From an uncultured Dyadobacter sp. (GTDB lineage: Bacteria > Bacteroidota > Bacteroidia > Cytophagales > Spirosomataceae): a stretch of DNA of 64,000 nt. The notes under the pieces were generated by a model that did no database searches, was not told where the DNA came from, and was given only the letters and a program-made list of their open reading frames with translations. Shown here piece by piece: positions 1 to 64,000 of this stretch (position 1 is its first letter; each line of letters opens with the position of its first letter). The stretch lies in contig NZ_CAMLSE010000039.1 in the NCBI RefSeq assembly GCF_946482605.1, positions 1 to 64,000 on the forward strand, written 5' to 3'. The position numbers and the translations under genes are program-made.

Positions 1-13
1 TCCCGTCCAGACC
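1..13 (+). tRNA. 3' end of a tRNA-Asp-like gene cut by the window edge
   Basis: The first 13 bases are the final T-arm and acceptor bases of a tRNA-Asp-like sequence (they end in CCAGACC, as in the copies at 112-213 and 309-409) and are followed at once by the same terminator that follows the 112-213 copy. The rest of the gene lies upstream, so it cannot be judged intact or not. Confidence 0.6.
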
Positions 14-15
14 GC

Positions 16-44
16 AAAAAGCTCGGAGAGATCCGGGCTTTTTT
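16..44 (+). terminator. Intrinsic terminator after the first tRNA-like unit
   Basis: An 11-bp stem (AAAAAGCTCGG with CCGGGCTTTTT, one G-T pair), a 6-nt loop and a T run follow the tRNA 3' end directly. The identical element recurs at 216-244. Confidence 0.75.
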
Positions 45-111
45 GGTTTTAAGCCTATTTGGTAATGAGGCCTCGTCCAGACCGCCAGTTTTTTGAAGTT
101 CTTTATTTTTT

Positions 112-213
112 GGTTTGGTAGTTCAGTAGGTTAAAATACATGCCCGGCTCACGTTGGGTGTCACGGATGGGGTCGCGGACTTGCGCAGCCCGGTTCGAGT
201 CCCGTCCCAGACC
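112..213 (+). tRNA. tRNA-Asp-like sequence with two insertions (probable pseudo-tRNA), copy 1
   Basis: The 5' part (GGTTTGGTAGTTCAG) and the 3' part (GGTTCGAGTCCCG then CCAGACC) match a normal bacterial tRNA-Asp, and a GTC anticodon is recognisable in TGTCACG. Against the roughly 77-nt consensus this copy is 102 nt long. About 14 nt are inserted just before the anticodon, another 14 nt or so sit between the variable region and the T-loop, and one extra C lies before the acceptor 3' strand. The anticodon stem (CATGC/GGATG) has a mismatch. It sits in a tandem array with its own terminator. A decayed, non-functional tRNA is the simplest reading; a spliced or structurally odd tRNA is less likely but open because both copies share the same insertions. 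Confidence 0.55.
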
Positions 214-215
214 GC

Positions 216-244
216 AAAAAGCTCGGAGAGATCCGGGCTTTTTT
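216..244 (+). terminator. Intrinsic terminator after tRNA-like copy 1
   Basis: Same sequence as 16-44: 11-bp A-rich/T-rich stem, 6-nt loop, T run, placed 2 nt after the tRNA-like 3' end. Confidence 0.75.
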
Positions 245-308
245 GGTTTTAAGCCGATTTGGTAATGTTATCCGCCGCGCCGCCATTTTTTGAAGTTCTC
301 GATTTAAT

Positions 309-409
309 GGTTTGGCAGTTCAGTTGGTTAGAATACATGCCCGGCCCACGTTGGGTGTCACGCCTGGGGTCGCGGACTTGCGCAGCCCGGTTCGAGTCCC
401 GTCCAGACT
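309..409 (+). tRNA. tRNA-Asp-like sequence with two insertions (probable pseudo-tRNA), copy 2
   Basis: Second copy of the tandem unit, 101 nt. The D-arm (AGTTCAGTTGGTTAGAATA) is closer to a standard tRNA-Asp than in copy 1, but the same two insertions occur at the same places (CGGCCCACGTTGGG before TGTCACG; ACTTGCGCAGCCCG before the T-loop). The acceptor pairs GGTTTGG with CCAGACT, leaving a terminal G-T pair. The anticodon stem CATGC/GCCTG has one mismatch at a different position from copy 1. No CCA is encoded. Confidence 0.55.
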
Positions 410-413
410 GAAA

Positions 414-446
414 AGCCAGAAGCACTGATTTTCAGTGCTTCTGGCT
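414..446. terminator. Perfect 15-bp hairpin closing the tRNA-like array
   Basis: A perfect 15-bp stem with a TTT loop begins 4 nt after the second tRNA-like copy. The T run lies only on the minus-strand side (AAAA at 411-414 on the plus strand), so it may act for transcription from either side. It differs in sequence from the two upstream terminators. Confidence 0.6.
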
Positions 447-593
447 TGCATTAATGTAAGTGATTCACCACACTTAAAAATATTCATTCCCCAAATACGC
501 TGAAATCCACGGCATTTGATCTCGGGATAAGATTCGGTTTGCCACATTTTACGGCTGGGCGATCAGCAAGGGACGAGAACGTAACCTGAATTT

Positions 594-1604
594 TCAACAT
601 CCTCCACTTCTTGGTATGGCGTAGATCGTGTTGCCGGAAACAGACAAGTTGAAGACTTTATCTTGTATAGCGGGAAGTAACAATTGCCATGTCTTTCCCT
701 TGTCTGAGGATCTGTAAATACCAGCCGGATGACCACAGAATATGTATTTGCCAACCTCCGTAATGGAGGCGATAATGAGACTTGCGGGAAGGTTAGCGTC
801 GATAGGCTGCCAGGTTTTGCCGCCGTCGTCTGATGTCCGTACTCTTCTGGTCTCCGTCTCTGTATTACAAGTGATTGCGGCAAATCCACCTTTAATGCGT
901 TCGACAGCAATACCTACTCCGCCCTCATTAATCACATTATCCCAATTTTCACCATTATCTATTGACCGAATTATACCTCTCTGGCTGGTAGCGACCAGCA
1001 CTCCATTTGACTCTATCAATTTCATTACCCAGCCTTCGTCATATACTCGCTTCCAGTTTTTTCCACTGTCATCGGATTTAAAAAGGCCCTTGTCGCAACC
1101 GATAAAAACGGTGTCTCCGGTTTCAAAGATGGTGCGAACGCTCTTCCCCGGAAAATCCGTATATATTGGCAACCATAAACCCGCTCCGTTTACTTTTTGC
1201 AAAAACTGACCACTGTAATTGAATGCGAGCATTCCAGTCTTGCCAGGGACAATGCTGCTACGGTTGTCCGGAGAAATCTCTTTTTCCCAAAAAGGAGCAG
1301 TGGAATTTGGTTTGCTGTAATACATCCCATTTTCAGTGCGCAGATAGATTCCATTATCATTTGCAAGAAAGCCGTCTCTCGGGATACCGTCTTCCCGCAA
1401 ATGTTCGGGCAGTCCTTCGCTGATATCCTGCCAGGTTTGGCCGCCATCCTCAGATTTAAAAATGATGTTTGCAGCGACGAACTTATCTCGTTTTTGTTTT
1501 TGATTGCTATCCGGGAGTGAGGTTGAGTGTGGAATTTTCGAAGCCTGATCAAAAGAAAATGGGAATTGAAAAAGGAGCAAAAAAGCAAGGTTATGCATTT
1601 TCAT
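594..1604 (-). CDS. Secreted Asp-box (BNR/sialidase-like) beta-propeller protein
   Basis: A 336-residue protein with a hydrophobic N-terminus (about residues 5-18) that looks like a signal peptide. It carries at least five Asp-box motifs of the form S-x-D-x-G-x-x-W: SEDGGQTW, SDDSGKNW, SIDNGENW, SDDGGKTW and SSDKGKTW, spaced as in six- or seven-bladed propellers of the BNR/VPS10/sortilin-like superfamily. Asp-boxes are structural and do not prove sialidase activity; no catalytic Arg triad or RIP motif is evident. An exported binding or lyase-like protein is possible. It is divergent from the membrane-anchored regulator at 1716, about 110 bp away, so a shared control region is likely. Confidence 0.8.
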   Translation of the reverse strand: MKMHNLAFLLLFQFPFSFDQASKIPHSTSLPDSNQKQKRDKFVAANIIFKSEDGGQTWQDISEGLPEHLREDGIPRDGFLANDNGIYLRTENGMYYSKPNSTAPFWEKEISPDNRSSIVPGKTGMLAFNYSGQFLQKVNGAGLWLPIYTDFPGKSVRTIFETGDTVFIGCDKGLFKSDDSGKNWKRVYDEGWVMKLIESNGVLVATSQRGIIRSIDNGENWDNVINEGGVGIAVERIKGGFAAITCNTETETRRVRTSDDGGKTWQPIDANLPASLIIASITEVGKYIFCGHPAGIYRSSDKGKTWQLLLPAIQDKVFNLSVSGNTIYAIPRSGGC

Positions 1605-1715
1605 GACTACAATGGTTTGGTGAAATATTAGCGTAAAATTGTTTTAACTTCACATATCCAAATGTAGGCGCCCGAGTCGCTGTCCCTTGTAAATCAATTG
1701 TAAAAAGAAATGTAA

Positions 1716-2855
1716 ATGCGTGTAAATTCTGCTTTTACTGGCTTTTTCACTAACCGATTGGTGGTGGGATCTGGCATTGCTACGGTGATGCTTGCTATTC
1801 TTTTTATCGCCTCTTCTTTCATAGAACATCCCGGCCGCGACTTGCGGGCGAAGCAAGTGAACCTCATTATCCGTCAAACTGGTCATAAACTGTTGTTGCA
1901 GGCAGGTGACTCAACTTCACGCGTACTACCCGTCGCGGAGATTAAGGAAGGCACGTTTCTGCTCAGGTTCGAAAATGAATTCGTTTTTAACCATGACTCG
2001 CTCGTGGTGCTGTCACAGGGCTTACTTCCCAAAACGCAGTTCCCTTCTGGTTACACCGTTACAGTGCATGATTGCAAAAAAGGCGGGATCGTCTATGGCT
2101 TCCAGGTAAATAACACCTCACCAGATATCCTGGCTTGCAGTGGCAGAAGTCAGCCCTCAGGTTGCTATACAATCGAATTTGCCTTCCCGGATTTTTACGA
2201 GAAAGTAAAACAGAATAAAGCTGACATCGACCAGCTGACTGAACCTGTTAAAGTGGATACTCAGGTAGTCAATCCAAAACTTGAAGAATTCAAAGCGGCA
2301 ACCTTCGACCATGACATCAACCGACGGACTGAAAAACTTAGATCAGTTGAAACAGACGCTAAGGGAGTCAATCTAAAAATTGAAGAATTAAAAACGACAA
2401 CCACTGACTACCCATTATTCAATATGATTTATGGGGGCATTCTTGTGTTGATGAGTGTTACCTTGTTGATTGGCCATTTTGGGGAAAATTTAAAACCGGC
2501 GCCCGGGCAGAATCAAAACTACGCTGTAATAAAAGAGCCTGTTCCGGAATTGGCTGCGCTCGGAAGTTTTTTATTTAACGTAAGGGGGCAGCGCTTGCTT
2601 TTGGGAAGCGAGGTGATTAGTCTCACAGACAAAGAATGCAAGGTCCTGGAATTGCTTCACAAGAACTTCGGTGAACTGATCCCCCGCGAAACGTTGATGC
2701 AGGAAATCTGGATCAGCGAAGGGGTCTTCACCGGCCGCAGCCTGGACATGTTTGTGTCGAAACTTCGAAAGAAATTAAGCCACGATCCTGACCTGAGAAT
2801 AACGAATGTTCATGGAAAGGGGTATAAGCTGGAAATACCTGAACGAGAGATTTAG
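1716..2855 (+). CDS. Membrane-anchored winged-helix regulator, inverted ToxR/CadC-like layout
   Basis: A 379-residue protein. A transmembrane helix lies near residues 16-36, then an extracytoplasmic region of about 190 residues including a charged, coiled-coil-like part, then a second transmembrane helix around residues 238-255 (GGILVLMSVTLLIGHFG), and finally an OmpR/PhoB-type winged-helix domain at the C-terminus (motifs LTDKECKVLELL, RETLMQEIW, VSKLRKKL, VHGKGYKL). In ToxR and CadC the DNA-binding domain is N-terminal; here it is at the C-terminus. The juxtamembrane part holds a 33-residue imperfect tandem repeat (around bases 2250-2302 and 2349-2401). It probably senses an envelope signal and may control the divergent BNR gene. 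Confidence 0.8.
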   Translation: MRVNSAFTGFFTNRLVVGSGIATVMLAILFIASSFIEHPGRDLRAKQVNLIIRQTGHKLLLQAGDSTSRVLPVAEIKEGTFLLRFENEFVFNHDSLVVLSQGLLPKTQFPSGYTVTVHDCKKGGIVYGFQVNNTSPDILACSGRSQPSGCYTIEFAFPDFYEKVKQNKADIDQLTEPVKVDTQVVNPKLEEFKAATFDHDINRRTEKLRSVETDAKGVNLKIEELKTTTTDYPLFNMIYGGILVLMSVTLLIGHFGENLKPAPGQNQNYAVIKEPVPELAALGSFLFNVRGQRLLLGSEVISLTDKECKVLELLHKNFGELIPRETLMQEIWISEGVFTGRSLDMFVSKLRKKLSHDPDLRITNVHGKGYKLEIPEREI

Positions 2856-2870
2856 ATCAGATCAAAACCG

Positions 2871-3551
2871 TTATTCGTTGAGAATGAGCTCTCTTGTCCA
2901 ATCTATGTTGCTCTTGATGACTTTTGCGGGAATCCCTACTGCGATTGAATTGTTTGGAATGTTGCTTGTTACAACTGAATTTGTGCCTATCACACTATTA
3001 TTTCCGATACTCGATCCTTTCAAGACTATTGCGTGTGCTGCGATCCAGACGTGATCGCCCACTACGATATCCTTCGGCCAGTTGATCCTTTTCCTGGTAT
3101 CATTGTCTATAATACTGTGAGAGTCGCCGGTCCTAAATTCTATGCCATAAGCAAGCATACAATCTTCTCCAATGGTAATTGTTCTGTTCGGCTCCGTAGC
3201 TGCGAGGTGTGCAGATTCAATAGTAGTATTTTGTCCAATTTGTATTTGGCAACCGCTATTAGCAAACCAGACACTCCCGCCTAAAAAACGACAATTTTCG
3301 CCGATGACCAACTGGTGATTATCTCCTCTCATCCTTATTGTTACATCGGACAAGATAGAGTCTTGCATAATGTGGACTAGATTATTGTTGCCAACAATAT
3401 CATACTTTACATCTAGCAGAACTCCCTTGTTACTGATAATATTATTACTGCCAGAAATGTTGCTCCTATGAGCAAAGCGCTTTTGAATTTTTTTACCGAT
3501 TAAATATAAAAGACTGCTATTCTTAACAATTTCTTTAATTCGCTGTTTCAT
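2871..3551 (-). CDS. Hexapeptide-repeat (left-handed beta-helix) O-acyltransferase
   Basis: A 226-residue protein with many [LIV]-G-x-x hexapeptides, including IGENCRFLGG, IGQNTTIES, IGEDCMLAYG, VGDHVWIAAHA, SIGNNSVIGTNSVV and the C-terminal VGIPAKVIK. This is the layout of acetyltransferases that modify surface sugars (NeuD/WcaF/CysE fold). The DHVWI-A motif is typical of the active-site loop in this family. It most likely transfers an acetyl group to a polysaccharide or nucleotide sugar, but the acceptor cannot be read from the sequence. Its end converges on the regulator at 1716-2855 with a 15-bp gap, and no other polysaccharide genes lie next to it. Confidence 0.85.
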   Translation of the reverse strand: MKQRIKEIVKNSSLLYLIGKKIQKRFAHRSNISGSNNIISNKGVLLDVKYDIVGNNNLVHIMQDSILSDVTIRMRGDNHQLVIGENCRFLGGSVWFANSGCQIQIGQNTTIESAHLAATEPNRTITIGEDCMLAYGIEFRTGDSHSIIDNDTRKRINWPKDIVVGDHVWIAAHAIVLKGSSIGNNSVIGTNSVVTSNIPNNSIAVGIPAKVIKSNIDWTRELILNE

Positions 3552-4230
3552 ATTGATGGGTTAATTAAAAGACAAAACGAATGCTCCGACGAGTCCAATT
3601 GAACATTTTTCTTACTTGGTCTAATGCATTCAAGTCAGCTTGGAAGAGTTTGTATGGAAGTTGCTATTCCTATTTAAAATTAGTGAGTCAATTCACCTAC
3701 TATCTTTGAATAGGCACCTAACGGATGGTCATTTCACTAGTATATGATGACGCTGAGGTCATTATTTTAACCAGGTTCTTGGCAATGCGGGGCCTAATTT
3801 CAATAAATTTCTAACTATCGCCAAATTGGTTTCTTAGGGCAAGACACATCGCCCGGGAGAACTTTGGAGCCTGTCGATAAATCCAAATCACCAATATACG
3901 AATCATGGCGACTGTCTGGTTGGGAGGTTGGCTCTGGATCGATTTCTCAGAAAGGGCCGTCTAGAGAGCTTTGGGGACATGACCGCAAACATGGAAAACG
4001 AGTTTGTTCGAGCATTCCGTTTGCCCAGCCGAGCCCCGACCGTTATATAATGGACATTACATCCATGCGGATAAAAGATGGGGAGTGGCGATTCGCCGCT
4101 GTCGTAGGCTACATGATCCGTTCAATGGTGCCGTTTAGAGATCTGTTTGAAAAGAAGTGCCTGCCGTTTGTTCATTAAAGTTTGCGGGAGAGTTCCTCCG
4201 GAATAAATTGCGGGTTAATTTTCTTTGCTC
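3552..4230. other. About 680 bp without a recognisable gene
   Basis: The only open frame of note (3864-4178, plus strand, 104 codons) has no recognisable domain, an unusual composition and no hydrophobic or catalytic signature. Parts of other frames (around 3965-4035) also read through without looking like a known family. A TATCTTTG box at 3701-3708 fits a Bacteroidota -7 element but lacks a good -33 partner. This may be the remains of a decayed gene. Confidence 0.4.
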
Positions 4231-4530
4231 ATGACTATCATTTTCTGGATCGCGATCAGTCTGGAGTTTGCCGGGCTGCTTTATTTTATTCGAAAGGCCT
4301 GGATGCTGATCAGGCAGGATCAGAAATACATATATCCCGAAAAGTATCGGCAGGTTTTTTATCCCATAATGGTGCTTTCGCTGTTGATCGCAGTCAGTTT
4401 TGTTGCAAAATACTATTTGCAGAGCACGAAATCTGCGGCCTTTGTCGCTATGCTTCCTGTTGTGGCTTTGGTGTTGGCTCTTGTCGGAGTGATCGTCGGG
4501 ACGATATGTGTGGGTGGTAAATGGCGTTAG
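4231..4530 (+). CDS. Small three-helix membrane protein, function unknown
   Basis: From the ATG at 4231 the product is 99 residues, almost wholly hydrophobic: helices around residues 2-20, 42-60 and 71-95, with a basic loop between the first two (RKAWMLIRQDQKYIYPEKYRQ). The reading frame also opens two codons earlier at a TTG, but the ATG is the more natural start. No family is recognised. A minus-strand terminator lies just beyond the stop. Confidence 0.6.
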   Translation: MTIIFWIAISLEFAGLLYFIRKAWMLIRQDQKYIYPEKYRQVFYPIMVLSLLIAVSFVAKYYLQSTKSAAFVAMLPVVALVLALVGVIVGTICVGGKWR

Positions 4531-4569
4531 CGTTGATAATCAGCGAGTAAGCGTCATTAAAATAGGCAC

Positions 4570-4605
4570 AAAAAAACACGCAGGTTTCAAAATGAACCCG
4601 CGTGT
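4570..4605 (-). terminator. Minus-strand intrinsic terminator downstream of the 4682-4841 tRNA-like RNA
   Basis: Read on the minus strand: an ACACGC/GCGTGT stem extended by GGTT/AACC after one mismatch, then a run of seven T. It points the right way to end a transcript coming from 4841 toward 4606, and would not serve the plus-strand gene that ends at 4530. Confidence 0.6.
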
Positions 4606-4681
4606 CAAATTACACTTCATCAACAAACTAAAAACCAAATAAAACTAATACGAAAAAAATCGCTTGTCAAGTTTTTTTTGC

Positions 4682-4841
4682 TGTAGGAGGGGGATTCGAA
4701 CCACCCACGGTGCGGTTAGCTACGGTACAAATACTGTTGGTGGTCCACCCCAGTCGACTTGCGTCGGCATTATGCCGCGTTTATCCCTTATTCACCACCC
4801 CCGAGACAGGAGGGCATGGCTGCCAATTTCATCACCCTACA
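4682..4841 (-). tRNA. tRNA-like locus of about 160 nt with an oversized variable region
   Basis: Read on the minus strand, TGTAGGG at the 5' end pairs with TCCTACA at the 3' end. A Leu/Ser-like D-arm follows (ATG AAATTGGCAGC CAT), then an anticodon-like arm CCCTC-CTGTCTC-GGGGG with a 7-nt loop, and near the 3' end a canonical GGTTCGAATCC T-loop. Between anticodon arm and T-arm lie roughly 90 nt instead of about 15, including a CGGCA-TAA-TGCCG hairpin. The T-stem has a T-C mismatch. A TAGTTTTG box (4900-4907, minus strand) could be a -7 element, and a minus-strand terminator lies downstream. It could be a pseudo-tRNA with an insertion or a structured RNA; the loop reads GTC, which does not match a Leu or Ser identity. 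Confidence 0.45.
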
Positions 4842-4985
4842 ATGTGACTAAATCCGAGTAAAGAGATGTCGCCATCCGCTTTTCTGAATTTTGGTTCTGC
4901 AAAACTAAAACTTCTAGCTTAAATTATAAAATATTTTCATTTAAAATTGTCAAAATTTACAATTTTTTCATAATTTGGATTGTGT

Positions 4986-5016
4986 TGTTGCGATAAATTC
5001 AAACTTTTAGCTCAAA
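4986..5016 (+). promoter_or_regulatory. Upstream region of the Lrp gene sharing a 17-nt motif with 11158-11174
   Basis: TGTTGCGATAAATTCAA at 4986-5002 recurs exactly at 11158-11174, and the similarity continues loosely for about 20 nt to a TGCA-AAA. It directly precedes the Lrp start codon and probably includes promoter or leader elements. Confidence 0.35.
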
Positions 5017-5487
5017 ATGCAAAAATATTCAGATATTGATAGTACCGACTTACGCATTCTATCTTTGCTGATTGAGAATGCTGCGTTACCGTACACGGAA
5101 ATCGGTAAGAGGGTCTTCGTTTCAGGTGGGACGGTTCATGTCCGGATGAAAAAACTCGAACAAATGGGGATCGTTAAAGGCTCCCAGCTGGTGATCGATC
5201 CCACAAAACTGGGCTGGGATATCAGCGCGTTTCTGGGCATTTATCTGGACAAAAGTTCATTGTATGAGCAGGTTGCCAAGGAACTGGAAGGGATCCCGGA
5301 AGTTGTCAATATTCATTATACCACAGGGATTTATAGCATTTTTTTAAAGATCGTCTGTAGAGACACCGGGCACCTCAGGGAAATACTGCATGATAAGATT
5401 CAGAAAGTAAACGGTATCCAGAGGACTGAAACCTTTATTTCACTCGAGGAGCGCATAAATCGTTCTATTCCGCTTGCCGAGAGTTGA
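5017..5487 (+). CDS. Lrp/AsnC family transcriptional regulator
   Basis: A 156-residue protein with the usual Lrp layout: an N-terminal helix-turn-helix (DLRILSLLIENAALPYTEIG, then SGGTVHVRMKKLEQMGIVKG, about residues 9-55) followed by an alpha-beta RAM domain (about residues 65-140) for effector binding and oligomerisation. Length matches the family. Lrp-type proteins respond to amino acids and often act on themselves or neighbours; no amino-acid transport or metabolism gene is adjacent, so the target is unknown. The start follows a 17-nt motif shared with the integrative element. The PadR gene begins about 95 bp downstream with its own promoter. Confidence 0.93.
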   Translation: MQKYSDIDSTDLRILSLLIENAALPYTEIGKRVFVSGGTVHVRMKKLEQMGIVKGSQLVIDPTKLGWDISAFLGIYLDKSSLYEQVAKELEGIPEVVNIHYTTGIYSIFLKIVCRDTGHLREILHDKIQKVNGIQRTETFISLEERINRSIPLAES

Positions 5488-5533
5488 AAATGCGGTTCAG
5501 CTGGTATTGATAAAAGAAAATGTTATATTTGTG

Positions 5534-5563
5534 TTGTATATATAAAAAACTTATATATATTTG
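5534..5563 (+). promoter_or_regulatory. Bacteroidota-type promoter of padR
   Basis: TTG at 5534-5536, a 19-nt spacer, then TATATTTG at 5556-5563, an exact match to the TTG-N19-TAnnTTTG consensus used by the primary sigma factor in this phylum. The PadR start codon lies at 5582. A second TATATTTG occurs at 5524-5531. Confidence 0.7.
5537..5559. promoter_or_regulatory. Candidate PadR operator inside the promoter spacer
   Basis: A perfect 9-bp inverted repeat, TATATATAA-AAAAC-TTATATATA, fills the space between the -33 and -7 elements. PadR proteins are dimers that commonly bind AT-rich dyads and repress their own genes, so autorepression is likely. The A/T-only content means chance similarity is possible. 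Confidence 0.5.
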
Positions 5564-5581
5564 CTATATAAAATTTGACTT

Positions 5582-5935
5582 ATGGAGAATAACGCAACAA
5601 GTAACGAATATGTACGCGGTACATTAAAGACCATAGTTCTGAATTTGCTGGCTGAGCATGACCGGATGTATGGATATGAGATTACGCAGGAGGTGAAAGA
5701 CCGGACAAGCGGAGCAATTGCTTTAACCTTCGGTGCGCTATACCCGGTGCTGCACAAACTGGAACAGGAGGGGCTTCTTCTTACCGAATCTGTTGAGGTA
5801 GATGGGCGTCTTAGAAAATATTATTCGCTTACGCATCGCGGCAATGAAACTGCACGCACTAAAACAGATGACTTAGAGCGTTTTATAGACGCAGTCAGGT
5901 TGCTGTTGGCTCCCAAAAATCTGGCAACCGAATAA
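5582..5935 (+). CDS. PadR family transcriptional regulator
   Basis: A 117-residue winged-helix protein with PadR hallmarks: RGTLKTIVLNLLAEHDRMYGYEI (helix 1-2), GALYPVLHKLEQEGLL (recognition helix) and a DGRLRKYYSLTHRG wing, then a short C-terminal helix for dimerisation. In Bacteroidota such regulators often sit directly before genes of envelope or permease proteins and respond to membrane-active ligands. Here it is followed 33 bp later by a TonB-family fusion gene, probably in one operon. Its promoter spacer contains a perfect AT-rich dyad, suggesting self-repression. Confidence 0.92.
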   Translation: MENNATSNEYVRGTLKTIVLNLLAEHDRMYGYEITQEVKDRTSGAIALTFGALYPVLHKLEQEGLLLTESVEVDGRLRKYYSLTHRGNETARTKTDDLERFIDAVRLLLAPKNLATE

Positions 5936-5968
5936 AAGTTACATGGCTAATCTTTAACGGATCGATCT

Positions 5969-6991
5969 ATGAAACGACTTCAGGAAAATCGCATTGAGCA
6001 AATAAGCAAGTATTTGCAGGCAAATAAGCTGGATCCGGAGCTGCTTCCGGAGATACTGGATCACCTGGCCTGTGAAGCGGAAGAATTTCTTTGGGATGGC
6101 AAATCGTTCGACCAGGTTTATCAGGACATGGTAACCACGGCCGATGCGCAAACTCTCCTGAATCTGAGTGTCGATCATCAAAATCTATTAGCCATGGAAA
6201 AATCTTTGAATGACATCGTGTTCGAGAACCGCAACAAATCGTATGGTGCCTATGATCTGAGAAAAAATTATGGGCAAACGGTGCAGAGATCGGTTTTGAT
6301 GGGAGTTGCTTTCTTTTTACTGCTGGTGTTGTTCCCCAAATTGTATGCGCGGTTGGTTCCGGAGCATAAGCCCGGGGATGTGGCCTATGAGGTAGAGGTA
6401 AGGCCGGTAGATATTACACTGGAACAGCCTGTTAAGCCACCTGTTAAAGAAGAGATAGCTCCGGTGCCCAAAACTGTCAGATCGGTAACCCCGGAAGTGC
6501 TTCCCGATAACCAGGTCGAAGTGGAAAACCTGCCGCCTGTGATTGAAGAGTTGGAAACCGCGCAGCCGTCTACCGAAACAGTGGCTGGAGATGAAGGCCT
6601 GAATGTCATCGTGCCGCCAGCGGAACGGGTGGGAACAGCCAAATCGGAAGCAGCCGGGATAGAAGTGAGGAAAGAGGAGACATTGTTATTTGTAGAACAG
6701 TCGCCCCAGTATTTTGGAGGCAATGAGGCAATGGCCGCCTTCCTTCGAAAGAATCTACGGTATCCCTCACAGGCGCAACGCTCAGGCGTGCAAGGGAAGG
6801 TGTTCGTACAATTTACAGTTGGTTCTGATGGAAAAATAGAGAATGCGACCGCAGTCAGGGGGATTGGGTTTGGTTGCGACGAAGAGGCGGTAAGAGTGGT
6901 TAAATTAATGAAAGACTGGGTGCCTGGTAAGCAAGCCGGTGTGCCGGTCAGAGTGAAATTTACTTTGCCGATCGCATTTCAACTGGATTAA
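5969..6991 (+). CDS. TonB-family energy transducer with an extra N-terminal domain
   Basis: A 340-residue protein. Residues 1-75 form a helical soluble domain (EILDHLACEAEEFLWDGKSFDQVY) of the kind found at the N-terminus of PadR-linked permease-like proteins. At residue 76 a second Met begins a standard Bacteroidota TonB: the cytoplasmic motif NDIVFENRNKSYGAYDLR, a transmembrane helix (about 107-127), a Pro/Glu/Val-rich periplasmic spacer and a C-terminal TonB domain (YPSQAQRSGVQGKVFVQFTV, then GCDEEAVRVVKLM). It should pass proton-motive energy to outer-membrane receptors. The single frame suggests a fusion of a PadR-associated domain with a transducer. A translation start at residue 76 would give a normal TonB, so two products are possible. 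Confidence 0.85.
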   Translation: MKRLQENRIEQISKYLQANKLDPELLPEILDHLACEAEEFLWDGKSFDQVYQDMVTTADAQTLLNLSVDHQNLLAMEKSLNDIVFENRNKSYGAYDLRKNYGQTVQRSVLMGVAFFLLLVLFPKLYARLVPEHKPGDVAYEVEVRPVDITLEQPVKPPVKEEIAPVPKTVRSVTPEVLPDNQVEVENLPPVIEELETAQPSTETVAGDEGLNVIVPPAERVGTAKSEAAGIEVRKEETLLFVEQSPQYFGGNEAMAAFLRKNLRYPSQAQRSGVQGKVFVQFTVGSDGKIENATAVRGIGFGCDEEAVRVVKLMKDWVPGKQAGVPVRVKFTLPIAFQLD

Positions 6992-7029
6992 TGATTCTTG
7001 CATTGCGTAGATGCCTCCTGTTATTGAAG

Positions 7030-7058
7030 AAAATCCTCGTTTCGGCGGGGATTTTTTT
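7030..7058 (+). terminator. Intrinsic terminator after the TonB-family gene
   Basis: A 10-bp stem AAAATCCTCG/CGGGGATTTT with a 6-nt loop and a T run, 39 bp after the stop codon. Confidence 0.8.
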
Positions 7059-7140
7059 GTTTTTTTGTGGGTTGTTAATCAGGACTACCGGGTTTTACTT
7101 TGTCTATCTAAGGAAATAAACATTTCATTACCAGTAATTA

Positions 7141-7665
7141 ATGTACGCAATTGTTGATATAGAAACGACGGGAGGGGGAGGAGGAGCACGTATTACCGAA
7201 ATTGCTGTTTTCAGGTATGATGGTTATGAAATTGTCGACTCATTTCATTCGTTGATCAATCCCGGAATATATATCCCTCCGTTCATAACCCGTTTGACAG
7301 GCATAGATAATGCGATGGTCAAAGACGCGCCTACTTTTTACGATGTGCAGGATTCGGTCCGAAAGCTAACCCAGGATGCCTGGTTTGTAGCTCACAATGC
7401 CAAGTTTGACTATGGGTTCATTAAGAGGGAGTTCGGTGCGCTGGACGAGTACTTCCAGCGTGACCTGATATGTACTGTTCAAATGAGCAGAAAGATTTTT
7501 CCCGGGTTAAAGTCATACAGTCTGGGCAACCTCTGTCAAAGTCTTGAAATCATGATTGAAAATCGTCACCGCGCGCATGGCGATGCGGAAGCGACTGTGC
7601 GGCTTTTCGAGCAGCTATTGCGTAACGACCGCCAGAAGCTCATCCCGGTCGACCTTTACCAGTAG
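7141..7665 (+). CDS. Stand-alone DEDDh 3'-5' exonuclease (DnaQ/PolC-epsilon-like)
   Basis: A 174-residue protein with all DEDDh exonuclease motifs: Exo I DIETTG (D and E ligands), Exo II HNAKFDYGF (D) and Exo III HRAHGDAEAT (H and D). Such proteins remove nucleotides from DNA or RNA 3' ends, either as proofreading subunit or as repair/RNA-processing enzyme. In many Bacteroidota the same domain starts a protein of about 450 residues that also has a GIY-YIG nuclease domain; this one ends right after the exonuclease domain. The G-rich stretch GGGGG after the first motif is typical of that PolC-like branch. No polymerase gene is near, so proofreading versus repair is undecided. Confidence 0.88.
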   Translation: MYAIVDIETTGGGGGARITEIAVFRYDGYEIVDSFHSLINPGIYIPPFITRLTGIDNAMVKDAPTFYDVQDSVRKLTQDAWFVAHNAKFDYGFIKREFGALDEYFQRDLICTVQMSRKIFPGLKSYSLGNLCQSLEIMIENRHRAHGDAEATVRLFEQLLRNDRQKLIPVDLYQ

Positions 7666-7735
7666 CGTTACCTTTTTTGGTGGAATGGTTTTTGATTGCT
7701 GAACATTTAGTTTCTAACCTAAATTGTTCCTTCTC

Positions 7736-7912
7736 ATGAAAGCATACATCAATTTGCTCGTCATCCTCCTTTTATCGTTCACTTTAACGAGCTGTGAAGT
7801 CATCGGTGATATTTTTAAAACGGGTGTCTGGACAGGCGTTATTCTGGTCGTAGGTATTATTGCAGTAGTCATTTGGCTGCTATCCAAGGCCTTTGGCGGA
7901 GGTCGGCGGTGA
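7736..7912 (+). CDS. Small lipoprotein-like membrane protein
   Basis: 58 residues from the ATG at 7736. A basic start and hydrophobic stretch lead to a lipobox (LTSC) near residue 20, then a short polar part, a second hydrophobic helix (about 31-50) and a GGGRR tail. Small Bacteroidota proteins of this form exist but have no firm function. A TTG four codons upstream is also in frame; the ATG gives a cleaner signal. Confidence 0.6.
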   Translation: MKAYINLLVILLLSFTLTSCEVIGDIFKTGVWTGVILVVGIIAVVIWLLSKAFGGGRR

Positions 7913-8042
7913 TGGTTCCGGAAAAAGGTGTTTTTTAAAACATAAAATTGCAGGTATGCTTGCTTCTGAAAATTCTCCGTTTCATCTTTGCACACCTCAA
8001 ATGGGGCTGCAGAAATAGATTCAGCAGGTTTTAAGTTGAATC

Positions 8043-8117
<75 letters not shown>

Positions 8118-8128
8118 TTGATAATCAG

Positions 8129-8160
8129 CCACTTACAAATGTTTTGTAAGTGGTTTTTTT
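8129..8160 (+). terminator. tRNA-Ala terminator supplied by the element
   Basis: A perfect 11-bp stem CCACTTACAAA/TTTGTAAGTGG, TGT loop, seven T. It lies inside the element, so it replaces the chromosomal terminator now displaced to 19537-19572. Confidence 0.85.
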
Positions 8161-8162
8161 CT

Positions 8163-8188
8163 TTAGGTCGAACATAGGTCGAACATTT
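8163..8188. repeat. Left copy of the 26-bp subterminal repeat (two AGGTCGAACAT units)
   Basis: Two tandem AGGTCGAACAT units; the 26-bp block is identical and in the same orientation at 19350-19375. Its place about 46 bp inside attL and 115 bp inside attR fits recombinase arm-type or excisionase binding sites. Confidence 0.6.
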
Positions 8189-8409
8189 TTTGCAAGCTTC
8201 GGCGAGTTTTTTGAGAATTTGAGGTATGGCAATTACTAATTTTTAGACTTTGTAGTTAGTCATTTTAAGTCGCTTCGATATCGTCATTGTTTCTCTCCCT
8301 CTTTGCTGACGAAATTGCCTGATCAGTCCATCAAAAATAAAACGTTGAAAAACAATTATTTAATTGGTGTAGCCATAGCTATAACCATTTAAGTTCCCTA
8401 TCTTCCTGA

Positions 8410-8583
8410 ATGGAAAATAAACACCTAGTAGGGGCGGTGGTCTCGTTGTTAACGGATCCCAGGAAGCGGTTGACGGTCAAAAAGTATTTGAAGCGTATTT
8501 ACTATTGTGAGGAAATCGGCGACGGTGACAAAAAGATGTTGGCTTTTTTTGAAAGGGAATTGATTCCAATTCCGTTGAACTGA
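8410..8583 (+). CDS. Small basic protein of the element, function unknown
   Basis: A 57-residue frame starting at ATG 8410 (MENKHLVGAVVSLLTDPRKR...), with a basic middle (KKYLKRIYY) and an acidic end (ERELIPIPLN). It has sensible codon use and an intrinsic terminator 24 bp beyond the stop, which supports a real gene. No family is recognised; size and charge would fit a small nucleic-acid-binding or regulatory protein. Confidence 0.5.
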   Translation: MENKHLVGAVVSLLTDPRKRLTVKKYLKRIYYCEEIGDGDKKMLAFFERELIPIPLN

Positions 8584-8606
8584 TTGATGTATTAAAACGG
8601 TGTGCG

Positions 8607-8643
8607 GCGAGCCCAAATGCAACTAGCTAGGGCTCGCTTTTTT
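8607..8643 (+). terminator. Intrinsic terminator after the 57-residue gene
   Basis: An 8-bp GC-rich stem GCGAGCCC/GGGCTCGC with a 15-nt loop and six T. Confidence 0.75.
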
Positions 8644-8737
8644 ACTGCCCTTCACCTGCCTATAACCCAGCCTTAAGAAATCTTAACTGTTGCTAGGTTT
8701 TCGCTCCAATTGGCCGCCTACCAACCATCGCCTACAA

Positions 8738-9154
8738 ATGAACAAAAACGGAGAAATTATCATTATTGAGGATAACGAAGAGGATAGAAATGTGCTGGAG
8801 TATGTATTTGAAAAGCTAAGCTATCCCAATCGAAGGGCCTACTTCGAGGATGGAGCGTCAGTATTAGCCTACATGAAGGCTCCGTATGCCGAACCCTTCC
8901 TGATACTGTCTGACATTGACCTTCCTTACAGGGATGGCATTGACCTTAATTCACAGCTTAGCACCGACATCGAAATAAGGCAGACGGGTGTCCCCTACCT
9001 TTATCTAACGAACCGGGCAACTCACGAGCTGATCATCGACGCGTACAGCAAGCTGGCGCAAGGCTACATCATTAAACCCAGTTCACCAAAGGAACTTATC
9101 TCGACGCTGAAAGCCATTATGGATTATTGGCGGGTATGCACTATCCCCTCCTGA
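8738..9154 (+). CDS. Single-domain response regulator, orphan (cargo of the element)
   Basis: 138 residues from the ATG at 8738 (the frame opens upstream, but that part looks like leader). It is a lone REC domain: acidic pocket IIEDNEEDR, phosphoacceptor Asp in SDIDLPYRDG, the switch Thr in YLYLTN and the Lys in IIKPSSP. There is no output domain and no histidine kinase nearby. Such Rcp1-like proteins relay phosphate or act by protein contact, often with phytochrome-type hybrid kinases. A paralogue of the same layout lies at 11709-12143. Confidence 0.9.
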   Translation: MNKNGEIIIIEDNEEDRNVLEYVFEKLSYPNRRAYFEDGASVLAYMKAPYAEPFLILSDIDLPYRDGIDLNSQLSTDIEIRQTGVPYLYLTNRATHELIIDAYSKLAQGYIIKPSSPKELISTLKAIMDYWRVCTIPS

Positions 9155-9212
9155 ATTCTAGCGATCGGTGTAATGTGGACTGTTCATTGGTGAATCAAAG
9201 CCCATCGCTTGT

Positions 9213-9659
9213 TCAACTATAAATCACCAACGCGTGCGGAGGTATGGTCAGTCGGATTGCCTTTCCGTTTCTTACTTCAATATTTAATTCCGCCGGACTC
9301 AAGTCCGAGGCAAACAGACATTTCATCGAGGTATCGATTGGATGCATCGCCTCATCGACTGTAACGTATACAAAAGCGTATTTTTCCTGGTCCAAATTCA
9401 TAGCGCATAGTATTTCATGATCGTCCGAGATCCGCGACCACGCGATTACATCCTTATCGCCGGTTTCGTCATCCGGGTAGCTAAAAATGGTTCCATTCCG
9501 GGATGTCGACCGGAGAAAAAAGGCTCCGGACAGCAACGTAGGATATTTTCGAATTAAGCTTTCAAGACGCTCCATGTGAGAAGGCCGCAACTTTTCCAGA
9601 CAGTGCTCACGGACACCCATAAAGTCAGGATTTAAATGAATGTCGAGTAGGTTTTGCAT
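9213..9659 (-). CDS. Stand-alone protein resembling an alpha-amylase C-terminal domain
   Basis: 148 residues, no signal peptide. The pattern R(S)TSRNG...DDETGDKDVIAWSRISDDHEILCAMNL, then VYVTVDEAMHP, and a final RLTIPPHALVIYS matches the tail of GH13 alpha-amylase/trehalose-synthase-like enzymes (AWSR...D.E.LV..N and PP.....I at the end of the beta-sandwich). The catalytic barrel is absent; the first 45 residues are helical, as in the linker before that tail. It could be a remnant carried by the element or a free carbohydrate-binding or regulatory domain. The assignment is by eye only. Confidence 0.5.
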   Translation of the reverse strand: MQNLLDIHLNPDFMGVREHCLEKLRPSHMERLESLIRKYPTLLSGAFFLRSTSRNGTIFSYPDDETGDKDVIAWSRISDDHEILCAMNLDQEKYAFVYVTVDEAMHPIDTSMKCLFASDLSPAELNIEVRNGKAIRLTIPPHALVIYS

Positions 9660-9768
9660 TACAGAAGTCGGGTTTAATAAGGCGTCTCTTCAAGGTAGTG
9701 AATTTTGAGCAAAATGAAATATTATTCTAAATATTTCTAATATAGTTTTTATTATCAGAATTTTATTT

Positions 9769-9776
9769 TACATTTG
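9769..9776 (+). promoter_or_regulatory. -7 element of the cold-shock gene
   Basis: TACATTTG matches TAnnTTTG and lies 23 bp before the start codon at 9799, in a strongly A/T-rich region. No clear TTG is seen at the -33 position. Confidence 0.45.
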
Positions 9777-9798
9777 ATAAGTATTTTAAAATAAAGTT

Positions 9799-9990
9799 AT
9801 GAATAAAGGAACGGTTAAGTTTTTTAATGATACCAAAGGTTTTGGTTTCATTGCTCCGGAACATGGCGGAGATGATGTTTTTGTACACACCACTGGTCTC
9901 AATGATGATATCCGTGAAAATGACAGTGTGTCTTACGATGTAGAAGAAGGTAGAAAAGGCCTGAACGCAGTTAATGTAACTATTATCTAA
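9799..9990 (+). CDS. Cold-shock domain protein (CspA family)
   Basis: 63 residues, a single OB-fold cold-shock domain: N-terminal GTVKFFNDTKGFGFI (RNP1) and DVFVH (RNP2), with the usual aromatic RNA-binding residues. It binds single-stranded RNA or DNA and melts RNA structure. It has its own promoter-like box and a strong terminator, so it is probably monocistronic. As cargo of a mobile element it could help expression after transfer, but that is inference. Confidence 0.95.
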   Translation: MNKGTVKFFNDTKGFGFIAPEHGGDDVFVHTTGLNDDIRENDSVSYDVEEGRKGLNAVNVTII

Positions 9991-10015
9991 GCGGACCAAA
10001 CATACAAAGCAATAG

Positions 10016-10043
10016 AAATCCTCCCGCTGCGGAGGATTTTTTG
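10016..10043 (+). terminator. Intrinsic terminator after the cold-shock gene
   Basis: A 9-bp stem AAATCCTCC/GGAGGATTT, 6-nt loop, T run ending TTTTTTG. Confidence 0.85.
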
Positions 10044-10058
10044 TTTTTGATCATACGG

Positions 10059-10985
10059 ATGAAACCCAATACCCAGCAATACCCGAGATCGTCAAGGCGG
10101 ACGTTAGCACCGCGATTAACAGATCTGCCAGCCACGCTTTTGAGTAAAGCGCTACTTGGCCTGACCTCGCTCCTTGCCAGTTTACTTTCCTTCTTTCTTC
10201 GCTTTGTACTGCAATACCGGAAAACAGTGATACGTAAAAACCTGACGAGCTCGTTTCCTTCCAAATCTTCCCGTGAGATTCGTACGCTTATGAGCGCTTA
10301 TTACCGCCATATGAGCGATCTTTTGCTCGAACCTTTTTTGTTTTACCTGGCACCCGAAAGACTTAGAAAGCGCCTGGCTAAGTATATCAATCCGGAAGTT
10401 CTGGAACTGCTTCACGCAGACCAGCGACCGGTAATAGTCTTCGCGTCGCACTACGGGAACTGGGAATACCTGATTAATCTTCCGCAAGTGACGGACTACC
10501 CGGTTTATACAGCCTACTCGCCGATCAAGAATGGTCTGCTCAACGGGATGATGATCAGGTTGCGTTCGTTTCTGGGAGTCAAACTCATTCCCAAAAAGGG
10601 ATTTTATCGGCAAGCGTTGTCGCTGTTGCGGCAAACTGCCACCCCAAACATGCTAGTGGTCATTGCAGATCAGCGGCCTGCGCCCGGCAGTGACAAATTT
10701 CATATTTCTTTCCTGGATCAGGATACTGCCGTTCAAATGGGAGGAGAACGGATGGCGGCTTCATCTCAGGCGGCAGTCGTGTACGTTGAATCTCAAAAAA
10801 GGGCTCGTTTCAGCTACGAGTTTACGTTCCGGCTGATGGAACATCCTGACCGATCAACGCCTCTGAGCATCACAAAATCTTATTATTGTTTTCTGGAAAA
10901 GAGTATCAGCCGCGCGCCATCTTACTGGCTATGGTCACATAATCGGTGGAAAAGTCCAGTAGTGGATGCAATCCACGCGACTTAG
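10059..10985 (+). CDS. LpxL/HtrB-like lysophospholipid or lipid A acyltransferase
   Basis: 308 residues from the ATG at 10059. A hydrophobic N-terminal anchor (about 24-48) precedes the LPLAT domain. The catalytic H-x4-E motif is HYGNWE (in ASHYGNWEYL), with the downstream blocks YTAYSPIKN, KGFYRQALSLL, IADQRP and the C-terminal WLWSHNRWK found in LpxL/LpxM relatives. It should add a secondary acyl chain to lipid A, or to an ornithine-type lipid, at the inner membrane. The start codon lies within about 15 bp of the cold-shock terminator. It is cargo of the element, not part of a lipid A operon. Confidence 0.85.
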   Translation: MKPNTQQYPRSSRRTLAPRLTDLPATLLSKALLGLTSLLASLLSFFLRFVLQYRKTVIRKNLTSSFPSKSSREIRTLMSAYYRHMSDLLLEPFLFYLAPERLRKRLAKYINPEVLELLHADQRPVIVFASHYGNWEYLINLPQVTDYPVYTAYSPIKNGLLNGMMIRLRSFLGVKLIPKKGFYRQALSLLRQTATPNMLVVIADQRPAPGSDKFHISFLDQDTAVQMGGERMAASSQAAVVYVESQKRARFSYEFTFRLMEHPDRSTPLSITKSYYCFLEKSISRAPSYWLWSHNRWKSPVVDAIHAT

Positions 10986-11329
10986 ACACATATCATGGTT
11001 GCTAATCTCTTTTCGCGATTGTGCCTGGCTAATCGTTCAGGTAACACAATAATGAATTCTCGCAAGCGAGTACAGATTTCTGATCGTAACAAGAGTCTTG
11101 AACTTCCTGCACACGCACAGGGTACAACGGGAGATAAGCTTGAAACGCCGGGGTTGATGTTGCGATAAATTCAATTTTTACTAAAATTGCAGAAAGATAA
11201 AGGACACCATAAGGTTTGAGATATCCGCATCGCATATGTTGAAAGGTAAATGTTTAGGTTATCCAGACCTCACGAAAGAAGTGGATCGGAGAACAAACTT
11301 TTGAAGAAGGAAAATAAGCAGAACTAACA
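10986..11329. other. 344 bp without a clear gene; possible Lrp-gene remnant
   Basis: At 11158-11174 a 17-nt block equals the sequence upstream of the chromosomal Lrp gene. Shortly after, one frame reads DIRIA-like codons, resembling the DLRIL motif near the Lrp N-terminus. The rest shows no frame of interest. It may be the promoter and first codons of a lost Lrp-type gene. Confidence 0.3.
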
Positions 11330-11584
11330 ATGTCTCTTTACGGATACACCTTTTTGGCGGAGGTAGAAGGCTTTGACATCGAGGACTACATTGCATACAT
11401 GGACTGGCCTTCTGCCGCGGGACCACATATCAAAATCTACATAAAGGAAGGCTCCATTTTCTTTTACCTACACGACGAGCTGAAAGACAGACTGTTTCAA
11501 TTTTCTGCAATAAACCCTTCAAAGCTAAAAACTAAGGAAGCTTTTGAAGATGTGATTAAAGCCTACCTATTAACAAAACTTTGA
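11330..11584 (+). CDS. 84-residue protein of the element, function unknown
   Basis: A soluble protein with a mixed alpha/beta look: an N-terminal strand region (LYGYTFLAEVEGFDIEDY), alternating hydrophobic pattern IKIYIKEGSIFFYLHDEL and a C-terminal helix ending LLTKL. No known motif. It starts at ATG 11330 after an AT-rich leader and lies between the acyltransferase and the second response regulator, which is on the other strand. Confidence 0.55.
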   Translation: MSLYGYTFLAEVEGFDIEDYIAYMDWPSAAGPHIKIYIKEGSIFFYLHDELKDRLFQFSAINPSKLKTKEAFEDVIKAYLLTKL

Positions 11585-11708
11585 CAGATGGTGAATGTAG
11601 TTACTCAACGCTTGAAGGGAACATAGCGTCCAAATCCGACGTTTGATATTATCCGTCTGCTTTGTCCCAGATCGTTTTAGCTCGGGAGCTTATAACATAG
11701 ATTTAAAT

Positions 11709-12143
11709 TTAAAAACATTCTTCATGTAGTCGGCTTGATGCAGAAGCAGTCCAATAGCGAACAATAGTTTCCAACAGCTCTTTTATCTCCTCAAAGCCGG
11801 CCGGTTTCACAAAAAAACCTTGAATCGAATCGCAGTAGGCATCGACTACATGAGCATGGTTAAGAGATGTCGTCAAATACAGGTAAGGCACACATTTAAG
11901 TGCTATGTCCGCATTCTTCTTTAATTCAACTCTTAGCTCTAATCCTGTGAGCTTTGGCAGGTTTACATCCGATATTATCAAGAAAATGGTGCCATGATGC
12001 GCGCGCAAATAGTCTAGTGCGGCAAAGCCGTCGGGGAAGTATATCCTTTTGTTGGGGAAATCAAGCTCTAAGAAAGCCTCCTCGAGCACGAATTGATCGT
12101 CTAAATCATCCTCAATCACGATAATAATGCCTTTTTTGTCCAT
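11709..12143 (-). CDS. Second orphan single-domain response regulator
   Basis: 144 residues, REC domain only: acidic pocket IVIEDDLDDQ, phosphoacceptor Asp in SDVNLPKLTG, Thr in YLYLTTS and Lys in FFVKPAG. It shares unusual wording with the 8738-9154 protein (FPNKRIYFPDG against YPNRRAYFEDG; VPYLYLT in both), so the two are paralogues, placed on opposite strands at both sides of the cargo. No kinase is encoded in the element; they would have to work with host kinases. Confidence 0.9.
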   Translation of the reverse strand: MDKKGIIIVIEDDLDDQFVLEEAFLELDFPNKRIYFPDGFAALDYLRAHHGTIFLIISDVNLPKLTGLELRVELKKNADIALKCVPYLYLTTSLNHAHVVDAYCDSIQGFFVKPAGFEEIKELLETIVRYWTASASSRLHEECF

Positions 12144-12336
12144 TTGATATGAGGATTAAAACGGATTGTTTACAAATCTCGGTCCAGCCCAAGATCGTTG
12201 ATTTCATTGATAACTGGATGCAACGTCTCCAAGTCGAGTTTTTGTCAGGTTCCGGTGTAAGAGCGAAACAAGAAATTGCCCGGTTTTGACTCGACAAATG
12301 GCGCTTGCATCGACATTAACCGCTAGTTTGTTCATT

Positions 12337-12873
12337 TTATCTTTTTCGGCGGCTATCATCAAGCTTTCGTGAATTTAAATCCAAAGACTCCCACACATGC
12401 CAAAGAGAATCTACCGAGGGGGTAGCTGTCTGTTCGAAGGCTTGATCGATCATTCTCGTTAAACGAGGAGATAATTGCTGAGCCACTTCATACCTCGCCT
12501 CAGTTCGGCTCGCCTGATCAATTTTCTCATACGAACATCTAACTGTCACAAGAGAAGCGGCGGTAGTACAAAGCAGTACTGCCGATGAGGCGAGATAACT
12601 TTTAGCCTTAAAATTGAATGTGACTGGCTTGGGATTTTCCAAAGCGTACGATAATGTCTCGAGGTGCTTTCTAATACCTGCTAGCTGGGAAAGCATCATG
12701 TTGCCTGATGGCATTTTTGCCACACTGGCCTGAATTTCTGCTAGCATTTGACGTGCTAAATCATCGACCGGAGCTTTGGGATCGATCAATACGCTTTCCA
12801 TCACTGAAATCTTTTTTACCAGTATAGCTAGTATTTGCTCGAAGCCATCGAGTTTATCTTCAATATCTTTCAT
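12337..12873 (-). CDS. Mobilization-associated membrane protein
   Basis: 178 residues. An N-terminal helical region with heptad-like spacing (about 1-85) precedes one hydrophobic segment (about 95-112, SSAVLLCTTAASLVTV), then a helical tail ending in a very basic DDSRRKR. Its start overlaps the relaxase stop by 4 bp (ATGA), so it is translationally coupled to the relaxase. Similar small proteins follow relaxase genes in Bacteroidota mobilizable elements, where their role is not settled; anchoring the relaxosome to the membrane is a reasonable guess. Confidence 0.65.
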   Translation of the reverse strand: MKDIEDKLDGFEQILAILVKKISVMESVLIDPKAPVDDLARQMLAEIQASVAKMPSGNMMLSQLAGIRKHLETLSYALENPKPVTFNFKAKSYLASSAVLLCTTAASLVTVRCSYEKIDQASRTEARYEVAQQLSPRLTRMIDQAFEQTATPSVDSLWHVWESLDLNSRKLDDSRRKR

Positions 12874-13808
12874 AAATGTAGTCCTCTCGATTTTTTGCGT
12901 TTGTGATTTCTTTTAAGGTTGGGGTTGACTGTGTCGTGCTGATTTACCGGATCCATCAAGTCTTTCAGCAAGTTTTCCTCGGGATAGTTCGGCAAACCAT
13001 ATCGGTGAGTTAGCATTTTTTCTTGCGCCGGTGGTGGTGTCCCGCGCTCCCACATCCGACGCCTCACCGACATCTGTTGCTGAAAATTTTGCCGCAGCTT
13101 TCTATCAAGTGCCAGAAAGCTCATGCTTCGGTCCACTTTTGAGCCCTTCAACACCGTTCCATCCTTCCCGAAGCTGATACCTTCAATCTGATCGGTACCA
13201 GGCTTGTATTTGTAGATGAGAGCAATTCCGCTCAATGAAAGCGCACCTTCCAATTGTTTCCAATTCACTGCGGATCTGCTTGCCAGCTTGATCTGATCTG
13301 CCAGCTCATAACGCGTTTTATCAATCCCTTTAAGCCTCGCTCGGTTAACCAGCATTTTTCCGTTACCCATGTAGTAGCCATGTTTCAGGGTCATCTCCTT
13401 GCAAACCTTCTGATTGATTCGCTTCTGAAAGCGGTCCGAAATGGATTTACCAGCATTATCAACCCGGTTGTAGATAATATGGATGTGTGGCTGATTGGTA
13501 TCGCGATGTTCAACGACCAAATATTGGGTGTTTTGGATTTTCATTTTGGCCATGTACTCGGCAGCCCTTTCGATCATGACCTTTTGTGAGAGTTTATCCT
13601 TATCGAACGCACTCCAACTCAGCACCAGATGACCGACAGCCTTGCCCAACTCGGGATTCATCTGGCGCTGAGCATTGAAGTCATGAATAGCTGACTTTAC
13701 ATCCTGGGTCCTGACCCCTTCTCCATGAAGAACGATCGCCTGCTCTTTCTGCATGACATACCTGACTGCCCCTCCGAAACTTGATCCTATCATTATCTTA
13801 CCGATCAT
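12870..13808 (-). CDS. Relaxase/mobilization nuclease (MobA/VirD2 type)
   Basis: 312 residues. The N-terminal relaxase domain has the three-His metal motif HRDTNQPHIHIIYNRVD (HxDxxxPHxH) and an early conserved stretch GSSFGGAVRYVMQKEQA. A conserved GHLVLSWSAFDKDKLS block precedes the metal motif. It should nick the transfer origin and stay bound to the 5' end through a Tyr; the best Tyr candidate lies in the N-terminal region (RYVMQ). The C-terminal tail is strongly basic and ends KSRGLHL, close to the tail of the primase. It overlaps MobC upstream by 11 bp. Confidence 0.93.
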   Translation of the reverse strand: MIGKIMIGSSFGGAVRYVMQKEQAIVLHGEGVRTQDVKSAIHDFNAQRQMNPELGKAVGHLVLSWSAFDKDKLSQKVMIERAAEYMAKMKIQNTQYLVVEHRDTNQPHIHIIYNRVDNAGKSISDRFQKRINQKVCKEMTLKHGYYMGNGKMLVNRARLKGIDKTRYELADQIKLASRSAVNWKQLEGALSLSGIALIYKYKPGTDQIEGISFGKDGTVLKGSKVDRSMSFLALDRKLRQNFQQQMSVRRRMWERGTPPPAQEKMLTHRYGLPNYPEENLLKDLMDPVNQHDTVNPNLKRNHKRKKSRGLHL

Positions 13809-14157
13809 CGTTGGTCAATTTTTTGAGTAAATGATCAATGTCTAATAGAAGCTGCGTGGCCTTTTTTGTCTCGTATAACAGCCCCTGCATATTCGTAAAC
13901 CTGAGCAGTTGGTTTAGGTTATTGGCCAGGCCGGCCAACGTTCTGATGAACCCTGCTTCCTCCGCTGAAAGCCGCGCAACAACCCTGGCTTTCCTGGCCG
14001 CTTGCCTCAGCCAGGTGCTTGGCCGAAGGCCTGCGTCCTTTGCTTTGGACTCAATCAAAAACCGCTCGGTTTCCGAAAGTCGGACCATTAGTTGCGCGTT
14101 TCTTTTGACCTTCTTGGGGGGCCGTCCGCCTTTGGATTTGTGTGACTTTTGCTCCAT
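13798..14157 (-). CDS. MobC-like relaxosome accessory protein
   Basis: 119 residues. A basic N-terminus (KSKGGRPPKKVKRNAQLMVRLSETERFLIESKAKDAG, split here as a GRPPKK hook then a ribbon-helix-helix) is followed by RPSTWLRQAA and a C-terminal MobC-like helix pair (LAGLANNLNQLLRF). Such proteins bind near the origin of transfer and help melt it for the relaxase. It is the first gene of the mob operon (mobC, relaxase, membrane protein). The candidate oriT lies 67 bp upstream of its start. Confidence 0.85.
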   Translation of the reverse strand: MEQKSHKSKGGRPPKKVKRNAQLMVRLSETERFLIESKAKDAGLRPSTWLRQAARKARVVARLSAEEAGFIRTLAGLANNLNQLLRFTNMQGLLYETKKATQLLLDIDHLLKKLTNDDR

Positions 14158-14223
14158 GCTTTCTATATCTTTTATCTCTTTTACAGAGTCTGTTAAATGC
14201 CTTTTGCGACCATCGGGAGTAAA

Positions 14224-14285
14224 AGCAAGTTTGAGTTCCGGCGCGGCCGGAACGAGTTTTTGCGAAGCGAAAACACAAACTTGCT
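14224..14285. other. 62-nt three-way-junction inverted repeat, candidate oriT
   Basis: An outer 10-bp stem AGCAAGTTTG (14224-14233) with CAAACTTGCT (14276-14285) encloses two hairpins: GTTCCGGC-GCG-GCCGGAAC (14235-14253, perfect 8 bp) and GTTTTTGC-GAA-GCGAAAAC (14256-14274, 8 bp with one T-G pair). It sits between the primase stop and the mobC start, the usual place for an origin of transfer upstream of mob genes. A structured RNA in the mob operon leader is an alternative. Confidence 0.6.
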
Positions 14286-14305
14286 CCCTGCTCCCTGAAA
14301 GAAAC

Positions 14306-15241
14306 TTAAAAACCCAGCCCTCGGGATTTTCTGGAACGGTGCTGATGTTGGGGCTGCTTTTCCAGCTGCTTGCCTGCTACCAGCATCTGATTCAGATCCT
14401 TGTAATCTTTATAGATACCTGAGGCATCGACGAAACTGAGCCCCGCGTTCTCGAATTTTTCAAGCAGCTTTTTCCCAGCTGCATCGTGATCCGGATATAG
14501 AAAAACGGTGCTGTAACCTTTGAGAATGTCCATACTGCGCTCTGCCAGACTCACCGAATTGAGCACTACAAAGTCGGTCTGGATCTGCTCCTGTTTTCGA
14601 AGCGAGAGAAGCGACAAGAAATCCATAAAGCCTTCCAGCACGCAGACCAAGCTGTGACCATTCTCAATATGGGATATGTCCTTCGGAGATGTCGAGCCCT
14701 TGAAATAGGCATTTCTCAACTCATAGCCGCCCGACCGGTTCTCAAAACCGGCGGCGAAATAATTCTTGTCGTCAACCCGATAGTATACCTCCTGGCAGTA
14801 TGATTTAGCAACGGCCAGATCGATACCACGCGATTCCAGGTACTGGGTAATTGCCCGGTTACTGCCTAACCCCTTTAAAGCGGTAATTTGGACGGCAGGC
14901 TGATCGATTTCTCTGGCTAGGGTAACGCCACTGTCTATATGCAAGCCAGCTAATTTTGGGTCTTGCGGTTGAAATAGAAAATGACCAGAGTCCAATTTCT
15001 CCAACAATGCTTTTGTATTACAACGAAACAGGGCGCGCCCTAAATCGATAATATCTCCTCCCTGACCGTTTCCGTGATCATAATACAGGTTCAGTCTGGA
15101 GTTGACCTTGAAAGAAGGCGTTTTCTCGTCCCTGAACGGGGAGAGGTACCAATGGTCTTGTCCCCGGACATATTGAGGACGGATATGGCAGTGTTCCAGC
15201 AGGTCTACCATAGATATCTGTTTGGCTTGCTCGCAAGTCAT
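14306..15241 (-). CDS. CHC2/Toprim DNA primase of the element
   Basis: 311 residues. The N-terminal zinc-finger-like part has the reduced CHC2 pattern seen in mobile-element primases (H-x-H near residues 17-19, then SPFRDEKTPSFKVN and YYDHGNGQGGDIIDL), and a Toprim domain follows with the Glu of VLEGFMDFLSLL and the DxD-like YPDHDAAGK. It should make primers for replication of the excised element or the transferred strand. The tail is basic (RSRKSRGLGF) and resembles the relaxase tail. The iteron-like cluster lies just upstream, and the primase-helicase gene precedes it in the same direction. Confidence 0.88.
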   Translation of the reverse strand: MTCEQAKQISMVDLLEHCHIRPQYVRGQDHWYLSPFRDEKTPSFKVNSRLNLYYDHGNGQGGDIIDLGRALFRCNTKALLEKLDSGHFLFQPQDPKLAGLHIDSGVTLAREIDQPAVQITALKGLGSNRAITQYLESRGIDLAVAKSYCQEVYYRVDDKNYFAAGFENRSGGYELRNAYFKGSTSPKDISHIENGHSLVCVLEGFMDFLSLLSLRKQEQIQTDFVVLNSVSLAERSMDILKGYSTVFLYPDHDAAGKKLLEKFENAGLSFVDASGIYKDYKDLNQMLVAGKQLEKQPQHQHRSRKSRGLGF

Positions 15242-15323
15242 AATTACCGGGGCTTGAAAGTGAAAAAATTGATGAATTGATGCGAAGAGCTTACAACTGA
15301 TTGGTTTTTAATCATTTAAGCCC

Positions 15324-15456
15324 GCATCAGAAAAGCATCAAAATGCATCAGGGGTGGCATCGCTATCCAGTGATTGATGCGCGTTGATGCGGATTTTGAT
15401 GCGCTGTAATTATTTATTAATCAATTAATTAAATATGATGCGCATCAAAGCATCAA
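15324..15456. repeat. Iteron-like cluster of GCATCA motifs with an AT-rich patch, candidate replication origin
   Basis: Ten GCATC(A/G)/TGATGC sites fall in 133 bp: GCATC at 15324, 15335, 15345, 15357, 15442 and 15450, and TGATGC at 15375, 15385, 15397 and 15436, several 10-12 bp apart. An A/T-only stretch (15407-15435) lies between. It sits between the primase and primase-helicase genes. Iterons next to an AT-rich region are the classic form of an origin; a repressor-binding array is the alternative. Confidence 0.6.
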
Positions 15457-15459
15457 AAA

Positions 15460-16665
15460 TTAGGGCAATTCATTGAGCTCATTTATGCGCCCTCGGGATA
15501 GGGTATAGAACCTACCCTTGCCGGTCTGCTCGAAGACAGTGCCGTCGCTTAGAAATTTGTATTGCGGGTAGGTAAGTGAATTACTTGCCGGGCTCAATTT
15601 CCATACATTTTGCAGGATCCGCTTGATCTGTGAGAGGTCTTTGAAACGGATGTGCTTTTTGTTGAGCCAGTCCTGAACATCGCCAGTGCAAAACCGGATT
15701 TCTTCCAGCTCTTTTTCGTCGGCAATTGTCAGCAGGATATGGGCGATCTCCACTTCCAACTTGTTCCGATTTTGATTGAGCAGCTTTTTTAATGCAGGTG
15801 TCGCAATTTGATCAGCCGTAAACCACATTCTTGTTTTACTGGAATGAACGAAGTTACGGCTCACCAGAAAATACAGAAAGAATGGTATCTGAGCCCGAAG
15901 TTGGGCAAGCAGGTGGTGATTCTCCGATTTTAGTGGTGGCACCTTTCTCACCCAATACCGGATTTCTCCGGGCTCGGCAATAATGAAATGATCTTCGTTG
16001 TTACTGCACAAAATGAATTTTCCGAAGAATTCCACTTCCTGCCGGTCATGGCCTTTGGCCTCGACTTTGTAAAACCGGGCCGTGCTCAGATTCTTGATTC
16101 GCTCTGAATCCTCCTTTCTATCCAGGAACGTTTCATCCACACCGATGACCAGTTTCTGCGCCCATTCGATGTTGAAATTGGAGCGGAAATCCTCATTACT
16201 GTTGATCGTCATGTTTTCGCCAAAGATGGATTTGACAAAATGCAGGAATGTGGTCTTTCCCGTTCCGCGCTCCTCGCTGACCAGGCACAGGATAGGCAGA
16301 ATTTGGGTAGGACGTTCAAGCAGGATTTTGAAGTAGTCATAACCCATCTCGATCTGCTCGCCGAAAATGTGACTCAGAAACTGGAATATTACCGAGGCAT
16401 CACCCTGCCGCGTCTCATGCTGGAATGGCTGATAGCGATTGTAAAACCCGCCAACCTTTTGTTGGTAGTTCAGATGGCTCGGGACGAAACAAAAGCCGTC
16501 GTAACAATCCACCCGGTCCTTCAAGTAGTCACGGCTGTGATCCAGCCGGATGCATTCAGCCGACCATGGGATCAATGAGGAAATCGTGTCGCCGGAAGAT
16601 AGTGGCCGGTTGACTTTCTTAAAGTAACTGGTACCAATGCGTAGGTAAACCGGATTATCTTTCAT
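15460..16665 (-). CDS. Primase-helicase (DUF5906/VapE-like superfamily 3 ATPase)
   Basis: 401 residues. The ATPase core has Walker A SEERGTGKTT (about residue 130), Walker B/SF3-like VIGVDETF and a sensor region FILCSNNEDHFI, as in phage- and element-encoded D5/VapE-type helicases. A winged-helix-like C-terminal part follows. It should unwind DNA at the element's origin together with the primase downstream. The start overlaps the HTH gene upstream by 11 bp; the stop lies 4 bp from the iteron-like cluster, which would place the origin next to its own helicase. Confidence 0.88.
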   Translation of the reverse strand: MKDNPVYLRIGTSYFKKVNRPLSSGDTISSLIPWSAECIRLDHSRDYLKDRVDCYDGFCFVPSHLNYQQKVGGFYNRYQPFQHETRQGDASVIFQFLSHIFGEQIEMGYDYFKILLERPTQILPILCLVSEERGTGKTTFLHFVKSIFGENMTINSNEDFRSNFNIEWAQKLVIGVDETFLDRKEDSERIKNLSTARFYKVEAKGHDRQEVEFFGKFILCSNNEDHFIIAEPGEIRYWVRKVPPLKSENHHLLAQLRAQIPFFLYFLVSRNFVHSSKTRMWFTADQIATPALKKLLNQNRNKLEVEIAHILLTIADEKELEEIRFCTGDVQDWLNKKHIRFKDLSQIKRILQNVWKLSPASNSLTYPQYKFLSDGTVFEQTGKGRFYTLSRGRINELNELP

Positions 16666-16954
16666 GGCTACCTCCGATTTTTTGCTGGCCGTTGGCTATC
16701 CATTCCAGTAGCTCCTTTCGTGAAAAGAGCAACTTACCTTCCATTTTGCAAAACGGAATCTTCTTTCTTTTCACCAGCCCATAAATGGAGGTCTCCTTGT
16801 ATTTGGTAAGGCGCGCCGCCTCCTTGGTGTCCAGCAAAGTGTCACTGGTATCGGAGGAAGCCTCCGGTTTTGACTCTAAAACCCGGCGCAGTGAAGATTC
16901 GATCAGCTCTGATAACTGCTGATCGTTCATCGAAACTAGAACTGTTGTGCTCAT
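16655..16954 (-). CDS. Excisionase-like helix-turn-helix protein
   Basis: 99 residues. The C-terminal half is a MerR-like/HTH_17 winged helix: LLDTKEAARLTKYKETSIYGLVK, then KIPFCKMEGKLLFSRKELLEWIA. The N-terminal 40 residues are acidic and low in structure. This domain is typical of excisionases and of small proteins that precede replication genes in Bacteroidota elements. It may bind the subterminal repeats or the iterons. It overlaps the primase-helicase start. Confidence 0.85.
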   Translation of the reverse strand: MSTTVLVSMNDQQLSELIESSLRRVLESKPEASSDTSDTLLDTKEAARLTKYKETSIYGLVKRKKIPFCKMEGKLLFSRKELLEWIANGQQKIGGSHER

Positions 16955-17020
16955 CCCTTTTGCGTTTTGGTAATGGGCAAAGCAAGGCTAGAAAATCGGG
17001 GAAAAACAATATGAAGTTGA

Positions 17021-18088
17021 CTAAGTCAGGTCTGCGACGCCGTACTCGTTAATTTTCCTTAATGTTTTCAAAACATTTTTAGAATGAGGGCTATCAGTCA
17101 GATTGCCAATGCTCTGTACTATATTCCCGCGCGCTTTATTGATATTACTTCGAAGGCTTTCCAGCTTCGTTTTCGAGTAGCACGAAAATGTATCGAGCAG
17201 CAATTGACAGTACCGGTCAAGGCCAATATTGTTCCGATCTGTATTCAACTTATAGGTAGCATGCATGAGCAGGTTTAAAACCCTCTCGTAGTTTCCCGGA
17301 GGCATTTCAAAGTACTTGTGTTCAGATCTGGGCAGTCTGCCTCCTTTTTCTTCGAACATCATTCCCAAGAGCTGCAACACTTCCCCTTCACTTTTAAATA
17401 CCTGAATAGAGCTCACTGCCTTACATTTCCAAGCGTCGACTAAAATCAACCACATGGATATAATTTCTTCAACCGCATAGTCGAGCGGAATCCGCTCTGG
17501 GCCTTTCGTTTGTACTTCAGCCACTGGCAATTCTTGCTTTTGTGCCAAGACCGGAGATTTATACTTAGGAAGGCCAAGCGCATTTACTCTATCGCCACAC
17601 GCTCGCACAAGGTAAGCCTGGATAAATCCGAGCGCGTATAAACAGGATGGAACAGCAAATCCCTCAAAGTATAAATGATAGGAGCAAAATTCAATGAATT
17701 GCTCCAAATGAGCGATTTTGCTCTCGTTGTCAGGATTGTACAGAATCGAGACTATCTGTTGTGGATATTCCTTCATCGCGTCGAAGTACCCTCTTTCAAA
17801 CTGCGCTCTCAGTTCGTCGGCATAAGACTCCGAGATTGGGCTATGATGATCTACAATGACAGTCGCCCGGTTTTTCTGGTCGAAAATGGCAGCCAGATTC
17901 GGTTCACTGAGGAAGACCGGTGGCGCTGTTTTCTCAGCAATGTTCTCAAAGTGAAAATTACGTGATAGGTAGTCTGCTTTTCCACTGCGAAAAACATGAT
18001 CTACAAATCTTAAATATGGAAACCGTCCCTGATCGTCCAGATTTATACCGAGATCAGGATCGAAGCCTGGCAAATTGAAAAAATACAT
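17021..18088 (-). CDS. 355-residue protein next to the integrase, function unknown
   Basis: A soluble, largely helical protein with no signal peptide. Motifs that stand out are the N-terminal FNLPGFDPDLGIN, an acidic helical middle, and a C-terminal half with LLMHATYKLNTDRNN and DRYCQLLLDTFS. The layout integrase, 350-400-residue unknown protein, HTH protein is common in Bacteroidota elements, and RteC-like regulators occupy this slot in some of them; I do not see enough RteC signature to name it. It ends 4 bp before the integrase start codon region on the same strand order (integrase first), so they are likely co-transcribed. Confidence 0.65.
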   Translation of the reverse strand: MYFFNLPGFDPDLGINLDDQGRFPYLRFVDHVFRSGKADYLSRNFHFENIAEKTAPPVFLSEPNLAAIFDQKNRATVIVDHHSPISESYADELRAQFERGYFDAMKEYPQQIVSILYNPDNESKIAHLEQFIEFCSYHLYFEGFAVPSCLYALGFIQAYLVRACGDRVNALGLPKYKSPVLAQKQELPVAEVQTKGPERIPLDYAVEEIISMWLILVDAWKCKAVSSIQVFKSEGEVLQLLGMMFEEKGGRLPRSEHKYFEMPPGNYERVLNLLMHATYKLNTDRNNIGLDRYCQLLLDTFSCYSKTKLESLRSNINKARGNIVQSIGNLTDSPHSKNVLKTLRKINEYGVADLT

Positions 18089-18092
18089 GCGT

Positions 18093-19328
18093 TCAAAGCG
18101 TTGAGTTAATCAGTTCATCCAAAATTGGGTCCCCGATGTCTTCCAGATAAATATCAGTTGTTTTTAAGCTGTCATGTCCCAATGATCTGCCAATATTCTC
18201 CTTGGATACTCCGTTTCTCCGGAGCGTGGTTGCATATGAATGTCGGGCGACGTACGTAGTCAGGTTCTTCTGGATGCCTAAGATTGCACCTAATTCTTGT
18301 AAGTCCTTGTTAACCCGCGTTCGAATCTTCTGCTTTCTATATCTGATCGACTGTATGCTGTCGTGTCTTTTGTACAATATGGGAAAGATGTAGCCGGCAT
18401 CGCTATTGCCGCGAAGGCTTCGGTAAAAATCAAGGATCCGCATAGCTTCTGGATGGAGCTTAAAACGAAATTCTTCCTTGGTTTTCGATCTGATATATTC
18501 GAGTTCGTCATCAACAATGTTATCCCATTTTAAACTTGCAAGATCCGTAAAATTGATTCCTCGGCAATAAAAACTGAAAAGGAAGTAATTACGTGAATTA
18601 ATGAGTGTGTCATTCATTGGATCGATCACCAGGGCTGAGATTTGATCAATCTGCGATTTTTGAATCGCTCTTTTTTTTGTCCTAGGGTTGTTGTATTTGC
18701 CAAATGCGAGCTCTTTAAAAGGATAGTGACCCTCGGGGCAAAATTTTTCTCGGATTGCTACCTTCCACATCGTTCTAAAGGTTCTTAGATAGACACTTCT
18801 TGTGGTAATAGCGCACCCGCGTTCCATCAAGTATTCTTCATATTTCTTCAGAAAATTTAGATTGATAGATAGAAGATCTCGGTCTTTGTTTTTCACAAAC
18901 CCTTTCAAGCTGCTCAGCGTAAATTTAAAGGTGTCCGCATAGCCGATCCGGTTTTGCTGATTGAGCAGAGAAATATGGTCCTCAAAGAGCTTAAAAAGTG
19001 ATTTGCTCTCTGGTTCTTTCGTTGCGCCAGTCAAACTACGAACCACGCTTTTCATTTCGTCGAAAGTTGGCTTCCGACCTTTTTTTCCTTCAGATATAAT
19101 AAGAAAATCTAACTCAGAAATGATTGTTCTAAGGAGTAAATTGATCTCTTGATGCTTAGGGTGACCGCGGGCAACTTGCTGTTGACTAACTAACCAATTT
19201 TCTTGTTTACAGCTCTTCTTTGTACTGACTAACTGGTTCTTACGATCAATAATGATGCGGAGCATTATCGGATACTCGCACGAATCATTAACTTTGGAAG
19301 CTAGGATAAACTTGGTTGAGAGTGCCAT
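18093..19328 (-). CDS. Tyrosine recombinase (integrase) of the tRNA-Ala element
   Basis: 411 residues with an arm-binding N-terminal domain, a SAM-like core-binding domain (about 110-210) and a catalytic domain. Catalytic features: Arg in FYCRGINFTDL, Lys in the SKTKEEFRF beta-hairpin, ARHSYAT, GHDSLKTTDIY with the nucleophile Tyr in IYLEDI. The box II His position is Tyr (TTYVARHS), which is common in this Bacteroidota branch. It is the gene nearest attR and reads away from it. It joins the element to the 43-bp target in tRNA-Ala. Confidence 0.95.
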   Translation of the reverse strand: MALSTKFILASKVNDSCEYPIMLRIIIDRKNQLVSTKKSCKQENWLVSQQQVARGHPKHQEINLLLRTIISELDFLIISEGKKGRKPTFDEMKSVVRSLTGATKEPESKSLFKLFEDHISLLNQQNRIGYADTFKFTLSSLKGFVKNKDRDLLSINLNFLKKYEEYLMERGCAITTRSVYLRTFRTMWKVAIREKFCPEGHYPFKELAFGKYNNPRTKKRAIQKSQIDQISALVIDPMNDTLINSRNYFLFSFYCRGINFTDLASLKWDNIVDDELEYIRSKTKEEFRFKLHPEAMRILDFYRSLRGNSDAGYIFPILYKRHDSIQSIRYRKQKIRTRVNKDLQELGAILGIQKNLTTYVARHSYATTLRRNGVSKENIGRSLGHDSLKTTDIYLEDIGDPILDELINSTL

Positions 19329-19349
19329 CAGTGCATATTTTGATCAAAA

Positions 19350-19375
19350 TTAGGTCGAACATAGGTCGAACATTT
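19350..19375. repeat. Right copy of the 26-bp subterminal repeat
   Basis: Identical and parallel to 8163-8188; two tandem AGGTCGAACAT units. It lies 22 bp upstream of the integrase start, so it could also be the operator of the int promoter. Confidence 0.6.
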
Positions 19376-19489
19376 CTTGTCTAAGGATAATTAAGTAAAC
19401 TTAAAGAAACTCAATTAACTGACTAATATTCAATATGTTAGATTGTTTTTTATAAAAATCAAATATACAAAAAATCCTAAAAAATCTGG

Positions 19490-19532
19490 ATGGCATGCAA
19501 GAGGTCGTCGGTTCGAATCCGATATTCTCCAC
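19490..19532 (+). repeat. Right attachment repeat (attR), displaced tRNA-Ala 3' part
   Basis: 43 bp identical to 8075-8117. No tRNA 5' half precedes it, so it is not a second tRNA gene. Confidence 0.93.
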
Positions 19533-19536
19533 ACAG

Positions 19537-19572
19537 AAAAGAGGCACTTACGTTGTTCGTAAGCGCCTCTTT
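19537..19572 (+). terminator. Displaced original terminator of tRNA-Ala
   Basis: AAAGAGGC and CTTACG pair with CGTAAG and GCCTCTTT around one mismatch, 5-nt loop. It follows attR just as the element's own terminator follows attL, so it is probably the tRNA terminator before insertion. Confidence 0.65.
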
Positions 19573-19635
19573 CCGTTTAAGCTACCATCTAAATCGGCGC
19601 AACTCAGTAATGTAGCTGTTGCACAAAGTACGTCA

Positions 19636-21738
19636 TCACTCCACTTTCTCAATTCCCAGCACCAGTGCTTCAAACTTGTTTTCAATTCTGATCTCAATAC
19701 CATTTTCAAGCAGATCCTTTCCTGAGTAACTGCCTATTTCCTTTGAATCTTCGGGTGAGAATAGCCGGTATTTGCTGCCGGATTCGGCGAATGGAAACGG
19801 GAATGTGCGTGAACTCTCCACGGATCCGTTCCGAAAGAAGAACAATACGCCACCTTGTTTCTCTTTATTGAATTTGTAAACACCGTCCCAGTTGCTCATC
19901 GTTGGCCGCTGAAAAATGTCGGAAACGTAAGAGAAGCGCGTAAACTGATATTTTTTGTCCATCATTTTAAACCAGGTATTCCATTTTAAGTACCAAGGTT
20001 TTAGCGATTGAGGCAGTTTCCGGGAGTCGCCGACCAGGATCGGCTTGACGGACGCCAGCGACAAAAATGTGTATTTGGAATAAGGCGAATCCATAAACTG
20101 GTTGCCGATCAGATTGGTTGCCGTAGGAATGGCCCGGCTACGGTCGAAGGCCATTTGCCGGATGTTGATTGGGCCCACAGGCGCGTCGTCGTCGTAATTG
20201 GTGAGCCAGTCGTAATCGGCGTGTTCGATCAGTGCATAATCATTAATGTAATATTCTCCCCAAACTTCATAAGTACAGTCGACGAGCAGGTTGGGGAAGG
20301 CCTTGTGCAGGTCGTCGAAAAGCTGCAATGCCTTTTCGTAAATGCCGTAGTAAGAGCTTTCGCGGTCTTTGTAGCCTTTGCCTTCGGATTTGTAATCGCC
20401 TTTTTTGGAATAATCGAGCACATAGGCCGAGTTGGCGATCGCGAGATCCAGTTTAATGTACGCCAGATCATTTTCACGAACATGGCGTTTAATCTTCTCC
20501 AAAATATAATCATAGTAACCCGAGGCAAGCGACATCGTTACGCGTCCTTTCATTTCCTCGTGCAAGTACGCAGGTTCGCCATTCTTGTCGTAAATGGCCC
20601 ATTCGGGATGCTCTTTGTATAATTTGCTGCTTTTATCAACCGATCCGAGGCCCATCCATAGGCCAGCCTTCATCCCTCGCTTCCGAATGTGCTCGGTAAT
20701 GGGTTTCAGCCCGTGGGGAAAGCGGGTGGGATGGGGCTCCCAGTCGCCGTAGTTGTTTTCCCAGCCCGCATCCATAATGAAGAGGTCGGTGCCGGTACCT
20801 TCCAGGCCGTCCGCGAGCTGGGTTACCAGTGTGTCATTGATATTGGTATAGAATGGCCGCCAGGTGTTGTACAATGTAAATGGGATTTCTTTTCGTTCGA
20901 ATAGTTTCACACCCAGGCGTGTACGTATGAAGTCGGCGAAATGGCCTTCGAATGCGTCTTCCCACTTCTGCGACTGGACGAGGCAAATGAATGTTTTGGG
21001 ACTGTCAAACTTTCCCTGCGGTTCAATCCACTTTTTAAACGGATAGTGATCAGTCAGGCTCGTCATGCCGATCGAAATACGGTGGTGGTCGGTGTATACT
21101 TCGGTTTTTTTCAGCACGCTGGGGGCTTCATTGCCAAGGATAAAGCCTTCTTTTGCATAGTTGTTATACACAAAAATGGCTGCATCGTGATGGTCGCCGT
21201 GATAGGGGCGCCAGGCAAACCGGGATCCGTAATTGGTGTATAACTCAGATTGTTGGGAAGAAACCGGTACCAGGTTTAGCCGCTCGACTTCGAGATTCGC
21301 GATGGCGATGGCTTTGGTACCTTTGTTGGTAACGCTGATTTGCTTCCTTACCACAGGCAATTCGTCGTAAACTTCGAAGGTCAAATCCACCGTTACATTT
21401 TCGGCAACTGTGCCGTGTAATCCTGCCAGCTGCACAACTACTTTTTGAATGCCGTTCCCCGACCGTTCCGACGTATGTTTGGTGTATTTAAATAACCCAT
21501 TCGCGCCGTTGCTACTCGCAGGGATACCATCAATCGTAAAATAAAACTCCTCCGAGCCAGGGCGGCTGTAATCTTTGCTCGTCAGAAGATGCTGGAAGCG
21601 CGATGTGTAAAAAGAATTATCACTGATCGTGAATTTTCTTTCCAGGAACCGGTTTTTAATAACTAGTGAATCTTGCGAAAATGCATTGCATGCCGCAAGG
21701 ATAGCCAGAACGGCCACCCGCATAAATGTGTAGTACAT
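19636..21738 (-). CDS. Secreted GH36-type alpha-galactosidase-like glycosidase
   Basis: 700 residues with an N-terminal signal (MRVAVLAILAACNAFS). An N-terminal beta-sandwich (about 30-260) is followed by a (beta/alpha)8 barrel: YNTWRPFYTNIND, LFIMDAGWENNYGDWEPHPTRFP, MKAGLWMGLGS, the likely nucleophile Asp in YIKLDLA, and an acid/base candidate in ADYDWLTNYDDD. A C-terminal beta domain ends the chain. GH36/GH27 enzymes cleave alpha-galactosides or alpha-N-acetylgalactosaminides; the non-canonical acid/base region makes exact substrate uncertain. It has no SusC/SusD partner in the window. It lies just outside the element, past attR. Confidence 0.82.
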   Translation of the reverse strand: MYYTFMRVAVLAILAACNAFSQDSLVIKNRFLERKFTISDNSFYTSRFQHLLTSKDYSRPGSEEFYFTIDGIPASSNGANGLFKYTKHTSERSGNGIQKVVVQLAGLHGTVAENVTVDLTFEVYDELPVVRKQISVTNKGTKAIAIANLEVERLNLVPVSSQQSELYTNYGSRFAWRPYHGDHHDAAIFVYNNYAKEGFILGNEAPSVLKKTEVYTDHHRISIGMTSLTDHYPFKKWIEPQGKFDSPKTFICLVQSQKWEDAFEGHFADFIRTRLGVKLFERKEIPFTLYNTWRPFYTNINDTLVTQLADGLEGTGTDLFIMDAGWENNYGDWEPHPTRFPHGLKPITEHIRKRGMKAGLWMGLGSVDKSSKLYKEHPEWAIYDKNGEPAYLHEEMKGRVTMSLASGYYDYILEKIKRHVRENDLAYIKLDLAIANSAYVLDYSKKGDYKSEGKGYKDRESSYYGIYEKALQLFDDLHKAFPNLLVDCTYEVWGEYYINDYALIEHADYDWLTNYDDDAPVGPINIRQMAFDRSRAIPTATNLIGNQFMDSPYSKYTFLSLASVKPILVGDSRKLPQSLKPWYLKWNTWFKMMDKKYQFTRFSYVSDIFQRPTMSNWDGVYKFNKEKQGGVLFFFRNGSVESSRTFPFPFAESGSKYRLFSPEDSKEIGSYSGKDLLENGIEIRIENKFEALVLGIEKVE

Positions 21739-21912
21739 AGTAATGTGTATAGTTGTTATTGACTATTTAACTAACTATGAAACAGCCATAGTTAGGGTGA
21801 ATTTAATAAAATATTAAGAACAATTTAAATTTTAAACAGATTATCAATAAAGATGCAAACTGGTTTTTGAAAAACCCTGATATTGCAGCTTCTTAATTCA
21901 AGACGTTAATCT

Positions 21913-23325
21913 ATGTCACAGAACTTATTCGATTTTGGAATGATCGGTCTGGGCGTAATGGGTCGTAACCTGTTACTGAACATGGCTGATCATGGGTTTT
22001 CTGTTATCGGTTTCGATAAGGATGAAACCAAAAATTCTGCATTGGAATCAAGCGCCACACCGGGCACAACCGTGAAGGGTGTTTCAGAGCTAGCCCAGAT
22101 GATCCAGTTGTTGCAGCGTCCCCGCAAGGTGATGATGCTGGTACCAGCCGGTCAGCCGGTCGACGATGTCATCGCTTCCCTGCTTCCTCTTTTGGAAAAA
22201 GGAGATGTCATTATTGATGGTGGTAACTCACATTATACAGATACGCTGCGCCGCGTGAAGTACCTGCGCGAAAAGGAAATTCATTTCATGGGAATCGGTG
22301 TTTCGGGTGGCGAAAAGGGTGCCCGTACCGGCCCGAGCATTATGCCAGGCGGCGATAAGGCGGCTTACGCGAACGTGCAGCCCATGCTGGAAGCGATCGC
22401 AGCAAAGGTGAATGGCGACCCATGTGTGGCCTATCTGGGCAAGGAAGGCGCCGGCCATTATGTGAAAATGGTGCATAACGGTATCGAATATGCGATCATG
22501 CAGCTCATCAGTGAATCGTATGCGATCCTGAAAAAGGCCGGTTTGAGCAACCAGCAACTCCACGAAGTATTCAAAAGCTGGAATGAAGGCGACCTGCAAT
22601 CGTTCCTGGTGGAGATTACGGCAGATATTTTCCTGCAAAAAGACGACAAAACGGAAGCGAATCTGGTTGATGTGATTTCCGACAAAGCGGGTTCAAAAGG
22701 AACCGGGAAATGGACATCGCAGGATTCCATGGAGCTGCCTGTGGCTGTTCCGGTGATCGATACTGCAGTAGCGATGCGCACGCTTTCCGGTTATAAGGAC
22801 GAGAGAACGGTCGCTGCTGAACTTTATGGCGAAAGCACCGCTATTTCGGAGGAAACGCAGGTGTTGATCCAGCAAGTACACGACGCATTGTACTTTGCCA
22901 CCATTCTGGCTTACGCACAAGGCCTTGCAATGCTATTCCAGGCGTCGAAAGACCTGCAAATGGAGATCCCGCTGACGGACGTTGTGAGCGTTTGGAGAGG
23001 TGGTTGCATTATCCGTTCTTCGCTGCTCAGCGTGTTTACCGACGCCTACAAGCAAACCCCGGAATTGTCCAATATTCTGTTGAACCAAGAGGTAGCTGCA
23101 TTGGTTAAGTCTGTGGAAGGTAACACGCGTTCTCTGATCGCATTTGCCGCCCAGTCGGGCATCCCGGCCGCCGCGCTGATGTCGTCACTGGCATACTTTG
23201 ACGCTTACAAAACGGCGTACATGCCGACGAACCTGATTCAGGCGCAACGCGATTATTTTGGCGCGCATACGTACCAACGTACCGATATCCCAGGTACATT
23301 CCACACAGAATGGGGTCAACAATAA
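21913..23325 (+). CDS. gnd: 6-phosphogluconate dehydrogenase (decarboxylating)
   Basis: 470 residues, the usual length for the long (dimeric) form. The Rossmann motif GLGVMGRNLLLNMADHG binds NADP, DGGNSHYTDT and GVSGGEKGARTGPSIMPGG form the substrate site, and KMVHNGIEYAIMQLISE holds the catalytic Lys. The enzyme oxidises and decarboxylates 6-phosphogluconate to ribulose 5-phosphate. First gene of a three-gene oxidative pentose phosphate operon; the zwf start follows 12 bp after its stop. It is divergent from the glycosidase. Confidence 0.97.
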   Translation: MSQNLFDFGMIGLGVMGRNLLLNMADHGFSVIGFDKDETKNSALESSATPGTTVKGVSELAQMIQLLQRPRKVMMLVPAGQPVDDVIASLLPLLEKGDVIIDGGNSHYTDTLRRVKYLREKEIHFMGIGVSGGEKGARTGPSIMPGGDKAAYANVQPMLEAIAAKVNGDPCVAYLGKEGAGHYVKMVHNGIEYAIMQLISESYAILKKAGLSNQQLHEVFKSWNEGDLQSFLVEITADIFLQKDDKTEANLVDVISDKAGSKGTGKWTSQDSMELPVAVPVIDTAVAMRTLSGYKDERTVAAELYGESTAISEETQVLIQQVHDALYFATILAYAQGLAMLFQASKDLQMEIPLTDVVSVWRGGCIIRSSLLSVFTDAYKQTPELSNILLNQEVAALVKSVEGNTRSLIAFAAQSGIPAAALMSSLAYFDAYKTAYMPTNLIQAQRDYFGAHTYQRTDIPGTFHTEWGQQ

Positions 23326-23337
23326 ATCAGAAATTTT

Positions 23338-24846
23338 ATGCAAAGCAATAAACGTCCCCCTGCCTCGGTACTCTTTATTTTCGGAGGAAGCGGGGACCTC
23401 AACTACCGGAAGCTTACACCCGCTCTCTATAACCTGTTTTTGGACAACTGGATGCCCGATCAGTTTGCGATCGCCGGCATTGGCCGGAGTGCTTATTCCA
23501 ATGAGAGATACCACGAGCACCTGCTCGACGGTGTTACAAAGTTCTCCCGCCGGAAAGGCAAGCAAAACGGCCATTGGACTGAATTTACACAGCACGTTTC
23601 GTACCTGCAGATGGACGGCGACGATGCGGAAGCGTACCACAAGATCACCGACCTCGTTAAGGAAAAAGAAGAGGAATGGGGTGTTCATCCCAATGTGATC
23701 TTCTACCTCGCAGTAGCTCCTCAACTCGTTCCTTCAATCGCACAGAAACTGGGTGCATTGAAGATCTGCGGAGATAAAGGCACAACGCGCATTGTGGTTG
23801 AAAAACCATTTGGTCACGACCTGGAAAGTGCCCACGAACTGAACCTGCTGCTTTCGAGCATGTTCGCTGAGGAGCAGATCTTCCGCATCGACCATTACCT
23901 TGGTAAAGAAACGGTTCAGAACATCCTCGCGCTACGCTTTGCAAATGCATTGTTCGAGCCGCTCTGGAACCGTAATTATATCGATCATATCCAGATCACA
24001 GCTGCCGAAGCGGTAGGTTTGGAAGGTCGCGGAGGCTATTTCGAGCACGCTGGTGCATTGCGCGACATGGTGCAGAACCATATCCTGCAAATCCTGTGTA
24101 TGATCGCAATGGAGCCACCGGTATCATTCGATGCGAATGAGATCCGTAATAAGAAGGTAGACGTGCTGAATGCGATCCGCCGCATTACCAAAGAACAGGT
24201 GCACGATTTCGCCGTTCGCGGACAGTATTCGGGTGGCTGGAAAAAAGGCGAGAAGGTAGTTGGTTACCGGCAGGAAGAAGGCGTGAATCCGCAGTCGAAT
24301 ATCGATACATTCGCGGCAGTGAAGTTTTATATCGACAACTGGCGCTGGCAAGGTGTGCCGTTCTATGTAAGGACCGGCAAATACCTCAACCAGAAGGCGA
24401 CCCACATCACGCTGCATTTCAAACAGGCACCGCATTATGCATTCCCGCCTGAGTCTGCGGAAACGTGGCGTTCCAACCGTTTGACAATCAGTATTCAACC
24501 TAATATGGACATCAGTATTCGTTTCCAGGCCAAGCGCCCGGGGCAAACGATGATGCTCGATCCGGTGGATATGACTTTCGATTACGACGCAGTAGCGGGT
24601 GAACATGCTCCCGAAGCATACGAGACGCTCTTGCTGGACGTCATGGAAGGCGACGCGACGCTGTTTATGCGTAACGACCAGGTGGACGCTGCATGGCAGG
24701 TAATCATGCCAATCCTGGAAACGTGGGAAAATCGTCCGCCACAGGACTTTCCGAACTACGCACCAGATTCATGGGGTCCTGATGCGGCCGACGCACTCAT
24801 CGCCCGCGACGGTCATACATGGCTTAACCTGCCACCTACCCCGTAA
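23338..24846 (+). CDS. zwf: Glucose-6-phosphate dehydrogenase
   Basis: 502 residues, full length. The NADP-binding motif is IFGGSGDLNYRKLTPALYNL (Gly in place of the more common Ala in G-A-S-G-D-L), and the substrate and catalytic motif is FRIDHYLGKETVQN with its Asp-His pair. EKPFGHDLESA is also present. It converts glucose 6-phosphate to 6-phosphogluconolactone and is the entry point of NADPH formation. It is between gnd and pgl with gaps of 12 and 3 bp, so the whole pathway arm is one transcript. Confidence 0.97.
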   Translation: MQSNKRPPASVLFIFGGSGDLNYRKLTPALYNLFLDNWMPDQFAIAGIGRSAYSNERYHEHLLDGVTKFSRRKGKQNGHWTEFTQHVSYLQMDGDDAEAYHKITDLVKEKEEEWGVHPNVIFYLAVAPQLVPSIAQKLGALKICGDKGTTRIVVEKPFGHDLESAHELNLLLSSMFAEEQIFRIDHYLGKETVQNILALRFANALFEPLWNRNYIDHIQITAAEAVGLEGRGGYFEHAGALRDMVQNHILQILCMIAMEPPVSFDANEIRNKKVDVLNAIRRITKEQVHDFAVRGQYSGGWKKGEKVVGYRQEEGVNPQSNIDTFAAVKFYIDNWRWQGVPFYVRTGKYLNQKATHITLHFKQAPHYAFPPESAETWRSNRLTISIQPNMDISIRFQAKRPGQTMMLDPVDMTFDYDAVAGEHAPEAYETLLLDVMEGDATLFMRNDQVDAAWQVIMPILETWENRPPQDFPNYAPDSWGPDAADALIARDGHTWLNLPPTP

Positions 24847-24849
24847 GCT

Positions 24850-25569
24850 ATGGAGTTGCATATAGAGAAGGATGTCAAGGCATTAAGCGCCAGCCTGGCC
24901 GAATGGATTAACAATTACATTCAGCAAACGCTTACCAGGCAGGATCGTTTTACGTTCGTGTTGTCGGGTGGGAGTACGCCGAAGGCATTGTATGCATTGC
25001 TGGCAGAATCGCCTTACAAGGAATCCATTCCCTGGGAAAAACTCCATTTTTTCTGGGGAGACGAGCGGGCGGTTCCGTTTGAAGATTCGCGGAATAATGC
25101 CAGGATGTGCTATGATGAACTGTTGGATAAAGTGCCGGTAAAGGCTGAAAACATCCACATCATGCGCACCGACATTTCACCCGAAGAATCGGCTGCTGAA
25201 TATGAGGAACTTGTTAAAAAGTATTTCGAGGGTTCTGAAACCACTTTCGATTTTGTGCTGCTCGGAATGGGAGATGATGGTCATACGTTGTCGCTCTTCC
25301 CTGGAACGGAAGTAATTCAAGAACAGAATGCGCTGGCGACTTCATTCTTCCTGCAAGCACAGGACATGTACCGTATCACCCTTACGGCCCCGGTCGTGAA
25401 TGATGCGGCGTGCGTGGCGTTCCTGGCGGCAGGAGCGGGGAAGGCGGAAGTTTTGAAACAGGTATTAAAAGGTGACAAAAACGTAGACCTGTACCCGTCT
25501 CAAATCATCCGGCCGGAAAAAGGACAATTGCATTGGTTTGTCGACGAGGCAGCCGCAGCATTGCTCTAA
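24850..25569 (+). CDS. pgl: 6-phosphogluconolactonase (DevB/SOL type)
   Basis: 239 residues with the SOL/DevB motifs LSGGSTPKALYALL, HFFWGDERAVPFEDSRNN and LLGMGDDGHTLSLFPGT, where the Asp-Gly-His region is catalytic. It hydrolyses 6-phosphogluconolactone made by Zwf to 6-phosphogluconate for Gnd. Starts 3 bp after the zwf stop and completes the oxidative branch; gene order gnd-zwf-pgl runs opposite to reaction order only for gnd. Confidence 0.95.
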   Translation: MELHIEKDVKALSASLAEWINNYIQQTLTRQDRFTFVLSGGSTPKALYALLAESPYKESIPWEKLHFFWGDERAVPFEDSRNNARMCYDELLDKVPVKAENIHIMRTDISPEESAAEYEELVKKYFEGSETTFDFVLLGMGDDGHTLSLFPGTEVIQEQNALATSFFLQAQDMYRITLTAPVVNDAACVAFLAAGAGKAEVLKQVLKGDKNVDLYPSQIIRPEKGQLHWFVDEAAAALL

Positions 25570-25596
25570 CCAGAGATTTGATATTTTAATGCCGGG

Positions 25597-25619
25597 GAGC
25601 GCGCCAGTCAGGTGCGCTC
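25597..25619 (+). terminator. Hairpin after the gnd-zwf-pgl operon
   Basis: A 9-bp GC-rich stem GAGCGCGCC/GGTGCGCTC with a 5-nt loop, but without a T run; it could protect the mRNA end or need Rho. Confidence 0.4.
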
Positions 25620-25732
25620 TCTGCTGTTTATGGGGTCTCTGATACGTTCAACAACAGCCAGCGCCATTGGATAAAAAGAAAAGGCACTTCGTCCGGCGGA
25701 TGTTAAATTTACATCGAACAAACCTCATTCAC

Positions 25733-25909
25733 ATGATACACATTCTGAAAATCGCTGCGGTGGTCGTTGTGATTACCTATGCTTTACGGCTCATCAATGC
25801 CCAGTCGGACCTCCTCGTTTTCGGTGGCCTTGCTATTGTCGGATTGTCCTTCTATTTTCTGTACGATGTTTTGGGGCAAATCGTAAACCAATTGAAATCT
25901 AAACTATAA
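25733..25909 (+). CDS. Small two-helix membrane protein
   Basis: 58 residues from the ATG at 25733, with two hydrophobic helices (IHILKIAAVVVVITYAL and LLVFGGLAIVGLSFYFLY). Earlier in-frame starts exist (ATG 25700, TTG 25667) but add only a basic stretch. It is 5 bp ahead of the SPFH protein and likely co-transcribed. SPFH proteins often have small membrane partners; that role is a guess. Confidence 0.6.
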   Translation: MIHILKIAAVVVVITYALRLINAQSDLLVFGGLAIVGLSFYFLYDVLGQIVNQLKSKL

Positions 25910-25914
25910 TCGAC

Positions 25915-26748
25915 ATGAAAAGAAACATTATCATTGGTGTTTTGTGCTTTATTGTTTTTCTGGTTGCCATGGCGGCTCAGCCTTTTACATTTGAAAATAT
26001 CGATGCCGGTAATGTCGGGATCAGGATCAACCTGTATGGCAGCGACAAGGGCGTTGACAACATTACCATTGTAACGGGCCGGGTCTGGTATAACGCCTGG
26101 ACGACCAAGATCATCGAATTTCCTACTTATACCCAAAGTGTTGATTATGATTCATTTGTGATTACAACCAAGGACGCCGCAGAATTCAAGGTGGATCCGA
26201 AGCTCAACTATCACATCAATCCTGAAAAGGTACCCCAGATCTACCGCCAATACAGACGACCGTTAGGCGAAATCCAGCAGGGGTTTATGAAAAACACCAT
26301 CTATGATGCCTACCGGATCGTAGCCAACTCTTTCACTTCGGACAGCGTCATGTCAAACCGGGAAGTATTTGAGGACCGCGTCCAAAATGTGTTAACCAAA
26401 ACACTTGGAAAGGACGGCTTCGTATATGACCAGCTCACATCCGCCATCACGCCGCCTCCTTCGCTGAGGCAAATGATCGACGAGAAAAACACGTCCATCC
26501 AGGCCCGTTTGAAAGCTGAAAATCAGGCAAAACAAGCCGAGGCCGAAGCCAAAGTAATTATTGCACGGGCAGAGGGCCAGGCGAAAGCAACATTAATCAA
26601 AGCCCGGGCGGAAGCAGAGGCTAACCAGTTGAGACAAAAAACATTAACCCCATTGCTGATCCAGCAGGAATGGGTCGCCAAATGGAACGGCGTGCTGCCG
26701 ACTACCAATGCAGGCGGCAGCACGAGTCTGATGCTGGGGATTAAGTAG
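25915..26748 (+). CDS. SPFH/Band 7 domain membrane protein (prohibitin-like)
   Basis: 277 residues. An N-terminal transmembrane helix (about 4-21) is followed by an SPFH domain (FENIDAGNVGIRINLYGSDKGVDN..., then SFVITTKDAAEFKVDPKLNYHI) and a long Ala/Glu-rich coiled coil (RLKAENQAKQAEAEAKVIIA...). SPFH proteins form ring-like membrane scaffolds and often govern membrane proteases, as HflKC does with FtsH. The chain is typical in length. It is probably in one transcript with the 58-residue protein before it. Confidence 0.88.
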   Translation: MKRNIIIGVLCFIVFLVAMAAQPFTFENIDAGNVGIRINLYGSDKGVDNITIVTGRVWYNAWTTKIIEFPTYTQSVDYDSFVITTKDAAEFKVDPKLNYHINPEKVPQIYRQYRRPLGEIQQGFMKNTIYDAYRIVANSFTSDSVMSNREVFEDRVQNVLTKTLGKDGFVYDQLTSAITPPPSLRQMIDEKNTSIQARLKAENQAKQAEAEAKVIIARAEGQAKATLIKARAEAEANQLRQKTLTPLLIQQEWVAKWNGVLPTTNAGGSTSLMLGIK

Positions 26749-26783
26749 GCTGGTTATTTCATCGAAAATTTTGGCCCCGGGGA

Positions 26784-27479
26784 TTACCTCGGGGTTATTT
26801 TGTTTTGCTTCATGATCTTTTTGAGCATGCTGCCCGGTAAGCTGATGTAGGCAGAACTGTCGATCAGCGTATTGATATCCCCGAAAATGTCCTTTTCTGC
26901 GTTGAAGGTGCTGTTGTCGCGGATGTCGATATCGGCCATTTCAATGCGGCTCTGCGGGTTTAGGAGTACGTAACCACCACGGGAAATGGTGGCTTTGAAG
27001 TTGCGGACCGTGGAGTTGGCCAGCATTACCGAATTCCCTTTCTGTTCCAGAACAAGGTCTTCGAATTTGTAATCCTTTATTTTTGTGCGGATACTGTCCG
27101 AAACAATGCCTTCCAGTTTTGGCGCAATAATATAGATTGAAGGCAACGAACCAAAAGCGTCGCGTGGTTGGTAACCCTGTTTCCAGTCGGCTTTATAAGT
27201 CACAACCAACGTGTCGCCGGAATGAGTCCATTCCAGGTACTGGGGTAAGGTAATCATGCGAATTTCCGCCGTAGCGCCTTGTTGTATTTCAGTTAATGCA
27301 AATCCTTTTCCTTTTAAATGCAGGTACTTGAATGCACCGACCTGATGTTTCGAAAATCCGTAATATTTGTCGTCCTTATCGATTTTATCGAACTGCTTTT
27401 TTAATACGAAATTGGATGACAATGTTACCACAAAGAACACGGATAATGCAATGGTTAACAGAATGTTACTGGTTTTCAT
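26784..27479 (-). CDS. Membrane-anchored beta-structured protein, last gene of the ABC operon
   Basis: 231 residues. An N-terminal helix (about 7-26) anchors or exports the chain; the rest alternates short strands with S/T/N-rich turns (FKATISRGGYVLLNPQSRIEMADIDIRDNSTF in pieces), recalling the beta-helical GIN/DUF2807 head domain of putative adhesins. It is not close enough to be certain. It starts 2 bp after the GntR stop codon, so its production is tied to the transporter operon. Confidence 0.6.
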   Translation of the reverse strand: MKTSNILLTIALSVFFVVTLSSNFVLKKQFDKIDKDDKYYGFSKHQVGAFKYLHLKGKGFALTEIQQGATAEIRMITLPQYLEWTHSGDTLVVTYKADWKQGYQPRDAFGSLPSIYIIAPKLEGIVSDSIRTKIKDYKFEDLVLEQKGNSVMLANSTVRNFKATISRGGYVLLNPQSRIEMADIDIRDNSTFNAEKDIFGDINTLIDSSAYISLPGSMLKKIMKQNKITPR

Positions 27480-27481
27480 GG

Positions 27482-27862
27482 CTATTTGGTTAACGGGTAC
27501 ATTTCTTCAATGAATTTTTGGTAGAGGCCGTGCAGCTCGTCAATACCAATGTCTAGTAGATAGAGGTTCTTGAAAACCTCGGGGAGTTCGGTGGTCAGGA
27601 AGCGTTCTTTGCGGTATGCGAGGATTTTGCCAGTTGCCTGCTCGTCGGCCGAGTAACCGATGCCGCGTTTGTTAAATATGATTTCCTTATTTTGAAGGAA
27701 GTCATAAGTCCGCATCACGGTGTTCGGATTCACTTCCATCATCGAAGCGAGGTCACGTACGGATGGAATGCGCTCGCCAGGTGGCCATTTGCCCAGTAGG
27801 ATCTGCTCGCAGATGTAATCGGCGATTTGCAGGTAAATGGCTTGTTTATCTTTAAATTCCAT
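27482..27862 (-). CDS. GntR family regulator, YtrA subfamily
   Basis: 126 residues from the ATG at 27862. The winged helix is complete (KQAIYLQIADYICEQILLGKWPPGERIPSVRDLASMMEVNPNTVMRTYDFL in pieces: GERIPSVRDLA, VNPNTVMRTYD, KRGIGYSA), and a short C-terminal helix replaces the large effector domain, as in YtrA. YtrA-type repressors control ABC transporters encoded next to them and react to cell-envelope stress. Here it sits fourth in a five-gene operon, 11 bp after the permease gene, so it likely represses its own operon from a promoter upstream of 29626. An earlier in-frame start would overlap the permease. Confidence 0.9.
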   Translation of the reverse strand: MEFKDKQAIYLQIADYICEQILLGKWPPGERIPSVRDLASMMEVNPNTVMRTYDFLQNKEIIFNKRGIGYSADEQATGKILAYRKERFLTTELPEVFKNLYLLDIGIDELHGLYQKFIEEMYPLTK

Positions 27863-27873
27863 AATCGGTGCTG

Positions 27874-28686
27874 TTAAATTTCCCGCTCCTTCATCTGATA
27901 GTAGGCGCAAATCCATAGCATGACGGCAAGCCATACCGCAAATCCCTGCGCTGCGTACTCGATAGTTTCAGAAAATTGGATGTGGTAAAAACCGGCAAAG
28001 TACTTCGGCCTTTCCATTCCTTCTTCGGTATAGAACCAAACTTTCCAGCCGGATAGCGGATATGCCAGGAACTTGCTGGGTTTGGAAGCGAATTTTATGG
28101 CCATTGAATAGTTGAAATAGGCGAGCAGCGAGCCGAAAGCAATAGCTACAACGGCGGTTTTGATGTAAGCGAACTTTTTAAAGTAAATAGAACCCAGGAA
28201 TACGGCAGCCTGAATGACCAGGTACGAGCAAGTGGTATATTCAAACAAGTCCTTGGGAATGTAAGCGTAGCCGCCACCGCCGGCAGGAAGCAATGTATTT
28301 GCATAGTCGATGGACCAGTAATGAAGTTGCCAAAAAAAGATCAGGAACGGAATGACGAACGCCAGGTTAAGCAATAGCGAACTAAAATACTTTTCAAGCC
28401 GCGACGCCGGGATCATGAGTGCCGCAATGCCGTTACTCTGGTCGGAATATTGCGAGAAAGCCGTGCTGGTAAAAAGGCTTGCGCCAAAAAGCGTAATCAT
28501 AAACAGCGCCCCGAAATGCAGAATTCTAAGAAATTCGCTCGGTTCGCTGGTTTGCGTAATAGGCAGCGTCATCGCGAGAATGCAAAAAACAAGTACGCCG
28601 GCCATCATCAGGTAATTCCGGCCTTTTTCCGCTGCGTCGAATCGCAGCATGAGTGCAAAGCGGTGAATGTCGAATGTCTGGTTCAT
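27874..28686 (-). CDS. ABC transporter permease subunit
   Basis: 270 residues from ATG 28686, with six hydrophobic segments (around MMAGVLVFCILAMTL, FGALFMITLFGASLF, LLLNLAFVIPFLIFFW, YLVIQAAVFLGSIYF, TAVVAIAFGSLLAYF and FAVWLAVMLWICAYY), consistent with an ABC-2-like exporter permease. The open frame extends upstream but that part overlaps the 34-residue peptide and lacks coding character. The start ATG overlaps the peptide's stop (ATGA), so translation is coupled. The ATPase is two genes upstream. Confidence 0.82.
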   Translation of the reverse strand: MNQTFDIHRFALMLRFDAAEKGRNYLMMAGVLVFCILAMTLPITQTSEPSEFLRILHFGALFMITLFGASLFTSTAFSQYSDQSNGIAALMIPASRLEKYFSSLLLNLAFVIPFLIFFWQLHYWSIDYANTLLPAGGGGYAYIPKDLFEYTTCSYLVIQAAVFLGSIYFKKFAYIKTAVVAIAFGSLLAYFNYSMAIKFASKPSKFLAYPLSGWKVWFYTEEGMERPKYFAGFYHIQFSETIEYAAQGFAVWLAVMLWICAYYQMKEREI

Positions 28687-28787
28687 AGGATTGCGATGGG
28701 GGACAAAAGGGCTGGGGCTAGGAATGGCAGAATGTACCGGAGCGCTGCCGCTGCTAACGCGATCAGCAGAATGATTATGATTTTCAT
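28683..28787 (-). CDS. 34-residue hydrophobic peptide coupled to the ABC transporter
   Basis: A frame from ATG 28787 to TGA 28683 encodes 34 residues: MKIIIILLIALAAAALRYIL then PFLAPALLSPIAIL. It lies exactly between the ATPase stop (TAG, 2 bp away) and the permease start, whose ATG overlaps its TGA by 4 bp. The tight fit at both ends and the membrane-like sequence argue for a real small membrane protein, perhaps a small subunit or stabiliser of the transporter. It may also be a coupling leader. Confidence 0.6.
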   Translation of the reverse strand: MKIIIILLIALAAAALRYILPFLAPALLSPIAIL

Positions 28788-28789
28788 GG

Positions 28790-29626
28790 CTAATAGGCGA
28801 ATATTTGACTGATCCGTTGGGGATTTTCCAGCACCGCATTGAACAAATGTTCCAGATCCACGCGGCTTTCTTCCTGTGTCGAATTCTCAAAAACGGCTTT
28901 GTAACCGCGGAGTGAAGGTTCGGAATAAAGTATCCGGTTGTCGTATTCAATGCTGGGCAATGTACCGAAACAGAGGCGTTCGGAAATCGTATCGAGGCTG
29001 TGCTGAATGAGTATCTTGCTGTCTTCCAGGATAATAATAGCGTCGATGAGGTTGTCGAGGTCGCGAACCTGGTGGGTAGAGATAAGGATGAGGCGGTCTT
29101 TGTCGAGCGCCGACGATACCAGCCGACGGAACTGGCTTTTCGAAGGGATATCGAGGCCGTTGGTAGGCTCGTCCATGATCAATACCCGGGTGTTAGTGGC
29201 CAATGCAAATGCGATCAAAACCTTTTTCTTTTGGCCGTACGACATGCCTGTCAGCTTGTTACCTTCCGGAATGTCGAGTTCTGCGATGTAGGCGCGAAAA
29301 AGTTGCTCATCGAACTTCGGATAGAATGGCGCCACGAGGCTCAGGTACTTATCGACGGTCACGGAGGGAAGGTAAATTTCCTCGGGCAGGAAGAAAACAT
29401 CCTGTAAAAACGCAGGCTGTCGTTGGCGCGGTTCATGACCGGAAACTTCAATGCGGCCGTTGGTAGGAAACAGCAGGCCTGCCATATTTCGCAGCAAGCT
29501 TGACTTTCCAGCGCCATTTTTCCCGAGCAAGCCGTAAATGTGTCCCGCGCCTAGGTGTAGGTTGAGGTTTTCAAACAATTTTTTACGCTTTCCGTACCCA
29601 AAAGAAACCTGGTTAAGGTGGATCAT
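28790..29626 (-). CDS. ABC transporter ATP-binding protein
   Basis: 278 residues. Walker A GLLGKNGAGKSS, Q-loop region FFLPEEIYLP, signature MSYGQKKKVLIA (SYGQ in place of LSGGQ), Walker B VLIMDEPTNGLD and the H-loop ISTHQVRDL are all present, followed by a C-terminal domain of about 70 residues. First gene of a five-gene operon (ATPase, 34-residue peptide, permease, YtrA-type GntR, anchored beta protein). The set resembles ytr-type transporters linked to envelope-stress responses. Confidence 0.92.
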   Translation of the reverse strand: MIHLNQVSFGYGKRKKLFENLNLHLGAGHIYGLLGKNGAGKSSLLRNMAGLLFPTNGRIEVSGHEPRQRQPAFLQDVFFLPEEIYLPSVTVDKYLSLVAPFYPKFDEQLFRAYIAELDIPEGNKLTGMSYGQKKKVLIAFALATNTRVLIMDEPTNGLDIPSKSQFRRLVSSALDKDRLILISTHQVRDLDNLIDAIIILEDSKILIQHSLDTISERLCFGTLPSIEYDNRILYSEPSLRGYKAVFENSTQEESRVDLEHLFNAVLENPQRISQIFAY

Positions 29627-29745
29627 GGCTCAATTGTTTTAGTGTATTAGTTAAATAGTACACCACAAATGTAACTGATCATTTTACTTCCGCAATAGTT
29701 GAGCGAAAAATATTTTTTTGGAAAGAGAAAGAAAAGAAACCGTTG

Positions 29746-30345
29746 TTAGGCGCCGGAAATCAGCCGCTTATAATCGTCCTGCGTGTCGATATCTACGCTT
29801 CCTTGCGGAAACGGATATTTGGAAACGTCCTCTGCGTAGCGGTTGAACAGCTTTTTCGCTCCCTCGGCACCGCTGAGTTGCATCAATGCAGGAAAGTAGG
29901 AAGCTGCGAAAAACGCCGGTGTGCCAAGGGAGTTGGCGTATTGTGAAGCAACAATGCCGGTTTGGGTCTGCTGCGACAGGCCGATTATTGCTCGGAAGGT
30001 TTCCGCAGAAACAAATGGCTGGTCGCTCACAGCCAGGACCGCACCCTTTATCAATGGATTGTGCAGTTGCAATGCATTAATACCCGTTTTAATGGACGAC
30101 GACATGCCCTCCGACCAGCCCACGTTGAATGCAGACTTGCAGGGCAGCCCTTCCAGTTCTTTCCCGATCAACTTTGGATTAGAGCCCGTCACTACGATGA
30201 CATTAGCGCCCACCGTTTCCAAAGCTGCTTCTGTAACATGCCGGATCAGGCTTTTTCCCTGAAATTGAAGCAGCTGCTTCGGCTCCCCCAGCCGGGAAGA
30301 GTTGCCCGCAGCCAGGATAATGATGCCATAATCGTTGCGAGCCAT
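29746..30345 (-). CDS. MocA-like nucleotidyltransferase for molybdenum cofactor
   Basis: 199 residues with the MobA/MocA nucleotidyltransferase signature IILAAGNSSRLGEPKQLLQFQGKSLIRH (LAAGxSxRxGxPK) and SEGMSSSIKTGI, plus an Asp near SDQPF for metal binding. MocA adds CMP to the molybdopterin cofactor for molybdenum hydroxylases; MobA would add GMP. The XdhC neighbour, 6 bp upstream, favours the MocA role in making the cytosine form of the cofactor. Some family members act on other alcohols or sugars. Confidence 0.82.
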   Translation of the reverse strand: MARNDYGIIILAAGNSSRLGEPKQLLQFQGKSLIRHVTEAALETVGANVIVVTGSNPKLIGKELEGLPCKSAFNVGWSEGMSSSIKTGINALQLHNPLIKGAVLAVSDQPFVSAETFRAIIGLSQQTQTGIVASQYANSLGTPAFFAASYFPALMQLSGAEGAKKLFNRYAEDVSKYPFPQGSVDIDTQDDYKRLISGA

Positions 30346-30351
30346 TTGAAG

Positions 30352-31542
30352 TCAGGGGGTAATGATCTGAACGGCGCAGAGGAAGTCTTCTTTTTCGTCG
30401 CGGGTGTAATCCACGTGCTGCTGGGCGCGGTTGTGGATCGGTTCGAATTTTTCTCGAAGGGAAAGCCCAGCACGCCTACCCAGCACGGCTTTAATTTCCG
30501 CTAATACCGACAATGCGATTTCCTCGGAGGTTTCGGCGCCGATATCGAGTCCTACCGGTCCGTATACCTTCTCTTTCTGCTCATCGCAAATCACCATCCC
30601 CTCGCTTTCCAGTTCCGAGTACATTCGTTCCAGCTTCTTCTTCGGGCCTAATGCCCCCACATAATGGCAGGCTTCGACGGTTAGTAGCTGTTTCAGCAAT
30701 GCGAGGTCGTAATTGTAATTGTGTGTCATGAGAACGACAAATGTCCGTTCATCGACGACAATGTGTTTCAAAACGTCGTCTGCACGCGAAACAAGCACTT
30801 TTCCGGCTTTGGGGAAACGCTGGCGCGTAGCGTGCCCGGTGCGCCCATCGACCACGGTAACATCCCAGCCCAGTACACTGGCCATTTCGGTAAGCGGAAT
30901 GGTATCGTTGCCGGCGCCGGCGATGATGAGGGATGGAGGTGTATTGAAATACTCCACAAAACCCGTCAGTGAGCCTAATGCCTTGAAAAATGAATCGTTA
31001 CGTTCATAGGCAGCTTGTGTTTCTGAAAGCAGCTGGTCGTACATCGCCGGGTCCGCGCAATTGCAGGTGACCTGATCGTCGTTTTGTAAATGCAGGAAAC
31101 AGGTGCCGGGTTGGGAACCCGTGCGTGACTGCAACGAAAACATCGTAACGAGTACCGCATTCTGTCGTTTGGCCGCGACCATTTTCAGCAGTTCCACCGG
31201 GTTTTGGGCGTCGTCTGTTTTAATGGGTTCGAAAAGTATATGTACAATGCCGTTGCATCCAAGCTGAACGCCGAGTGTGGTGTCGTTTTCGTCAGTGGTG
31301 TCGTAGGTGACCAGTTTGTTTTTCTGCTGTGAGATAGCCAGCAACGCTTTCCGCAATGCATCGCCTTCCAGGCAGCCGCCGCTGATTGCACCGGTCAGCT
31401 GGCCGTCGTCGGTCACGAGCATACGTGCGCCCGGGCGTCTGTATGAGGACCCCTCCACGTGCACGACGGTCGCGAGCGCCATGCGCTTGCCCAAGATCAA
31501 TGCCTGCTCATACGACCGGATGATGTCCGTGATTTCCTTCAT
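30352..31542 (-). CDS. XdhC/CoxI family molybdenum-hydroxylase maturation protein
   Basis: 396 residues. The N-terminal XdhC/CoxI domain holds VEGSSYRRPGARMLVTDDG and ISGGCLEGD, and a Rossmann-like C-terminal domain holds IAGAGNDTIPL, VVVDGRTGHATRQRFP, HNYNYDLALL and YVGALGPKKKLERM. XdhC binds molybdenum cofactor and delivers the sulfurated form to xanthine dehydrogenase-type enzymes. No hydroxylase gene is in the window. Its start overlaps the upstream NifS-like gene by 35 bp. Confidence 0.9.
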   Translation of the reverse strand: MKEITDIIRSYEQALILGKRMALATVVHVEGSSYRRPGARMLVTDDGQLTGAISGGCLEGDALRKALLAISQQKNKLVTYDTTDENDTTLGVQLGCNGIVHILFEPIKTDDAQNPVELLKMVAAKRQNAVLVTMFSLQSRTGSQPGTCFLHLQNDDQVTCNCADPAMYDQLLSETQAAYERNDSFFKALGSLTGFVEYFNTPPSLIIAGAGNDTIPLTEMASVLGWDVTVVDGRTGHATRQRFPKAGKVLVSRADDVLKHIVVDERTFVVLMTHNYNYDLALLKQLLTVEACHYVGALGPKKKLERMYSELESEGMVICDEQKEKVYGPVGLDIGAETSEEIALSVLAEIKAVLGRRAGLSLREKFEPIHNRAQQHVDYTRDEKEDFLCAVQIITP

Positions 31543-32692
31543 GGCGATGTTGTTTGACTATCTTCGAAATAACCGAGATGGCATGGTTAACATGTTCTTC
31601 GGTAGAAAACCTTCCAAAACTGAAACGAAAGGAGTTGTGGATCCGTGCATCGGAGAATCCCATTGCTTTCAGGACATAGCTCGGTTCGAGTGTCGCCGAA
31701 GTGCAGGCTGAGCTCCTGGAAAAGGCAATATCGCTTCCGGCCTCGAATATCAGCTTTTCGCCGTCGACCTTCCCAAACGATATGTTAGTGCAATGGGGCA
31801 GCCGCCGCGCATCTTCGGAATTGATCTCGATATCCTGCAATACCAGCAGCTCGACTTCAAATGCGTTCCTTAATGCGGTGAGCCGTTTGCTTTCACGGGC
31901 CATTTCCCCGTGGGCAATTTCACACGCCCAGCCCAGTCCGACGATACCAGGTACATTCAGTGTTCCGCTGCGCATGTTGCGTTCGTGACCACCGCCGTCC
32001 ATTTGTGCAATGAGGGATACCGCCGGGTTCTTTTTTCTGACATACAATGCACCTGCTCCCTTCGGACCGTAGAGCTTGTGGGCGCTGAGCGCGAGGATAT
32101 CGATTCCGTCGGATTGGACGTTTACCGGTATTTTGCCTACGGCCTGGGTCGCATCCGACATGAAAAGGATGTGGTGCTTTTTGGCAATGGCCGCTATTTC
32201 GCGGATTGGCTGTATTACCCCGGTTTCGTTATTGGCATACATCACCGCAATCAGGACCGTATTTTCGGTAATTGCATTTTCCAGGTCTTCCAACCCGATC
32301 AGGCCATTGGCATTCACCGGCAGATAAGTAACGCTCCCGCCCGACTGCTCGATATGACGGCAGGTGTCCAGCACCGCTTTATGTTCAGTGCAAACGGTTA
32401 TGAAATGCTTTTGTTCCTGTTCCGAATGCTGGAAAACACCTTTCAGAGCAAGATTAATAGCTTCGGTTGCCCCGGATGTAAAAACGATCTCCTGGGGATG
32501 TGCGCCGATCAGGTTGGCAACCTGCTCCCGGGCAATATCCACGGATTCTTCCGCTTCCCAGCCATAAGAATGTGTTCGGCTCGCTGCATTTCCGAATTTC
32601 TCCGAGAAATAAGGCAGCATTTCCTGTAAAACCCTCGGATCGACCGGGGTTGTAGCATTGTTATCCAGGTAAACCGGCAGTTTCAGGAGCAT
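31508..32692 (-). CDS. Cysteine desulfurase (NifS/IscS-like)
   Basis: 394 residues from ATG 32692; an in-frame TTG lies nine codons earlier. PLP-dependent aminotransferase fold V: YLDNNATTPVDPRV, TSGATEAINLALKG, ALSAHKLYGPKGAGALY (the PLP Lys) and the catalytic Cys loop SSACTSAT (normally G-S-A-C). It takes sulfur from cysteine as a persulfide. Being joined to XdhC (35-bp overlap) and MocA-like genes, it may sulfurate molybdenum cofactor and not only serve Fe-S assembly. No IscU gene follows. Confidence 0.93.
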   Translation of the reverse strand: MLLKLPVYLDNNATTPVDPRVLQEMLPYFSEKFGNAASRTHSYGWEAEESVDIAREQVANLIGAHPQEIVFTSGATEAINLALKGVFQHSEQEQKHFITVCTEHKAVLDTCRHIEQSGGSVTYLPVNANGLIGLEDLENAITENTVLIAVMYANNETGVIQPIREIAAIAKKHHILFMSDATQAVGKIPVNVQSDGIDILALSAHKLYGPKGAGALYVRKKNPAVSLIAQMDGGGHERNMRSGTLNVPGIVGLGWACEIAHGEMARESKRLTALRNAFEVELLVLQDIEINSEDARRLPHCTNISFGKVDGEKLIFEAGSDIAFSRSSACTSATLEPSYVLKAMGFSDARIHNSFRFSFGRFSTEEHVNHAISVISKIVKQHRHEGNHGHHPVV

Positions 32693-32744
32693 TGACAGAT
32701 CTTTCTTTTCCAAAAGCAAAATGCTTGCTGTTAGTTCAAATTAA

Positions 32745-32781
32745 ACAAAAAACCATCTCATTTTAAACATGAGATGGTTTC
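32745..32781 (-). terminator. Terminator of the dabA-dabB-like operon (minus strand)
   Basis: A perfect 11-bp stem AACCATCTCAT/ATGAGATGGTT with a 7-nt loop; on the minus strand it is followed by TTTTTTG. It lies 30 bp past the stop at 32811. Confidence 0.8.
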
Positions 32782-32810
32782 TACAACTTAAACGAACAGG
32801 TTAACTATAA

Positions 32811-34676
32811 TTATGAAGGTTGGTAGGCCATATCGCCGGTGGACAGGACGTCTGGCCCTAGGAATACCCGGGCATAAATGCGTATCGCAGCCAGCCCATT
32901 GAGAATGAGGCTCGACGCGATCACGAATGCGAGAAGCATTTGATTTTCTTGAATGGACCTCAAAATGAAGCTTTCGGCAATAAACGCCGGTGTGACGGGA
33001 AAGCCCGACATTCCGAGGCAGCATAGCAAAAATATAAGCGCCAGGCCCGGGTGCTTGCAAGAATGGCCGTGGAAGCGATCAAGTCCGATGTTGTGCTCCA
33101 ATGACTTTAACTTGTAGAGGAGGACGGAACCGATCACGCCGGCGACCATTACACCGCTCAGATAGAGAAAGGCCTGATCGTAGCTGAAACGCCCATTGAA
33201 TAGGATTGCAAGCGCAATCCAACAATGGTTCATCATGATCAGCAGCCAGCTCATCTGCGTTCTCAGGCGTTCTGTGAATGATTTCAGAACCATTATCAAA
33301 CCAATCAGCGAGAACAGGAACGGAAGGTAGGCGCTTATATTTTGCGGGATATTTGCTTTTTGGAGGAGCCCCAGTACACCGCTCAGATACAGTGGGGTAA
33401 AGATTAGCACCGCCCGGGTGAAATCCAGGAAGCTGAGGCGGTCGCCGAGTATTTGCAACGGATTCCACAGGTATCGGTGCGTCAGGGAATCGAGATTCCA
33501 GGACCTGATGCTCAACATGAAGAGCGTGTACTGGATTTTTTTTGGAATATGAGATGCAACGGACCCGGCATAAGACTCACGTTGATGCAATTCCTGGCGG
33601 ATCGGGTACCCGGCCATTTTTGGAGCCGTGAGCAATTGGTAAGCCCGCAGGAATGCGTTGCCCGCGAAATGGAACAATGCCAGATTCTTGAAACCTATGG
33701 CCACTTCGATGAACATCAGTCCGGTGTGCGCGATGGAGGCATAGGCGACCCGTTGCCTGACCGATGATTGAGCCCGGGCGATACCGGTGGCGATGGCGGC
33801 GGTGGAAAGCCCCGCAAGGGAGATCAGCAAACGCATCGGCAGCAGGTGTTCCCAAAACAAAGCGGTTCGCAACAGCAAAAAGACGCCCAGGTGCACCAGT
33901 AAAGAACCGTAAAGAATCGCGCTGGCAGAGGTACCACTTTCCATGGCACGCGGTAACCATGTAGAAAAGGGAAGCTGTGCAGACTTTACACAGGCAGTGA
34001 AAAGCAGCATGACAGGGATGAGCAATGCGATGGCGCCCTGGGTTTTAGGCTGTTCGTAAACCACTCCGTAGCTGCCAAGTTTAAAGAATGCGACACCGCG
34101 CCACAGGTGGCGACCTGACCACATGGCAAGGGTCAGGCCGACATCACCCAAACGATAAACAGAAAAAAAACGGACGGCGTTTTTTACCGGAAGGGCCTGG
34201 TCGCGGTAAAAGGCGATCAGAAGGAAAGAGGCAATGGCCAGCATTTCCCATCCGATGACTATTGTTTCGAAGTTGCCGGAGCAAATTGTGACGCTGTAAC
34301 CCAGGTAGAAAAGCAGAATGATTTTGGAAAGGCGGCTTTGATCTTTTTCTCCCTGCATTTCCCGGCGGTTGTAAATAGCCGCAATGCAGGTGAGGATTGC
34401 CCCAACGGCCATATAGACCGCCGTTATTTTATCAAAATAGAAATCAATGCTAAACCCGAAGTCTTGTGAGCGTAGGAGCGTAACCACCTTCTGATCGGTG
34501 CCTGGGTGCCCATTCCATAGCCAGCGGACCAGGAAGGCGATTATGGCAGTAGTGTGGATGCCTAACGTAAGAAATAGAATGCGCACGATGGTATACTCCC
34601 GCCTGTCAGGGACAACCACACTGATCAGAAAGCCGATCAGGGGAGGCAGTACCAAAAGTGATGCGAACGATATCAT
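32811..34676 (-). CDS. dabB: DabB-like proton-conducting membrane subunit (NuoL/MrpA family)
   Basis: 621 residues, about 14-16 hydrophobic helices. NuoL-like conserved sites are seen: Glu in GWEMLAIASFLLIAF, Lys in ACVKSAQLPFSTWLPRAMES followed by SASAILYGSLLVHLGVFLLL, and YASIAHTGLMF. Antiporter-like subunits of this type couple proton flow to a partner. The partner encoded just upstream is a DabA (UPF0753/DUF2309) relative, so the pair corresponds to the DAB bicarbonate-accumulation system and not to respiratory complex I. The C-terminal part beyond about residue 480 also keeps transmembrane character. A terminator follows. Confidence 0.82.
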   Translation of the reverse strand: MISFASLLVLPPLIGFLISVVVPDRREYTIVRILFLTLGIHTTAIIAFLVRWLWNGHPGTDQKVVTLLRSQDFGFSIDFYFDKITAVYMAVGAILTCIAAIYNRREMQGEKDQSRLSKIILLFYLGYSVTICSGNFETIVIGWEMLAIASFLLIAFYRDQALPVKNAVRFFSVYRLGDVGLTLAMWSGRHLWRGVAFFKLGSYGVVYEQPKTQGAIALLIPVMLLFTACVKSAQLPFSTWLPRAMESGTSASAILYGSLLVHLGVFLLLRTALFWEHLLPMRLLISLAGLSTAAIATGIARAQSSVRQRVAYASIAHTGLMFIEVAIGFKNLALFHFAGNAFLRAYQLLTAPKMAGYPIRQELHQRESYAGSVASHIPKKIQYTLFMLSIRSWNLDSLTHRYLWNPLQILGDRLSFLDFTRAVLIFTPLYLSGVLGLLQKANIPQNISAYLPFLFSLIGLIMVLKSFTERLRTQMSWLLIMMNHCWIALAILFNGRFSYDQAFLYLSGVMVAGVIGSVLLYKLKSLEHNIGLDRFHGHSCKHPGLALIFLLCCLGMSGFPVTPAFIAESFILRSIQENQMLLAFVIASSLILNGLAAIRIYARVFLGPDVLSTGDMAYQPS

Positions 34677-34761
34677 AAGGCGGCATTAAGAAAAGCTATC
34701 GACAGTTGAAATGATTGGAAGTGCGGCTTTACTGATCACCGACCGCCGATAGCTAATGTTT

Positions 34762-36390
34762 TTAGTGAGTGGAATGAAATGGCAGGTTTTCGTAATGATA
34801 TTCGTATGTCGTTGCCGGATCGCCGACATTTCCCAAACCGGGCCGATAAGATTTGTAAGGGATCATTTCACCGTCTCTGAAAACAAACAAGTCTTGTGTT
34901 TCGGGATTGAGAACCGCGAGGTGTACCCATTCATTGATGAACCATTCGAAAGCGCCCGGGAGCCTTTGAATCACATCCATGACGGTCTCCGGAAAGTGCT
35001 CCACCAGAACCAGCAACCTGACCGGGTCGTGGCGTCCGACTTCCTCGCTGGACAAGCCCCACCGGAGATCACTTTCCATGCTATTGCTGATGCCAAAGAA
35101 ACCCATGACCTGATGCAAAAACCGCGTCCCGGTGCCTAATTTCTGGTTATCATTCCGTGAGAAGAAGTAACCCAGGTTAATGCCCCCCTGAGCGGGTATC
35201 AGCTCGCGCAGGACATGGATCAGATCGTCGCCTCCCAGGTCGATTTCATAATTATAAGCGTGCAGCAATACATGGTGGGCAGCGTCGAGGTTGCTGGTGA
35301 GCCTGTGCCTGCCGACGATACACAGCGCATGGGTCGCCAGGTTAAGGCCGGGGTATGGTTCAAACAGCAATGATCGGTTGTTTACCGCTGAATGCCCGCC
35401 GGAATCGTTCACCGTGGTCTGGCCGAATGAAGTGATGGACTCCGGTTTATGTGCTTTGATTTCTGCGAAAACCTGGTCGTAGTAGCTCCATTCCAGTGCC
35501 TCCTGCCATATCGACTGTACTTCGCTCAGTTCACTCGCCTGTACCGCCGAGAAGAGTTCTTCCGGCTGGTCCCGGATCTGGACGGCCAGGGGAGCCCAGG
35601 AGCCGGGAAAATGAGCGTCCAGTGCATCGATTTCCATTAGCAATTCGAAAATAACCAACTCGTGCAAAGAGATTTTGCGGGGGTAGGGCAGCGTTTCGGA
35701 CTGATCTTCGATTGCCGAAACCATCCCCGACCAGCCGTGGTGGGCAAACTGCTGATCGAAAAGATATTGCCCGAAAAGCAGCTCGTCGCCGACCACGACT
35801 TCGAGCAGGTCACCGATCGATGGTGTCGTATGGAGCAGCAGATTCCTCGCACGCGGCGTCCTGAAAACACTGGTAAAACTGTTTGCTTCTATCTCGCGAA
35901 GAGCAGCAAGAAAGCCGTTTTCGTGAACAGGAAACTTCCATACAGATACACCCTGGTCGAGATAGCTGCAAAGAATTCTAAACAAAGTCGGATGGACAAT
36001 GGCATTGAGATCGAGCCTGCATTGCGTTTTCCATTGCGTCCTGAGCCTTCCGATTCTGGGCGTTTTGCCACCGTGGAATTTTTTCATCAGAACCTTGTCC
36101 CTCCATTCTGAGGTGCGCAAAGGCCCCTTCCTTTCCAGTATCACTTTTTCCAGGATTTCCGGGTTGATCTTCCTGGCATTATAAAAAGACCGGTATTCGT
36201 CGGGAGAAAGAAGGGTACAATAGCCAAATATTTCGGACGCCTGATGCAGTGCATTGTGAAATTTGTATCGCTGAAATGCACGCAACGGGTTGCGGTGGAG
36301 AACACGATCAGGAAGGTCCGCAGCCGGAAGGAAATGCTTCAGACTCTGCAATGCGGCATGTTCGTCGAATGATTGTTTCCGCGCATTCAT
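34762..36390 (-). CDS. dabA: DabA-like protein lacking its zinc-site core
   Basis: 542 residues from ATG 36390 (a TTG 32 codons earlier is in frame). The N-terminal half matches DabA/UPF0753 closely in style: RNPLRAFQRYKFHNAL, QASEIFGY, PRIGRLRTQWK, RILCSYLDQG, FDQQFAHHGWSGMVS, ISLHELVIFELL, EWSYYDQVFAEIK. The C-terminal part also matches: CIVGRHRLTSNLD, IPAQGGINLGYFFSR, LGTGTRFLHQVMGFFGI, SDLRWGLSSEEVGRHDPVRLLV, FINEWVHLAVLNPETQ. Between residues about 300 and 355 (bases roughly 35325-35490) the family's central region of some 250-300 residues is missing. That region carries the C-x-D(R/V)RE and H...CGAC zinc and catalytic ligands. Normal members have 800 or more residues. No frameshift is needed; the frame is intact. 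Confidence 0.8.
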   Translation of the reverse strand: MNARKQSFDEHAALQSLKHFLPAADLPDRVLHRNPLRAFQRYKFHNALHQASEIFGYCTLLSPDEYRSFYNARKINPEILEKVILERKGPLRTSEWRDKVLMKKFHGGKTPRIGRLRTQWKTQCRLDLNAIVHPTLFRILCSYLDQGVSVWKFPVHENGFLAALREIEANSFTSVFRTPRARNLLLHTTPSIGDLLEVVVGDELLFGQYLFDQQFAHHGWSGMVSAIEDQSETLPYPRKISLHELVIFELLMEIDALDAHFPGSWAPLAVQIRDQPEELFSAVQASELSEVQSIWQEALEWSYYDQVFAEIKAHKPESITSFGQTTVNDSGGHSAVNNRSLLFEPYPGLNLATHALCIVGRHRLTSNLDAAHHVLLHAYNYEIDLGGDDLIHVLRELIPAQGGINLGYFFSRNDNQKLGTGTRFLHQVMGFFGISNSMESDLRWGLSSEEVGRHDPVRLLVLVEHFPETVMDVIQRLPGAFEWFINEWVHLAVLNPETQDLFVFRDGEMIPYKSYRPGLGNVGDPATTYEYHYENLPFHSTH

Positions 36391-36694
36391 GGGCTTGGCT
36401 GCTGGCTTTTGTATAATCGTTTTCGGGAGTGGAAAACATTGCTTGCCGGTTTTCCAATTTCTTGATTCAAAGGAGCTGAGCAGCAATTAAAACGCAATTA
36501 AAGGCAACTTAAAATCACGTTAAAATTGGGAAAATGAAGCATTTTCCGCGATTAACTAACGGCGTTGACCGGGAGTCGTGTACCGGATTTATTAATCGGA
36601 GAATTGGGCGTTTAATGAAACTATTTTTTTAATTTTGTGTTCTACTCTACAATATTAGTAGATTAAATATGTCAACCTTTTAACCTTCACCATT

Positions 36695-37330
36695 ATGTCA
36701 CTTCGATTAGGAGATATCGCACCGGATTTTGAAGCCAATACCACGCAGGGACCCATTAAATTCCACGAGTGGCTGGGAGATAGCTGGGGATTGCTGTTCT
36801 CTCACCCCGCTGACTTTACTCCCGTTTGTACAACAGAATTAGGTAAAACGGCCCTTTTGAAAGGTGAATTTGAGAAGCGCAATGTGAAAGTGCTCGCAGT
36901 GAGCGTGGACGACCTGGATTCGCATAACCGTTGGATCCCGGACATTAACGAAGTCAACAATACGGAAGTTAACTTCCCGATCATTGCAGACGAGGGCCGC
37001 AAGGTAGCACAGCTGTATGATATGATCCACCCTAATGCGAGTGAAAAGGCAACCGTTCGTTCGGTGTTTATTATCGGGCCCGACAAGAAAGTAAAGTTGA
37101 CGATCACTTACCCTGCTTCGACGGGCCGCAATTTCAATGAGATCCTACGTGTTGTGGATTCGTTGCAGCTGACAGCCAATTATTCCGTAGCTACCCCCGC
37201 CGACTGGAAGGACGGCGAGGATGTGATCGTGGTACCTGCTGTGAGCACCGAGGACGCGCAGAAGAAATTTACCAAAGGACTGAATATCGTAAAGCCATAC
37301 CTGCGCTACACGCCACAGCCTAACAAGTGA
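36695..37330 (+). CDS. 1-Cys peroxiredoxin (Prx6 family)
   Basis: 211 residues. The peroxidatic Cys is in SHPADFTPVCTTELG (P-x3-T-x2-C form), the supporting Arg in NASEKATVRSVFIIGPDKK, and a long C-terminal extension (about 160-211) typical of Prx6 forms the dimer face. No resolving Cys is found, so it is a 1-Cys enzyme needing an outside reductant. It reduces H2O2 and organic hydroperoxides in the cytosol. It has its own terminator; upstream 200 bp are A/T-rich and probably hold the promoter. Confidence 0.95.
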   Translation: MSLRLGDIAPDFEANTTQGPIKFHEWLGDSWGLLFSHPADFTPVCTTELGKTALLKGEFEKRNVKVLAVSVDDLDSHNRWIPDINEVNNTEVNFPIIADEGRKVAQLYDMIHPNASEKATVRSVFIIGPDKKVKLTITYPASTGRNFNEILRVVDSLQLTANYSVATPADWKDGEDVIVVPAVSTEDAQKKFTKGLNIVKPYLRYTPQPNK

Positions 37331-37362
37331 GCCTTAGGCTGCCGGCAGATAGTTTACGGACT

Positions 37363-37408
37363 AAAAAAGAATGCGGATGTCTCGTGGAGGCATCCGCATT
37401 CTTTTTTT
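37363..37408. terminator. Bidirectional terminator between the peroxiredoxin and the membrane protein
   Basis: A 17-bp stem starting AAAAAAGAATGCGGATG, 11-nt loop, T run on either strand, lying between two convergent genes. Confidence 0.85.
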
Positions 37409-37423
37409 GTTCTGTCGGGACAA

Positions 37424-38176
37424 TCAGTTTTCATTTTCGATCACTTCTTCGGGGATGATCTTTTCCTCGCCGTAGTAGATCATATGCCTAGCGCCCTGGT
37501 AGTAGAACCAGATTGATAGCGACATGGGAATGTGGGCAATGTCGTTATAATTGAACCAATCGCCGAAGCTGAATTTCAATGCATGGCAACCTGCGGCTAG
37601 CGCGCCCATGAGCGTCGCTAGGAAGATATTCTTGCTCCCCGGATCCTTTTTCTTTTTGTATACATAAATCTCGATCATAAAGAGCATCAGGAACAGCCCG
37701 TAGAATGCGTGCACTTCGACGACCCTGAAATCGAGGGTAATGAACGTGAGCACGAAGAAAATCGTGAGTTCCAGGTAGTTCAGCCAGCCGAGGATCAGGC
37801 CGTTGCGTTGATGCAGCAGAGGCTTGATATGCCAGATGGCAGCCCGTTCAAACAGCGCAACGGCAATCATACTCGCAAACCAGCCGGGGATTTTGCCCAC
37901 TTTGCCGGTCATGTACAGAAAGCCGTGCCCCAAAATTCCGCCTATGGCTGTGGCAATGGCCATGAAGAGGAAGAAATATTGGATTTGCTTGTACATGCGG
38001 TGCGCGCGCCCGAGTTTGTTGAGGTGGAAAAACGCGTAAATGCACACGGCGGTCATCATCAGGCTCGACAGCACGGTCGAGGGCTCCATAATGGTGATTC
38101 CGAATAAGTTTATCTGGTGGACTTTGCTGAAATCTATGACGGCGTCATTCATGAACGGAAGAGTAGGTTGGTGCAT
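37424..38176 (-). CDS. Seven-helix-like integral membrane protein, function unknown
   Basis: About 250 residues from ATG 38176 (ATG 38152 and a TTG at 38209 are alternatives). At least six hydrophobic segments alternate with short loops; polar residues repeat in membrane context: GHGFLY, ERAAIWHIKPLLH, YNDIAHIPMSLSIWFYYQG. The spread of His and Asp near helix ends recalls CREST-type membrane hydrolases such as ceramidases, but the match is too loose to claim. It converges with the peroxiredoxin. Confidence 0.65.
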   Translation of the reverse strand: MHQPTLPFMNDAVIDFSKVHQINLFGITIMEPSTVLSSLMMTAVCIYAFFHLNKLGRAHRMYKQIQYFFLFMAIATAIGGILGHGFLYMTGKVGKIPGWFASMIAVALFERAAIWHIKPLLHQRNGLILGWLNYLELTIFFVLTFITLDFRVVEVHAFYGLFLMLFMIEIYVYKKKKDPGSKNIFLATLMGALAAGCHALKFSFGDWFNYNDIAHIPMSLSIWFYYQGARHMIYYGEEKIIPEEVIENEN

Positions 38177-38441
38177 CGCGGACTTCGCCGGTTTGCATTT
38201 GGATGTCAAAAGTAAGCTTGTATTGGCTCTTCACCAAAATTGTACCACATCACACTCCCTGTGCGCCCGGCTGGGAAGGTCTCACCTCCGATTGCAGTTT
38301 GGTATCCCGAAAGTGCCGATTCGCAGATGAAATCGGGGTAGCTATCTATTATCAAATAATAAATATAAAGTATGTTTTTCCTTTGTATCGAGAATTGTAT
38401 TTAAGTAGGACAGCAGCGAGCGAACCCTCTTTGATTAACTT

Positions 38442-40928
38442 ATGGAAACCATGAACAACCCCTTACTATCAGTCGTCAGAAGCGCCGTCCTGACGCTCTT
38501 TATCGCCATCGCAGGCACACAGACGTTCGCACAGGCCCCTGCACAGGGTAACTCCAAAATTTCAGGAATTGTACTGGATTCAGCCGCCGCGAAGGGCGTC
38601 GAGTTTGCCAGTATTGCATTATTCAATGTCGCTGATAACAAGGCGATTGACGGCACTACCGCCGACGAAAACGGGAAATTCGCTATTTCGAAAGTAGCGC
38701 CTGGCGCTTACAAGCTGATGATTTCATTCATTGGTTATAAAGATAAGGCCGTGAATGTGAAGGTGGAAAAAGGCAAGGACGTCGAACTCGGCTCGATACA
38801 ACTGGCTTCCAGTGTTCAAAATTTACAAGAGGTGACCATCACCGGTGAAAAGTCGCTGATAGAAGAGAAGGTCGACAGGCTCGTATTCAATGCGGAGAAA
38901 GATATCACTTCCAAAGGCGGCGATGCGTCTGATCTTCTACGCAAGGTTCCGATGCTTTCGGTGGACCTCGACGGCAATGTCTCGTTGCGGGGGAGCTCCA
39001 ATATCAGGGTGCTCATCAACAATAAACCTTCTACCATTATAGCCAGCAACGTTGCCGATGCATTGAAACAGATTCCTGCGGATATGATTAAGTCGGTAGA
39101 AGTGATTACGTCCCCTTCGGCCAAGTATGATGCGGAAGGCTCCGGAGGGATCATTAATATCATTACCAAAAAGAATAACCTGCAAGGCCTGACGCTGAAC
39201 ATCGATTCAGGTGTGGGTAACCGTGGCTCCAATCTCGGGTTGAACGGAAGCTACCGCAAAGGAAAAATGGGTTTTACGTTGGGAGGTTTTGGACGGGCAT
39301 TTTACAACAAAGCGACTTCGGTTCTGGATCAGACTACTTTTTCTGAGGGAAACTCCTATCTGACGAATCAAAACTCAACAGCGAAGGACAGAGGACTGTT
39401 TGGTCAGTATTCACTCGGGTGGGACTACGACCTCGGGAAAAACCAGGCATTGTCGGCCGGCTTGCGCTACGGGACACGCAACTTTTTACAGAAACAAGAC
39501 CTTACCATCAGTCAGTTCGAGAATAGCGTACTTGCCGGCACGTCTCAAAGGAAGGTCGATCGTAAGGATTTGTCGGGAACCGTGGATTTCAACATCGATT
39601 ATATCCGCACTTTCAAACCGCAGCAGGAATGGAGCATTTCCACATTGTACAGCCGCACCGGGCTGACCAACAACTTTAATACCGATTTGCTCAACCAATC
39701 GGGCGCAGTAAGCGGAAAGTTGAAAAATGAAAACAAAAACGAGAATTCCGAATTTACACTTCAGACAGATTACCAAACGCCGCTTGGCAAAAACCAGCTC
39801 ATTGAATTTGGGGCGAAAGGCATCTTCAGGACCGTTGGCAGTGACTTCAAATACCTGACGGCAGGGGAATCCGGTGACTTCACGTTGAGTACGACCAATC
39901 CTTCGGGCGCATTGAACTATAAGCAAAATGTGGCTGCCGGATATGTTTCATATACGCTCACTACCAAAAACAAGTACACCATCAAAGCAGGGACGCGGTT
40001 TGAATATACCGGCATTTCCGCGGATCTGGGTGATAACAAAGAAGTGTCGATCCCGAACTACGGGAACCTGGTGCCCAGCATCAACGTCTCCAAGGCACTT
40101 TCGGACAATACCACATTGAAAGCAGCCTATAACCGCCGTATCCAGCGCCCGGGTATCCAGCAGCTCAATCCGAATGTGAATTTGGCTAACCCGCAAAGCA
40201 TCAGCACCGGTAACCCGGCATTGAGCCCCGAGCTGACCGACAATTTCGAACTGGCACTGAGTACCAATATTAAAAAGACCTACATCAATGCCTCTGTTTT
40301 CGCGCGCCAGACCAACAACTCGATTACCCAGGTGAGAATGGCTGTGGACACTTTGCAAGGCGCCATTGTAACGACCTACGAAAACATCGGAACGCAGCGT
40401 GCATATGGTGCGAATATCTTCGCTAATGTGTACCTGACCCCGAAATGGACATTGAACGGCAGCCTTGACATCCTGCATTCCTATTTGGAAGGGCAAACGA
40501 CAGGCCTCGACGGTACATCCGTGCCGATCAGCAACTCTGGCTTCAATTACGGCGGTCGGTTGATGTCACAAATTTCATTGCAGAATGGCTGGGGAGTGCA
40601 GGCTTTCGGTTTTTACCGTGGCAAGGAGATCCAGTTGCAGGGCACACGCACCGGCTTCTACATGTATTCACTCGGGTTCAAAAAGGATTTTGCCAACAAG
40701 AAGGGCAGCATCGGTTTCGGAGCGGAGAACTTCCTGACAAAAGGTGTGCGGTTCACCTCGGACCTGACTTCGCCGCAATTTGTGCAGACAGGTGCAACAC
40801 AGCTTTACAACCGCAATTTCAAAGTTACATTCAGCTACTCGATTGGAAAGATGAGTTTCAATGCGCCTAAGAAGAAAACGAAGTCGGTTAACAATACGGA
40901 TGTTGTAGGAGGCGGCCAGCAAAACTAG
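38442..40928 (+). CDS. TonB-dependent receptor-like outer-membrane beta-barrel protein
   Basis: 828 residues. The signal peptide ends near TQTFAQA. A carboxypeptidase-regulatory-like domain (KISGIVLDSAAAKGVEFASIALFN..., about 30-120) comes first, then a plug (KVPMLSVDLDGNVSLRGSSNIRVLINNKPS, then EVITSPSAKYDAEGSGGIINIITKK) and a C-terminal barrel ending in a strand with final aromatic pattern before a short polar tail (KKKTKSVNNTD...). This is the outer-membrane beta-barrel family related to SusC but without a SusD partner. The substrate is unknown. It could be served by the TonB fusion at 5969, though that is a guess. Confidence 0.9.
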   Translation: METMNNPLLSVVRSAVLTLFIAIAGTQTFAQAPAQGNSKISGIVLDSAAAKGVEFASIALFNVADNKAIDGTTADENGKFAISKVAPGAYKLMISFIGYKDKAVNVKVEKGKDVELGSIQLASSVQNLQEVTITGEKSLIEEKVDRLVFNAEKDITSKGGDASDLLRKVPMLSVDLDGNVSLRGSSNIRVLINNKPSTIIASNVADALKQIPADMIKSVEVITSPSAKYDAEGSGGIINIITKKNNLQGLTLNIDSGVGNRGSNLGLNGSYRKGKMGFTLGGFGRAFYNKATSVLDQTTFSEGNSYLTNQNSTAKDRGLFGQYSLGWDYDLGKNQALSAGLRYGTRNFLQKQDLTISQFENSVLAGTSQRKVDRKDLSGTVDFNIDYIRTFKPQQEWSISTLYSRTGLTNNFNTDLLNQSGAVSGKLKNENKNENSEFTLQTDYQTPLGKNQLIEFGAKGIFRTVGSDFKYLTAGESGDFTLSTTNPSGALNYKQNVAAGYVSYTLTTKNKYTIKAGTRFEYTGISADLGDNKEVSIPNYGNLVPSINVSKALSDNTTLKAAYNRRIQRPGIQQLNPNVNLANPQSISTGNPALSPELTDNFELALSTNIKKTYINASVFARQTNNSITQVRMAVDTLQGAIVTTYENIGTQRAYGANIFANVYLTPKWTLNGSLDILHSYLEGQTTGLDGTSVPISNSGFNYGGRLMSQISLQNGWGVQAFGFYRGKEIQLQGTRTGFYMYSLGFKKDFANKKGSIGFGAENFLTKGVRFTSDLTSPQFVQTGATQLYNRNFKVTFSYSIGKMSFNAPKKKTKSVNNTDVVGGGQQN

Positions 40929-40979
40929 TGTTGCATTAGGGTTGCCGCAGTTACGGCTGCCGCAGCTTCGGCCGCCGCA

Positions 40980-41010
40980 GCGCAGGGGCTTTTGCCTCTG
41001 CGCTTTTTTT
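40980..41010 (+). terminator. Intrinsic terminator after the barrel gene
   Basis: A 10-bp GC-rich stem GCGCAGGGGC/GCCTCTGCGC with TTTT loop and seven T. The 45 bp before it contain several CCGCAG copies. Confidence 0.85.
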
Positions 41011-41135
41011 GTGTGTACATTGTAAAACAGATATTACACAGCGTACCTTTTCGTTAATATAGAAAGATATTTTTGTATTTTGTAAATACAATGATACCTT
41101 GGGAAATTAAATTTTTAATTCATGAAGTTGTTGCC

Positions 41136-41837
41136 ATGAAGTGGTCATTTGTTATTCAGCAGAAGTTCAAAGCTGCGGTTTTGTTGGGAGGGATCATGGT
41201 GTTGATCATTGGGGCTACGCTGATCTCCCGTTACAATGTAGAGGGGATAGATGAATCCTTTTCTTCTATCTATAAGGATCGGCTGGTGCCGGCGACAACG
41301 ATCTTGTACCTAACTGAGAATTTGTACCGTAAGCGCCTGTCGCTGGAAAATTACCTCTACTCGGAGGCGCATCACTCACCCGCGGACGTAAGGGCGCAAC
41401 TGCGCGCACATGACCGGAGTATCGATTCGCTGATCCTGCTTTTTGAAAAAACCTACCTGGTGGATGAAGAAGCAAAGAGCCTATCGGGCTTCAAAAGCCA
41501 GATCGCAAACTATGCAAAGCTCGAAAATCAGGTACTTGCATTATGCATAGCGGGATCGTTTGCTGAGGCGAAACAACTGTTTTCAGCGCCTGGCAGCAGC
41601 ACTTTCGAAAGCACCATACTGAATCTGAATGAACTGGCGGCAATCCAGTCGACGATCGGGAAGGATCTGGTGAAGGCGTCGAAAGTGAATGTGGCGAGCT
41701 TTGGTATTATCTCCTTTTTACAAATCTCCCTTGCCATAGTGACCGGGCTGGTCGTGATTGTTTTGATCCGTAACTCGCAGATCATCCAGAAACCCCGCAC
41801 GGATAGCAAGAAAAGTCAATATTTTAACCTAAACTGA
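41136..41837 (+). CDS. Membrane protein with a four-helix-bundle sensor-like domain
   Basis: 233 residues from ATG 41136 (earlier in-frame starts exist at 41091 and 41073). Helix 1 (KFKAAVLLGGIMVLIIGATLI) and a last helix (ISFLQISLAIVTGLVVIVLI) enclose an extracytoplasmic helical domain of about 150 residues of the MCP four-helix-bundle type (YKDRLVPATTILYLTENLYRKRLSLENYL). There is no HAMP, kinase or signalling domain after the second helix, so it is a ligand-binding module with only a 15-residue cytoplasmic tail. It may work with another signalling protein. Confidence 0.75.
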   Translation: MKWSFVIQQKFKAAVLLGGIMVLIIGATLISRYNVEGIDESFSSIYKDRLVPATTILYLTENLYRKRLSLENYLYSEAHHSPADVRAQLRAHDRSIDSLILLFEKTYLVDEEAKSLSGFKSQIANYAKLENQVLALCIAGSFAEAKQLFSAPGSSTFESTILNLNELAAIQSTIGKDLVKASKVNVASFGIISFLQISLAIVTGLVVIVLIRNSQIIQKPRTDSKKSQYFNLN

Positions 41838-41850
41838 TAAAGGAACGCTC

Positions 41851-41890
41851 AAAAAATAAAAGGTCGGGGCTTCCCGACCTTTTATTTTTT
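41851..41890. terminator. Bidirectional terminator, perfect 18-bp stem
   Basis: Stem from 41851 to 41868 pairs with 41873-41890 (loop GCTT), A run and T run at the ends; it lies between convergent genes. Confidence 0.9.
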
Positions 41891-41905
41891 GCAAAGCACG
41901 GTGTT

Positions 41906-42457
41906 TTATTGACCGACTTTACGTCCTTTCAAAGTTTCTCTCGAATTTTTGACCTGCTTCAAAAGGTCTTTCTTTACAAACAGACGGGCGCCGTTGCCGC
42001 TTTGCAGGTCAAAACTACGCTCCTTGTATTCGAATTTATTGTTAGGAAGCACATCCAGGAAGTAGTTCTGACCGCTCAGGTTGAACTTCATTCCCTTTGT
42101 ATCCTGCTGCGTATCATCCCACGACACGTTGATCGTGCCATTGCCGGTATTTAATGAAACACCCGGTGTGAATGGCAGCACGTTGATGGTCTGAATGCTT
42201 TTTCCATTACTCATCGTGATCTGTCCCTCCGGATTGACTTTAATGTCGTTCGGATCAGTCACTTCGCGGCGGATGTTGATAGACTTGTCGTTGAAGAACT
42301 GAACTTTGGTAAGCGGGATATTGGCGGCTTCCAGATCGCGGCGCAGGTCTTCGGTAAAAACGGTATAGTTGGAAAGAGGCACGGAGTTCATCGTGGTGCA
42401 GGCGGAAACTCCGCTGAGAAAGAATACTCCAACAAAAAGTTTTTTAAACAGATTCAT
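41906..42457 (-). CDS. Lipoprotein of unknown function
   Basis: 183 residues. A lipoprotein signal (KKLFVGVFFLSGVSAC, lipobox VSAC) leads into a soluble part that looks beta-rich, with Asn/Gly turns (LSNYTVFTED, SWDDTQQDTKG, LSGQNYFLDV) and a basic tail (KGRKVGQ). No family is recognised. It is divergent from htpG with about 240 bp between. Confidence 0.65.
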   Translation of the reverse strand: MNLFKKLFVGVFFLSGVSACTTMNSVPLSNYTVFTEDLRRDLEAANIPLTKVQFFNDKSINIRREVTDPNDIKVNPEGQITMSNGKSIQTINVLPFTPGVSLNTGNGTINVSWDDTQQDTKGMKFNLSGQNYFLDVLPNNKFEYKERSFDLQSGNGARLFVKKDLLKQVKNSRETLKGRKVGQ

Positions 42458-42698
42458 GTCAAAAATTGGTGTTCAGCCGAACAGGTTTGGTGATTTTAGT
42501 TGAGTTGTTTACCGGTCGCAATATTAAGCAAAAAGCATTTCAGTTACCAACCGATTGATCATGCCGGCCAGGTCGGCCTGGCATTACTGACAATGTGGCA
42601 GCCCTGGTGCGTTTTGATTGATATTGGAACGCATATTTCTGGCGCGTATTGCAAAGCGGAAAACAATCTTTAAATATAAAACAAACGACAATATAACT

Positions 42699-44537
42699 AT
42701 GGAATCAGTGACCCAGGAAAAAGGGAATTTGAGCATTCATACCGAGAACATCTTTCCGATTATCAAGAAATTCCTTTATTCGGACCACGAGATCTTTTTA
42801 CGAGAGTTAGTTTCCAACGCCGTAGATGCGTCGCAAAAAATTAAGAAGCTGGCCTCTTACGGCGAGTTCAATGGAGAATTAGGCGATCTTAAGGTGGTCG
42901 TCAAGCTGGACAAGGATGCCAAAACGATCACGATCAGTGACAATGGTATCGGTATGACGGCGGATGAGATCAAAAAATATATCAATCAGATCGCGTTCTC
43001 AGGGGCTACTGAATTTGTAGAGAAATATAAGGACAAAGGGGAGGACGGTAAAGGCGACAAGGGCATTATCGGCCACTTCGGGTTGGGTTTTTACTCCGCA
43101 TATATGGTTGCCGAAAATGTGGAGATCATTACCAAATCTTACAAAGAGGGCGCTGAGGCCGTACGCTGGCAATGCGACGGCTCCACCGAATTCGAACTGT
43201 CACCAGCAGAGAAAGCCGAGCGTGGGTCGGATATCATCCTGCATATCGCCGCCGATTCGGAAGAATTTCTGGATGAGCACCGGCTTCGCGGAATTCTTGA
43301 AAAATATGGCAAATTCCTGCCCATTCAAATCGAGTTCGAAGATAAGGTTATCAATAACCCGAACCCGATCTGGACCAAGAGCCCATCTGACCTGACAGAC
43401 GAAGATTACCTGTCTTTCTACAAAGAGCTTTACCCGTTTGGCGAAGATCCGCTTTTCTGGATCCATTTAAATGTGGACTATCCTTTCAACCTGACAGGTG
43501 TTTTGTATTTCCCCAAACTACGAAACGACTTCCAGGGACAACGTGAAAAAATTCAGCTTTACAGCCGGCAGGTGTTCATTACCGATGAGGTGAAGGATAT
43601 CGTTCCCGACTTCCTGCAATTGCTGCACGGCGTGATCGATTCCCCGGACATTCCTCTGAACGTATCCAGGAGCTATTTGCAGGCCGATGGCAACGTAAAG
43701 AAGATCAACGGCTACATTACCCGCAAAGTGGCGGACAAACTTTCCGAGATCTTCAAAAATGACCGCGAAGGCTTTGAAAAGAAATTTGACGACATCGGCC
43801 TTTTTGTAAAATACGGAATTATCAGCGATGATAAGTTCTATGAAAAGGCGAAGGATTTCTGCCTGGTTAAAAATACTCAGGGCAAGTTCTTTACATTCGA
43901 GGAATATCGGGAGCATATTAAAGAGAACCAGACCGATAAGAACGATACGCTGGTTTGGTTGTACACCACGGACGAGAAAAAGCAGGATGCATTTATCCAG
44001 TCGGCCGGAAAGCGCAGTTATGATGTGTTGGTCCTGAATACCGTGATCGATTCACATTTTATCAATGCATTGGAGCAGAAGCTCGAAAAAATTAGCATCA
44101 AGCGTGTGGATTCGGATACTTTGGATAAGCTGGTGGAAAAGGATGTGAAACTGGAAAGTATCCTTTCGGCAGACGATCAGGAAAAGGCGAAGAAAATTTT
44201 CGAGGGTGTGGCGGAAGGAAAAACGGCACATATCCAGGTGGAAGCAATGCCGGTTGACGAGTTGCCTGTCGTGATCACATTCCCTGAGTTCATGCGTCGT
44301 ATGACTGATATGCAGGCTTCTTCCGGGCAGCGTTCGATGTTTGGGGATATGCCTTTGATGTATACTGTATCGCTGAACTCAAATCATCCCGTAATCGGTC
44401 GAATTCTTGAAGAAGAGAATGAAGACGATCAGAAATCACTGGCCAAGCAGGTTTACGATCTGGCATTGCTGTCGCAGGGCATGCTATCGGGTACTGATCT
44501 TACTCAATTCATCCGGAGAACGGTGGGTAGCTTGTGA
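42699..44537 (+). CDS. htpG: Hsp90-family chaperone HtpG
   Basis: 612 residues from ATG 42699. The N-terminal GHKL ATPase domain holds FLRELVSNAVDASQKI (Glu for hydrolysis and Asn for Mg), the ITISDNGIGMT motif and GHFGLGFYSAYMV. The middle domain (FPKLRNDFQGQREKIQLYSRQVFITDEVKD) and a dimerisation domain follow, without the C-terminal MEEVD found in eukaryotic Hsp90. It folds and protects client proteins with DnaK. It is monocistronic and ends in a strong terminator. Confidence 0.96.
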   Translation: MESVTQEKGNLSIHTENIFPIIKKFLYSDHEIFLRELVSNAVDASQKIKKLASYGEFNGELGDLKVVVKLDKDAKTITISDNGIGMTADEIKKYINQIAFSGATEFVEKYKDKGEDGKGDKGIIGHFGLGFYSAYMVAENVEIITKSYKEGAEAVRWQCDGSTEFELSPAEKAERGSDIILHIAADSEEFLDEHRLRGILEKYGKFLPIQIEFEDKVINNPNPIWTKSPSDLTDEDYLSFYKELYPFGEDPLFWIHLNVDYPFNLTGVLYFPKLRNDFQGQREKIQLYSRQVFITDEVKDIVPDFLQLLHGVIDSPDIPLNVSRSYLQADGNVKKINGYITRKVADKLSEIFKNDREGFEKKFDDIGLFVKYGIISDDKFYEKAKDFCLVKNTQGKFFTFEEYREHIKENQTDKNDTLVWLYTTDEKKQDAFIQSAGKRSYDVLVLNTVIDSHFINALEQKLEKISIKRVDSDTLDKLVEKDVKLESILSADDQEKAKKIFEGVAEGKTAHIQVEAMPVDELPVVITFPEFMRRMTDMQASSGQRSMFGDMPLMYTVSLNSNHPVIGRILEEENEDDQKSLAKQVYDLALLSQGMLSGTDLTQFIRRTVGSL

Positions 44538-44554
44538 GAATAACGATTTGATTT

Positions 44555-44595
44555 AAAAACGAGAAAGCCGCTTCTGAAGCGGCTTTCTCGTTTTT
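44555..44595. terminator. Bidirectional terminator after htpG
   Basis: A long near-perfect stem (AAAAACGAGAAAGCCGCTT with its complement), 3-nt loop, A and T runs at the ends. Confidence 0.9.
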
Positions 44596-45112
44596 AATGC
44601 CTGCCGGATATCAGTTTGATTTTCAGTTTTTCCAGGTCCTCCCATTTCTGATCTTTGGCCAGTCCGGCCTGGTCGGGCCAGCTGGACGGGTCGTGAAGCT
44701 GAAACCGCGGGCCCGCTTTTTTCAGGATACCGGCGATCCGGAGTACGGACGTTTCCATGAGTTGTTCAAAAGTATGGATGCCTTCCCGATTCAGGATCTC
44801 CTCGATCCTGGGGCCTATCCCTTCGATTACCTTGAAGTCGTCAGGTGCGTGATCCGGGCTGATCTTCGGATAAACTGTTTTAGAAGCGTTGGTTGCAATG
44901 GGGTAATCCACAATGTTATTCGTTAAAGTCCGGTATTGAGCAAGCTCAAATTTCTTTTCGTCGATTAATGCCTGCAAGTTATGGATTCTCCGCTTGATAA
45001 TCACTTTTGCTAAGACCCATCCCAGCACAGTTGCGCTGATCAACAATAGTGTTATTTCAGCTACCGCCACAGGTAAGCTATCGAAATCGATGGTGATGGC
45101 AGGGAAATTCAT
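44594..45112 (-). CDS. Membrane-anchored helix-hairpin-helix protein
   Basis: 172 residues. A transmembrane helix (about 17-40, VAEITLLLISATVLGWVLAKVII) is followed by a short coiled coil and a helix-hairpin-helix region (DDFKVIEGIGPRIEEILNREGIHTFEQL) of the kind shared by DUF4332-like and ribosomal-S13-like proteins. The final third is Lys/Asp-rich. It overlaps the upstream 117-residue membrane protein gene by 4 bp, so the two are likely coupled. Role in DNA or protein binding at the membrane is not known. Confidence 0.75.
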   Translation of the reverse strand: MNFPAITIDFDSLPVAVAEITLLLISATVLGWVLAKVIIKRRIHNLQALIDEKKFELAQYRTLTNNIVDYPIATNASKTVYPKISPDHAPDDFKVIEGIGPRIEEILNREGIHTFEQLMETSVLRIAGILKKAGPRFQLHDPSSWPDQAGLAKDQKWEDLEKLKIKLISGRH

Positions 45113-45462
45113 TGTTTTGAGTGATAGTATTCGAGTTCGCGATCGATCCTGTTGAGCTTATAGCGCAAATCCCTCGTTTTTTTGATCTCGTAAGTGTTGC
45201 CCAGAATAAAACCGATCGATAATGCGACGGTCAGCATGATCGTGTATTGGCTGAAATGGGTCAGTTCGATGTGGCGGGCAGGAAATCCAAGATCTTTCAG
45301 GGATATGTGAAATTGCCCCGCTTGCGCAGGCATCTCCGGTAGTAAGGTTTGGGAATCAAACAACACATCGCAGTATTGTTTGATCTTGCAGATGTGCCAG
45401 TATACAGAACCTGCCATCCAGAATCCCAGGAAGGTCCACCAGAGCGCCTTGCTATTGAACAT
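45109..45462 (-). CDS. Two-helix membrane protein coupled to the helix-hairpin-helix gene
   Basis: 117 residues with helices near residues 8-24 (WWTFLGFWMAGSVYWH) and 72-90 (YTIMLTVALSIGFILGNTY), and a periplasmic loop of about 45 residues with Cys-31. The tail is charged and helical (RDLRYKLNRIDRELEYYHSKQ). The stop overlaps the start of the helix-hairpin-helix gene by 4 bp. No family is recognised. Confidence 0.65.
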   Translation of the reverse strand: MFNSKALWWTFLGFWMAGSVYWHICKIKQYCDVLFDSQTLLPEMPAQAGQFHISLKDLGFPARHIELTHFSQYTIMLTVALSIGFILGNTYEIKKTRDLRYKLNRIDRELEYYHSKQ

Positions 45463-45552
45463 GAGAACGTATGTTTGACGGTGGGAAGTTGGGTTTGTCG
45501 TTTAAAAATAACGTTCCGGCAGACAAGAAGCAATAGGGGAGGTCACGTCATA

Positions 45553-45583
45553 AAAAAGCCCGGACATTTTGCCCGGGCTTTTT
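45553..45583. terminator. Terminator of rho (also works in the other direction)
   Basis: An 11-bp stem AAAAAGCCCGG/CCGGGCTTTTT with a 9-nt loop, next to the rho stop on the minus strand. Confidence 0.85.
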
Positions 45584-45585
45584 AT

Positions 45586-47376
45586 TTATCGGTTCATGGA
45601 GATCAGGAACTCTTCGTTGTTCCTGGTCCCTTTCATATGTTCCAGCAGGAAGTCCATCGATTCCATGGCATTCATGTCTGACATGTGCTTGCGAAGGATC
45701 CATACTTTTTTAAGCGTTTCTTTGTCGAGCAGCAGGTCTTCCCGACGTGTTCCGGACGCCATTACATCAATAGCCGGGAAAACGCGTTTGTTGGACAGCT
45801 TTCTATCCAGCTGCAACTCCATGTTACCCGTACCTTTGAATTCTTCGAAGATCACCTCGTCCATTTTCGAGCCGGTGTCAATCAGTGCGGTGGCGATAAT
45901 GGTCAGCGAACCGCCATTCTCCACATTACGCGCTGCTCCGAAGAAGCGTTTTGGTTTGTGCAATGCATTGGCATCCACACCACCGGACAGGATCTTTCCG
46001 GATGATGGAACCACCGTGTTGTAGGCGCGCGCAAGACGTGTTATGGAATCCAGCAGGATCACCACATCGTGTCCGCATTCTACCATCCTTTTTGCTTTTT
46101 CGAGGACGATACTGGCCACTTTTACGTGACGATCCGCCTGTTCGTCGAAAGTGGAAGCGATCACTTCAGCGCGAACGCTGCGTTGCATATCCGTTACCTC
46201 CTCAGGACGTTCGTCGATCAGCAGGATAAGCAGGAATACTTCGGGGTGGTTACGGGTGATGGCGTTCGCAATTTCTTTAAGTAAAACCGTCTTTCCGGTT
46301 TTGGGCTGCGCTACGATCATCCCGCGCTGGCCTTTTCCGATTGGTGCGAAAAGATCGAGGATCCGTGTCGAATACTGATCCGGGCGCGAGCTCAGTTTGA
46401 GACATTCCTCAGGAAAAAGGGGAGTAAGGTATTCAAATGGAATCCTGTCCCTGATTTCTTCCGTGGTTTTGCCGTTGACGGTTTCGACCCTTAACAGGGC
46501 AAAATATTTCTCGCCTTCTTTCGGCGGCCGGATCTGACCTTTTACGGTGTCACCGGTTTTGAGACCGAACAACTTGATCTGTGAAGGGGACACATAGATA
46601 TCATCCGGGCTGGCCAGGTAGTTGTAATCCGCCGACCGCAGGAACCCGTATCCACCGTCCTGCATGATTTCAAGTACGCCTTCGTTGACGATCAGTCCAT
46701 CGAACTCGCGTACATAGTTGTTATAGTTGCGTTTGATTTTGGAAGAAGGGTCCTCGCGTGGTTGCTGAGGCTGTGAATGGCGCTCCTGACCCTCATTCTG
46801 CGGGCGTGCGGGGCGTTCTTCACGTGCCTGCGGCTCCGAATCCTGTTCAGCGGCCACAGGTTTTTCTTCCTGGTTCTCAACGACGATTTCCGGTTCGGCA
46901 GCGGTTTCTGCCGGTTCTGCGGCTTCTTCTCTTCCTAGATCGTTGAGGGTGTCGTTATCCTCGTCGATTTCGAGTGACGTATCTATATTTTTAGGCCGTT
47001 CTTCTGTGCGCTTCGGAAACTCTGCACGGGCAGGCGTGTCGAACAATGGAGCGGGAGAAGCAACAAGCTGGATATTGTCTTTTTTATTTCTGGCCGGACG
47101 GTTGTTTCCACCTTTGTTGACTGCTACGGGCGTAGGCTCAACGGGTCTTCTGGCGCGCTTTTTCTTAGCTTCAGAAGGTTCGGAGGAGGAATTTTCCGCA
47201 ATAGCGACCTCCGCCACGGCGGGCTCGGCAGCGGGTGCAGCTGTTTGCTGCTGGGACACGATCCGGTTGATCAGTTCTTTTTTGGGAAGTTTGGCATGAT
47301 CGGGTATTCCCAGAGCACCCGCTATTTCTCGTAGCTCTGATAAAAGCTTAATGTTTAAATCATCAATTGTAGGCAT
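45586..47376 (-). CDS. rho: Transcription termination factor Rho with long N-terminal extension
   Basis: 596 residues against about 420 in E. coli. A Rho_N-like start ([30 protein letters not shown]) is followed by some 170 residues of low-complexity, alternately basic and acidic sequence (about 45-215) before the RNA-binding OB domain ([16 protein letters not shown]). The ATPase core holds Walker [21 protein letters not shown], Walker [18 protein letters not shown]-loop [16 protein letters not shown] and R-loop [13 protein letters not shown]. Rho stops transcription by RNA translocation. The disordered insertion is usual for Bacteroidota. A 500-bp gene-free leader precedes it. Confidence 0.96.
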
Positions 47377-47876
47377 ACAGAAAATGGAAAGTAAAGGGTC
47401 ACTTTACCAATTGGACAATAAGGTTGTGAATTTAAATTGAATGTAAACCGGACGGTATGTCCCGAAGGTCACGTGATGGTCATTGATATGGTGATAAGTA
47501 TTTGTTGTAGAAGCCCGCGCGAAAGACTTTACTAACTGCAAAACTTTGATGGATCAAATCTGAAAAATTGCAAACGGTACAAAAGGAAGTATAGACAATA
47601 AATCTGCAAGATTTTGTAATCTCGATAACGTAGGATTGGAAGTTACCGCGAGATGGATTTTGGATTTATAAGTCGATACTGACTTAGATGGACGAAGGTA
47701 AACATATCAGGTTTAATTTCCAAATGTTTAACGTAAAAACCGTGCCAAACGTATTCTGCCAGCTTTTTTCGACATAATATTATTACTAATGTCATGATAT
47801 CAGCGGTTTACGGACTGTAAATGGCGGGAAATCCGGCTAGTTTTTGTGACCGGAAAATCGGAATTTTGCCGGAACT
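47377..47876. promoter_or_regulatory. 500-bp gene-free region between rho and coaX
   Basis: There is no open frame of interest and no RNA gene I can recognise. It must hold the divergent promoters of rho and coaX and a possibly long 5' leader of rho, which in many bacteria is autoregulated. A T-rich patch lies near 47760. Confidence 0.4.
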
Positions 47877-48599
47877 ATGAATATTGTTGTCGATTCCGGG
47901 AATACCTATTCGAAGATCGGATGGTTCGATGGGGAAAAACTTATACGCTATACGACGCATCTGGAATTCCCGGAACTGATCCGGAATATCCGCGAAACGG
48001 TGCCCGAATTTCTACTCTACTCTTCGGTCAGCCGAACCGGGGAGGAATTTGAGGAGGCTCTTGGTGAAATAACGAATGTCATGGTGTTGACACCGGACAC
48101 TCCGCTTCCGATCAGGAAGAATTATGATACGCCCCAAACACTGGGTGCTGACAGGATCGCAGCCGCCGCGGGAGCAAATTACCTTTACCCATCGGAGGAT
48201 TTGCTCGTGATCGACATGGGTACCTGCATTACCTACGATCTGATCGATCGCGAGGCGGTGTTTCAGGGCGGCTTAATTTCTCCCGGAGTACGGATGCGAT
48301 TTAATGCCATGCATACGTTTACTAAAAGGCTTCCCCTTTTTGAACCTGAGCAAGAACCGGATTTGATAGGAAAAAGTACCCGGCAGGCTATGCAAAGTGG
48401 TGTGATGAATGGTACCCTTGCTGAAATCGAAGGAATAATTGAACGTTACCGACACAAATACCCGTCTTTGCGCGTAGTATTATGTGGTGGAGATGCTGCT
48501 TTTTTTGAAAGTAGCCTGAAACCACCCATCTTTGCGGTGCCGGAATTGGTTTTAATAGGATTGAACAGAATTTTAACATATAATGTCTCTTTACAGTAG
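47877..48599 (+). CDS. coaX: Type III pantothenate kinase
   Basis: 240 residues. ASKHA-fold signature: N-terminal VVDSGNTYSKIGWFD (P-loop-like), LGADRIAAAAGANYLYP, LLVIDMGTCITYDLID and ISPGVRMRFNAMHTFTKRLP, GGDAAFFE. CoaX makes 4'-phosphopantothenate, the first step of coenzyme A synthesis, and CoaBC in the same window does steps two and three. It is followed with a 17-bp overlap by an outer-membrane protein gene. Confidence 0.93.
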   Translation: MNIVVDSGNTYSKIGWFDGEKLIRYTTHLEFPELIRNIRETVPEFLLYSSVSRTGEEFEEALGEITNVMVLTPDTPLPIRKNYDTPQTLGADRIAAAAGANYLYPSEDLLVIDMGTCITYDLIDREAVFQGGLISPGVRMRFNAMHTFTKRLPLFEPEQEPDLIGKSTRQAMQSGVMNGTLAEIEGIIERYRHKYPSLRVVLCGGDAAFFESSLKPPIFAVPELVLIGLNRILTYNVSLQ

Positions 48600-49881
48600 G
48601 ATAGGAATAATCACGCTTGCGATTACACTCGGTTGGAGTTGTACAGCTCTTACAACAAAGCTGAAAGCACAAGGATTGGGCAATTCTCCGTATTCATCCC
48701 TGGGAATGGGCGAGTTTTACGGCGATGCATATTCCGACAATACTGGAATGGGAGGTGCCGGGGTAAGTACCGGAGGTGGGTTTCAGGTCAACAACCTCAA
48801 TCCGGCCCTCTGGGTACGAAACCGCTTCACTACGCTTGATGTAGGCCTGGTGGGGCAGTATAAGGACATCCGGTCCGGAAGTCGCAGCCAGGGCAACGCC
48901 GGCGGAAACCTGGCCTATCTGTCGCTGTCGTTTCCCGTGTCGACGAAGTGGGTGATCGGTGTTAATTTGAAGCCTTACAGTTTCATCGACTATCAAAACA
49001 GCTTTACAAGGGCTGTAACCGGGTCGCAGGCGGTTGCGGAATATACTGTTTCCGGCAAAGGCGGCATTAATAAAGCTTCGTTGACTAATTCGTTTCAGAT
49101 CGGCAGATATGTAAGTATTGGTTTGGAGAGCAGCTACTTCTTCGGAAACGTGCGCAGGTCGTCGGATGTGTCTCTCCTTGTCAATAATGTTCCAGCCGAT
49201 TATGTGGTCAGTCTGAATGATCGCAATACTTATTCTGACATTGCATTCAGGGTAGGAGCGGCAGCACGGATCCCTTTGAAAAAGGACAATAAATTGAACC
49301 TGAACCTGGGAGGAACATATAGTTTCAGCACGTCGATCAATGCAACAAAAACGACATCATTCGAACTGACCCAAGGTTCGTTCCCTGTCGCGATTCCCGA
49401 TACGCTCGAAAATAACCTGGCCGGTTCCATGAAAGTGCCGGAGCAATATCAGGTAGGAGCAAGTCTGGAATGGCCGCTTAAATTGGTGCTGTCGGTTGAT
49501 TACAGCCATCAAACCTGGTCAAAGTATCGGAACTTCGATAAGTCGAGTGACAACCTGAATGATGTGAACCGCATTCACGTTGGATTGGAATACCTTCCTC
49601 GTTTTACATCTCTGAACTACTTCGATCTCGTTCGGTACCGCATCGGATTCAGCCATGGCAAAACACCTTACTCTGTCGACAAAGTTGATATTAATGATAC
49701 AAATGTGAGTCTCGGCTTTACATTCCCGATGGGGCGCGGATATTCGAACTTCCTGTCTGTGGCATTGGTAGGTGGTCAGCGCGGCACCAACTCGGGAGGA
49801 GCGATCCGCGAACGTTACGGACGTGTGGTACTTGGGATCACGTTGCTGGAAAAGTGGTTCCAGAAACAGAAGATCGATTAA
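48583..49881 (+). CDS. Outer-membrane beta-barrel protein (FadL/OmpP1-like)
   Basis: 432 residues with a signal peptide (IGIITLAITLGWSCTAL, then KAQ). The mature N-terminus GLGNSPYSSLGMGEFYGDAYSDNTGMGGAGVSTGGGFQVNNLNPAL is typical of FadL-like barrels with an N-terminal plug, and the rest shows alternating barrel strands ending in a short basic tail. It may import hydrophobic compounds, but its position before lptC suggests an envelope-related task. It overlaps coaX by 17 bp and is probably translated from the same mRNA as lptC. Confidence 0.78.
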   Translation: MSLYSRIGIITLAITLGWSCTALTTKLKAQGLGNSPYSSLGMGEFYGDAYSDNTGMGGAGVSTGGGFQVNNLNPALWVRNRFTTLDVGLVGQYKDIRSGSRSQGNAGGNLAYLSLSFPVSTKWVIGVNLKPYSFIDYQNSFTRAVTGSQAVAEYTVSGKGGINKASLTNSFQIGRYVSIGLESSYFFGNVRRSSDVSLLVNNVPADYVVSLNDRNTYSDIAFRVGAAARIPLKKDNKLNLNLGGTYSFSTSINATKTTSFELTQGSFPVAIPDTLENNLAGSMKVPEQYQVGASLEWPLKLVLSVDYSHQTWSKYRNFDKSSDNLNDVNRIHVGLEYLPRFTSLNYFDLVRYRIGFSHGKTPYSVDKVDINDTNVSLGFTFPMGRGYSNFLSVALVGGQRGTNSGGAIRERYGRVVLGITLLEKWFQKQKID

Positions 49882-49919
49882 AGATCCGGCTTGTATGGTC
49901 AGATATAACATCCATAAAA

Positions 49920-49961
49920 GAACGCAAAAAGGAGATATGTACTTATCTCCTTTTTGCGTTC
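49920..49961 (+). promoter_or_regulatory. Perfect 18-bp inverted repeat covering the lptC ribosome-binding site and start
   Basis: GAACGCAAAAAGGAGATA (49920-49937) pairs with 49944-49961; the 6-nt loop is TGTACT. AAGGAGA is a strong Shine-Dalgarno sequence and the ATG at 49937-49939 sits at the stem-loop border. It may control lptC translation, or be an early terminator with a T5 run inside the stem; no long T run follows. Confidence 0.6.
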
Positions 49962-50473
49962 TCGCCATAGCAGTACTGCTGCTGTGGTCTTGCGAAGGCA
50001 AAAAAGACAAGATTGGCGCTGTGTATAGCGGACCGTTTGAAATAGTCAACAACCTTGAGGTAAAATACAGCGAACAAGGCAAGATGAAGGTGTTTGTAAA
50101 AACCCCCCAATCGCTAACTTATCAGAACGAGACACGCGTTTTTCCAGACTCCGTAAACATCAGTTTCTTCGATACCCTGGGAACAGTCGTTACGAGACTG
50201 AGGTCGGATTCCGGGAGGTACGACCGCAATGCAGACGTATACATTGTAAAAGGCAATGTCCGGGTGGTCAAGTCCGAAACACAGGAAATACTTACCACTT
50301 CTGAATTGAGTTGGAGCCCGGGCACGCGCAAGGTATTTACGGATAAGCCGTTGGCTGTTATCAACAAGCGCACGTCCGAGATCACCAATGCGATCGGTAT
50401 GGACGCAGAGCAGGATTTTAGCCGTATCAAGTTCAGAAAGGCTACCGGTATCTACAAATTTTCGGGTCCCTAG
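49937..50473 (+). CDS. lptC: LPS export protein LptC (lipoprotein-like)
   Basis: 178 residues if translation starts at ATG 49937, preceded by an ideal AAGGAGA; a start at ATG 49895 would add 14 residues and also read through the inverted repeat. The N-terminus has a hydrophobic run ending in a lipobox (LLLWSC). The body has LptC-like strands (YSGPFEIVNNLEVKYSEQGKMKVFVKTP; VKGNVRVV; KPLAVINKRTSEITNAIGMDAEQDFSRIKF). LptC is the periplasmic link between LptBFG and LptA. An OstA-like protein with related beta-jellyroll repeats is at 58534. The gene ends 4 bp inside the convergent cytochrome gene. Confidence 0.8.
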   Translation: MYLSPFCVLAIAVLLLWSCEGKKDKIGAVYSGPFEIVNNLEVKYSEQGKMKVFVKTPQSLTYQNETRVFPDSVNISFFDTLGTVVTRLRSDSGRYDRNADVYIVKGNVRVVKSETQEILTTSELSWSPGTRKVFTDKPLAVINKRTSEITNAIGMDAEQDFSRIKFRKATGIYKFSGP

Positions 50474-50907
50474 TGACCTGCACAGCTTCCCAGCGCCTGG
50501 TGGACGAAATCGATCGGTGTATAGGTACTGTCTTTGCCCCATTTCATCGATACGAAGCTGACGATTTCGGCGATCTCGATTTCCGTAAGCTTGGGGTTTG
50601 CCGGCATAGGACGACTGAACTGTTTGCCGTTGACCACAATGGTGTCACGCATTCCGTTCAGGATAATGCAAGCCATACGCTGTTTGTCAGCAATAATGGA
50701 AGATCCGGCAATAGGAGGGTACAACGCCGACATGCCTTTGCCGTCGGCTTGGTGGCAGTTTGAACAATGCGTCATGTATAACTGCTGACCCTCTACAAAA
50801 TATTGTTCGCTTTTTAATTCTTCCGAGCTTTGGCATGAAACGCTCAGACATGCAATGCAAGCTGTAATGCCCGCTTTCGCAAGGCCAGGGAACATGGATA
50901 CTTTCAT
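50470..50907 (-). CDS. c-type cytochrome
   Basis: 145 residues with an N-terminal signal (GLAKAGITACIACLSVSC; SVSC could be a lipobox) and one heme-binding motif CSNCHQADGKGMS (C-x2-C-H). A distal Met candidate is in the MPANP region. It is a small monoheme cytochrome on the periplasmic side. Its start overlaps the SCO gene by 4 bp (ATGA), so the two are coupled. Partner to an electron transfer chain or to oxidase maturation is not decided. Confidence 0.88.
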   Translation of the reverse strand: MKVSMFPGLAKAGITACIACLSVSCQSSEELKSEQYFVEGQQLYMTHCSNCHQADGKGMSALYPPIAGSSIIADKQRMACIILNGMRDTIVVNGKQFSRPMPANPKLTEIEIAEIVSFVSMKWGKDSTYTPIDFVHQALGSCAGH

Positions 50908-51566
50908 TTTTTGTACTCAGCCAGAAGCCGCTCTATATCATTGAGCAATTTTTTTGTCCCTTCTTCGGTGGTTCCGTCATACATTCCTCTGACATGTTTG
51001 TCTTTGTCGACCAGAATGAAAGCGCCACTGTGAATGTAGCCTCCCTGCACAGTAGTATCTTCCTTGGCTGTAGACATATAATTCTTTTGCCCGATCTCGT
51101 AGATCCGTTGCTTGTCACCGGTCAGGAACTGCCATTGCGTGCCCTCTACACCAAGGTCTTTCGCAAATTTGTTCAATACCTGGGGAGTATCGTGCTCCGG
51201 ATCGATCGAATGCGAAAGGATCATTACATCGGGATTGCTCTTATAGGCCTGGTAAACCTTTACCATTTGGCGCTTCATGACAGGGCATATTGTCGGGCAC
51301 GTTGTAAAGAAGAAATCGGTGATGTAAATCTTATTTTCCACCGCCTTTTCGGTAACGGTATCGCCGTATTGGTTGACGAATGCAAACGGAGGAATCTTAT
51401 TATAAATGGTGTCGACTACTTCTTTGCCGTCAACTGTTTTTTTTACCCAATCACGCTCTCCGAGGATCGGCAATTTTTTGTCCCCGCTATTACAAGCCAT
51501 CAGGGCCGCAATGCAAGTGGAAACAATGAGTGAGCTTAACAGGATAGATTTGAAATTCGAGTTCAT
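50904..51566 (-). CDS. SCO1/SenC family copper-binding assembly protein
   Basis: 220 residues. Lipoprotein signal (LLSSLIVSTCIAALMAC), then a thioredoxin-like domain with the copper motif TTCPTICPVM (C-x3-C) and the distal His in LSHSIDPEHDTP. SCO proteins deliver copper to the CuA site of cytochrome oxidase or act as disulfide reductase. The cytochrome gene is coupled behind it. No oxidase gene lies in the window. Confidence 0.92.
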   Translation of the reverse strand: MNSNFKSILLSSLIVSTCIAALMACNSGDKKLPILGERDWVKKTVDGKEVVDTIYNKIPPFAFVNQYGDTVTEKAVENKIYITDFFFTTCPTICPVMKRQMVKVYQAYKSNPDVMILSHSIDPEHDTPQVLNKFAKDLGVEGTQWQFLTGDKQRIYEIGQKNYMSTAKEDTTVQGGYIHSGAFILVDKDKHVRGMYDGTTEEGTKKLLNDIERLLAEYKK

Positions 51567-51573
51567 AAACGGT

Positions 51574-52011
51574 TTATTCTAAAAATGTTTTTGCCTCCTG
51601 AATCGCCTTCAGGGTCGACTGCTTTACGAGGAGAATCTTATCTTTTTCCTTTTCGAAATAGAGAATGGCTGCCTGCGGTTCCAGTTTTTTGGCGGAATCA
51701 CCGCGATACTCATGCATCCAGTCCATCATCAATTTATCTGATTCGGTGAGTTTCTGGTTGAGATCAATGGCCTTTATGCGCTGCTCCGCCAGGGTATTGC
51801 TGCTCACACCGACATTCTGAAGACTGTCGATACCTTGTATTTTTTTTGAAAGGGCTGTTTTAAGGCCCATAATGTCCTCGCCTTTGGGCATTACCTCATC
51901 ATGAATGGCCAATACTTCGGTTTCAAGAGTGGAGAGCTTTTCTTGGTCTTTATCTTTACCGCATGCAAAGCAAAGCAGGAGAATTGCTGACAAGAGTGTG
52001 AAATGCTTCAT
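51574..52011 (-). CDS. Small lipoprotein with helical domain
   Basis: 145 residues, lipobox LCFAC, then a largely helical, Lys/Glu/Leu-rich soluble part (KLSTLETEVLAIHDEVMPKGEDIMGLKTALSKK in pieces). In Bacteroidota, similar proteins carry the misleading name viral A-type inclusion protein. It is 7 bp upstream of the SCO gene and may belong to the same operon. Confidence 0.65.
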   Translation of the reverse strand: MKHFTLLSAILLLCFACGKDKDQEKLSTLETEVLAIHDEVMPKGEDIMGLKTALSKKIQGIDSLQNVGVSSNTLAEQRIKAIDLNQKLTESDKLMMDWMHEYRGDSAKKLEPQAAILYFEKEKDKILLVKQSTLKAIQEAKTFLE

Positions 52012-52049
52012 ACTGTAGAATAGGGTTAAATTGAGTTATATATTGCTGG

Positions 52050-53705
52050 CTAATCCTTTAATATCATTTCGCGCGCATTATGAAGAACCGCTTCGGAAGG
52101 GTTGTGTCCGCCGATCATTTGCGCGATTTCCTGTACGCGTTCGTCGATTGTCAATTTCTTGATCCTGCTGACGGTTTTGTCAGAAGAATGGTCCTTATAA
52201 ACAAAATAGTGAGCGTCGCCGCTGCTGGCGATCTGATGCAAGTGGGTGATGGCGATAATCTGATGATTAACAGCCATATTTTGCATCATTTTTCCCATTT
52301 TCTTGGCAATCTCACCAGAAACACCCGTATCAATCTCGTCAAAAATGATCGTGGGAAGTTTTCTTTTATCTGCCAGAATATACTTAATCACCATCATGAG
52401 GCGGGAAAATTCCCCCCCGGATGCCACCAGTTTCAATTCCTGCGGTACAATGCCTTTGTTGCCGCTAAACAGAAATGTTACTGAATCTATCCCGGTGGGA
52501 GAGGGAGCTATTTCAACAATCTGAATACTTAACGATGCATTGGGTATTCCGAGTTCAGACAGCCGTTCGAGAATTAGTTTTTCGATCGCCTTCGTAACTT
52601 TCTGGCGCTTGTCCGATAGCGTCTTAGCCCTGGTAAGCATCTTCTCTTTGGTCTGAACAAGCTGTTTTTCCGCGGAAGCAAGATCTTCGTCCAGGTTCAT
52701 CACTGCGTTCAGCTTGGTGCGAAGCTGTTCTTCCAGGGCCAGCAGTTCACCGATAGACGATAGCTGATGCTTTTTCAGTAATGAGTAAATGAGGTCGAGG
52801 CGCTCCTGAACAATCTCCGTTCTGCTCGGATCAACCTCCACATTGCCATTGACCTGGTCTATTTCGTCGGCCAGATCTCTTAGTTCAATCAGTGTGCTCT
52901 GGGCGCGTTGGCGAAGTATATCATACTCCGTTACAAGCCTCGATGCCTGCGTCAGGGACGCCACTGCATTTTTCAAAAGATCAAGTGCTGAATTTTCGGG
53001 ATTGTCCAGGTATGCGTGGGCTAGCTGCAAACGCTCTTTGATCTCGACCGCGTTTTCAAGAATGGTGAGTTCCTGTTCCAGCTTCTCCTGTTCTTCCGTT
53101 TTCAAGGCGGCGTTGTTCAGTTCCTGAAAAAGGAATTGGTCGTAATCGAACTCCTTACGCAACTGGTGTGCCCTTCTTTTTAAGTCTTCCAGCGTCTTTG
53201 CTGCATCCCGGTAAGCATTGAAATCGCTTTGGTAAGCTTTCAGTAACGCGCCATTTTCTGCGAAAGAATCCACTACCTGCAGTTGGAACTCATTATTTCC
53301 CAGAAGGATCGAATCGTGCTGCGAATGGATATCCAGCATTTGCATGCCGATTTTTCGCAATGTATCCAGGTTGACGGGCGTATCATTGATGAAAGCCCTC
53401 GATTTGCCGGCAGCAGAGATTTCACGACGGATAATGCATTCGTCGGAAAAATCGAGGTTCTCATCCTCAAAATTGGGAGCAAGGTCGTAGCCTTTCAGAT
53501 TGAAACTGCCTTCGATGACACATTTCTCGTTGGCATCATACAACGACTTTGCGTCCGCCCGGTTACCCAGCAAAAGGCCAATGGCCCCCAGCATAATGGA
53601 TTTCCCTGCCCCTGTCTCACCGGTAATGATGTTCAGACCGGGATCTGGCGACATTTCAAGGTGCTTTATCAGCGCGTAGTTTTTGATAAGTAAATTAGAG
53701 AGCAT
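52050..53705 (-). CDS. recN: DNA repair protein RecN
   Basis: 551 residues. The SMC-like ATPase has Walker A GETGAGKSIMLGAIGLLLG, a long coiled-coil middle (about 160-360), the ABC signature LVASGGEFSRLMMVIKYIL and Walker B IIFDEIDTGVSGEIAKKMG. RecN acts early in double-strand break repair. Length and order are standard. It is within the run rpoZ, coaBC, PorD-like, small gene, recN found in many Bacteroidota. Confidence 0.96.
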   Translation of the reverse strand: MLSNLLIKNYALIKHLEMSPDPGLNIITGETGAGKSIMLGAIGLLLGNRADAKSLYDANEKCVIEGSFNLKGYDLAPNFEDENLDFSDECIIRREISAAGKSRAFINDTPVNLDTLRKIGMQMLDIHSQHDSILLGNNEFQLQVVDSFAENGALLKAYQSDFNAYRDAAKTLEDLKRRAHQLRKEFDYDQFLFQELNNAALKTEEQEKLEQELTILENAVEIKERLQLAHAYLDNPENSALDLLKNAVASLTQASRLVTEYDILRQRAQSTLIELRDLADEIDQVNGNVEVDPSRTEIVQERLDLIYSLLKKHQLSSIGELLALEEQLRTKLNAVMNLDEDLASAEKQLVQTKEKMLTRAKTLSDKRQKVTKAIEKLILERLSELGIPNASLSIQIVEIAPSPTGIDSVTFLFSGNKGIVPQELKLVASGGEFSRLMMVIKYILADKRKLPTIIFDEIDTGVSGEIAKKMGKMMQNMAVNHQIIAITHLHQIASSGDAHYFVYKDHSSDKTVSRIKKLTIDERVQEIAQMIGGHNPSEAVLHNAREMILKD

Positions 53706-53864
53706 ATCTAATTCAGGCAGCAGATTACCGGAGATATTGTAATCGGGCTGGAATGAAGGGAATCATGGTTCGTCTCCGATACGAATATAGTTATGATCTT
53801 CCCAATTAGGAAATCTGGCGGCGGGCAATCCGATGTTTATATGGCTGATATGCGATTCAGCGGC

Positions 53865-54089
53865 TTAATTTTGAATAGTGTCGTATACGATCTCGTAAAC
53901 GTCTCCGAACCTCACAAGATGCGCATGATCACGCGTATCTTTCAGCGTGAAATGATCACCGCTGAATGAGATCACTTTGCCGAAGAGGGTATTGCCATCG
54001 GAAAGAACTGCATTAATAGAAAACTTTTGTAGTCGGCTTATCGCGGTAGGCAGTTCGGCGGACTTTATACGTATTAATCTTTTACTCAT
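53865..54089 (-). CDS. 74-residue protein of Sm-like appearance
   Basis: 74 residues, basic N-terminus (SKRLIRIK) and two alternating hydrophobic stretches (INAVLSDGNTLFGKVISFSGDHFTLKDT, then HLVRFGDVYEIVYD) that look like a small five-stranded barrel such as an Hfq/Sm-like fold. No RNA-binding Hfq motif is visible, so the function is unassigned. It lies 18 bp after the PorD-like gene on the same strand, so it is likely part of that operon. Confidence 0.6.
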   Translation of the reverse strand: MSKRLIRIKSAELPTAISRLQKFSINAVLSDGNTLFGKVISFSGDHFTLKDTRDHAHLVRFGDVYEIVYDTIQN

Positions 54090-54107
54090 TCAGTTATACT
54101 GATGCAG

Positions 54108-55037
54108 CTACATCGAAAGCCGTTGATAAAGTTGTGTCTTGGAAGGATCGAGATTGACGAGCAAAGCATATGCCTGCGCTCTTTGTTCTGGCAAACCCTC
54201 GATCATGATCTTATAAAGTTCGTCGGATTTGACATCGAAAAACGAGTTGATGACTACACTGGCTGGGCGCAGTTGATTTACTTCCTTCACAGTGTTCAGA
54301 AATTCCAGGACTTTGCTCCGGGTTTCAGCCGGGTTTTGTGTAGCAACGTCGAGGCCCTGCCGGTAATATTTGTAGATGCCTTCCCTGAACGGGGTAAACT
54401 GCTGGCTCATCAGATTTTCGATCAACCAGTACCTGTTTTTTGAATCGCCATTTGAATCCCATCCCTTTTTGTTGGGAGACGAATTCCTGGCCTGGTTGAC
54501 GAGGTTAAATGCCTTCTGAACATATGGTGAGCCTCCCATTTTACTGAAAGAATCATAGTCAAAAATCAATGCAATGTTGGCGTAAAACGCCAGAATGTAG
54601 GGCAATTCTTCGGTGTAGCTGTTCTCGTTGAAATAGAGCTGTGTGCTGGGCAGGTATGTAAATGTAAAATTCTTGTCGATGTAGGTGAAGAGCACTGTTT
54701 CGTAAATGGAATTATAAACAGGCCTGGATATAATAAGCTGTGCATTACCCTCATAGCTGCCCTGCGCCAGCGACCGCGTGAGGTTTACGTTCAGCTTGCA
54801 TTTGATTTTCTCTTCCTTGTTGAACTGATCATTAGTCCAGCGGGTGTTGTTGAGAAAATCACTCATATAGGTTTGCAGCTGGCTCATCGACTGCGGATCA
54901 GTCTTTTGCTGAGCAACTAATTGCTCGTAATTGACATTGACGGTAAACTGAAACTCCTGCGCACATGCGCGTTGCGCGTTGAATGCAAGGAGCAGCAAGG
55001 TGGTCAGGCTCAGTATTTGTTTTATGATTCGCTCCAT
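54108..55037 (-). CDS. DUF4835 / PorD-type exported protein (type IX secretion-linked)
   Basis: 309 residues with a signal peptide (LSLTTLLLLAFNAQRACAQ). The body has the DUF4835 pattern: EFQFTVNVNYEQL, LQTYMSDFLNNTRWTNDQF, CKLNVNL, INDSIY-like YNSIYETVLFTYIDKNFTFTYLPSTQLYFNEN, PYILAFYANIALIFDYDSFSKMGGSPYVQKA, and a C-terminal helical part. The family has been named PorD in connection with type IX secretion; I take that from memory. It overlaps coaBC by 16 bp. Confidence 0.85.
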   Translation of the reverse strand: MERIIKQILSLTTLLLLAFNAQRACAQEFQFTVNVNYEQLVAQQKTDPQSMSQLQTYMSDFLNNTRWTNDQFNKEEKIKCKLNVNLTRSLAQGSYEGNAQLIISRPVYNSIYETVLFTYIDKNFTFTYLPSTQLYFNENSYTEELPYILAFYANIALIFDYDSFSKMGGSPYVQKAFNLVNQARNSSPNKKGWDSNGDSKNRYWLIENLMSQQFTPFREGIYKYYRQGLDVATQNPAETRSKVLEFLNTVKEVNQLRPASVVINSFFDVKSDELYKIMIEGLPEQRAQAYALLVNLDPSKTQLYQRLSM

Positions 55038-56230
55038 CTGGCTAGTACGATATTGAGGATGTCCTGGGCGACTTCGCTCTTTGATTTCAGGTCGAAATGT
55101 TGAACGTTTCCGTCTTTTTCAATAACGGTTATTTTGTTAGTATCGTGTGCAAAGCCGGCACCGGCGTCATTGAGTGAATTCAAGACGATATAGTCGAAAT
55201 TTTTCCTTGCCAATTTGTCCTGCGCATGGATCAGCTCATTTTCAGTTTCCAGCGCGAAGCCGATAAAGATCTGATCGTTTTTTTTCTGCCTGCCAAGCGT
55301 TCCGGCTATATCGATTGTTTTGGTAAGATCCAGGGACATTGTTTCGCCCTGTTTTTTGATCTTTTGATCCGCAACATGTGTAGGTGTGTAGTCTGCAACG
55401 GCAGCCGCAAAGATTACCAGATCACTTTGGTGTAGATGCTCGCTAGTCGACTCAAACATCTGGTGCGCACTTTGCACATCGATTTTGCGGACACCTGCCT
55501 GAGAAGGAGTTAAATGCGTCGGGCCGCTGATAAGCGTTACCAGGGCACCCGCCGCTGCGAATGCGTCCGCAATCGCGTAGCCCATTTTACCCGACGACCT
55601 GTTGCTGATGAACCGCACCGGGTCGATGGGTTCAACCGTGGGCCCGGCTGTGATCAATACTCTTTTCGCTCCGGCCAGGGGATTTGCTGCAAAGTGTGCA
55701 TGAAGGACATCGATAATCGTTTCAGGTTCGGCGAGTCGGCCGTCACCGATCAGTCCGCTGGCGAGTTCGCCAAATCCGGGTGTAATGAATTGATTTCCAT
55801 AGCTGACAAGCGCATCGATATTTCTTTTGACAGAAGGGTGTGCAAACATGTCGACATCCATTGCCGGAGCGAAGAAGACAGGACATCTGGCCGAAAGATA
55901 AGTCGCGGTAAGGAGGTCATCACAATGCCCGTTCGCGCATTTCGATATCGTTTTTGCAGTTGCCGGCGCGATGATCATCAGGTCGGCCCAGAGTCCGAGC
56001 TCTACATGATTATTCCATTCGCCGGTCTCGTCCTTGGTAAATGATGACAGAACCGGATTTTTAGAAAGTGTAGAGAGGGTTAGAGGTGTGATGAAATCCC
56101 TGGCAGATTCGGTCATGATCACCCGAACCTGGGCTTGGGATTTTACGAGTAACCTTACCAGTAGCGCCGATTTATAGGCGGCTATGCTCCCCGAAACACC
56201 CAACAGTATCTTTTTGCCTTTGAGATTCAA
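55022..56230 (-). CDS. coaBC: Bifunctional phosphopantothenoylcysteine decarboxylase / phosphopantothenate-cysteine ligase
   Basis: 402 residues. The N-terminal flavoprotein (CoaC, about 1-180) holds GVSGSIAAYKS, MIIAPATAKTISKCANGHCDDLLT and FFAPAMDVDMFAHP. The C-terminal CoaB part has ITAGPTVEPIDPVRFISNRSSGKMGYAIADAF and AAVADYTP. It makes 4'-phosphopantetheine from phosphopantothenate and cysteine using CTP and FMN. With CoaX at 47877 the window covers three of the five CoA steps. It follows rpoZ in the same direction. Confidence 0.96.
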   Translation of the reverse strand: MNLKGKKILLGVSGSIAAYKSALLVRLLVKSQAQVRVIMTESARDFITPLTLSTLSKNPVLSSFTKDETGEWNNHVELGLWADLMIIAPATAKTISKCANGHCDDLLTATYLSARCPVFFAPAMDVDMFAHPSVKRNIDALVSYGNQFITPGFGELASGLIGDGRLAEPETIIDVLHAHFAANPLAGAKRVLITAGPTVEPIDPVRFISNRSSGKMGYAIADAFAAAGALVTLISGPTHLTPSQAGVRKIDVQSAHQMFESTSEHLHQSDLVIFAAAVADYTPTHVADQKIKKQGETMSLDLTKTIDIAGTLGRQKKNDQIFIGFALETENELIHAQDKLARKNFDYIVLNSLNDAGAGFAHDTNKITVIEKDGNVQHFDLKSKSEVAQDILNIVLARWSES

Positions 56231-56386
56231 CTTACAGAGATTTCGATGGTCAAAGAGGCAGAATCTGATTCTTGCCGGGCATAAAGTTACAGAGATAATG
56301 CATATGGTAAATTCTTTATGCCGGGAAATAAAAAGCCAGCCATCAATCGAGATTAATGGCTGGCTTCCGGCATAAACATATTAGGG

Positions 56387-56698
56387 CTACTCCTCGGTTG
56401 TTTCGCGGTAGCTGTGATAGGTCTTGCCTTCGATAAATTCATCGATGGATATGCTTCCCGCTTTGGGCATGCGCTCGTAGAATTTTGAAATTTCGATCTG
56501 TTCTCTGTTTTCGAACACTTCTTCCAGGTTATCAACACCCGAAGCGAATTCCGCAAGCTTGTTATTAAGCTCTTCCTTCATCTTGCTGGATATCTGGCGT
56601 GCTCTTTTGGAAATGACAGACACGGATTCATACAGGTTACCTGTTACTGCCGCTATCTTATCTGTATCACGGGTAATGATCGATGGATTCGTTGCCAT
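56387..56698 (-). CDS. rpoZ: RNA polymerase omega subunit (Bacteroidota type)
   Basis: 103 residues. The core omega/Rpb6 region is DTDKIAAVTGNLYESVSVISKRARQISSKMKEELNNKL (residues about 11-48 in pieces), including the ARQI motif. The acidic C-terminal extension is typical of this phylum. Omega helps assembly and binds the beta' subunit. It sits between bamD and coaBC, an order conserved in the group. Confidence 0.9.
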   Translation of the reverse strand: MATNPSIITRDTDKIAAVTGNLYESVSVISKRARQISSKMKEELNNKLAEFASGVDNLEEVFENREQIEISKFYERMPKAGSISIDEFIEGKTYHSYRETTEE

Positions 56699-56742
56699 GT
56701 TGGTCTGATATAGTTAAAGTTTTAAAACAATGTTATAATGCC

Positions 56743-57666
56743 CTATTGTCCTTTGGGTTCGCTGGCAACCGGGGTTGTTACTTTGGTAGGTTTGTTGGCC
56801 GGCTCAGGCTGGGCATCTTTGAGCTTCTGCCTTTCGGCCTCTGCTTTTGCGATGCTTTCTATCTGTTCCTGGCTGTTGTCAAACATTTTTTCGGCGTCCC
56901 GGTTGTATTTGCCTGTCGGGTACTTATCGACAAGCTCCTGATAGAACTTCACAACGTCCTGAAAACGTTCCTTTTGCTTGTCGGTAAAACTATTGGCGGC
57001 CAGGTTGTACTGCGACTCCACTTTCAGGAAAGCGAGTTCCTCGTTATACTTGGAGTCGGGGAAATCTTTGCGGAAGTTCTCGATGGAAATTACCGCAGAT
57101 TTGAGCGACATAGGATTGAAATCGCTGATTTTGTGATACAAGCGCGCACGCTCATATGCCTTTCGTTCCAGCTTGGAACGTAATTCCAGGATGTATTTTG
57201 TACACTCCTCGCGGAAGGGACTGTCGGGATAAGCATTGATGAAATCCTGCATGGCTGAAATGGCCGTAAAGGTACTCGTCTGATCCAGGTTGAAAGGGGA
57301 CGAATCTTTATACAGCGAAAATGCATGCATGTACAGGGATTCCTGCGCGTAGTCGCTTCGTGCGTAGGTATCGTAAAATTTCTTGAACAGGAACTGACTG
57401 GTATTGTACTGTCCCTGATGGTACTGCGTATAGGCATAGTAGAACTGCGCCAACTCGGATTCAGTACTACCCTTTAACAGGGGAATCAATTCTTCAAACA
57501 GCAAACCTGAGCGGTAAAAATCTCCCTTTTTATAGTAGGACATGGCAGCATCGTATTTCTGCTGATCAGTACCTGTTTTCTGTAACTTGGAGAACTTACT
57601 GCAAGAAGTGACAACAAGGATTGCAATGAATAGCAAGAAATAGCTTGCCGGACTGTTTTTTCGCAT
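56743..57666 (-). CDS. bamD: Outer-membrane assembly factor BamD
   Basis: 307 residues. Lipoprotein signal (LLFIAILVVTSCSKF, lipobox VTSC), then TPR-like helices typical of BamD (YYKKGDFYRSGLLFEELIPLLKG, AQFYYAYTQYHQGQYNTSQFLFKKF, YARSDYAQESLYMHAFSLYKDSSPFNLDQ, AFINAYPDSPF), and a Lys/Pro-rich tail after about residue 280 that E. coli BamD lacks. BamD is the essential partner of BamA for folding barrel proteins. It is about 45 bp upstream of rpoZ. Confidence 0.93.
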   Translation of the reverse strand: MRKNSPASYFLLFIAILVVTSCSKFSKLQKTGTDQQKYDAAMSYYKKGDFYRSGLLFEELIPLLKGSTESELAQFYYAYTQYHQGQYNTSQFLFKKFYDTYARSDYAQESLYMHAFSLYKDSSPFNLDQTSTFTAISAMQDFINAYPDSPFREECTKYILELRSKLERKAYERARLYHKISDFNPMSLKSAVISIENFRKDFPDSKYNEELAFLKVESQYNLAANSFTDKQKERFQDVVKFYQELVDKYPTGKYNRDAEKMFDNSQEQIESIAKAEAERQKLKDAQPEPANKPTKVTTPVASEPKGQ

Positions 57667-57741
57667 ATTAACTGCAAAGGTAATAAAAAAAGCTACATCA
57701 TCCCTAACGAATGCGTAGCTGATATAGTGTTAAAAATTAGC

Positions 57742-58359
57742 TTATTGCTGATGGCGTACAAGCATTTTTTTTGTCGCCACCTTTTTACCATCCACTGAAA
57801 GCTGATAGAAGTACAGCCCGGTAGGCATGTCTCTTGTATTTACTCTCAGTTTCCGATCGTTCTTGTTAAGCGTAAATTCAGCCATTTGAGAGCCCAGTAC
57901 ATTATAGAATGTCAGTTTTGCATCCCGGAGGCCGGTGGAAATACTGAAATCGAGCTCTGCATATTCACTGGCAGGATTCGGATAAACGTTGGAAACTGAA
58001 ATCTTGTCATTTACAAAAAGAAGTTCCTCAGCTTTAAGCTGTGCCTCCATAGCCGGAGATTTTTTCTCCCCAGCTTTCTCTACGGCTTCCGCGACCAGCA
58101 AATTGCTTTCACTCGTACCTGCGGCGGAAAAAAGGAAGGATGTGTAGAATCTATTCAGCGCTTTTGGATTTTGCAAAGTCAATGGCTGGTAGTTGATGCC
58201 ATTCGAAAAGTTGGAAAACTTGATGTTCTGTGTTGCGGGGGCCTTCTTCTTGCCAACCATGTTCAGGCGGCTTCCCCCCGATACACTTTGGGCCTGTAAC
58301 CCCTGGAAGATCAGGGTCAAGGCTAGTGTTATATATAAAAAATGTATATTTCTTTTCAT
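57742..58359 (-). CDS. Secreted protein with type IX secretion sorting domain
   Basis: 205 residues. Signal peptide (LYITLALTLIFQGLQAQ), a middle without recognised fold, and a C-terminal type A sorting domain (about residues 125-205): VYPNPASEYAELDFS, LTFYNVLGSQMAEF, GLYFYQLSVDGKKVATKKMLVR. The sorting domain takes the protein through the type IX system to the surface. It tells that the genome has a T9SS, and PorD-like and BamD genes lie nearby. Confidence 0.88.
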   Translation of the reverse strand: MKRNIHFLYITLALTLIFQGLQAQSVSGGSRLNMVGKKKAPATQNIKFSNFSNGINYQPLTLQNPKALNRFYTSFLFSAAGTSESNLLVAEAVEKAGEKKSPAMEAQLKAEELLFVNDKISVSNVYPNPASEYAELDFSISTGLRDAKLTFYNVLGSQMAEFTLNKNDRKLRVNTRDMPTGLYFYQLSVDGKKVATKKMLVRHQQ

Positions 58360-58533
58360 AGCTTCAAAATCGGATACTTTTGACTAATGCGTTATGTATT
58401 TTAGCTTAAAGTCCACTACAAAAATATAGAGAAATAATTGCATATTCAAAATATATTGTACGAACGGATAACTTTATTTTTTCTACTAAAAAATCGTGCC
58501 GGTAAGGCAATCTGACTTCCACCTGGCCGAAGT

Positions 58534-60144
58534 CTACTTCTCTTTCCACATCGCTTTCTCCTTGGTAGGCTTCTCGGCTATGCGCCAATTGAAGCCATCG
58601 AGCTGACGTTCCGCCGGTTTTATTTTGGAAGGTGGGATCAGTTTTCCGTCCGGCTTTCCGATGAATGCAATGCGTTGAACTCTGTTGTCTTCGAATAACA
58701 GGTTCATTCGCCCGCATTCGACCCTATTCAAACCGATACTTTTCTGCTTATCGTCTATCGCGTAGTAGGCGCTCTCCCCGTTTCCATCTACAAGCACCTG
58801 TTTCAGCTTGTTCCCGGTTTGGAAATAGGCGTTGATCGTACGTCCCTTCACCTGGTTGAACTGTTTGACCAGCGTGTCTTCGGTGATCACGAATGATTTG
58901 CCTTTCAGCAACATTCTGTTGATTTCATTGCTGACCAAAAATGCAGTAATTGAATCAGCTTCCATCTGATAATGCTGGTCGCTCCACAGGATAGGCTTTC
59001 TGAAAAAGCGGATGATAGAGTCGGCCGTGTTATAGGTGATGGAGTCGCATTTGCCCTGAAAATCAGACTTATATATAAATACATTGCGATCTCCGATCAG
59101 CTTGCGGGTACTGTCACGCGCGTTCTCATATGAGTATAGCGTATCTGCTCGTATGTAAAGCGTGTCCTCCGACACTACGTTTCTGACGTAGGCATGCCCG
59201 AATATTTTCGAATAACCCTTTGTCTTCCAGTAGTACCCTTCATCACCATTGAGCACTGTTCTGTCCTTTTTTGCAACGATGACCACATTTCCTTTCCCTT
59301 TTCCGTCATTGCTTTTTCCGTCCACTACCAATGAGTCTGCGGTAAGCGTATACGTTTCATTGTCGACGGTCGTGCGGGTGTGGAATGCAGATTGAGTCGA
59401 TTCCGTATTGTATTGCCCTTTAGTGCCAACAACAGTACCGTCTTTATTCACGATTTTGGTTTTTCCGGTGAAAAAAGACCATTTGGTGATGGAATTATAG
59501 AGCAAGGTGTCCGTTGTAAGCGTGTACTTTTTGTTGACCAGCTTCACATTTTTGTAATAGGTAAACTCCTTGGTGGCTGTGTTGTACAAGCCTTCTTTAC
59601 TGGTCAGTACATTTTCTTCGTCCACCGTTCTGCCAGGCTGCTTATAGTATGCAATTCCATTGGCCATGTCATACTCGATCTTTCGGGTCGTCAGTGTTCG
59701 CTTACTGTCTTTGAGGACAGTTTTTTTACCGCTGACGATAGCCAGCCGGGTGTTGCCGTAGTAGTAGAGCGTGTCGCCTGTAACGGTAACCGTGTCTCCC
59801 TGAACAATCTTGACATTACCAAAGGCCTCTATCATGTTGCTGTTGATATGCTGGATGGCAAGATTGCTGTACAGCAAGGCACCTTTATGCTTGAAAACGC
59901 CGTTTGTGACCTTTCTGGAATCATCGCCATTTTGATTGATGATTTCCAGCTCGTCGGATTTAAGGATTTCAACCAGATCTTCACTTTGCGTTGGCTGCGA
60001 CTGTGGCAACGTCTTCTGTGCGAAGAGATAAGGTGAAAAAATCAGTAAGGCAAAGAACGTGATGTAAAATATATTTCTTTCGATATTGATGACGCCGAAA
60101 AGTTTAAAAGGGTTGCAGATTCCAGTACAATTTTTTTTCTCCAT
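58534..60144 (-). CDS. OstA-like (LptA/LptD-type) beta-jellyroll protein
   Basis: 536 residues with an N-terminal membrane helix or signal (about 22-42, NIFYITFFALLIFSPYLFAQ). After that come repeated OstA/LptA-like strands such as GDTVTVTGDTLYYYGNTRLAIVSGKKTVLKD, KYTLTTDTLLYNSITKWSFFTGKTKIVN and the VNKKYTL/TYTLTADSLVV type. Such proteins form open jellyroll bridges that carry LPS between membranes; this form is long, with many repeats, and lacks the LptD barrel. It could combine LptA-like roles with the LptC at 49937. It is divergent from tilS. Confidence 0.83.
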   Translation of the reverse strand: MEKKNCTGICNPFKLFGVINIERNIFYITFFALLIFSPYLFAQKTLPQSQPTQSEDLVEILKSDELEIINQNGDDSRKVTNGVFKHKGALLYSNLAIQHINSNMIEAFGNVKIVQGDTVTVTGDTLYYYGNTRLAIVSGKKTVLKDSKRTLTTRKIEYDMANGIAYYKQPGRTVDEENVLTSKEGLYNTATKEFTYYKNVKLVNKKYTLTTDTLLYNSITKWSFFTGKTKIVNKDGTVVGTKGQYNTESTQSAFHTRTTVDNETYTLTADSLVVDGKSNDGKGKGNVVIVAKKDRTVLNGDEGYYWKTKGYSKIFGHAYVRNVVSEDTLYIRADTLYSYENARDSTRKLIGDRNVFIYKSDFQGKCDSITYNTADSIIRFFRKPILWSDQHYQMEADSITAFLVSNEINRMLLKGKSFVITEDTLVKQFNQVKGRTINAYFQTGNKLKQVLVDGNGESAYYAIDDKQKSIGLNRVECGRMNLLFEDNRVQRIAFIGKPDGKLIPPSKIKPAERQLDGFNWRIAEKPTKEKAMWKEK

Positions 60145-60255
60145 ATCGCTTTTCTTTCTCTTACCTTTGGATAGGGCCCGTGTTTTGACGGCCCATGCAA
60201 GAGATTAATCTATTCTTGTTTAGTCAAAAGTACATCAAATACGTCTGGGAGGTTC

Positions 60256-61587
60256 ATGTTGGATTCTTTTTTAACTTTTATTAACCAACACACACCGCAA
60301 CTGAAAAAGCAGCCCACGCTACTTGCGGTGAGCGGTGGGATCGACTCCGCAGTGATGGCGCATCTCTTTCACACAATGGGGTTTAAGGCGGGAATTGCGC
60401 ACTGCAACTTTGGCCTGAGAGGGGAGGAGTCGGAGGGGGATGAGGCGTTTGTAAAGGATTTGGCGGACCGGTACGGATTTCCTTTTTTCTCGACGCATCC
60501 GGACACCCACAAAATAGCTGCCTCCAGGAAAGTTTCTACGCAGATGGCCGCACGGGATTTGCGTTACGAATGGTTTGAAAATGTCAGACAGGAATTCGAT
60601 TATCAGTGGATTGCAACTGCCCATCATGCCAACGATTCGCTGGAAACGTTGTTGTTGAACCTGGTTAGAGGGACAGGCTTGCCGGGGCTTCATGGTATTA
60701 TGCCTGTCAGCCGGAAACTGATCCGGCCATTGATACTCGCCAGCAGGGCCGAGGTCGAGGAGTATGCCGCAGAAAACCAACTGCAATGGCGTGAGGACCG
60801 TTCGAACAGCACCGACAAATATGCCAGAAATAAAATTCGACACCACGTAATTCCGGTACTTCAGCAACTAAATCCATCACTGGAAGCAACTTTTCTGCAA
60901 ACTTCGGAGCGATTGAGGGCCGCTAATTTACTTTTAGAAGAATACCTTGGCAAATGGAAGTCAGACGTTGCAGATGATCAGGGGGGCGTTATGCGGATAC
61001 CTATCCGAAGCCTGCGGGAGGAAACTGAGCCGGCTTACCGCCTTCTGGGTATTTTACAGCCATACGGGTATTCCTATCCGCAAGCAAAGGATATTATCAA
61101 AGCGCTGACCGGCATACCAGGGAAAAAATTTCACTCGCCGTCACATGTACTTCTTGTCGATAGGGAAGACCTCATTCTCAAACAAAGGGTTGAAGAATTG
61201 GCACAAGGCGAGATCCTAGTCGACGTCGGGCAGGAGACATTTGAATGGGGGCGTTTTAAATTTATAATGCGAGAGAAGGCGGAGGAAGCGATGCGGGACG
61301 GTGATCGTATTGAATTGGATGCAGATCAGCTGATGTTTCCATTGAAGATCAGAAAATGGAGGCAAGGTGACGTGTTTTGCCCATTTGGAATGCATGGCAA
61401 ACGCAAAAAGGTAAGTGACCTGCTGGTGGAGAAAAAGATAAACCTTTTTGAAAAGGAAGGTGTGTGTGTGTTGGTAAATGGTAATGAGGAGATTGTGTGG
61501 GTGGTAGGTTTCCGCGCAGATGAACGATTCCGGACGCGGGAAACCTCAAAAAATATTTTGGTCATATCGATGCATAAACATTTGTAG
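60256..61587 (+). CDS. tilS: tRNA(Ile)-lysidine synthetase TilS
   Basis: 443 residues. PP-loop motif LAVSGGIDSAVMAHLF (SGGxDS), HCNFGLRGEESEGDEAFV, ATAHHANDSLETLLLNLVRGTG and the GLHGIMPV loop define the N-terminal ATPase; a C-terminal substrate-binding region follows (DVFCPFGMHGKRKKVSDLLVEKKIN). It converts C34 to lysidine in tRNA-Ile(CAU), so it is essential. The tRNA-Ser gene lies about 125 bp after its stop. Confidence 0.95.
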   Translation: MLDSFLTFINQHTPQLKKQPTLLAVSGGIDSAVMAHLFHTMGFKAGIAHCNFGLRGEESEGDEAFVKDLADRYGFPFFSTHPDTHKIAASRKVSTQMAARDLRYEWFENVRQEFDYQWIATAHHANDSLETLLLNLVRGTGLPGLHGIMPVSRKLIRPLILASRAEVEEYAAENQLQWREDRSNSTDKYARNKIRHHVIPVLQQLNPSLEATFLQTSERLRAANLLLEEYLGKWKSDVADDQGGVMRIPIRSLREETEPAYRLLGILQPYGYSYPQAKDIIKALTGIPGKKFHSPSHVLLVDREDLILKQRVEELAQGEILVDVGQETFEWGRFKFIMREKAEEAMRDGDRIELDADQLMFPLKIRKWRQGDVFCPFGMHGKRKKVSDLLVEKKINLFEKEGVCVLVNGNEEIVWVVGFRADERFRTRETSKNILVISMHKHL

Positions 61588-61654
61588 CACAGGATAAACG
61601 AGAGCCACAGCTTACGTGTCAGGTAAAGTTGTGAAGAAAATTTGAATGCAGATA

Positions 61655-61684
61655 TTGCGCTTGTCGATATTAATAGTACCTTTG
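61655..61684 (+). promoter_or_regulatory. Promoter of tRNA-Ser
   Basis: TTG at 61655-61657, 19 nt, TACCTTTG at 61677-61684: an exact match to TTG-N19-TAnnTTTG, 30 bp before the tRNA 5' end. Confidence 0.8.
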
Positions 61685-61713
61685 CACCATGTTTCGCATA
61701 CGGCGTAACAATT

Positions 61714-61798
61714 AGAGAGATGGCAGAGTGGTCGATTGCGACGGTCTTGAAAACCGTTGACTGTAACAGGTCCGGGGGTTCGAATCCCTCTCTCTCTG
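61714..61798 (+). tRNA. tRNA-Ser (TGA anticodon)
   Basis: 85 nt, class II with a long variable arm: acceptor AGAGAGA/TCTCTCT, D-arm TGGCAGAGTGGTCGATTGC, anticodon arm ACGGTCTTGAAAACCGT (anticodon TGA), T-arm GGGGGTTCGAATCCCTC. Promoter and terminator are both present. Confidence 0.96.
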
Positions 61799-61821
61799 CA
61801 GGACATGATGTCAAAACATTC

Positions 61822-61857
61822 AAAAACCCCGTTTAAGCGCTTTAAACGGGGTTTTTT
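61822..61857 (+). terminator. Intrinsic terminator after tRNA-Ser
   Basis: A 15-bp stem AAAAACCCCGTTTAA with its complement, 5-nt loop, six T. Confidence 0.9.
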
Positions 61858-62048
61858 GCATTTTTGGGACGTACCAAAAGATGCAAAAAATCCCAATGAA
61901 AATGTAGGTTATCGTGGAAGTGACAAAACTGAACAAAAACTTCCATATAACACCCACTAACTGGCTGATTAAAAGATGTTTACGAACTAAACATCTTTAC
62001 TTTCAATTGTAACAATTCGATTTTTGTTCATCTTAAACATTTTTTACT

Positions 62049-63272
62049 ATGTTGGAAACAAGCTTCGGGTTGATTTTCTTTTTGAAAAAGCCCAAACCAG
62101 AATTAGCGGGTGGCATGCGCTATGTCTATTGCCGAGTCACCGTCAACGGCATCCCCAAGGACATCTCTACAAAGAGAGTTTGGCATCCATCCAAGTGGAG
62201 CGTCGGCGCGGGTCGGGCGACAGGGAACAAGGAGGATACCAAAACATTGAATGCCTACTTGGATACGCTAACTTCCAAAATTTATGAAGCAAAGCGATCC
62301 TTGATTGAGGCGAATAAAGAGGTCACCTCAGAAGCCATCAAAAATATCCTTTTAGGAAGAACTGAGGGTGGGAAAACTATCTTGCCTATTTTCCGAGAAC
62401 ACAACGATCAGATTGCTGCATTAATCGGGGCCGATTTTGCGCCAGGCACATTGGAGCGGTACGAGACTTGCTTCAAACACACCCGTGACTTCATCAAATG
62501 GAAGTACCAGGCAGAAGATTTCGAAATCGGGAAGCTTGACTACGAATTCATATCACAATATGAATTCTGGCTTAAAGCAGTTAAGAAGGTCAGCCATAAC
62601 ACTACGATGAAGTATTTGGCGAACTTTAAGAAAATTGTGCTTCTGTGTGTTAAAAGAGGATGGCTCCTACGTGACCCGTTCTATGCTTTCAAATTTTCGA
62701 AGCGAGAGGTGGACCGACAAGCATTAACTGAAGCCGAGCTGAAGAAAGTATGGGATAAAGATATGGGAGACGGCCGCCTAGGCCTTGTCAAGGATATCTT
62801 TCTTTTCTGCTGCTACACGGGACTTGCCTATGCGGATATATATAAGTTGAAGCGGACAGAAATTGCCGAAGGGATTGATGGCGGAAAGTGGGTTACGACT
62901 AAGCGCCAGAAGACTGACACTCCGTCCCGGATACCTATTTTACCGATGGCTATGGAGATTATGGAGAAGTATGAAGATCACCCACAATGCGAGAATGAAA
63001 ATCGGGTACTGCCTGTTCTTTCCAATCAGAAGATGAATGCTTACTTGAAGGAGATCGCGGACTTGTGTGGGATTAAGAAAAATATCACGTTTCATCTAGC
63101 TCGCCATACCTTTGCCACTACTGTAACTTTGACTAATGGGGTACCGATTGAAAGTGTTTCAAAGATGCTGGGCCACAGGAATATCAAGACCACCCAGCAG
63201 TATGCAAAGATTGTAGATAAGAAAATTAGTGATGATATGGCAAGGTTGAAGGATATTCTATCTAGGCAATGA
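62049..63272 (+). CDS. Second tyrosine recombinase (Bacteroidota integrase)
   Basis: 407 residues. Arm-binding region at the N-terminus, SAM-like domain (about 100-210) and a catalytic domain with FHLARHTFATT, GHRNIKTTQQYAKIVDKK (Tyr nucleophile) and the Lys of TTKRQKTDTPSRIP. The first catalytic Arg site reads CYTGLAYADIYKL, so that Arg is replaced by Ala, as known for some Bacteroidota integrases such as IntDOT, where a nearby residue compensates. Just after the stop is a truncated tRNA-Leu-like 3' end, and just before it a tRNA-Ser. It probably belongs to an integrative element whose other genes are missing from this window. Confidence 0.9.
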   Translation: MLETSFGLIFFLKKPKPELAGGMRYVYCRVTVNGIPKDISTKRVWHPSKWSVGAGRATGNKEDTKTLNAYLDTLTSKIYEAKRSLIEANKEVTSEAIKNILLGRTEGGKTILPIFREHNDQIAALIGADFAPGTLERYETCFKHTRDFIKWKYQAEDFEIGKLDYEFISQYEFWLKAVKKVSHNTTMKYLANFKKIVLLCVKRGWLLRDPFYAFKFSKREVDRQALTEAELKKVWDKDMGDGRLGLVKDIFLFCCYTGLAYADIYKLKRTEIAEGIDGGKWVTTKRQKTDTPSRIPILPMAMEIMEKYEDHPQCENENRVLPVLSNQKMNAYLKEIADLCGIKKNITFHLARHTFATTVTLTNGVPIESVSKMLGHRNIKTTQQYAKIVDKKISDDMARLKDILSRQ

Positions 63273-63285
63273 AGTACTTTCGGCT

Positions 63286-63344
63286 CGCAGGACCTAAAAT
63301 CCTGTGCCCCGAAACGCCTACGGATTCGATTCCCGCCCGCGACA
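63286..63344 (+). repeat. Truncated tRNA-Leu-like 3' part, putative att site
   Basis: From an anticodon-arm-like CAGGA-CCTAAAA-TCCTG (TAA in the loop) through a variable region to GGATTCGATTCCCGC and acceptor-like CCGCGACA, this is the 3' two thirds of a class II tRNA. No matching 5' acceptor (expected GTCGCGG) or D-arm lies upstream. The T-stem reads ACGGA against CCCGC, with two mismatches, so only the last 20 bp or so look native. It is followed by a terminator, as a true tRNA end is. Confidence 0.55.
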
Positions 63345-63353
63345 CTGAATTTC

Positions 63354-63387
63354 AAAGAGTTACAATTATCATTGTAGCTCTTTTTTT
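63354..63387 (+). terminator. Intrinsic terminator after the tRNA-Leu-like fragment
   Basis: A 13-bp stem AAAGAGTTACAAT/ATTGTAGCTCTTT with one T-G pair, TATC loop, T run. Confidence 0.8.
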
Positions 63388-64000
63388 AAAACCTGAAATC
63401 AGTGCCAAACATCCAAACAACTTTTGTCAAGTAATATCCATCTGCTTCGCATTTCAAAACAGTAAATGTTTATACAAATAACGCCAAGCCTTACTTCAAC
63501 TCCGAAGGTTTTGATGTACAACGTAATATCAAACGAGAAATCCCGGCTCAGTCCGGAAGTTGGCCGGGCGGTGAAAACATTAGCTGTTTTGCATTGCATC
63601 ATCATTGAATGTATTGCAAGAGCCGGATCTGACCCTAATCTGCTTCCTATTCCTGAGGGTACCCTCAAATACTTCGAACGTTCCATAGTCCTCAATTAAC
63701 ATAGAGCCCTCTTGGTCAATTCTATGCATGCACTGCCCGATTAAGGAATGTCCATCTAGTGATAAATCCATATCGGCCACTGAACCACTGTGATCTGGGT
63801 GAGAATCACTCTCTAAAACTAGCATGTAGATCGACGTTTCAGCAAAGTTCACATTATTTAATTATGATCGAAAGGGGGACAGCCCTTGTAATTTTGTACT
63901 ACCCGTACACTTGTCAGACGCAGATAGCACTAACTGAAAATTCTATATCGTGGAAACCGATGTCAGCGGATCGCATAAGATATTAATCGAGTGCTCGCAA
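63388..64000. other. End of window, no confident gene
   Basis: About 610 bp. The best frame (63580-63852, minus strand, GTG start, 90 codons) has no known motif and overlaps other frames of similar length (63399-63695 minus; 63466-63699 plus). I see no RNA gene or repeat here. The stretch is probably the chromosomal flank of, or a decayed part of, the element marked by the recombinase at 62049. Confidence 0.35.

Follow-up and report, generated by a model that had tools for sequence, protein, structure and literature searches.

Core-less DabA proteins at a conserved Dyadobacter locus: a probable reduced, non-catalytic derivative of the DabAB membrane complex

The closest described system is DAB2 of Halothiobacillus neapolitanus, a vectorial carbonic anhydrase (CA) driven by the proton motive force (PMF) and composed of DabA2 and DabB2, for which a structure was recently solved (PDB 9rd0; PMC13144422). 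According to that report, DabA2 comprises an N-terminal domain (NTD) of 280 residues, described as serving mainly for folding, and the beta-CA-like domain II (residues 281-336 and 656-827), into which domain I (341-655) is inserted. The zinc site lies in domain I, its ligands being Cys351, His524 and Cys539; so do the dyad Asp353-Arg355 and the helices of the finger, on which Glu444 sits (PMC13144422). The same report describes hydrophobic contacts of the finger mainly with DabB helices TM11-14, a probable periplasmic half-channel formed by the finger and TM12-13, and a DabB proton path that the finger is thought to complete; the finger is needed, as E444A and E444Q abolish DAB2 activity, and the K235A mutant still complements with reduced growth (PMC13144422). 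The homologous pair MpsAB of Staphylococcus aureus is a proposed Na+/bicarbonate symporter (PMC13144422); we set it beside the core-less pair by description, and the passages on MpsAB mention no core-less form. Among the results listed in our literature searches, whose coverage did not extend to subscription papers and preprints, no core-less DabA was reported.

The window analyzed here (the whole stretch of 64,000 nucleotides from an uncultured Dyadobacter sp., contig NZ_CAMLSE010000039.1) contains a dabAB pair between two conserved border genes. Its features are listed below by position in the window and strand, with transmembrane (TM) helices numbered by our own count.

36695..37330 (+): AhpC/TSA peroxiredoxin, conserved locus border
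34762..36390 (-): core-less DabA, 542 aa, PF10070 (open frame, Pfam, alignment)
35551..36390 (-): N-terminal helical domain of DabA, residues 1-280 (limits from PMC13144422 via profile alignment; pLDDT; dN/dS)
35446..35550 (-): first strip of beta-CA-like domain II, residues 281-315 (limits from PMC13144422; alignment; pLDDT)
35341..35445 (-): linker at the excision scar, residues 316-350, in place of domain I (DabA2 341-655) (alignment, pLDDT)
34840..35340 (-): rest of beta-CA-like domain II, residues 351-517
32811..34676 (-): DabB, full length, 621 aa, PF00361, NuoL-like (open frame, Pfam, alignment)
33468..34454 (-): part of DabB that is also kept in the sister clade, residues 75-403, TM3-TM11 and cytosolic tail
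32814..33467 (-): part of DabB kept in the window and lost in the sister clade, residues 404-621 (interpreted as the finger cradle, TM12-15)
31508..32719 (-): class V aminotransferase, cysteine-desulfurase-like, conserved locus border

Elsewhere in the window, inspection of the translations by eye found relaxase-like, primase-like and phage-integrase-like ORFs at 12870-19328, probably an integrated mobile element. At 61714-63272 a tRNA-Ser is followed by an ORF (62049-63272) that by eye is tyrosine-recombinase-like, a possible integration site.

The window dabA frame, 34762-36390(-), is open over 542 codons with 0 internal stops, and its start at 36390 agrees with that of its relatives (MNARKQSFDE in the window, MTARNNSFDE or similar in most). 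The product belongs to the DabA family PF10070, which it matches in two stretches above the curated Pfam cut-off (E 1.2e-75; 255.9 bits versus 25). Both dabA and dabB resemble their neighbors in codon-position composition, and neither has an internal stop. Alignment with full-length DabA bears out the preliminary description of this DNA in that the core is gone, both flanks are kept and the frame is open. The joint between the flanks is short, as had been claimed, but it measures 44 residues rather than about 55, from K312 of EWSYYDQVFAEIK to C357 of CIVGRHRLTS, as against ~332 residues in the full-length protein of locus L075. The net deficit amounts to ~288 residues between the N- and C-terminal parts relative to full-length relatives with frames of 815-907 aa. 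Placed on DabA2 (9rd0_A) by a family-profile alignment read by eye, the window protein breaks off at about residue 335 and is matched again from about 645. In this alignment the missing piece is almost exactly one structural domain, the beta-CA-like domain I with its zinc ligands and the membrane finger bearing Glu444, a point that goes beyond the preliminary description.

Neither a zinc site nor domain I with its finger is found in the window DabA. The region of Cys351, His524, Cys539 and Asp353-Arg355 is absent, a linker Phe being merely placed in the His524 column, and all five of these catalytic-site residues occur in 11 of 12 full-length DabA rows, the twelfth (L076) having R355P. A tblastn search detected no domain-I-like sequence elsewhere in the 64-kb window (best E 0.39), and the domain I query gave no match to the window protein, cluster P0167. 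CsoSCA, the carboxysomal beta-CA (2fgy, 9g4t), keeps a catalytic partner half, whereas the core-less DabA has no catalytic half left. Lacking a zinc site, the protein would have no beta-CA chemistry, and judged from its sequence the pair cannot be a canonical PMF-driven CA. In the AlphaFold model of the window DabA the NTD and most of the rest are well predicted: pLDDT is 75-95 in 26 of the 28 ten-residue blocks of the NTD (58 and 61 in the other two), and falls to 27, 25 and 30 in the blocks of linker residues 321-350. A remnant of the right side begins near the end of the scar: its sequence, NNRSLLFEPYPGL, corresponds to RSLSLFEPRPEL in full-length DabA. A Foldseek search of the PDB with the model had no match at E <=0.001, and 9rd0 was not among the best 50 matches listed, though sequence search finds it. 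A CXXC of a Leptospirillum DUF2309 protein has been read as a redox motif (PMC9080137); a CXXC in the aligned DabA rows starts with the zinc ligand Cys539 and may be the same.

The nearest genus is Dyadobacter (best RecN identity 81% among 291 sampled genomes of the order), and 48 of its genomes were compared. A DabA match was found in 16 of them. Ten carry an intact core-less DabA in open frames of 505-562 aa, orthologous and at the same chromosomal site, which supplies the count of core-less members across genomes that the preliminary description had proposed. In a further genome (G307, locus L074) the core-less DabA is broken by a TAA stop and no DabB was detected, which illustrates final loss within the group. 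Full-length DabA occupies the same site in four genomes (G314 with locus L075, G310, G313 and G247); the only DabA of G327 is full-length and lies elsewhere in the genome, and an additional full-length copy is found away from the site in G314, G305 and G320. The domain I query matches 7 of the 48 genomes, each time within a frame of 815-868 aa, and at this search sensitivity finds nothing in eight of the ten genomes with intact core-less DabA.

At the protein level, 2224 DabA clusters match at E 1e-30, and the best 120 of them include 42 short ones (405-568 aa), among them the window's P0167; domain I is present in 0 of the 42 short and in all 78 long clusters. In this count P0160 (405 aa) is retained, although it is short and may be a fragment. 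At least four of the 41 core-less clusters other than P0167 come from the Dyadobacter genomes above. All 41 fall in a quick tree into one clade with the window form as its sister, in keeping with the suggestion of the preliminary description that the protein marks a new subfamily. We refer to this sister group, in which DabB is short as well, as the mini clade. The window form is represented among the 120 listed clusters by P0167 only, found on two contigs. Core-less or mini clusters are named Dyadobacter soli, D. beijingensis, Dyadobacter sp. SG02 and others, and several core-less entries bear names like 'inorganic carbon transporter subunit DabA'. No core-less DabA occurred outside Dyadobacter among the matches listed for 222 genomes of the family, genus members included (short frames in G356 and G362 may be contig ends, and weak matches of ~E 1e-11 to 1e-18 were set aside), nor in the phylum among the 10 matching of 395 genomes (E at most 1e-60). 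A first scan of 34 relatives found both conserved parts ~300 residues apart in one frame in 33 of them (L024 and L032 are cut by contig ends, and L025 is an N-terminal match only); taken alone, that scan looks full-length and would wrongly suggest a one-off deletion.

The dabA gene, with dabB where present, lies between the peroxiredoxin and the class V aminotransferase in the window, at the 11 core-less and at the four full-length Dyadobacter loci. In 25 further genomes the two flanks are neighbors separated by 161-1165 bp, and dabAB is not clearly present; in one of these genomes (L113) a weak DabA-like match (E 0.03) may be due to chance. The remaining eight of the 48 genomes, with the flanks on different contigs or one of them not found, stand outside this comparison. 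A functional link to the XdhC- and MobA-like neighbors was considered and dropped, since the flanks stay adjacent in the 25 genomes without dabAB. At 14 (of 34) DabAB loci from other taxa there was no peroxiredoxin, aminotransferase, XdhC or MobA-like match at E 1e-8; five of the 14 match only a generic ABC ATPase query, results of the TonB-like query not being included.

Sequence comparison shows common descent at one site. The window and the 11 core-less proteins group against 30 others in the tree of the DabA NTD (97/90), and the window and ten mini sequences group against 16 others in the tree of the DabB core (99/98), built without the fragments of L076 and L078 and without L074, which has no DabB. 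In a tree of the flanking genes, for which no dabAB sequence was used, the full-length locus L075 falls outside (98/88), followed by the window (100/99) and then by the mini clade (87/94; 96/82 together with a neighboring dabAB-free genome). A denser quick tree joins the window and the minis with an SH-aLRT of 91, below the tool's mark of 95. The loci L076 and L078 are nearer to the core-less clade than L075 in the DabA tree (94/83) and further out in the flank tree, where L075 is nearest; long branches may be at work in this conflict. At their right edges the deletions of the window and of the minis are offset by some residues, so that two separate losses keep a small probability, as does long-branch attraction. 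At L076:7999-10872 and L078:7457-10769 the DabB beside the full-length DabA of the site is wrecked (142 and 282 aa, with an internal gap in the longer frame), which may represent a different route of loss. Full-length DabAB pairs occur at other loci in four genomes (L079-L082), and a gene of ~111 aa, shared by L079, L081 and L082, adjoins dabA.

A NuoL-like DabB (PF00361) adjoins DabA in the window and at the ten intact mini loci, at one of which it is split. The window protein has the full 621 aa, and the mini proteins have ~300 aa, in frames of 307-333 aa that match window residues 75-403. The split one (L072 of G329) consists of a 284-aa and a 75-aa piece; in G329 the frames of the class V aminotransferase, of a TonB-like ORF and of a beta-CA gene are split too, suggesting an error-rich assembly, so the break in dabB is likely a sequencing error. 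On the evidence of alignment and model, the helices of mini DabB are TM3-TM11 by our own count (hydropathy counts missed helices and were not used), and TM1-2 and TM12-15 are missing. The AlphaFold bundle of mini DabB superposes on NuoL/ND5 of complex I (TM-score 0.72, rmsd 2.7 A, 271 alignment columns), and the NuoL fold is kept; it differs from NuoL/ND5 in spanning only about TM3-TM11 and in having Gln for the conserved TM7 Lys. In the mini clade, then, loss of the finger goes together with loss of most of the DabB cradle, a reciprocal shrinkage that the preliminary description had not foreseen, and the window is the exception with its whole DabB. Because its DabA is core-less and its DabB full-length, the window locus looks transitional, a further point beyond that description. 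The core-less pair thus shares with DAB2 the DabA domain II, the helical NTD and the adjacent NuoL-like DabB, and differs from it in having no domain I, zinc site or finger and, in the sister clade, no TM1-2, TM12-15 or TM7 Lys.

Positions in DabB are named after what we take to be their counterparts in DabB2, matched through NuoL-type motifs and published residue numbers. The window DabB keeps the TM5 Glu, Arg182, Asp185, Lys235, His266 and His339, and has lost both GPTP prolines and carries Arg at 310. The preliminary description had named part of this, with the partner keeping its proton-path Glu and Lys. Mini DabB was surveyed in 44 clusters (P0001-P0044, counting P0039 and P0043, which are short and may be fragments). 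P0099 and P0100, which keep Lys235 and look like contig-cut full DabB, and P0107, which looks like a mini fragment, were left out. All 44 retain the TM5 Glu, Arg182 and Asp185, while His339 is retained in 43/44 and Lys310 in 41/44; K235Q in TM7 and Y260L are found in 44/44, and position 266, His in full-length forms, is Gln in 41/44.

Pairwise dN/dS values (Nei-Gojobori script, off-frame DabB rows of F077 left out) point to purifying selection on both genes of the mini clade, being mostly 0.13-0.23. For DabA they span 0.10-0.28 (43 of 45 pairs, two being saturated) and for DabB 0.08-0.23 (36 pairs, without L072). Full-length DabA pairs gave 0.14 (L081-L082) and 0.23 (two Azotobacter), and the values for flanking genes, where defined, were 0.008-0.050. 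When neutral change was simulated uniformly at 0.1 substitutions per site, the frame stayed free of stops in 1 of 300 runs. The dS between the window and most relatives is saturated; purifying selection, seen in the mini clade, probably acts on the window member as well. By region, eight mini pairs average 0.13 in the NTD and 0.20 in the C-terminal part (dS is undefined for 281-315), and two full-length pairs show the reverse pattern, with the C-terminal part tightest (0.08 and 0.15). Mean identity among minis is 0.72 in the NTD and 0.55 in the C-terminal part of domain II; among full-length proteins the corresponding values are 0.64 and 0.76 for L075-L077, and 0.54 and 0.60 as means over full-length rows. 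By these measures the NTD is the best conserved part of the core-less clade. On end branches, DabA compared with the flanks reaches 0.37 versus 0.075 in the window and 0.15 versus 0.17 in L075, such that core-less DabA evolves several times faster relative to its flanks than full-length DabA does. Sequence comparison thus indicates a constraint that is real but has moved to the NTD and is partly relaxed.

The explanation that we consider probable is a reduced, non-catalytic membrane complex derived from DabAB and kept for another job. At the fixed Dyadobacter locus, DabAB would have lost domain I with its zinc site and finger before the window lineage and its sister clade parted, in the simplest case as a single event. 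DabB of the sister clade would then have lost TM1-2 along with TM12-15, with which the finger is in contact, and polar residues within the membrane would have been rewired. What remains would be a NuoL-like TM3-TM11 anchor (the whole DabB in the window) that still binds DabA and carries its NTD and half a pseudo-beta-CA. Such a pair would hydrate no CO2 and most likely neither pump nor leak protons. It would be retained for a job resting mainly on the NTD; a scaffold at the membrane with a binding or regulatory role is the most plausible candidate. That selection has kept the shrunken pair suggests some other job of this kind. Pro_CA has 2-4 matches in each of the 48 Dyadobacter genomes, at least one over the cut-off in every case, and DabAB therefore need not be their source of CA activity. 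Counting against a retained job, the pair evolves faster than its flanks, which also fits relaxed constraint, and the broken copy in G307 together with the absence of dabAB from the site in many genomes makes the pair dispensable. For the more specific proposal, namely a minimal DabAB-derived complex that gained a new function through stepwise reciprocal loss, with the window as an intermediate and an NTD that has a selectable activity of its own, we see about even chances.

Decay and conduction are the rivals of some weight, both unlikely. A relic in slow decay, the rest of the pair dying after the loss of domain I, would account for the faster evolution relative to the flanks, the broken copy in G307, the weak possible remnant in L113 (E 0.03, perhaps chance) and the full-length DabA beside wrecked DabB in L076 and L078. 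Ten of 11 mini DabA frames are nevertheless intact, dN/dS lies well under 1 for both genes, at a level no worse than that of the two full-length DabA pairs, and K235Q is identical in 44/44 clusters. The preliminary description had likewise judged the open frame not to be simple decay, and the ten syntenic intact orthologs and the purifying selection in the mini clade agree; for the window member alone decay is a stronger rival. About as improbable is conduction of protons, of another ion or of bicarbonate by a pair that hydrates no CO2, as the preliminary description had suggested. Such conduction is consistent with the polar residues and C-terminal helices kept by the window DabB, with the TM5 Glu, Arg182, Asp185, Lys310 and His339 of most or all mini clusters, and with the merely lowered growth of K235A in DAB2 (PMC13144422), for which reason the TM7 change alone is no proof of lost conduction. 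However, Glu444 of the finger, described there as essential in DAB2 (PMC13144422), is gone in all aligned core-less rows. The mini clade in addition lacks TM12-15 and has K235Q and Y260L, and in the window the GPTP prolines are gone and position 310 is Arg. As the finger is missing in both, and TM12-15 in the minis, the described proton path cannot be complete, and the missing finger together with Gln for the TM7 Lys in 44/44 mini clusters makes proton conduction improbable. The suggestion is thus not supported in the form in which it was worded; for the window alone, whose DabB is full-length, conduction is a stronger rival.

The preliminary description had also allowed that a full DabA split elsewhere might supply the core, or that reads or a sister strain might reveal an intact one. 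A core provided in trans by another protein is very improbable: two of the ten mini genomes (G305 and G320) do have a full-length DabA elsewhere, but at this search sensitivity the domain I query finds nothing in the other eight or in the window, and where it matches at all (7/48) it does so within frames of 815-868 aa. An assembly collapse or one-strain deletion, to which the single cluster of the window form might point, is the least credible account of all, in view of the intact core-less orthologs at the same locus in ten of 48 genomes, the 41 core-less clusters besides the window's, the occurrence of the same protein on two contigs (P0167) and the many substitutions at positions well conserved in full-length DabA.

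With the reduced, non-catalytic complex as the preferred explanation, evolution seems to have run a domain-deletion experiment on DabAB, in which the catalytic domain and the finger were removed together and, in the sister clade, the cradle thereafter, with the rest kept under selection. This supports a modular view of the DabAB machine. A PF10070 match or the name DabA does not imply CO2 uptake. As a family, core-less DabA is a variant on the known DabA, and a demonstrated new function would make more of it. The core-less pairs offer natural minimal constructs for assembly and proton-coupling tests. They also suggest that the NTD, described for DAB2 as serving mainly for folding (PMC13144422), can have a function of its own.
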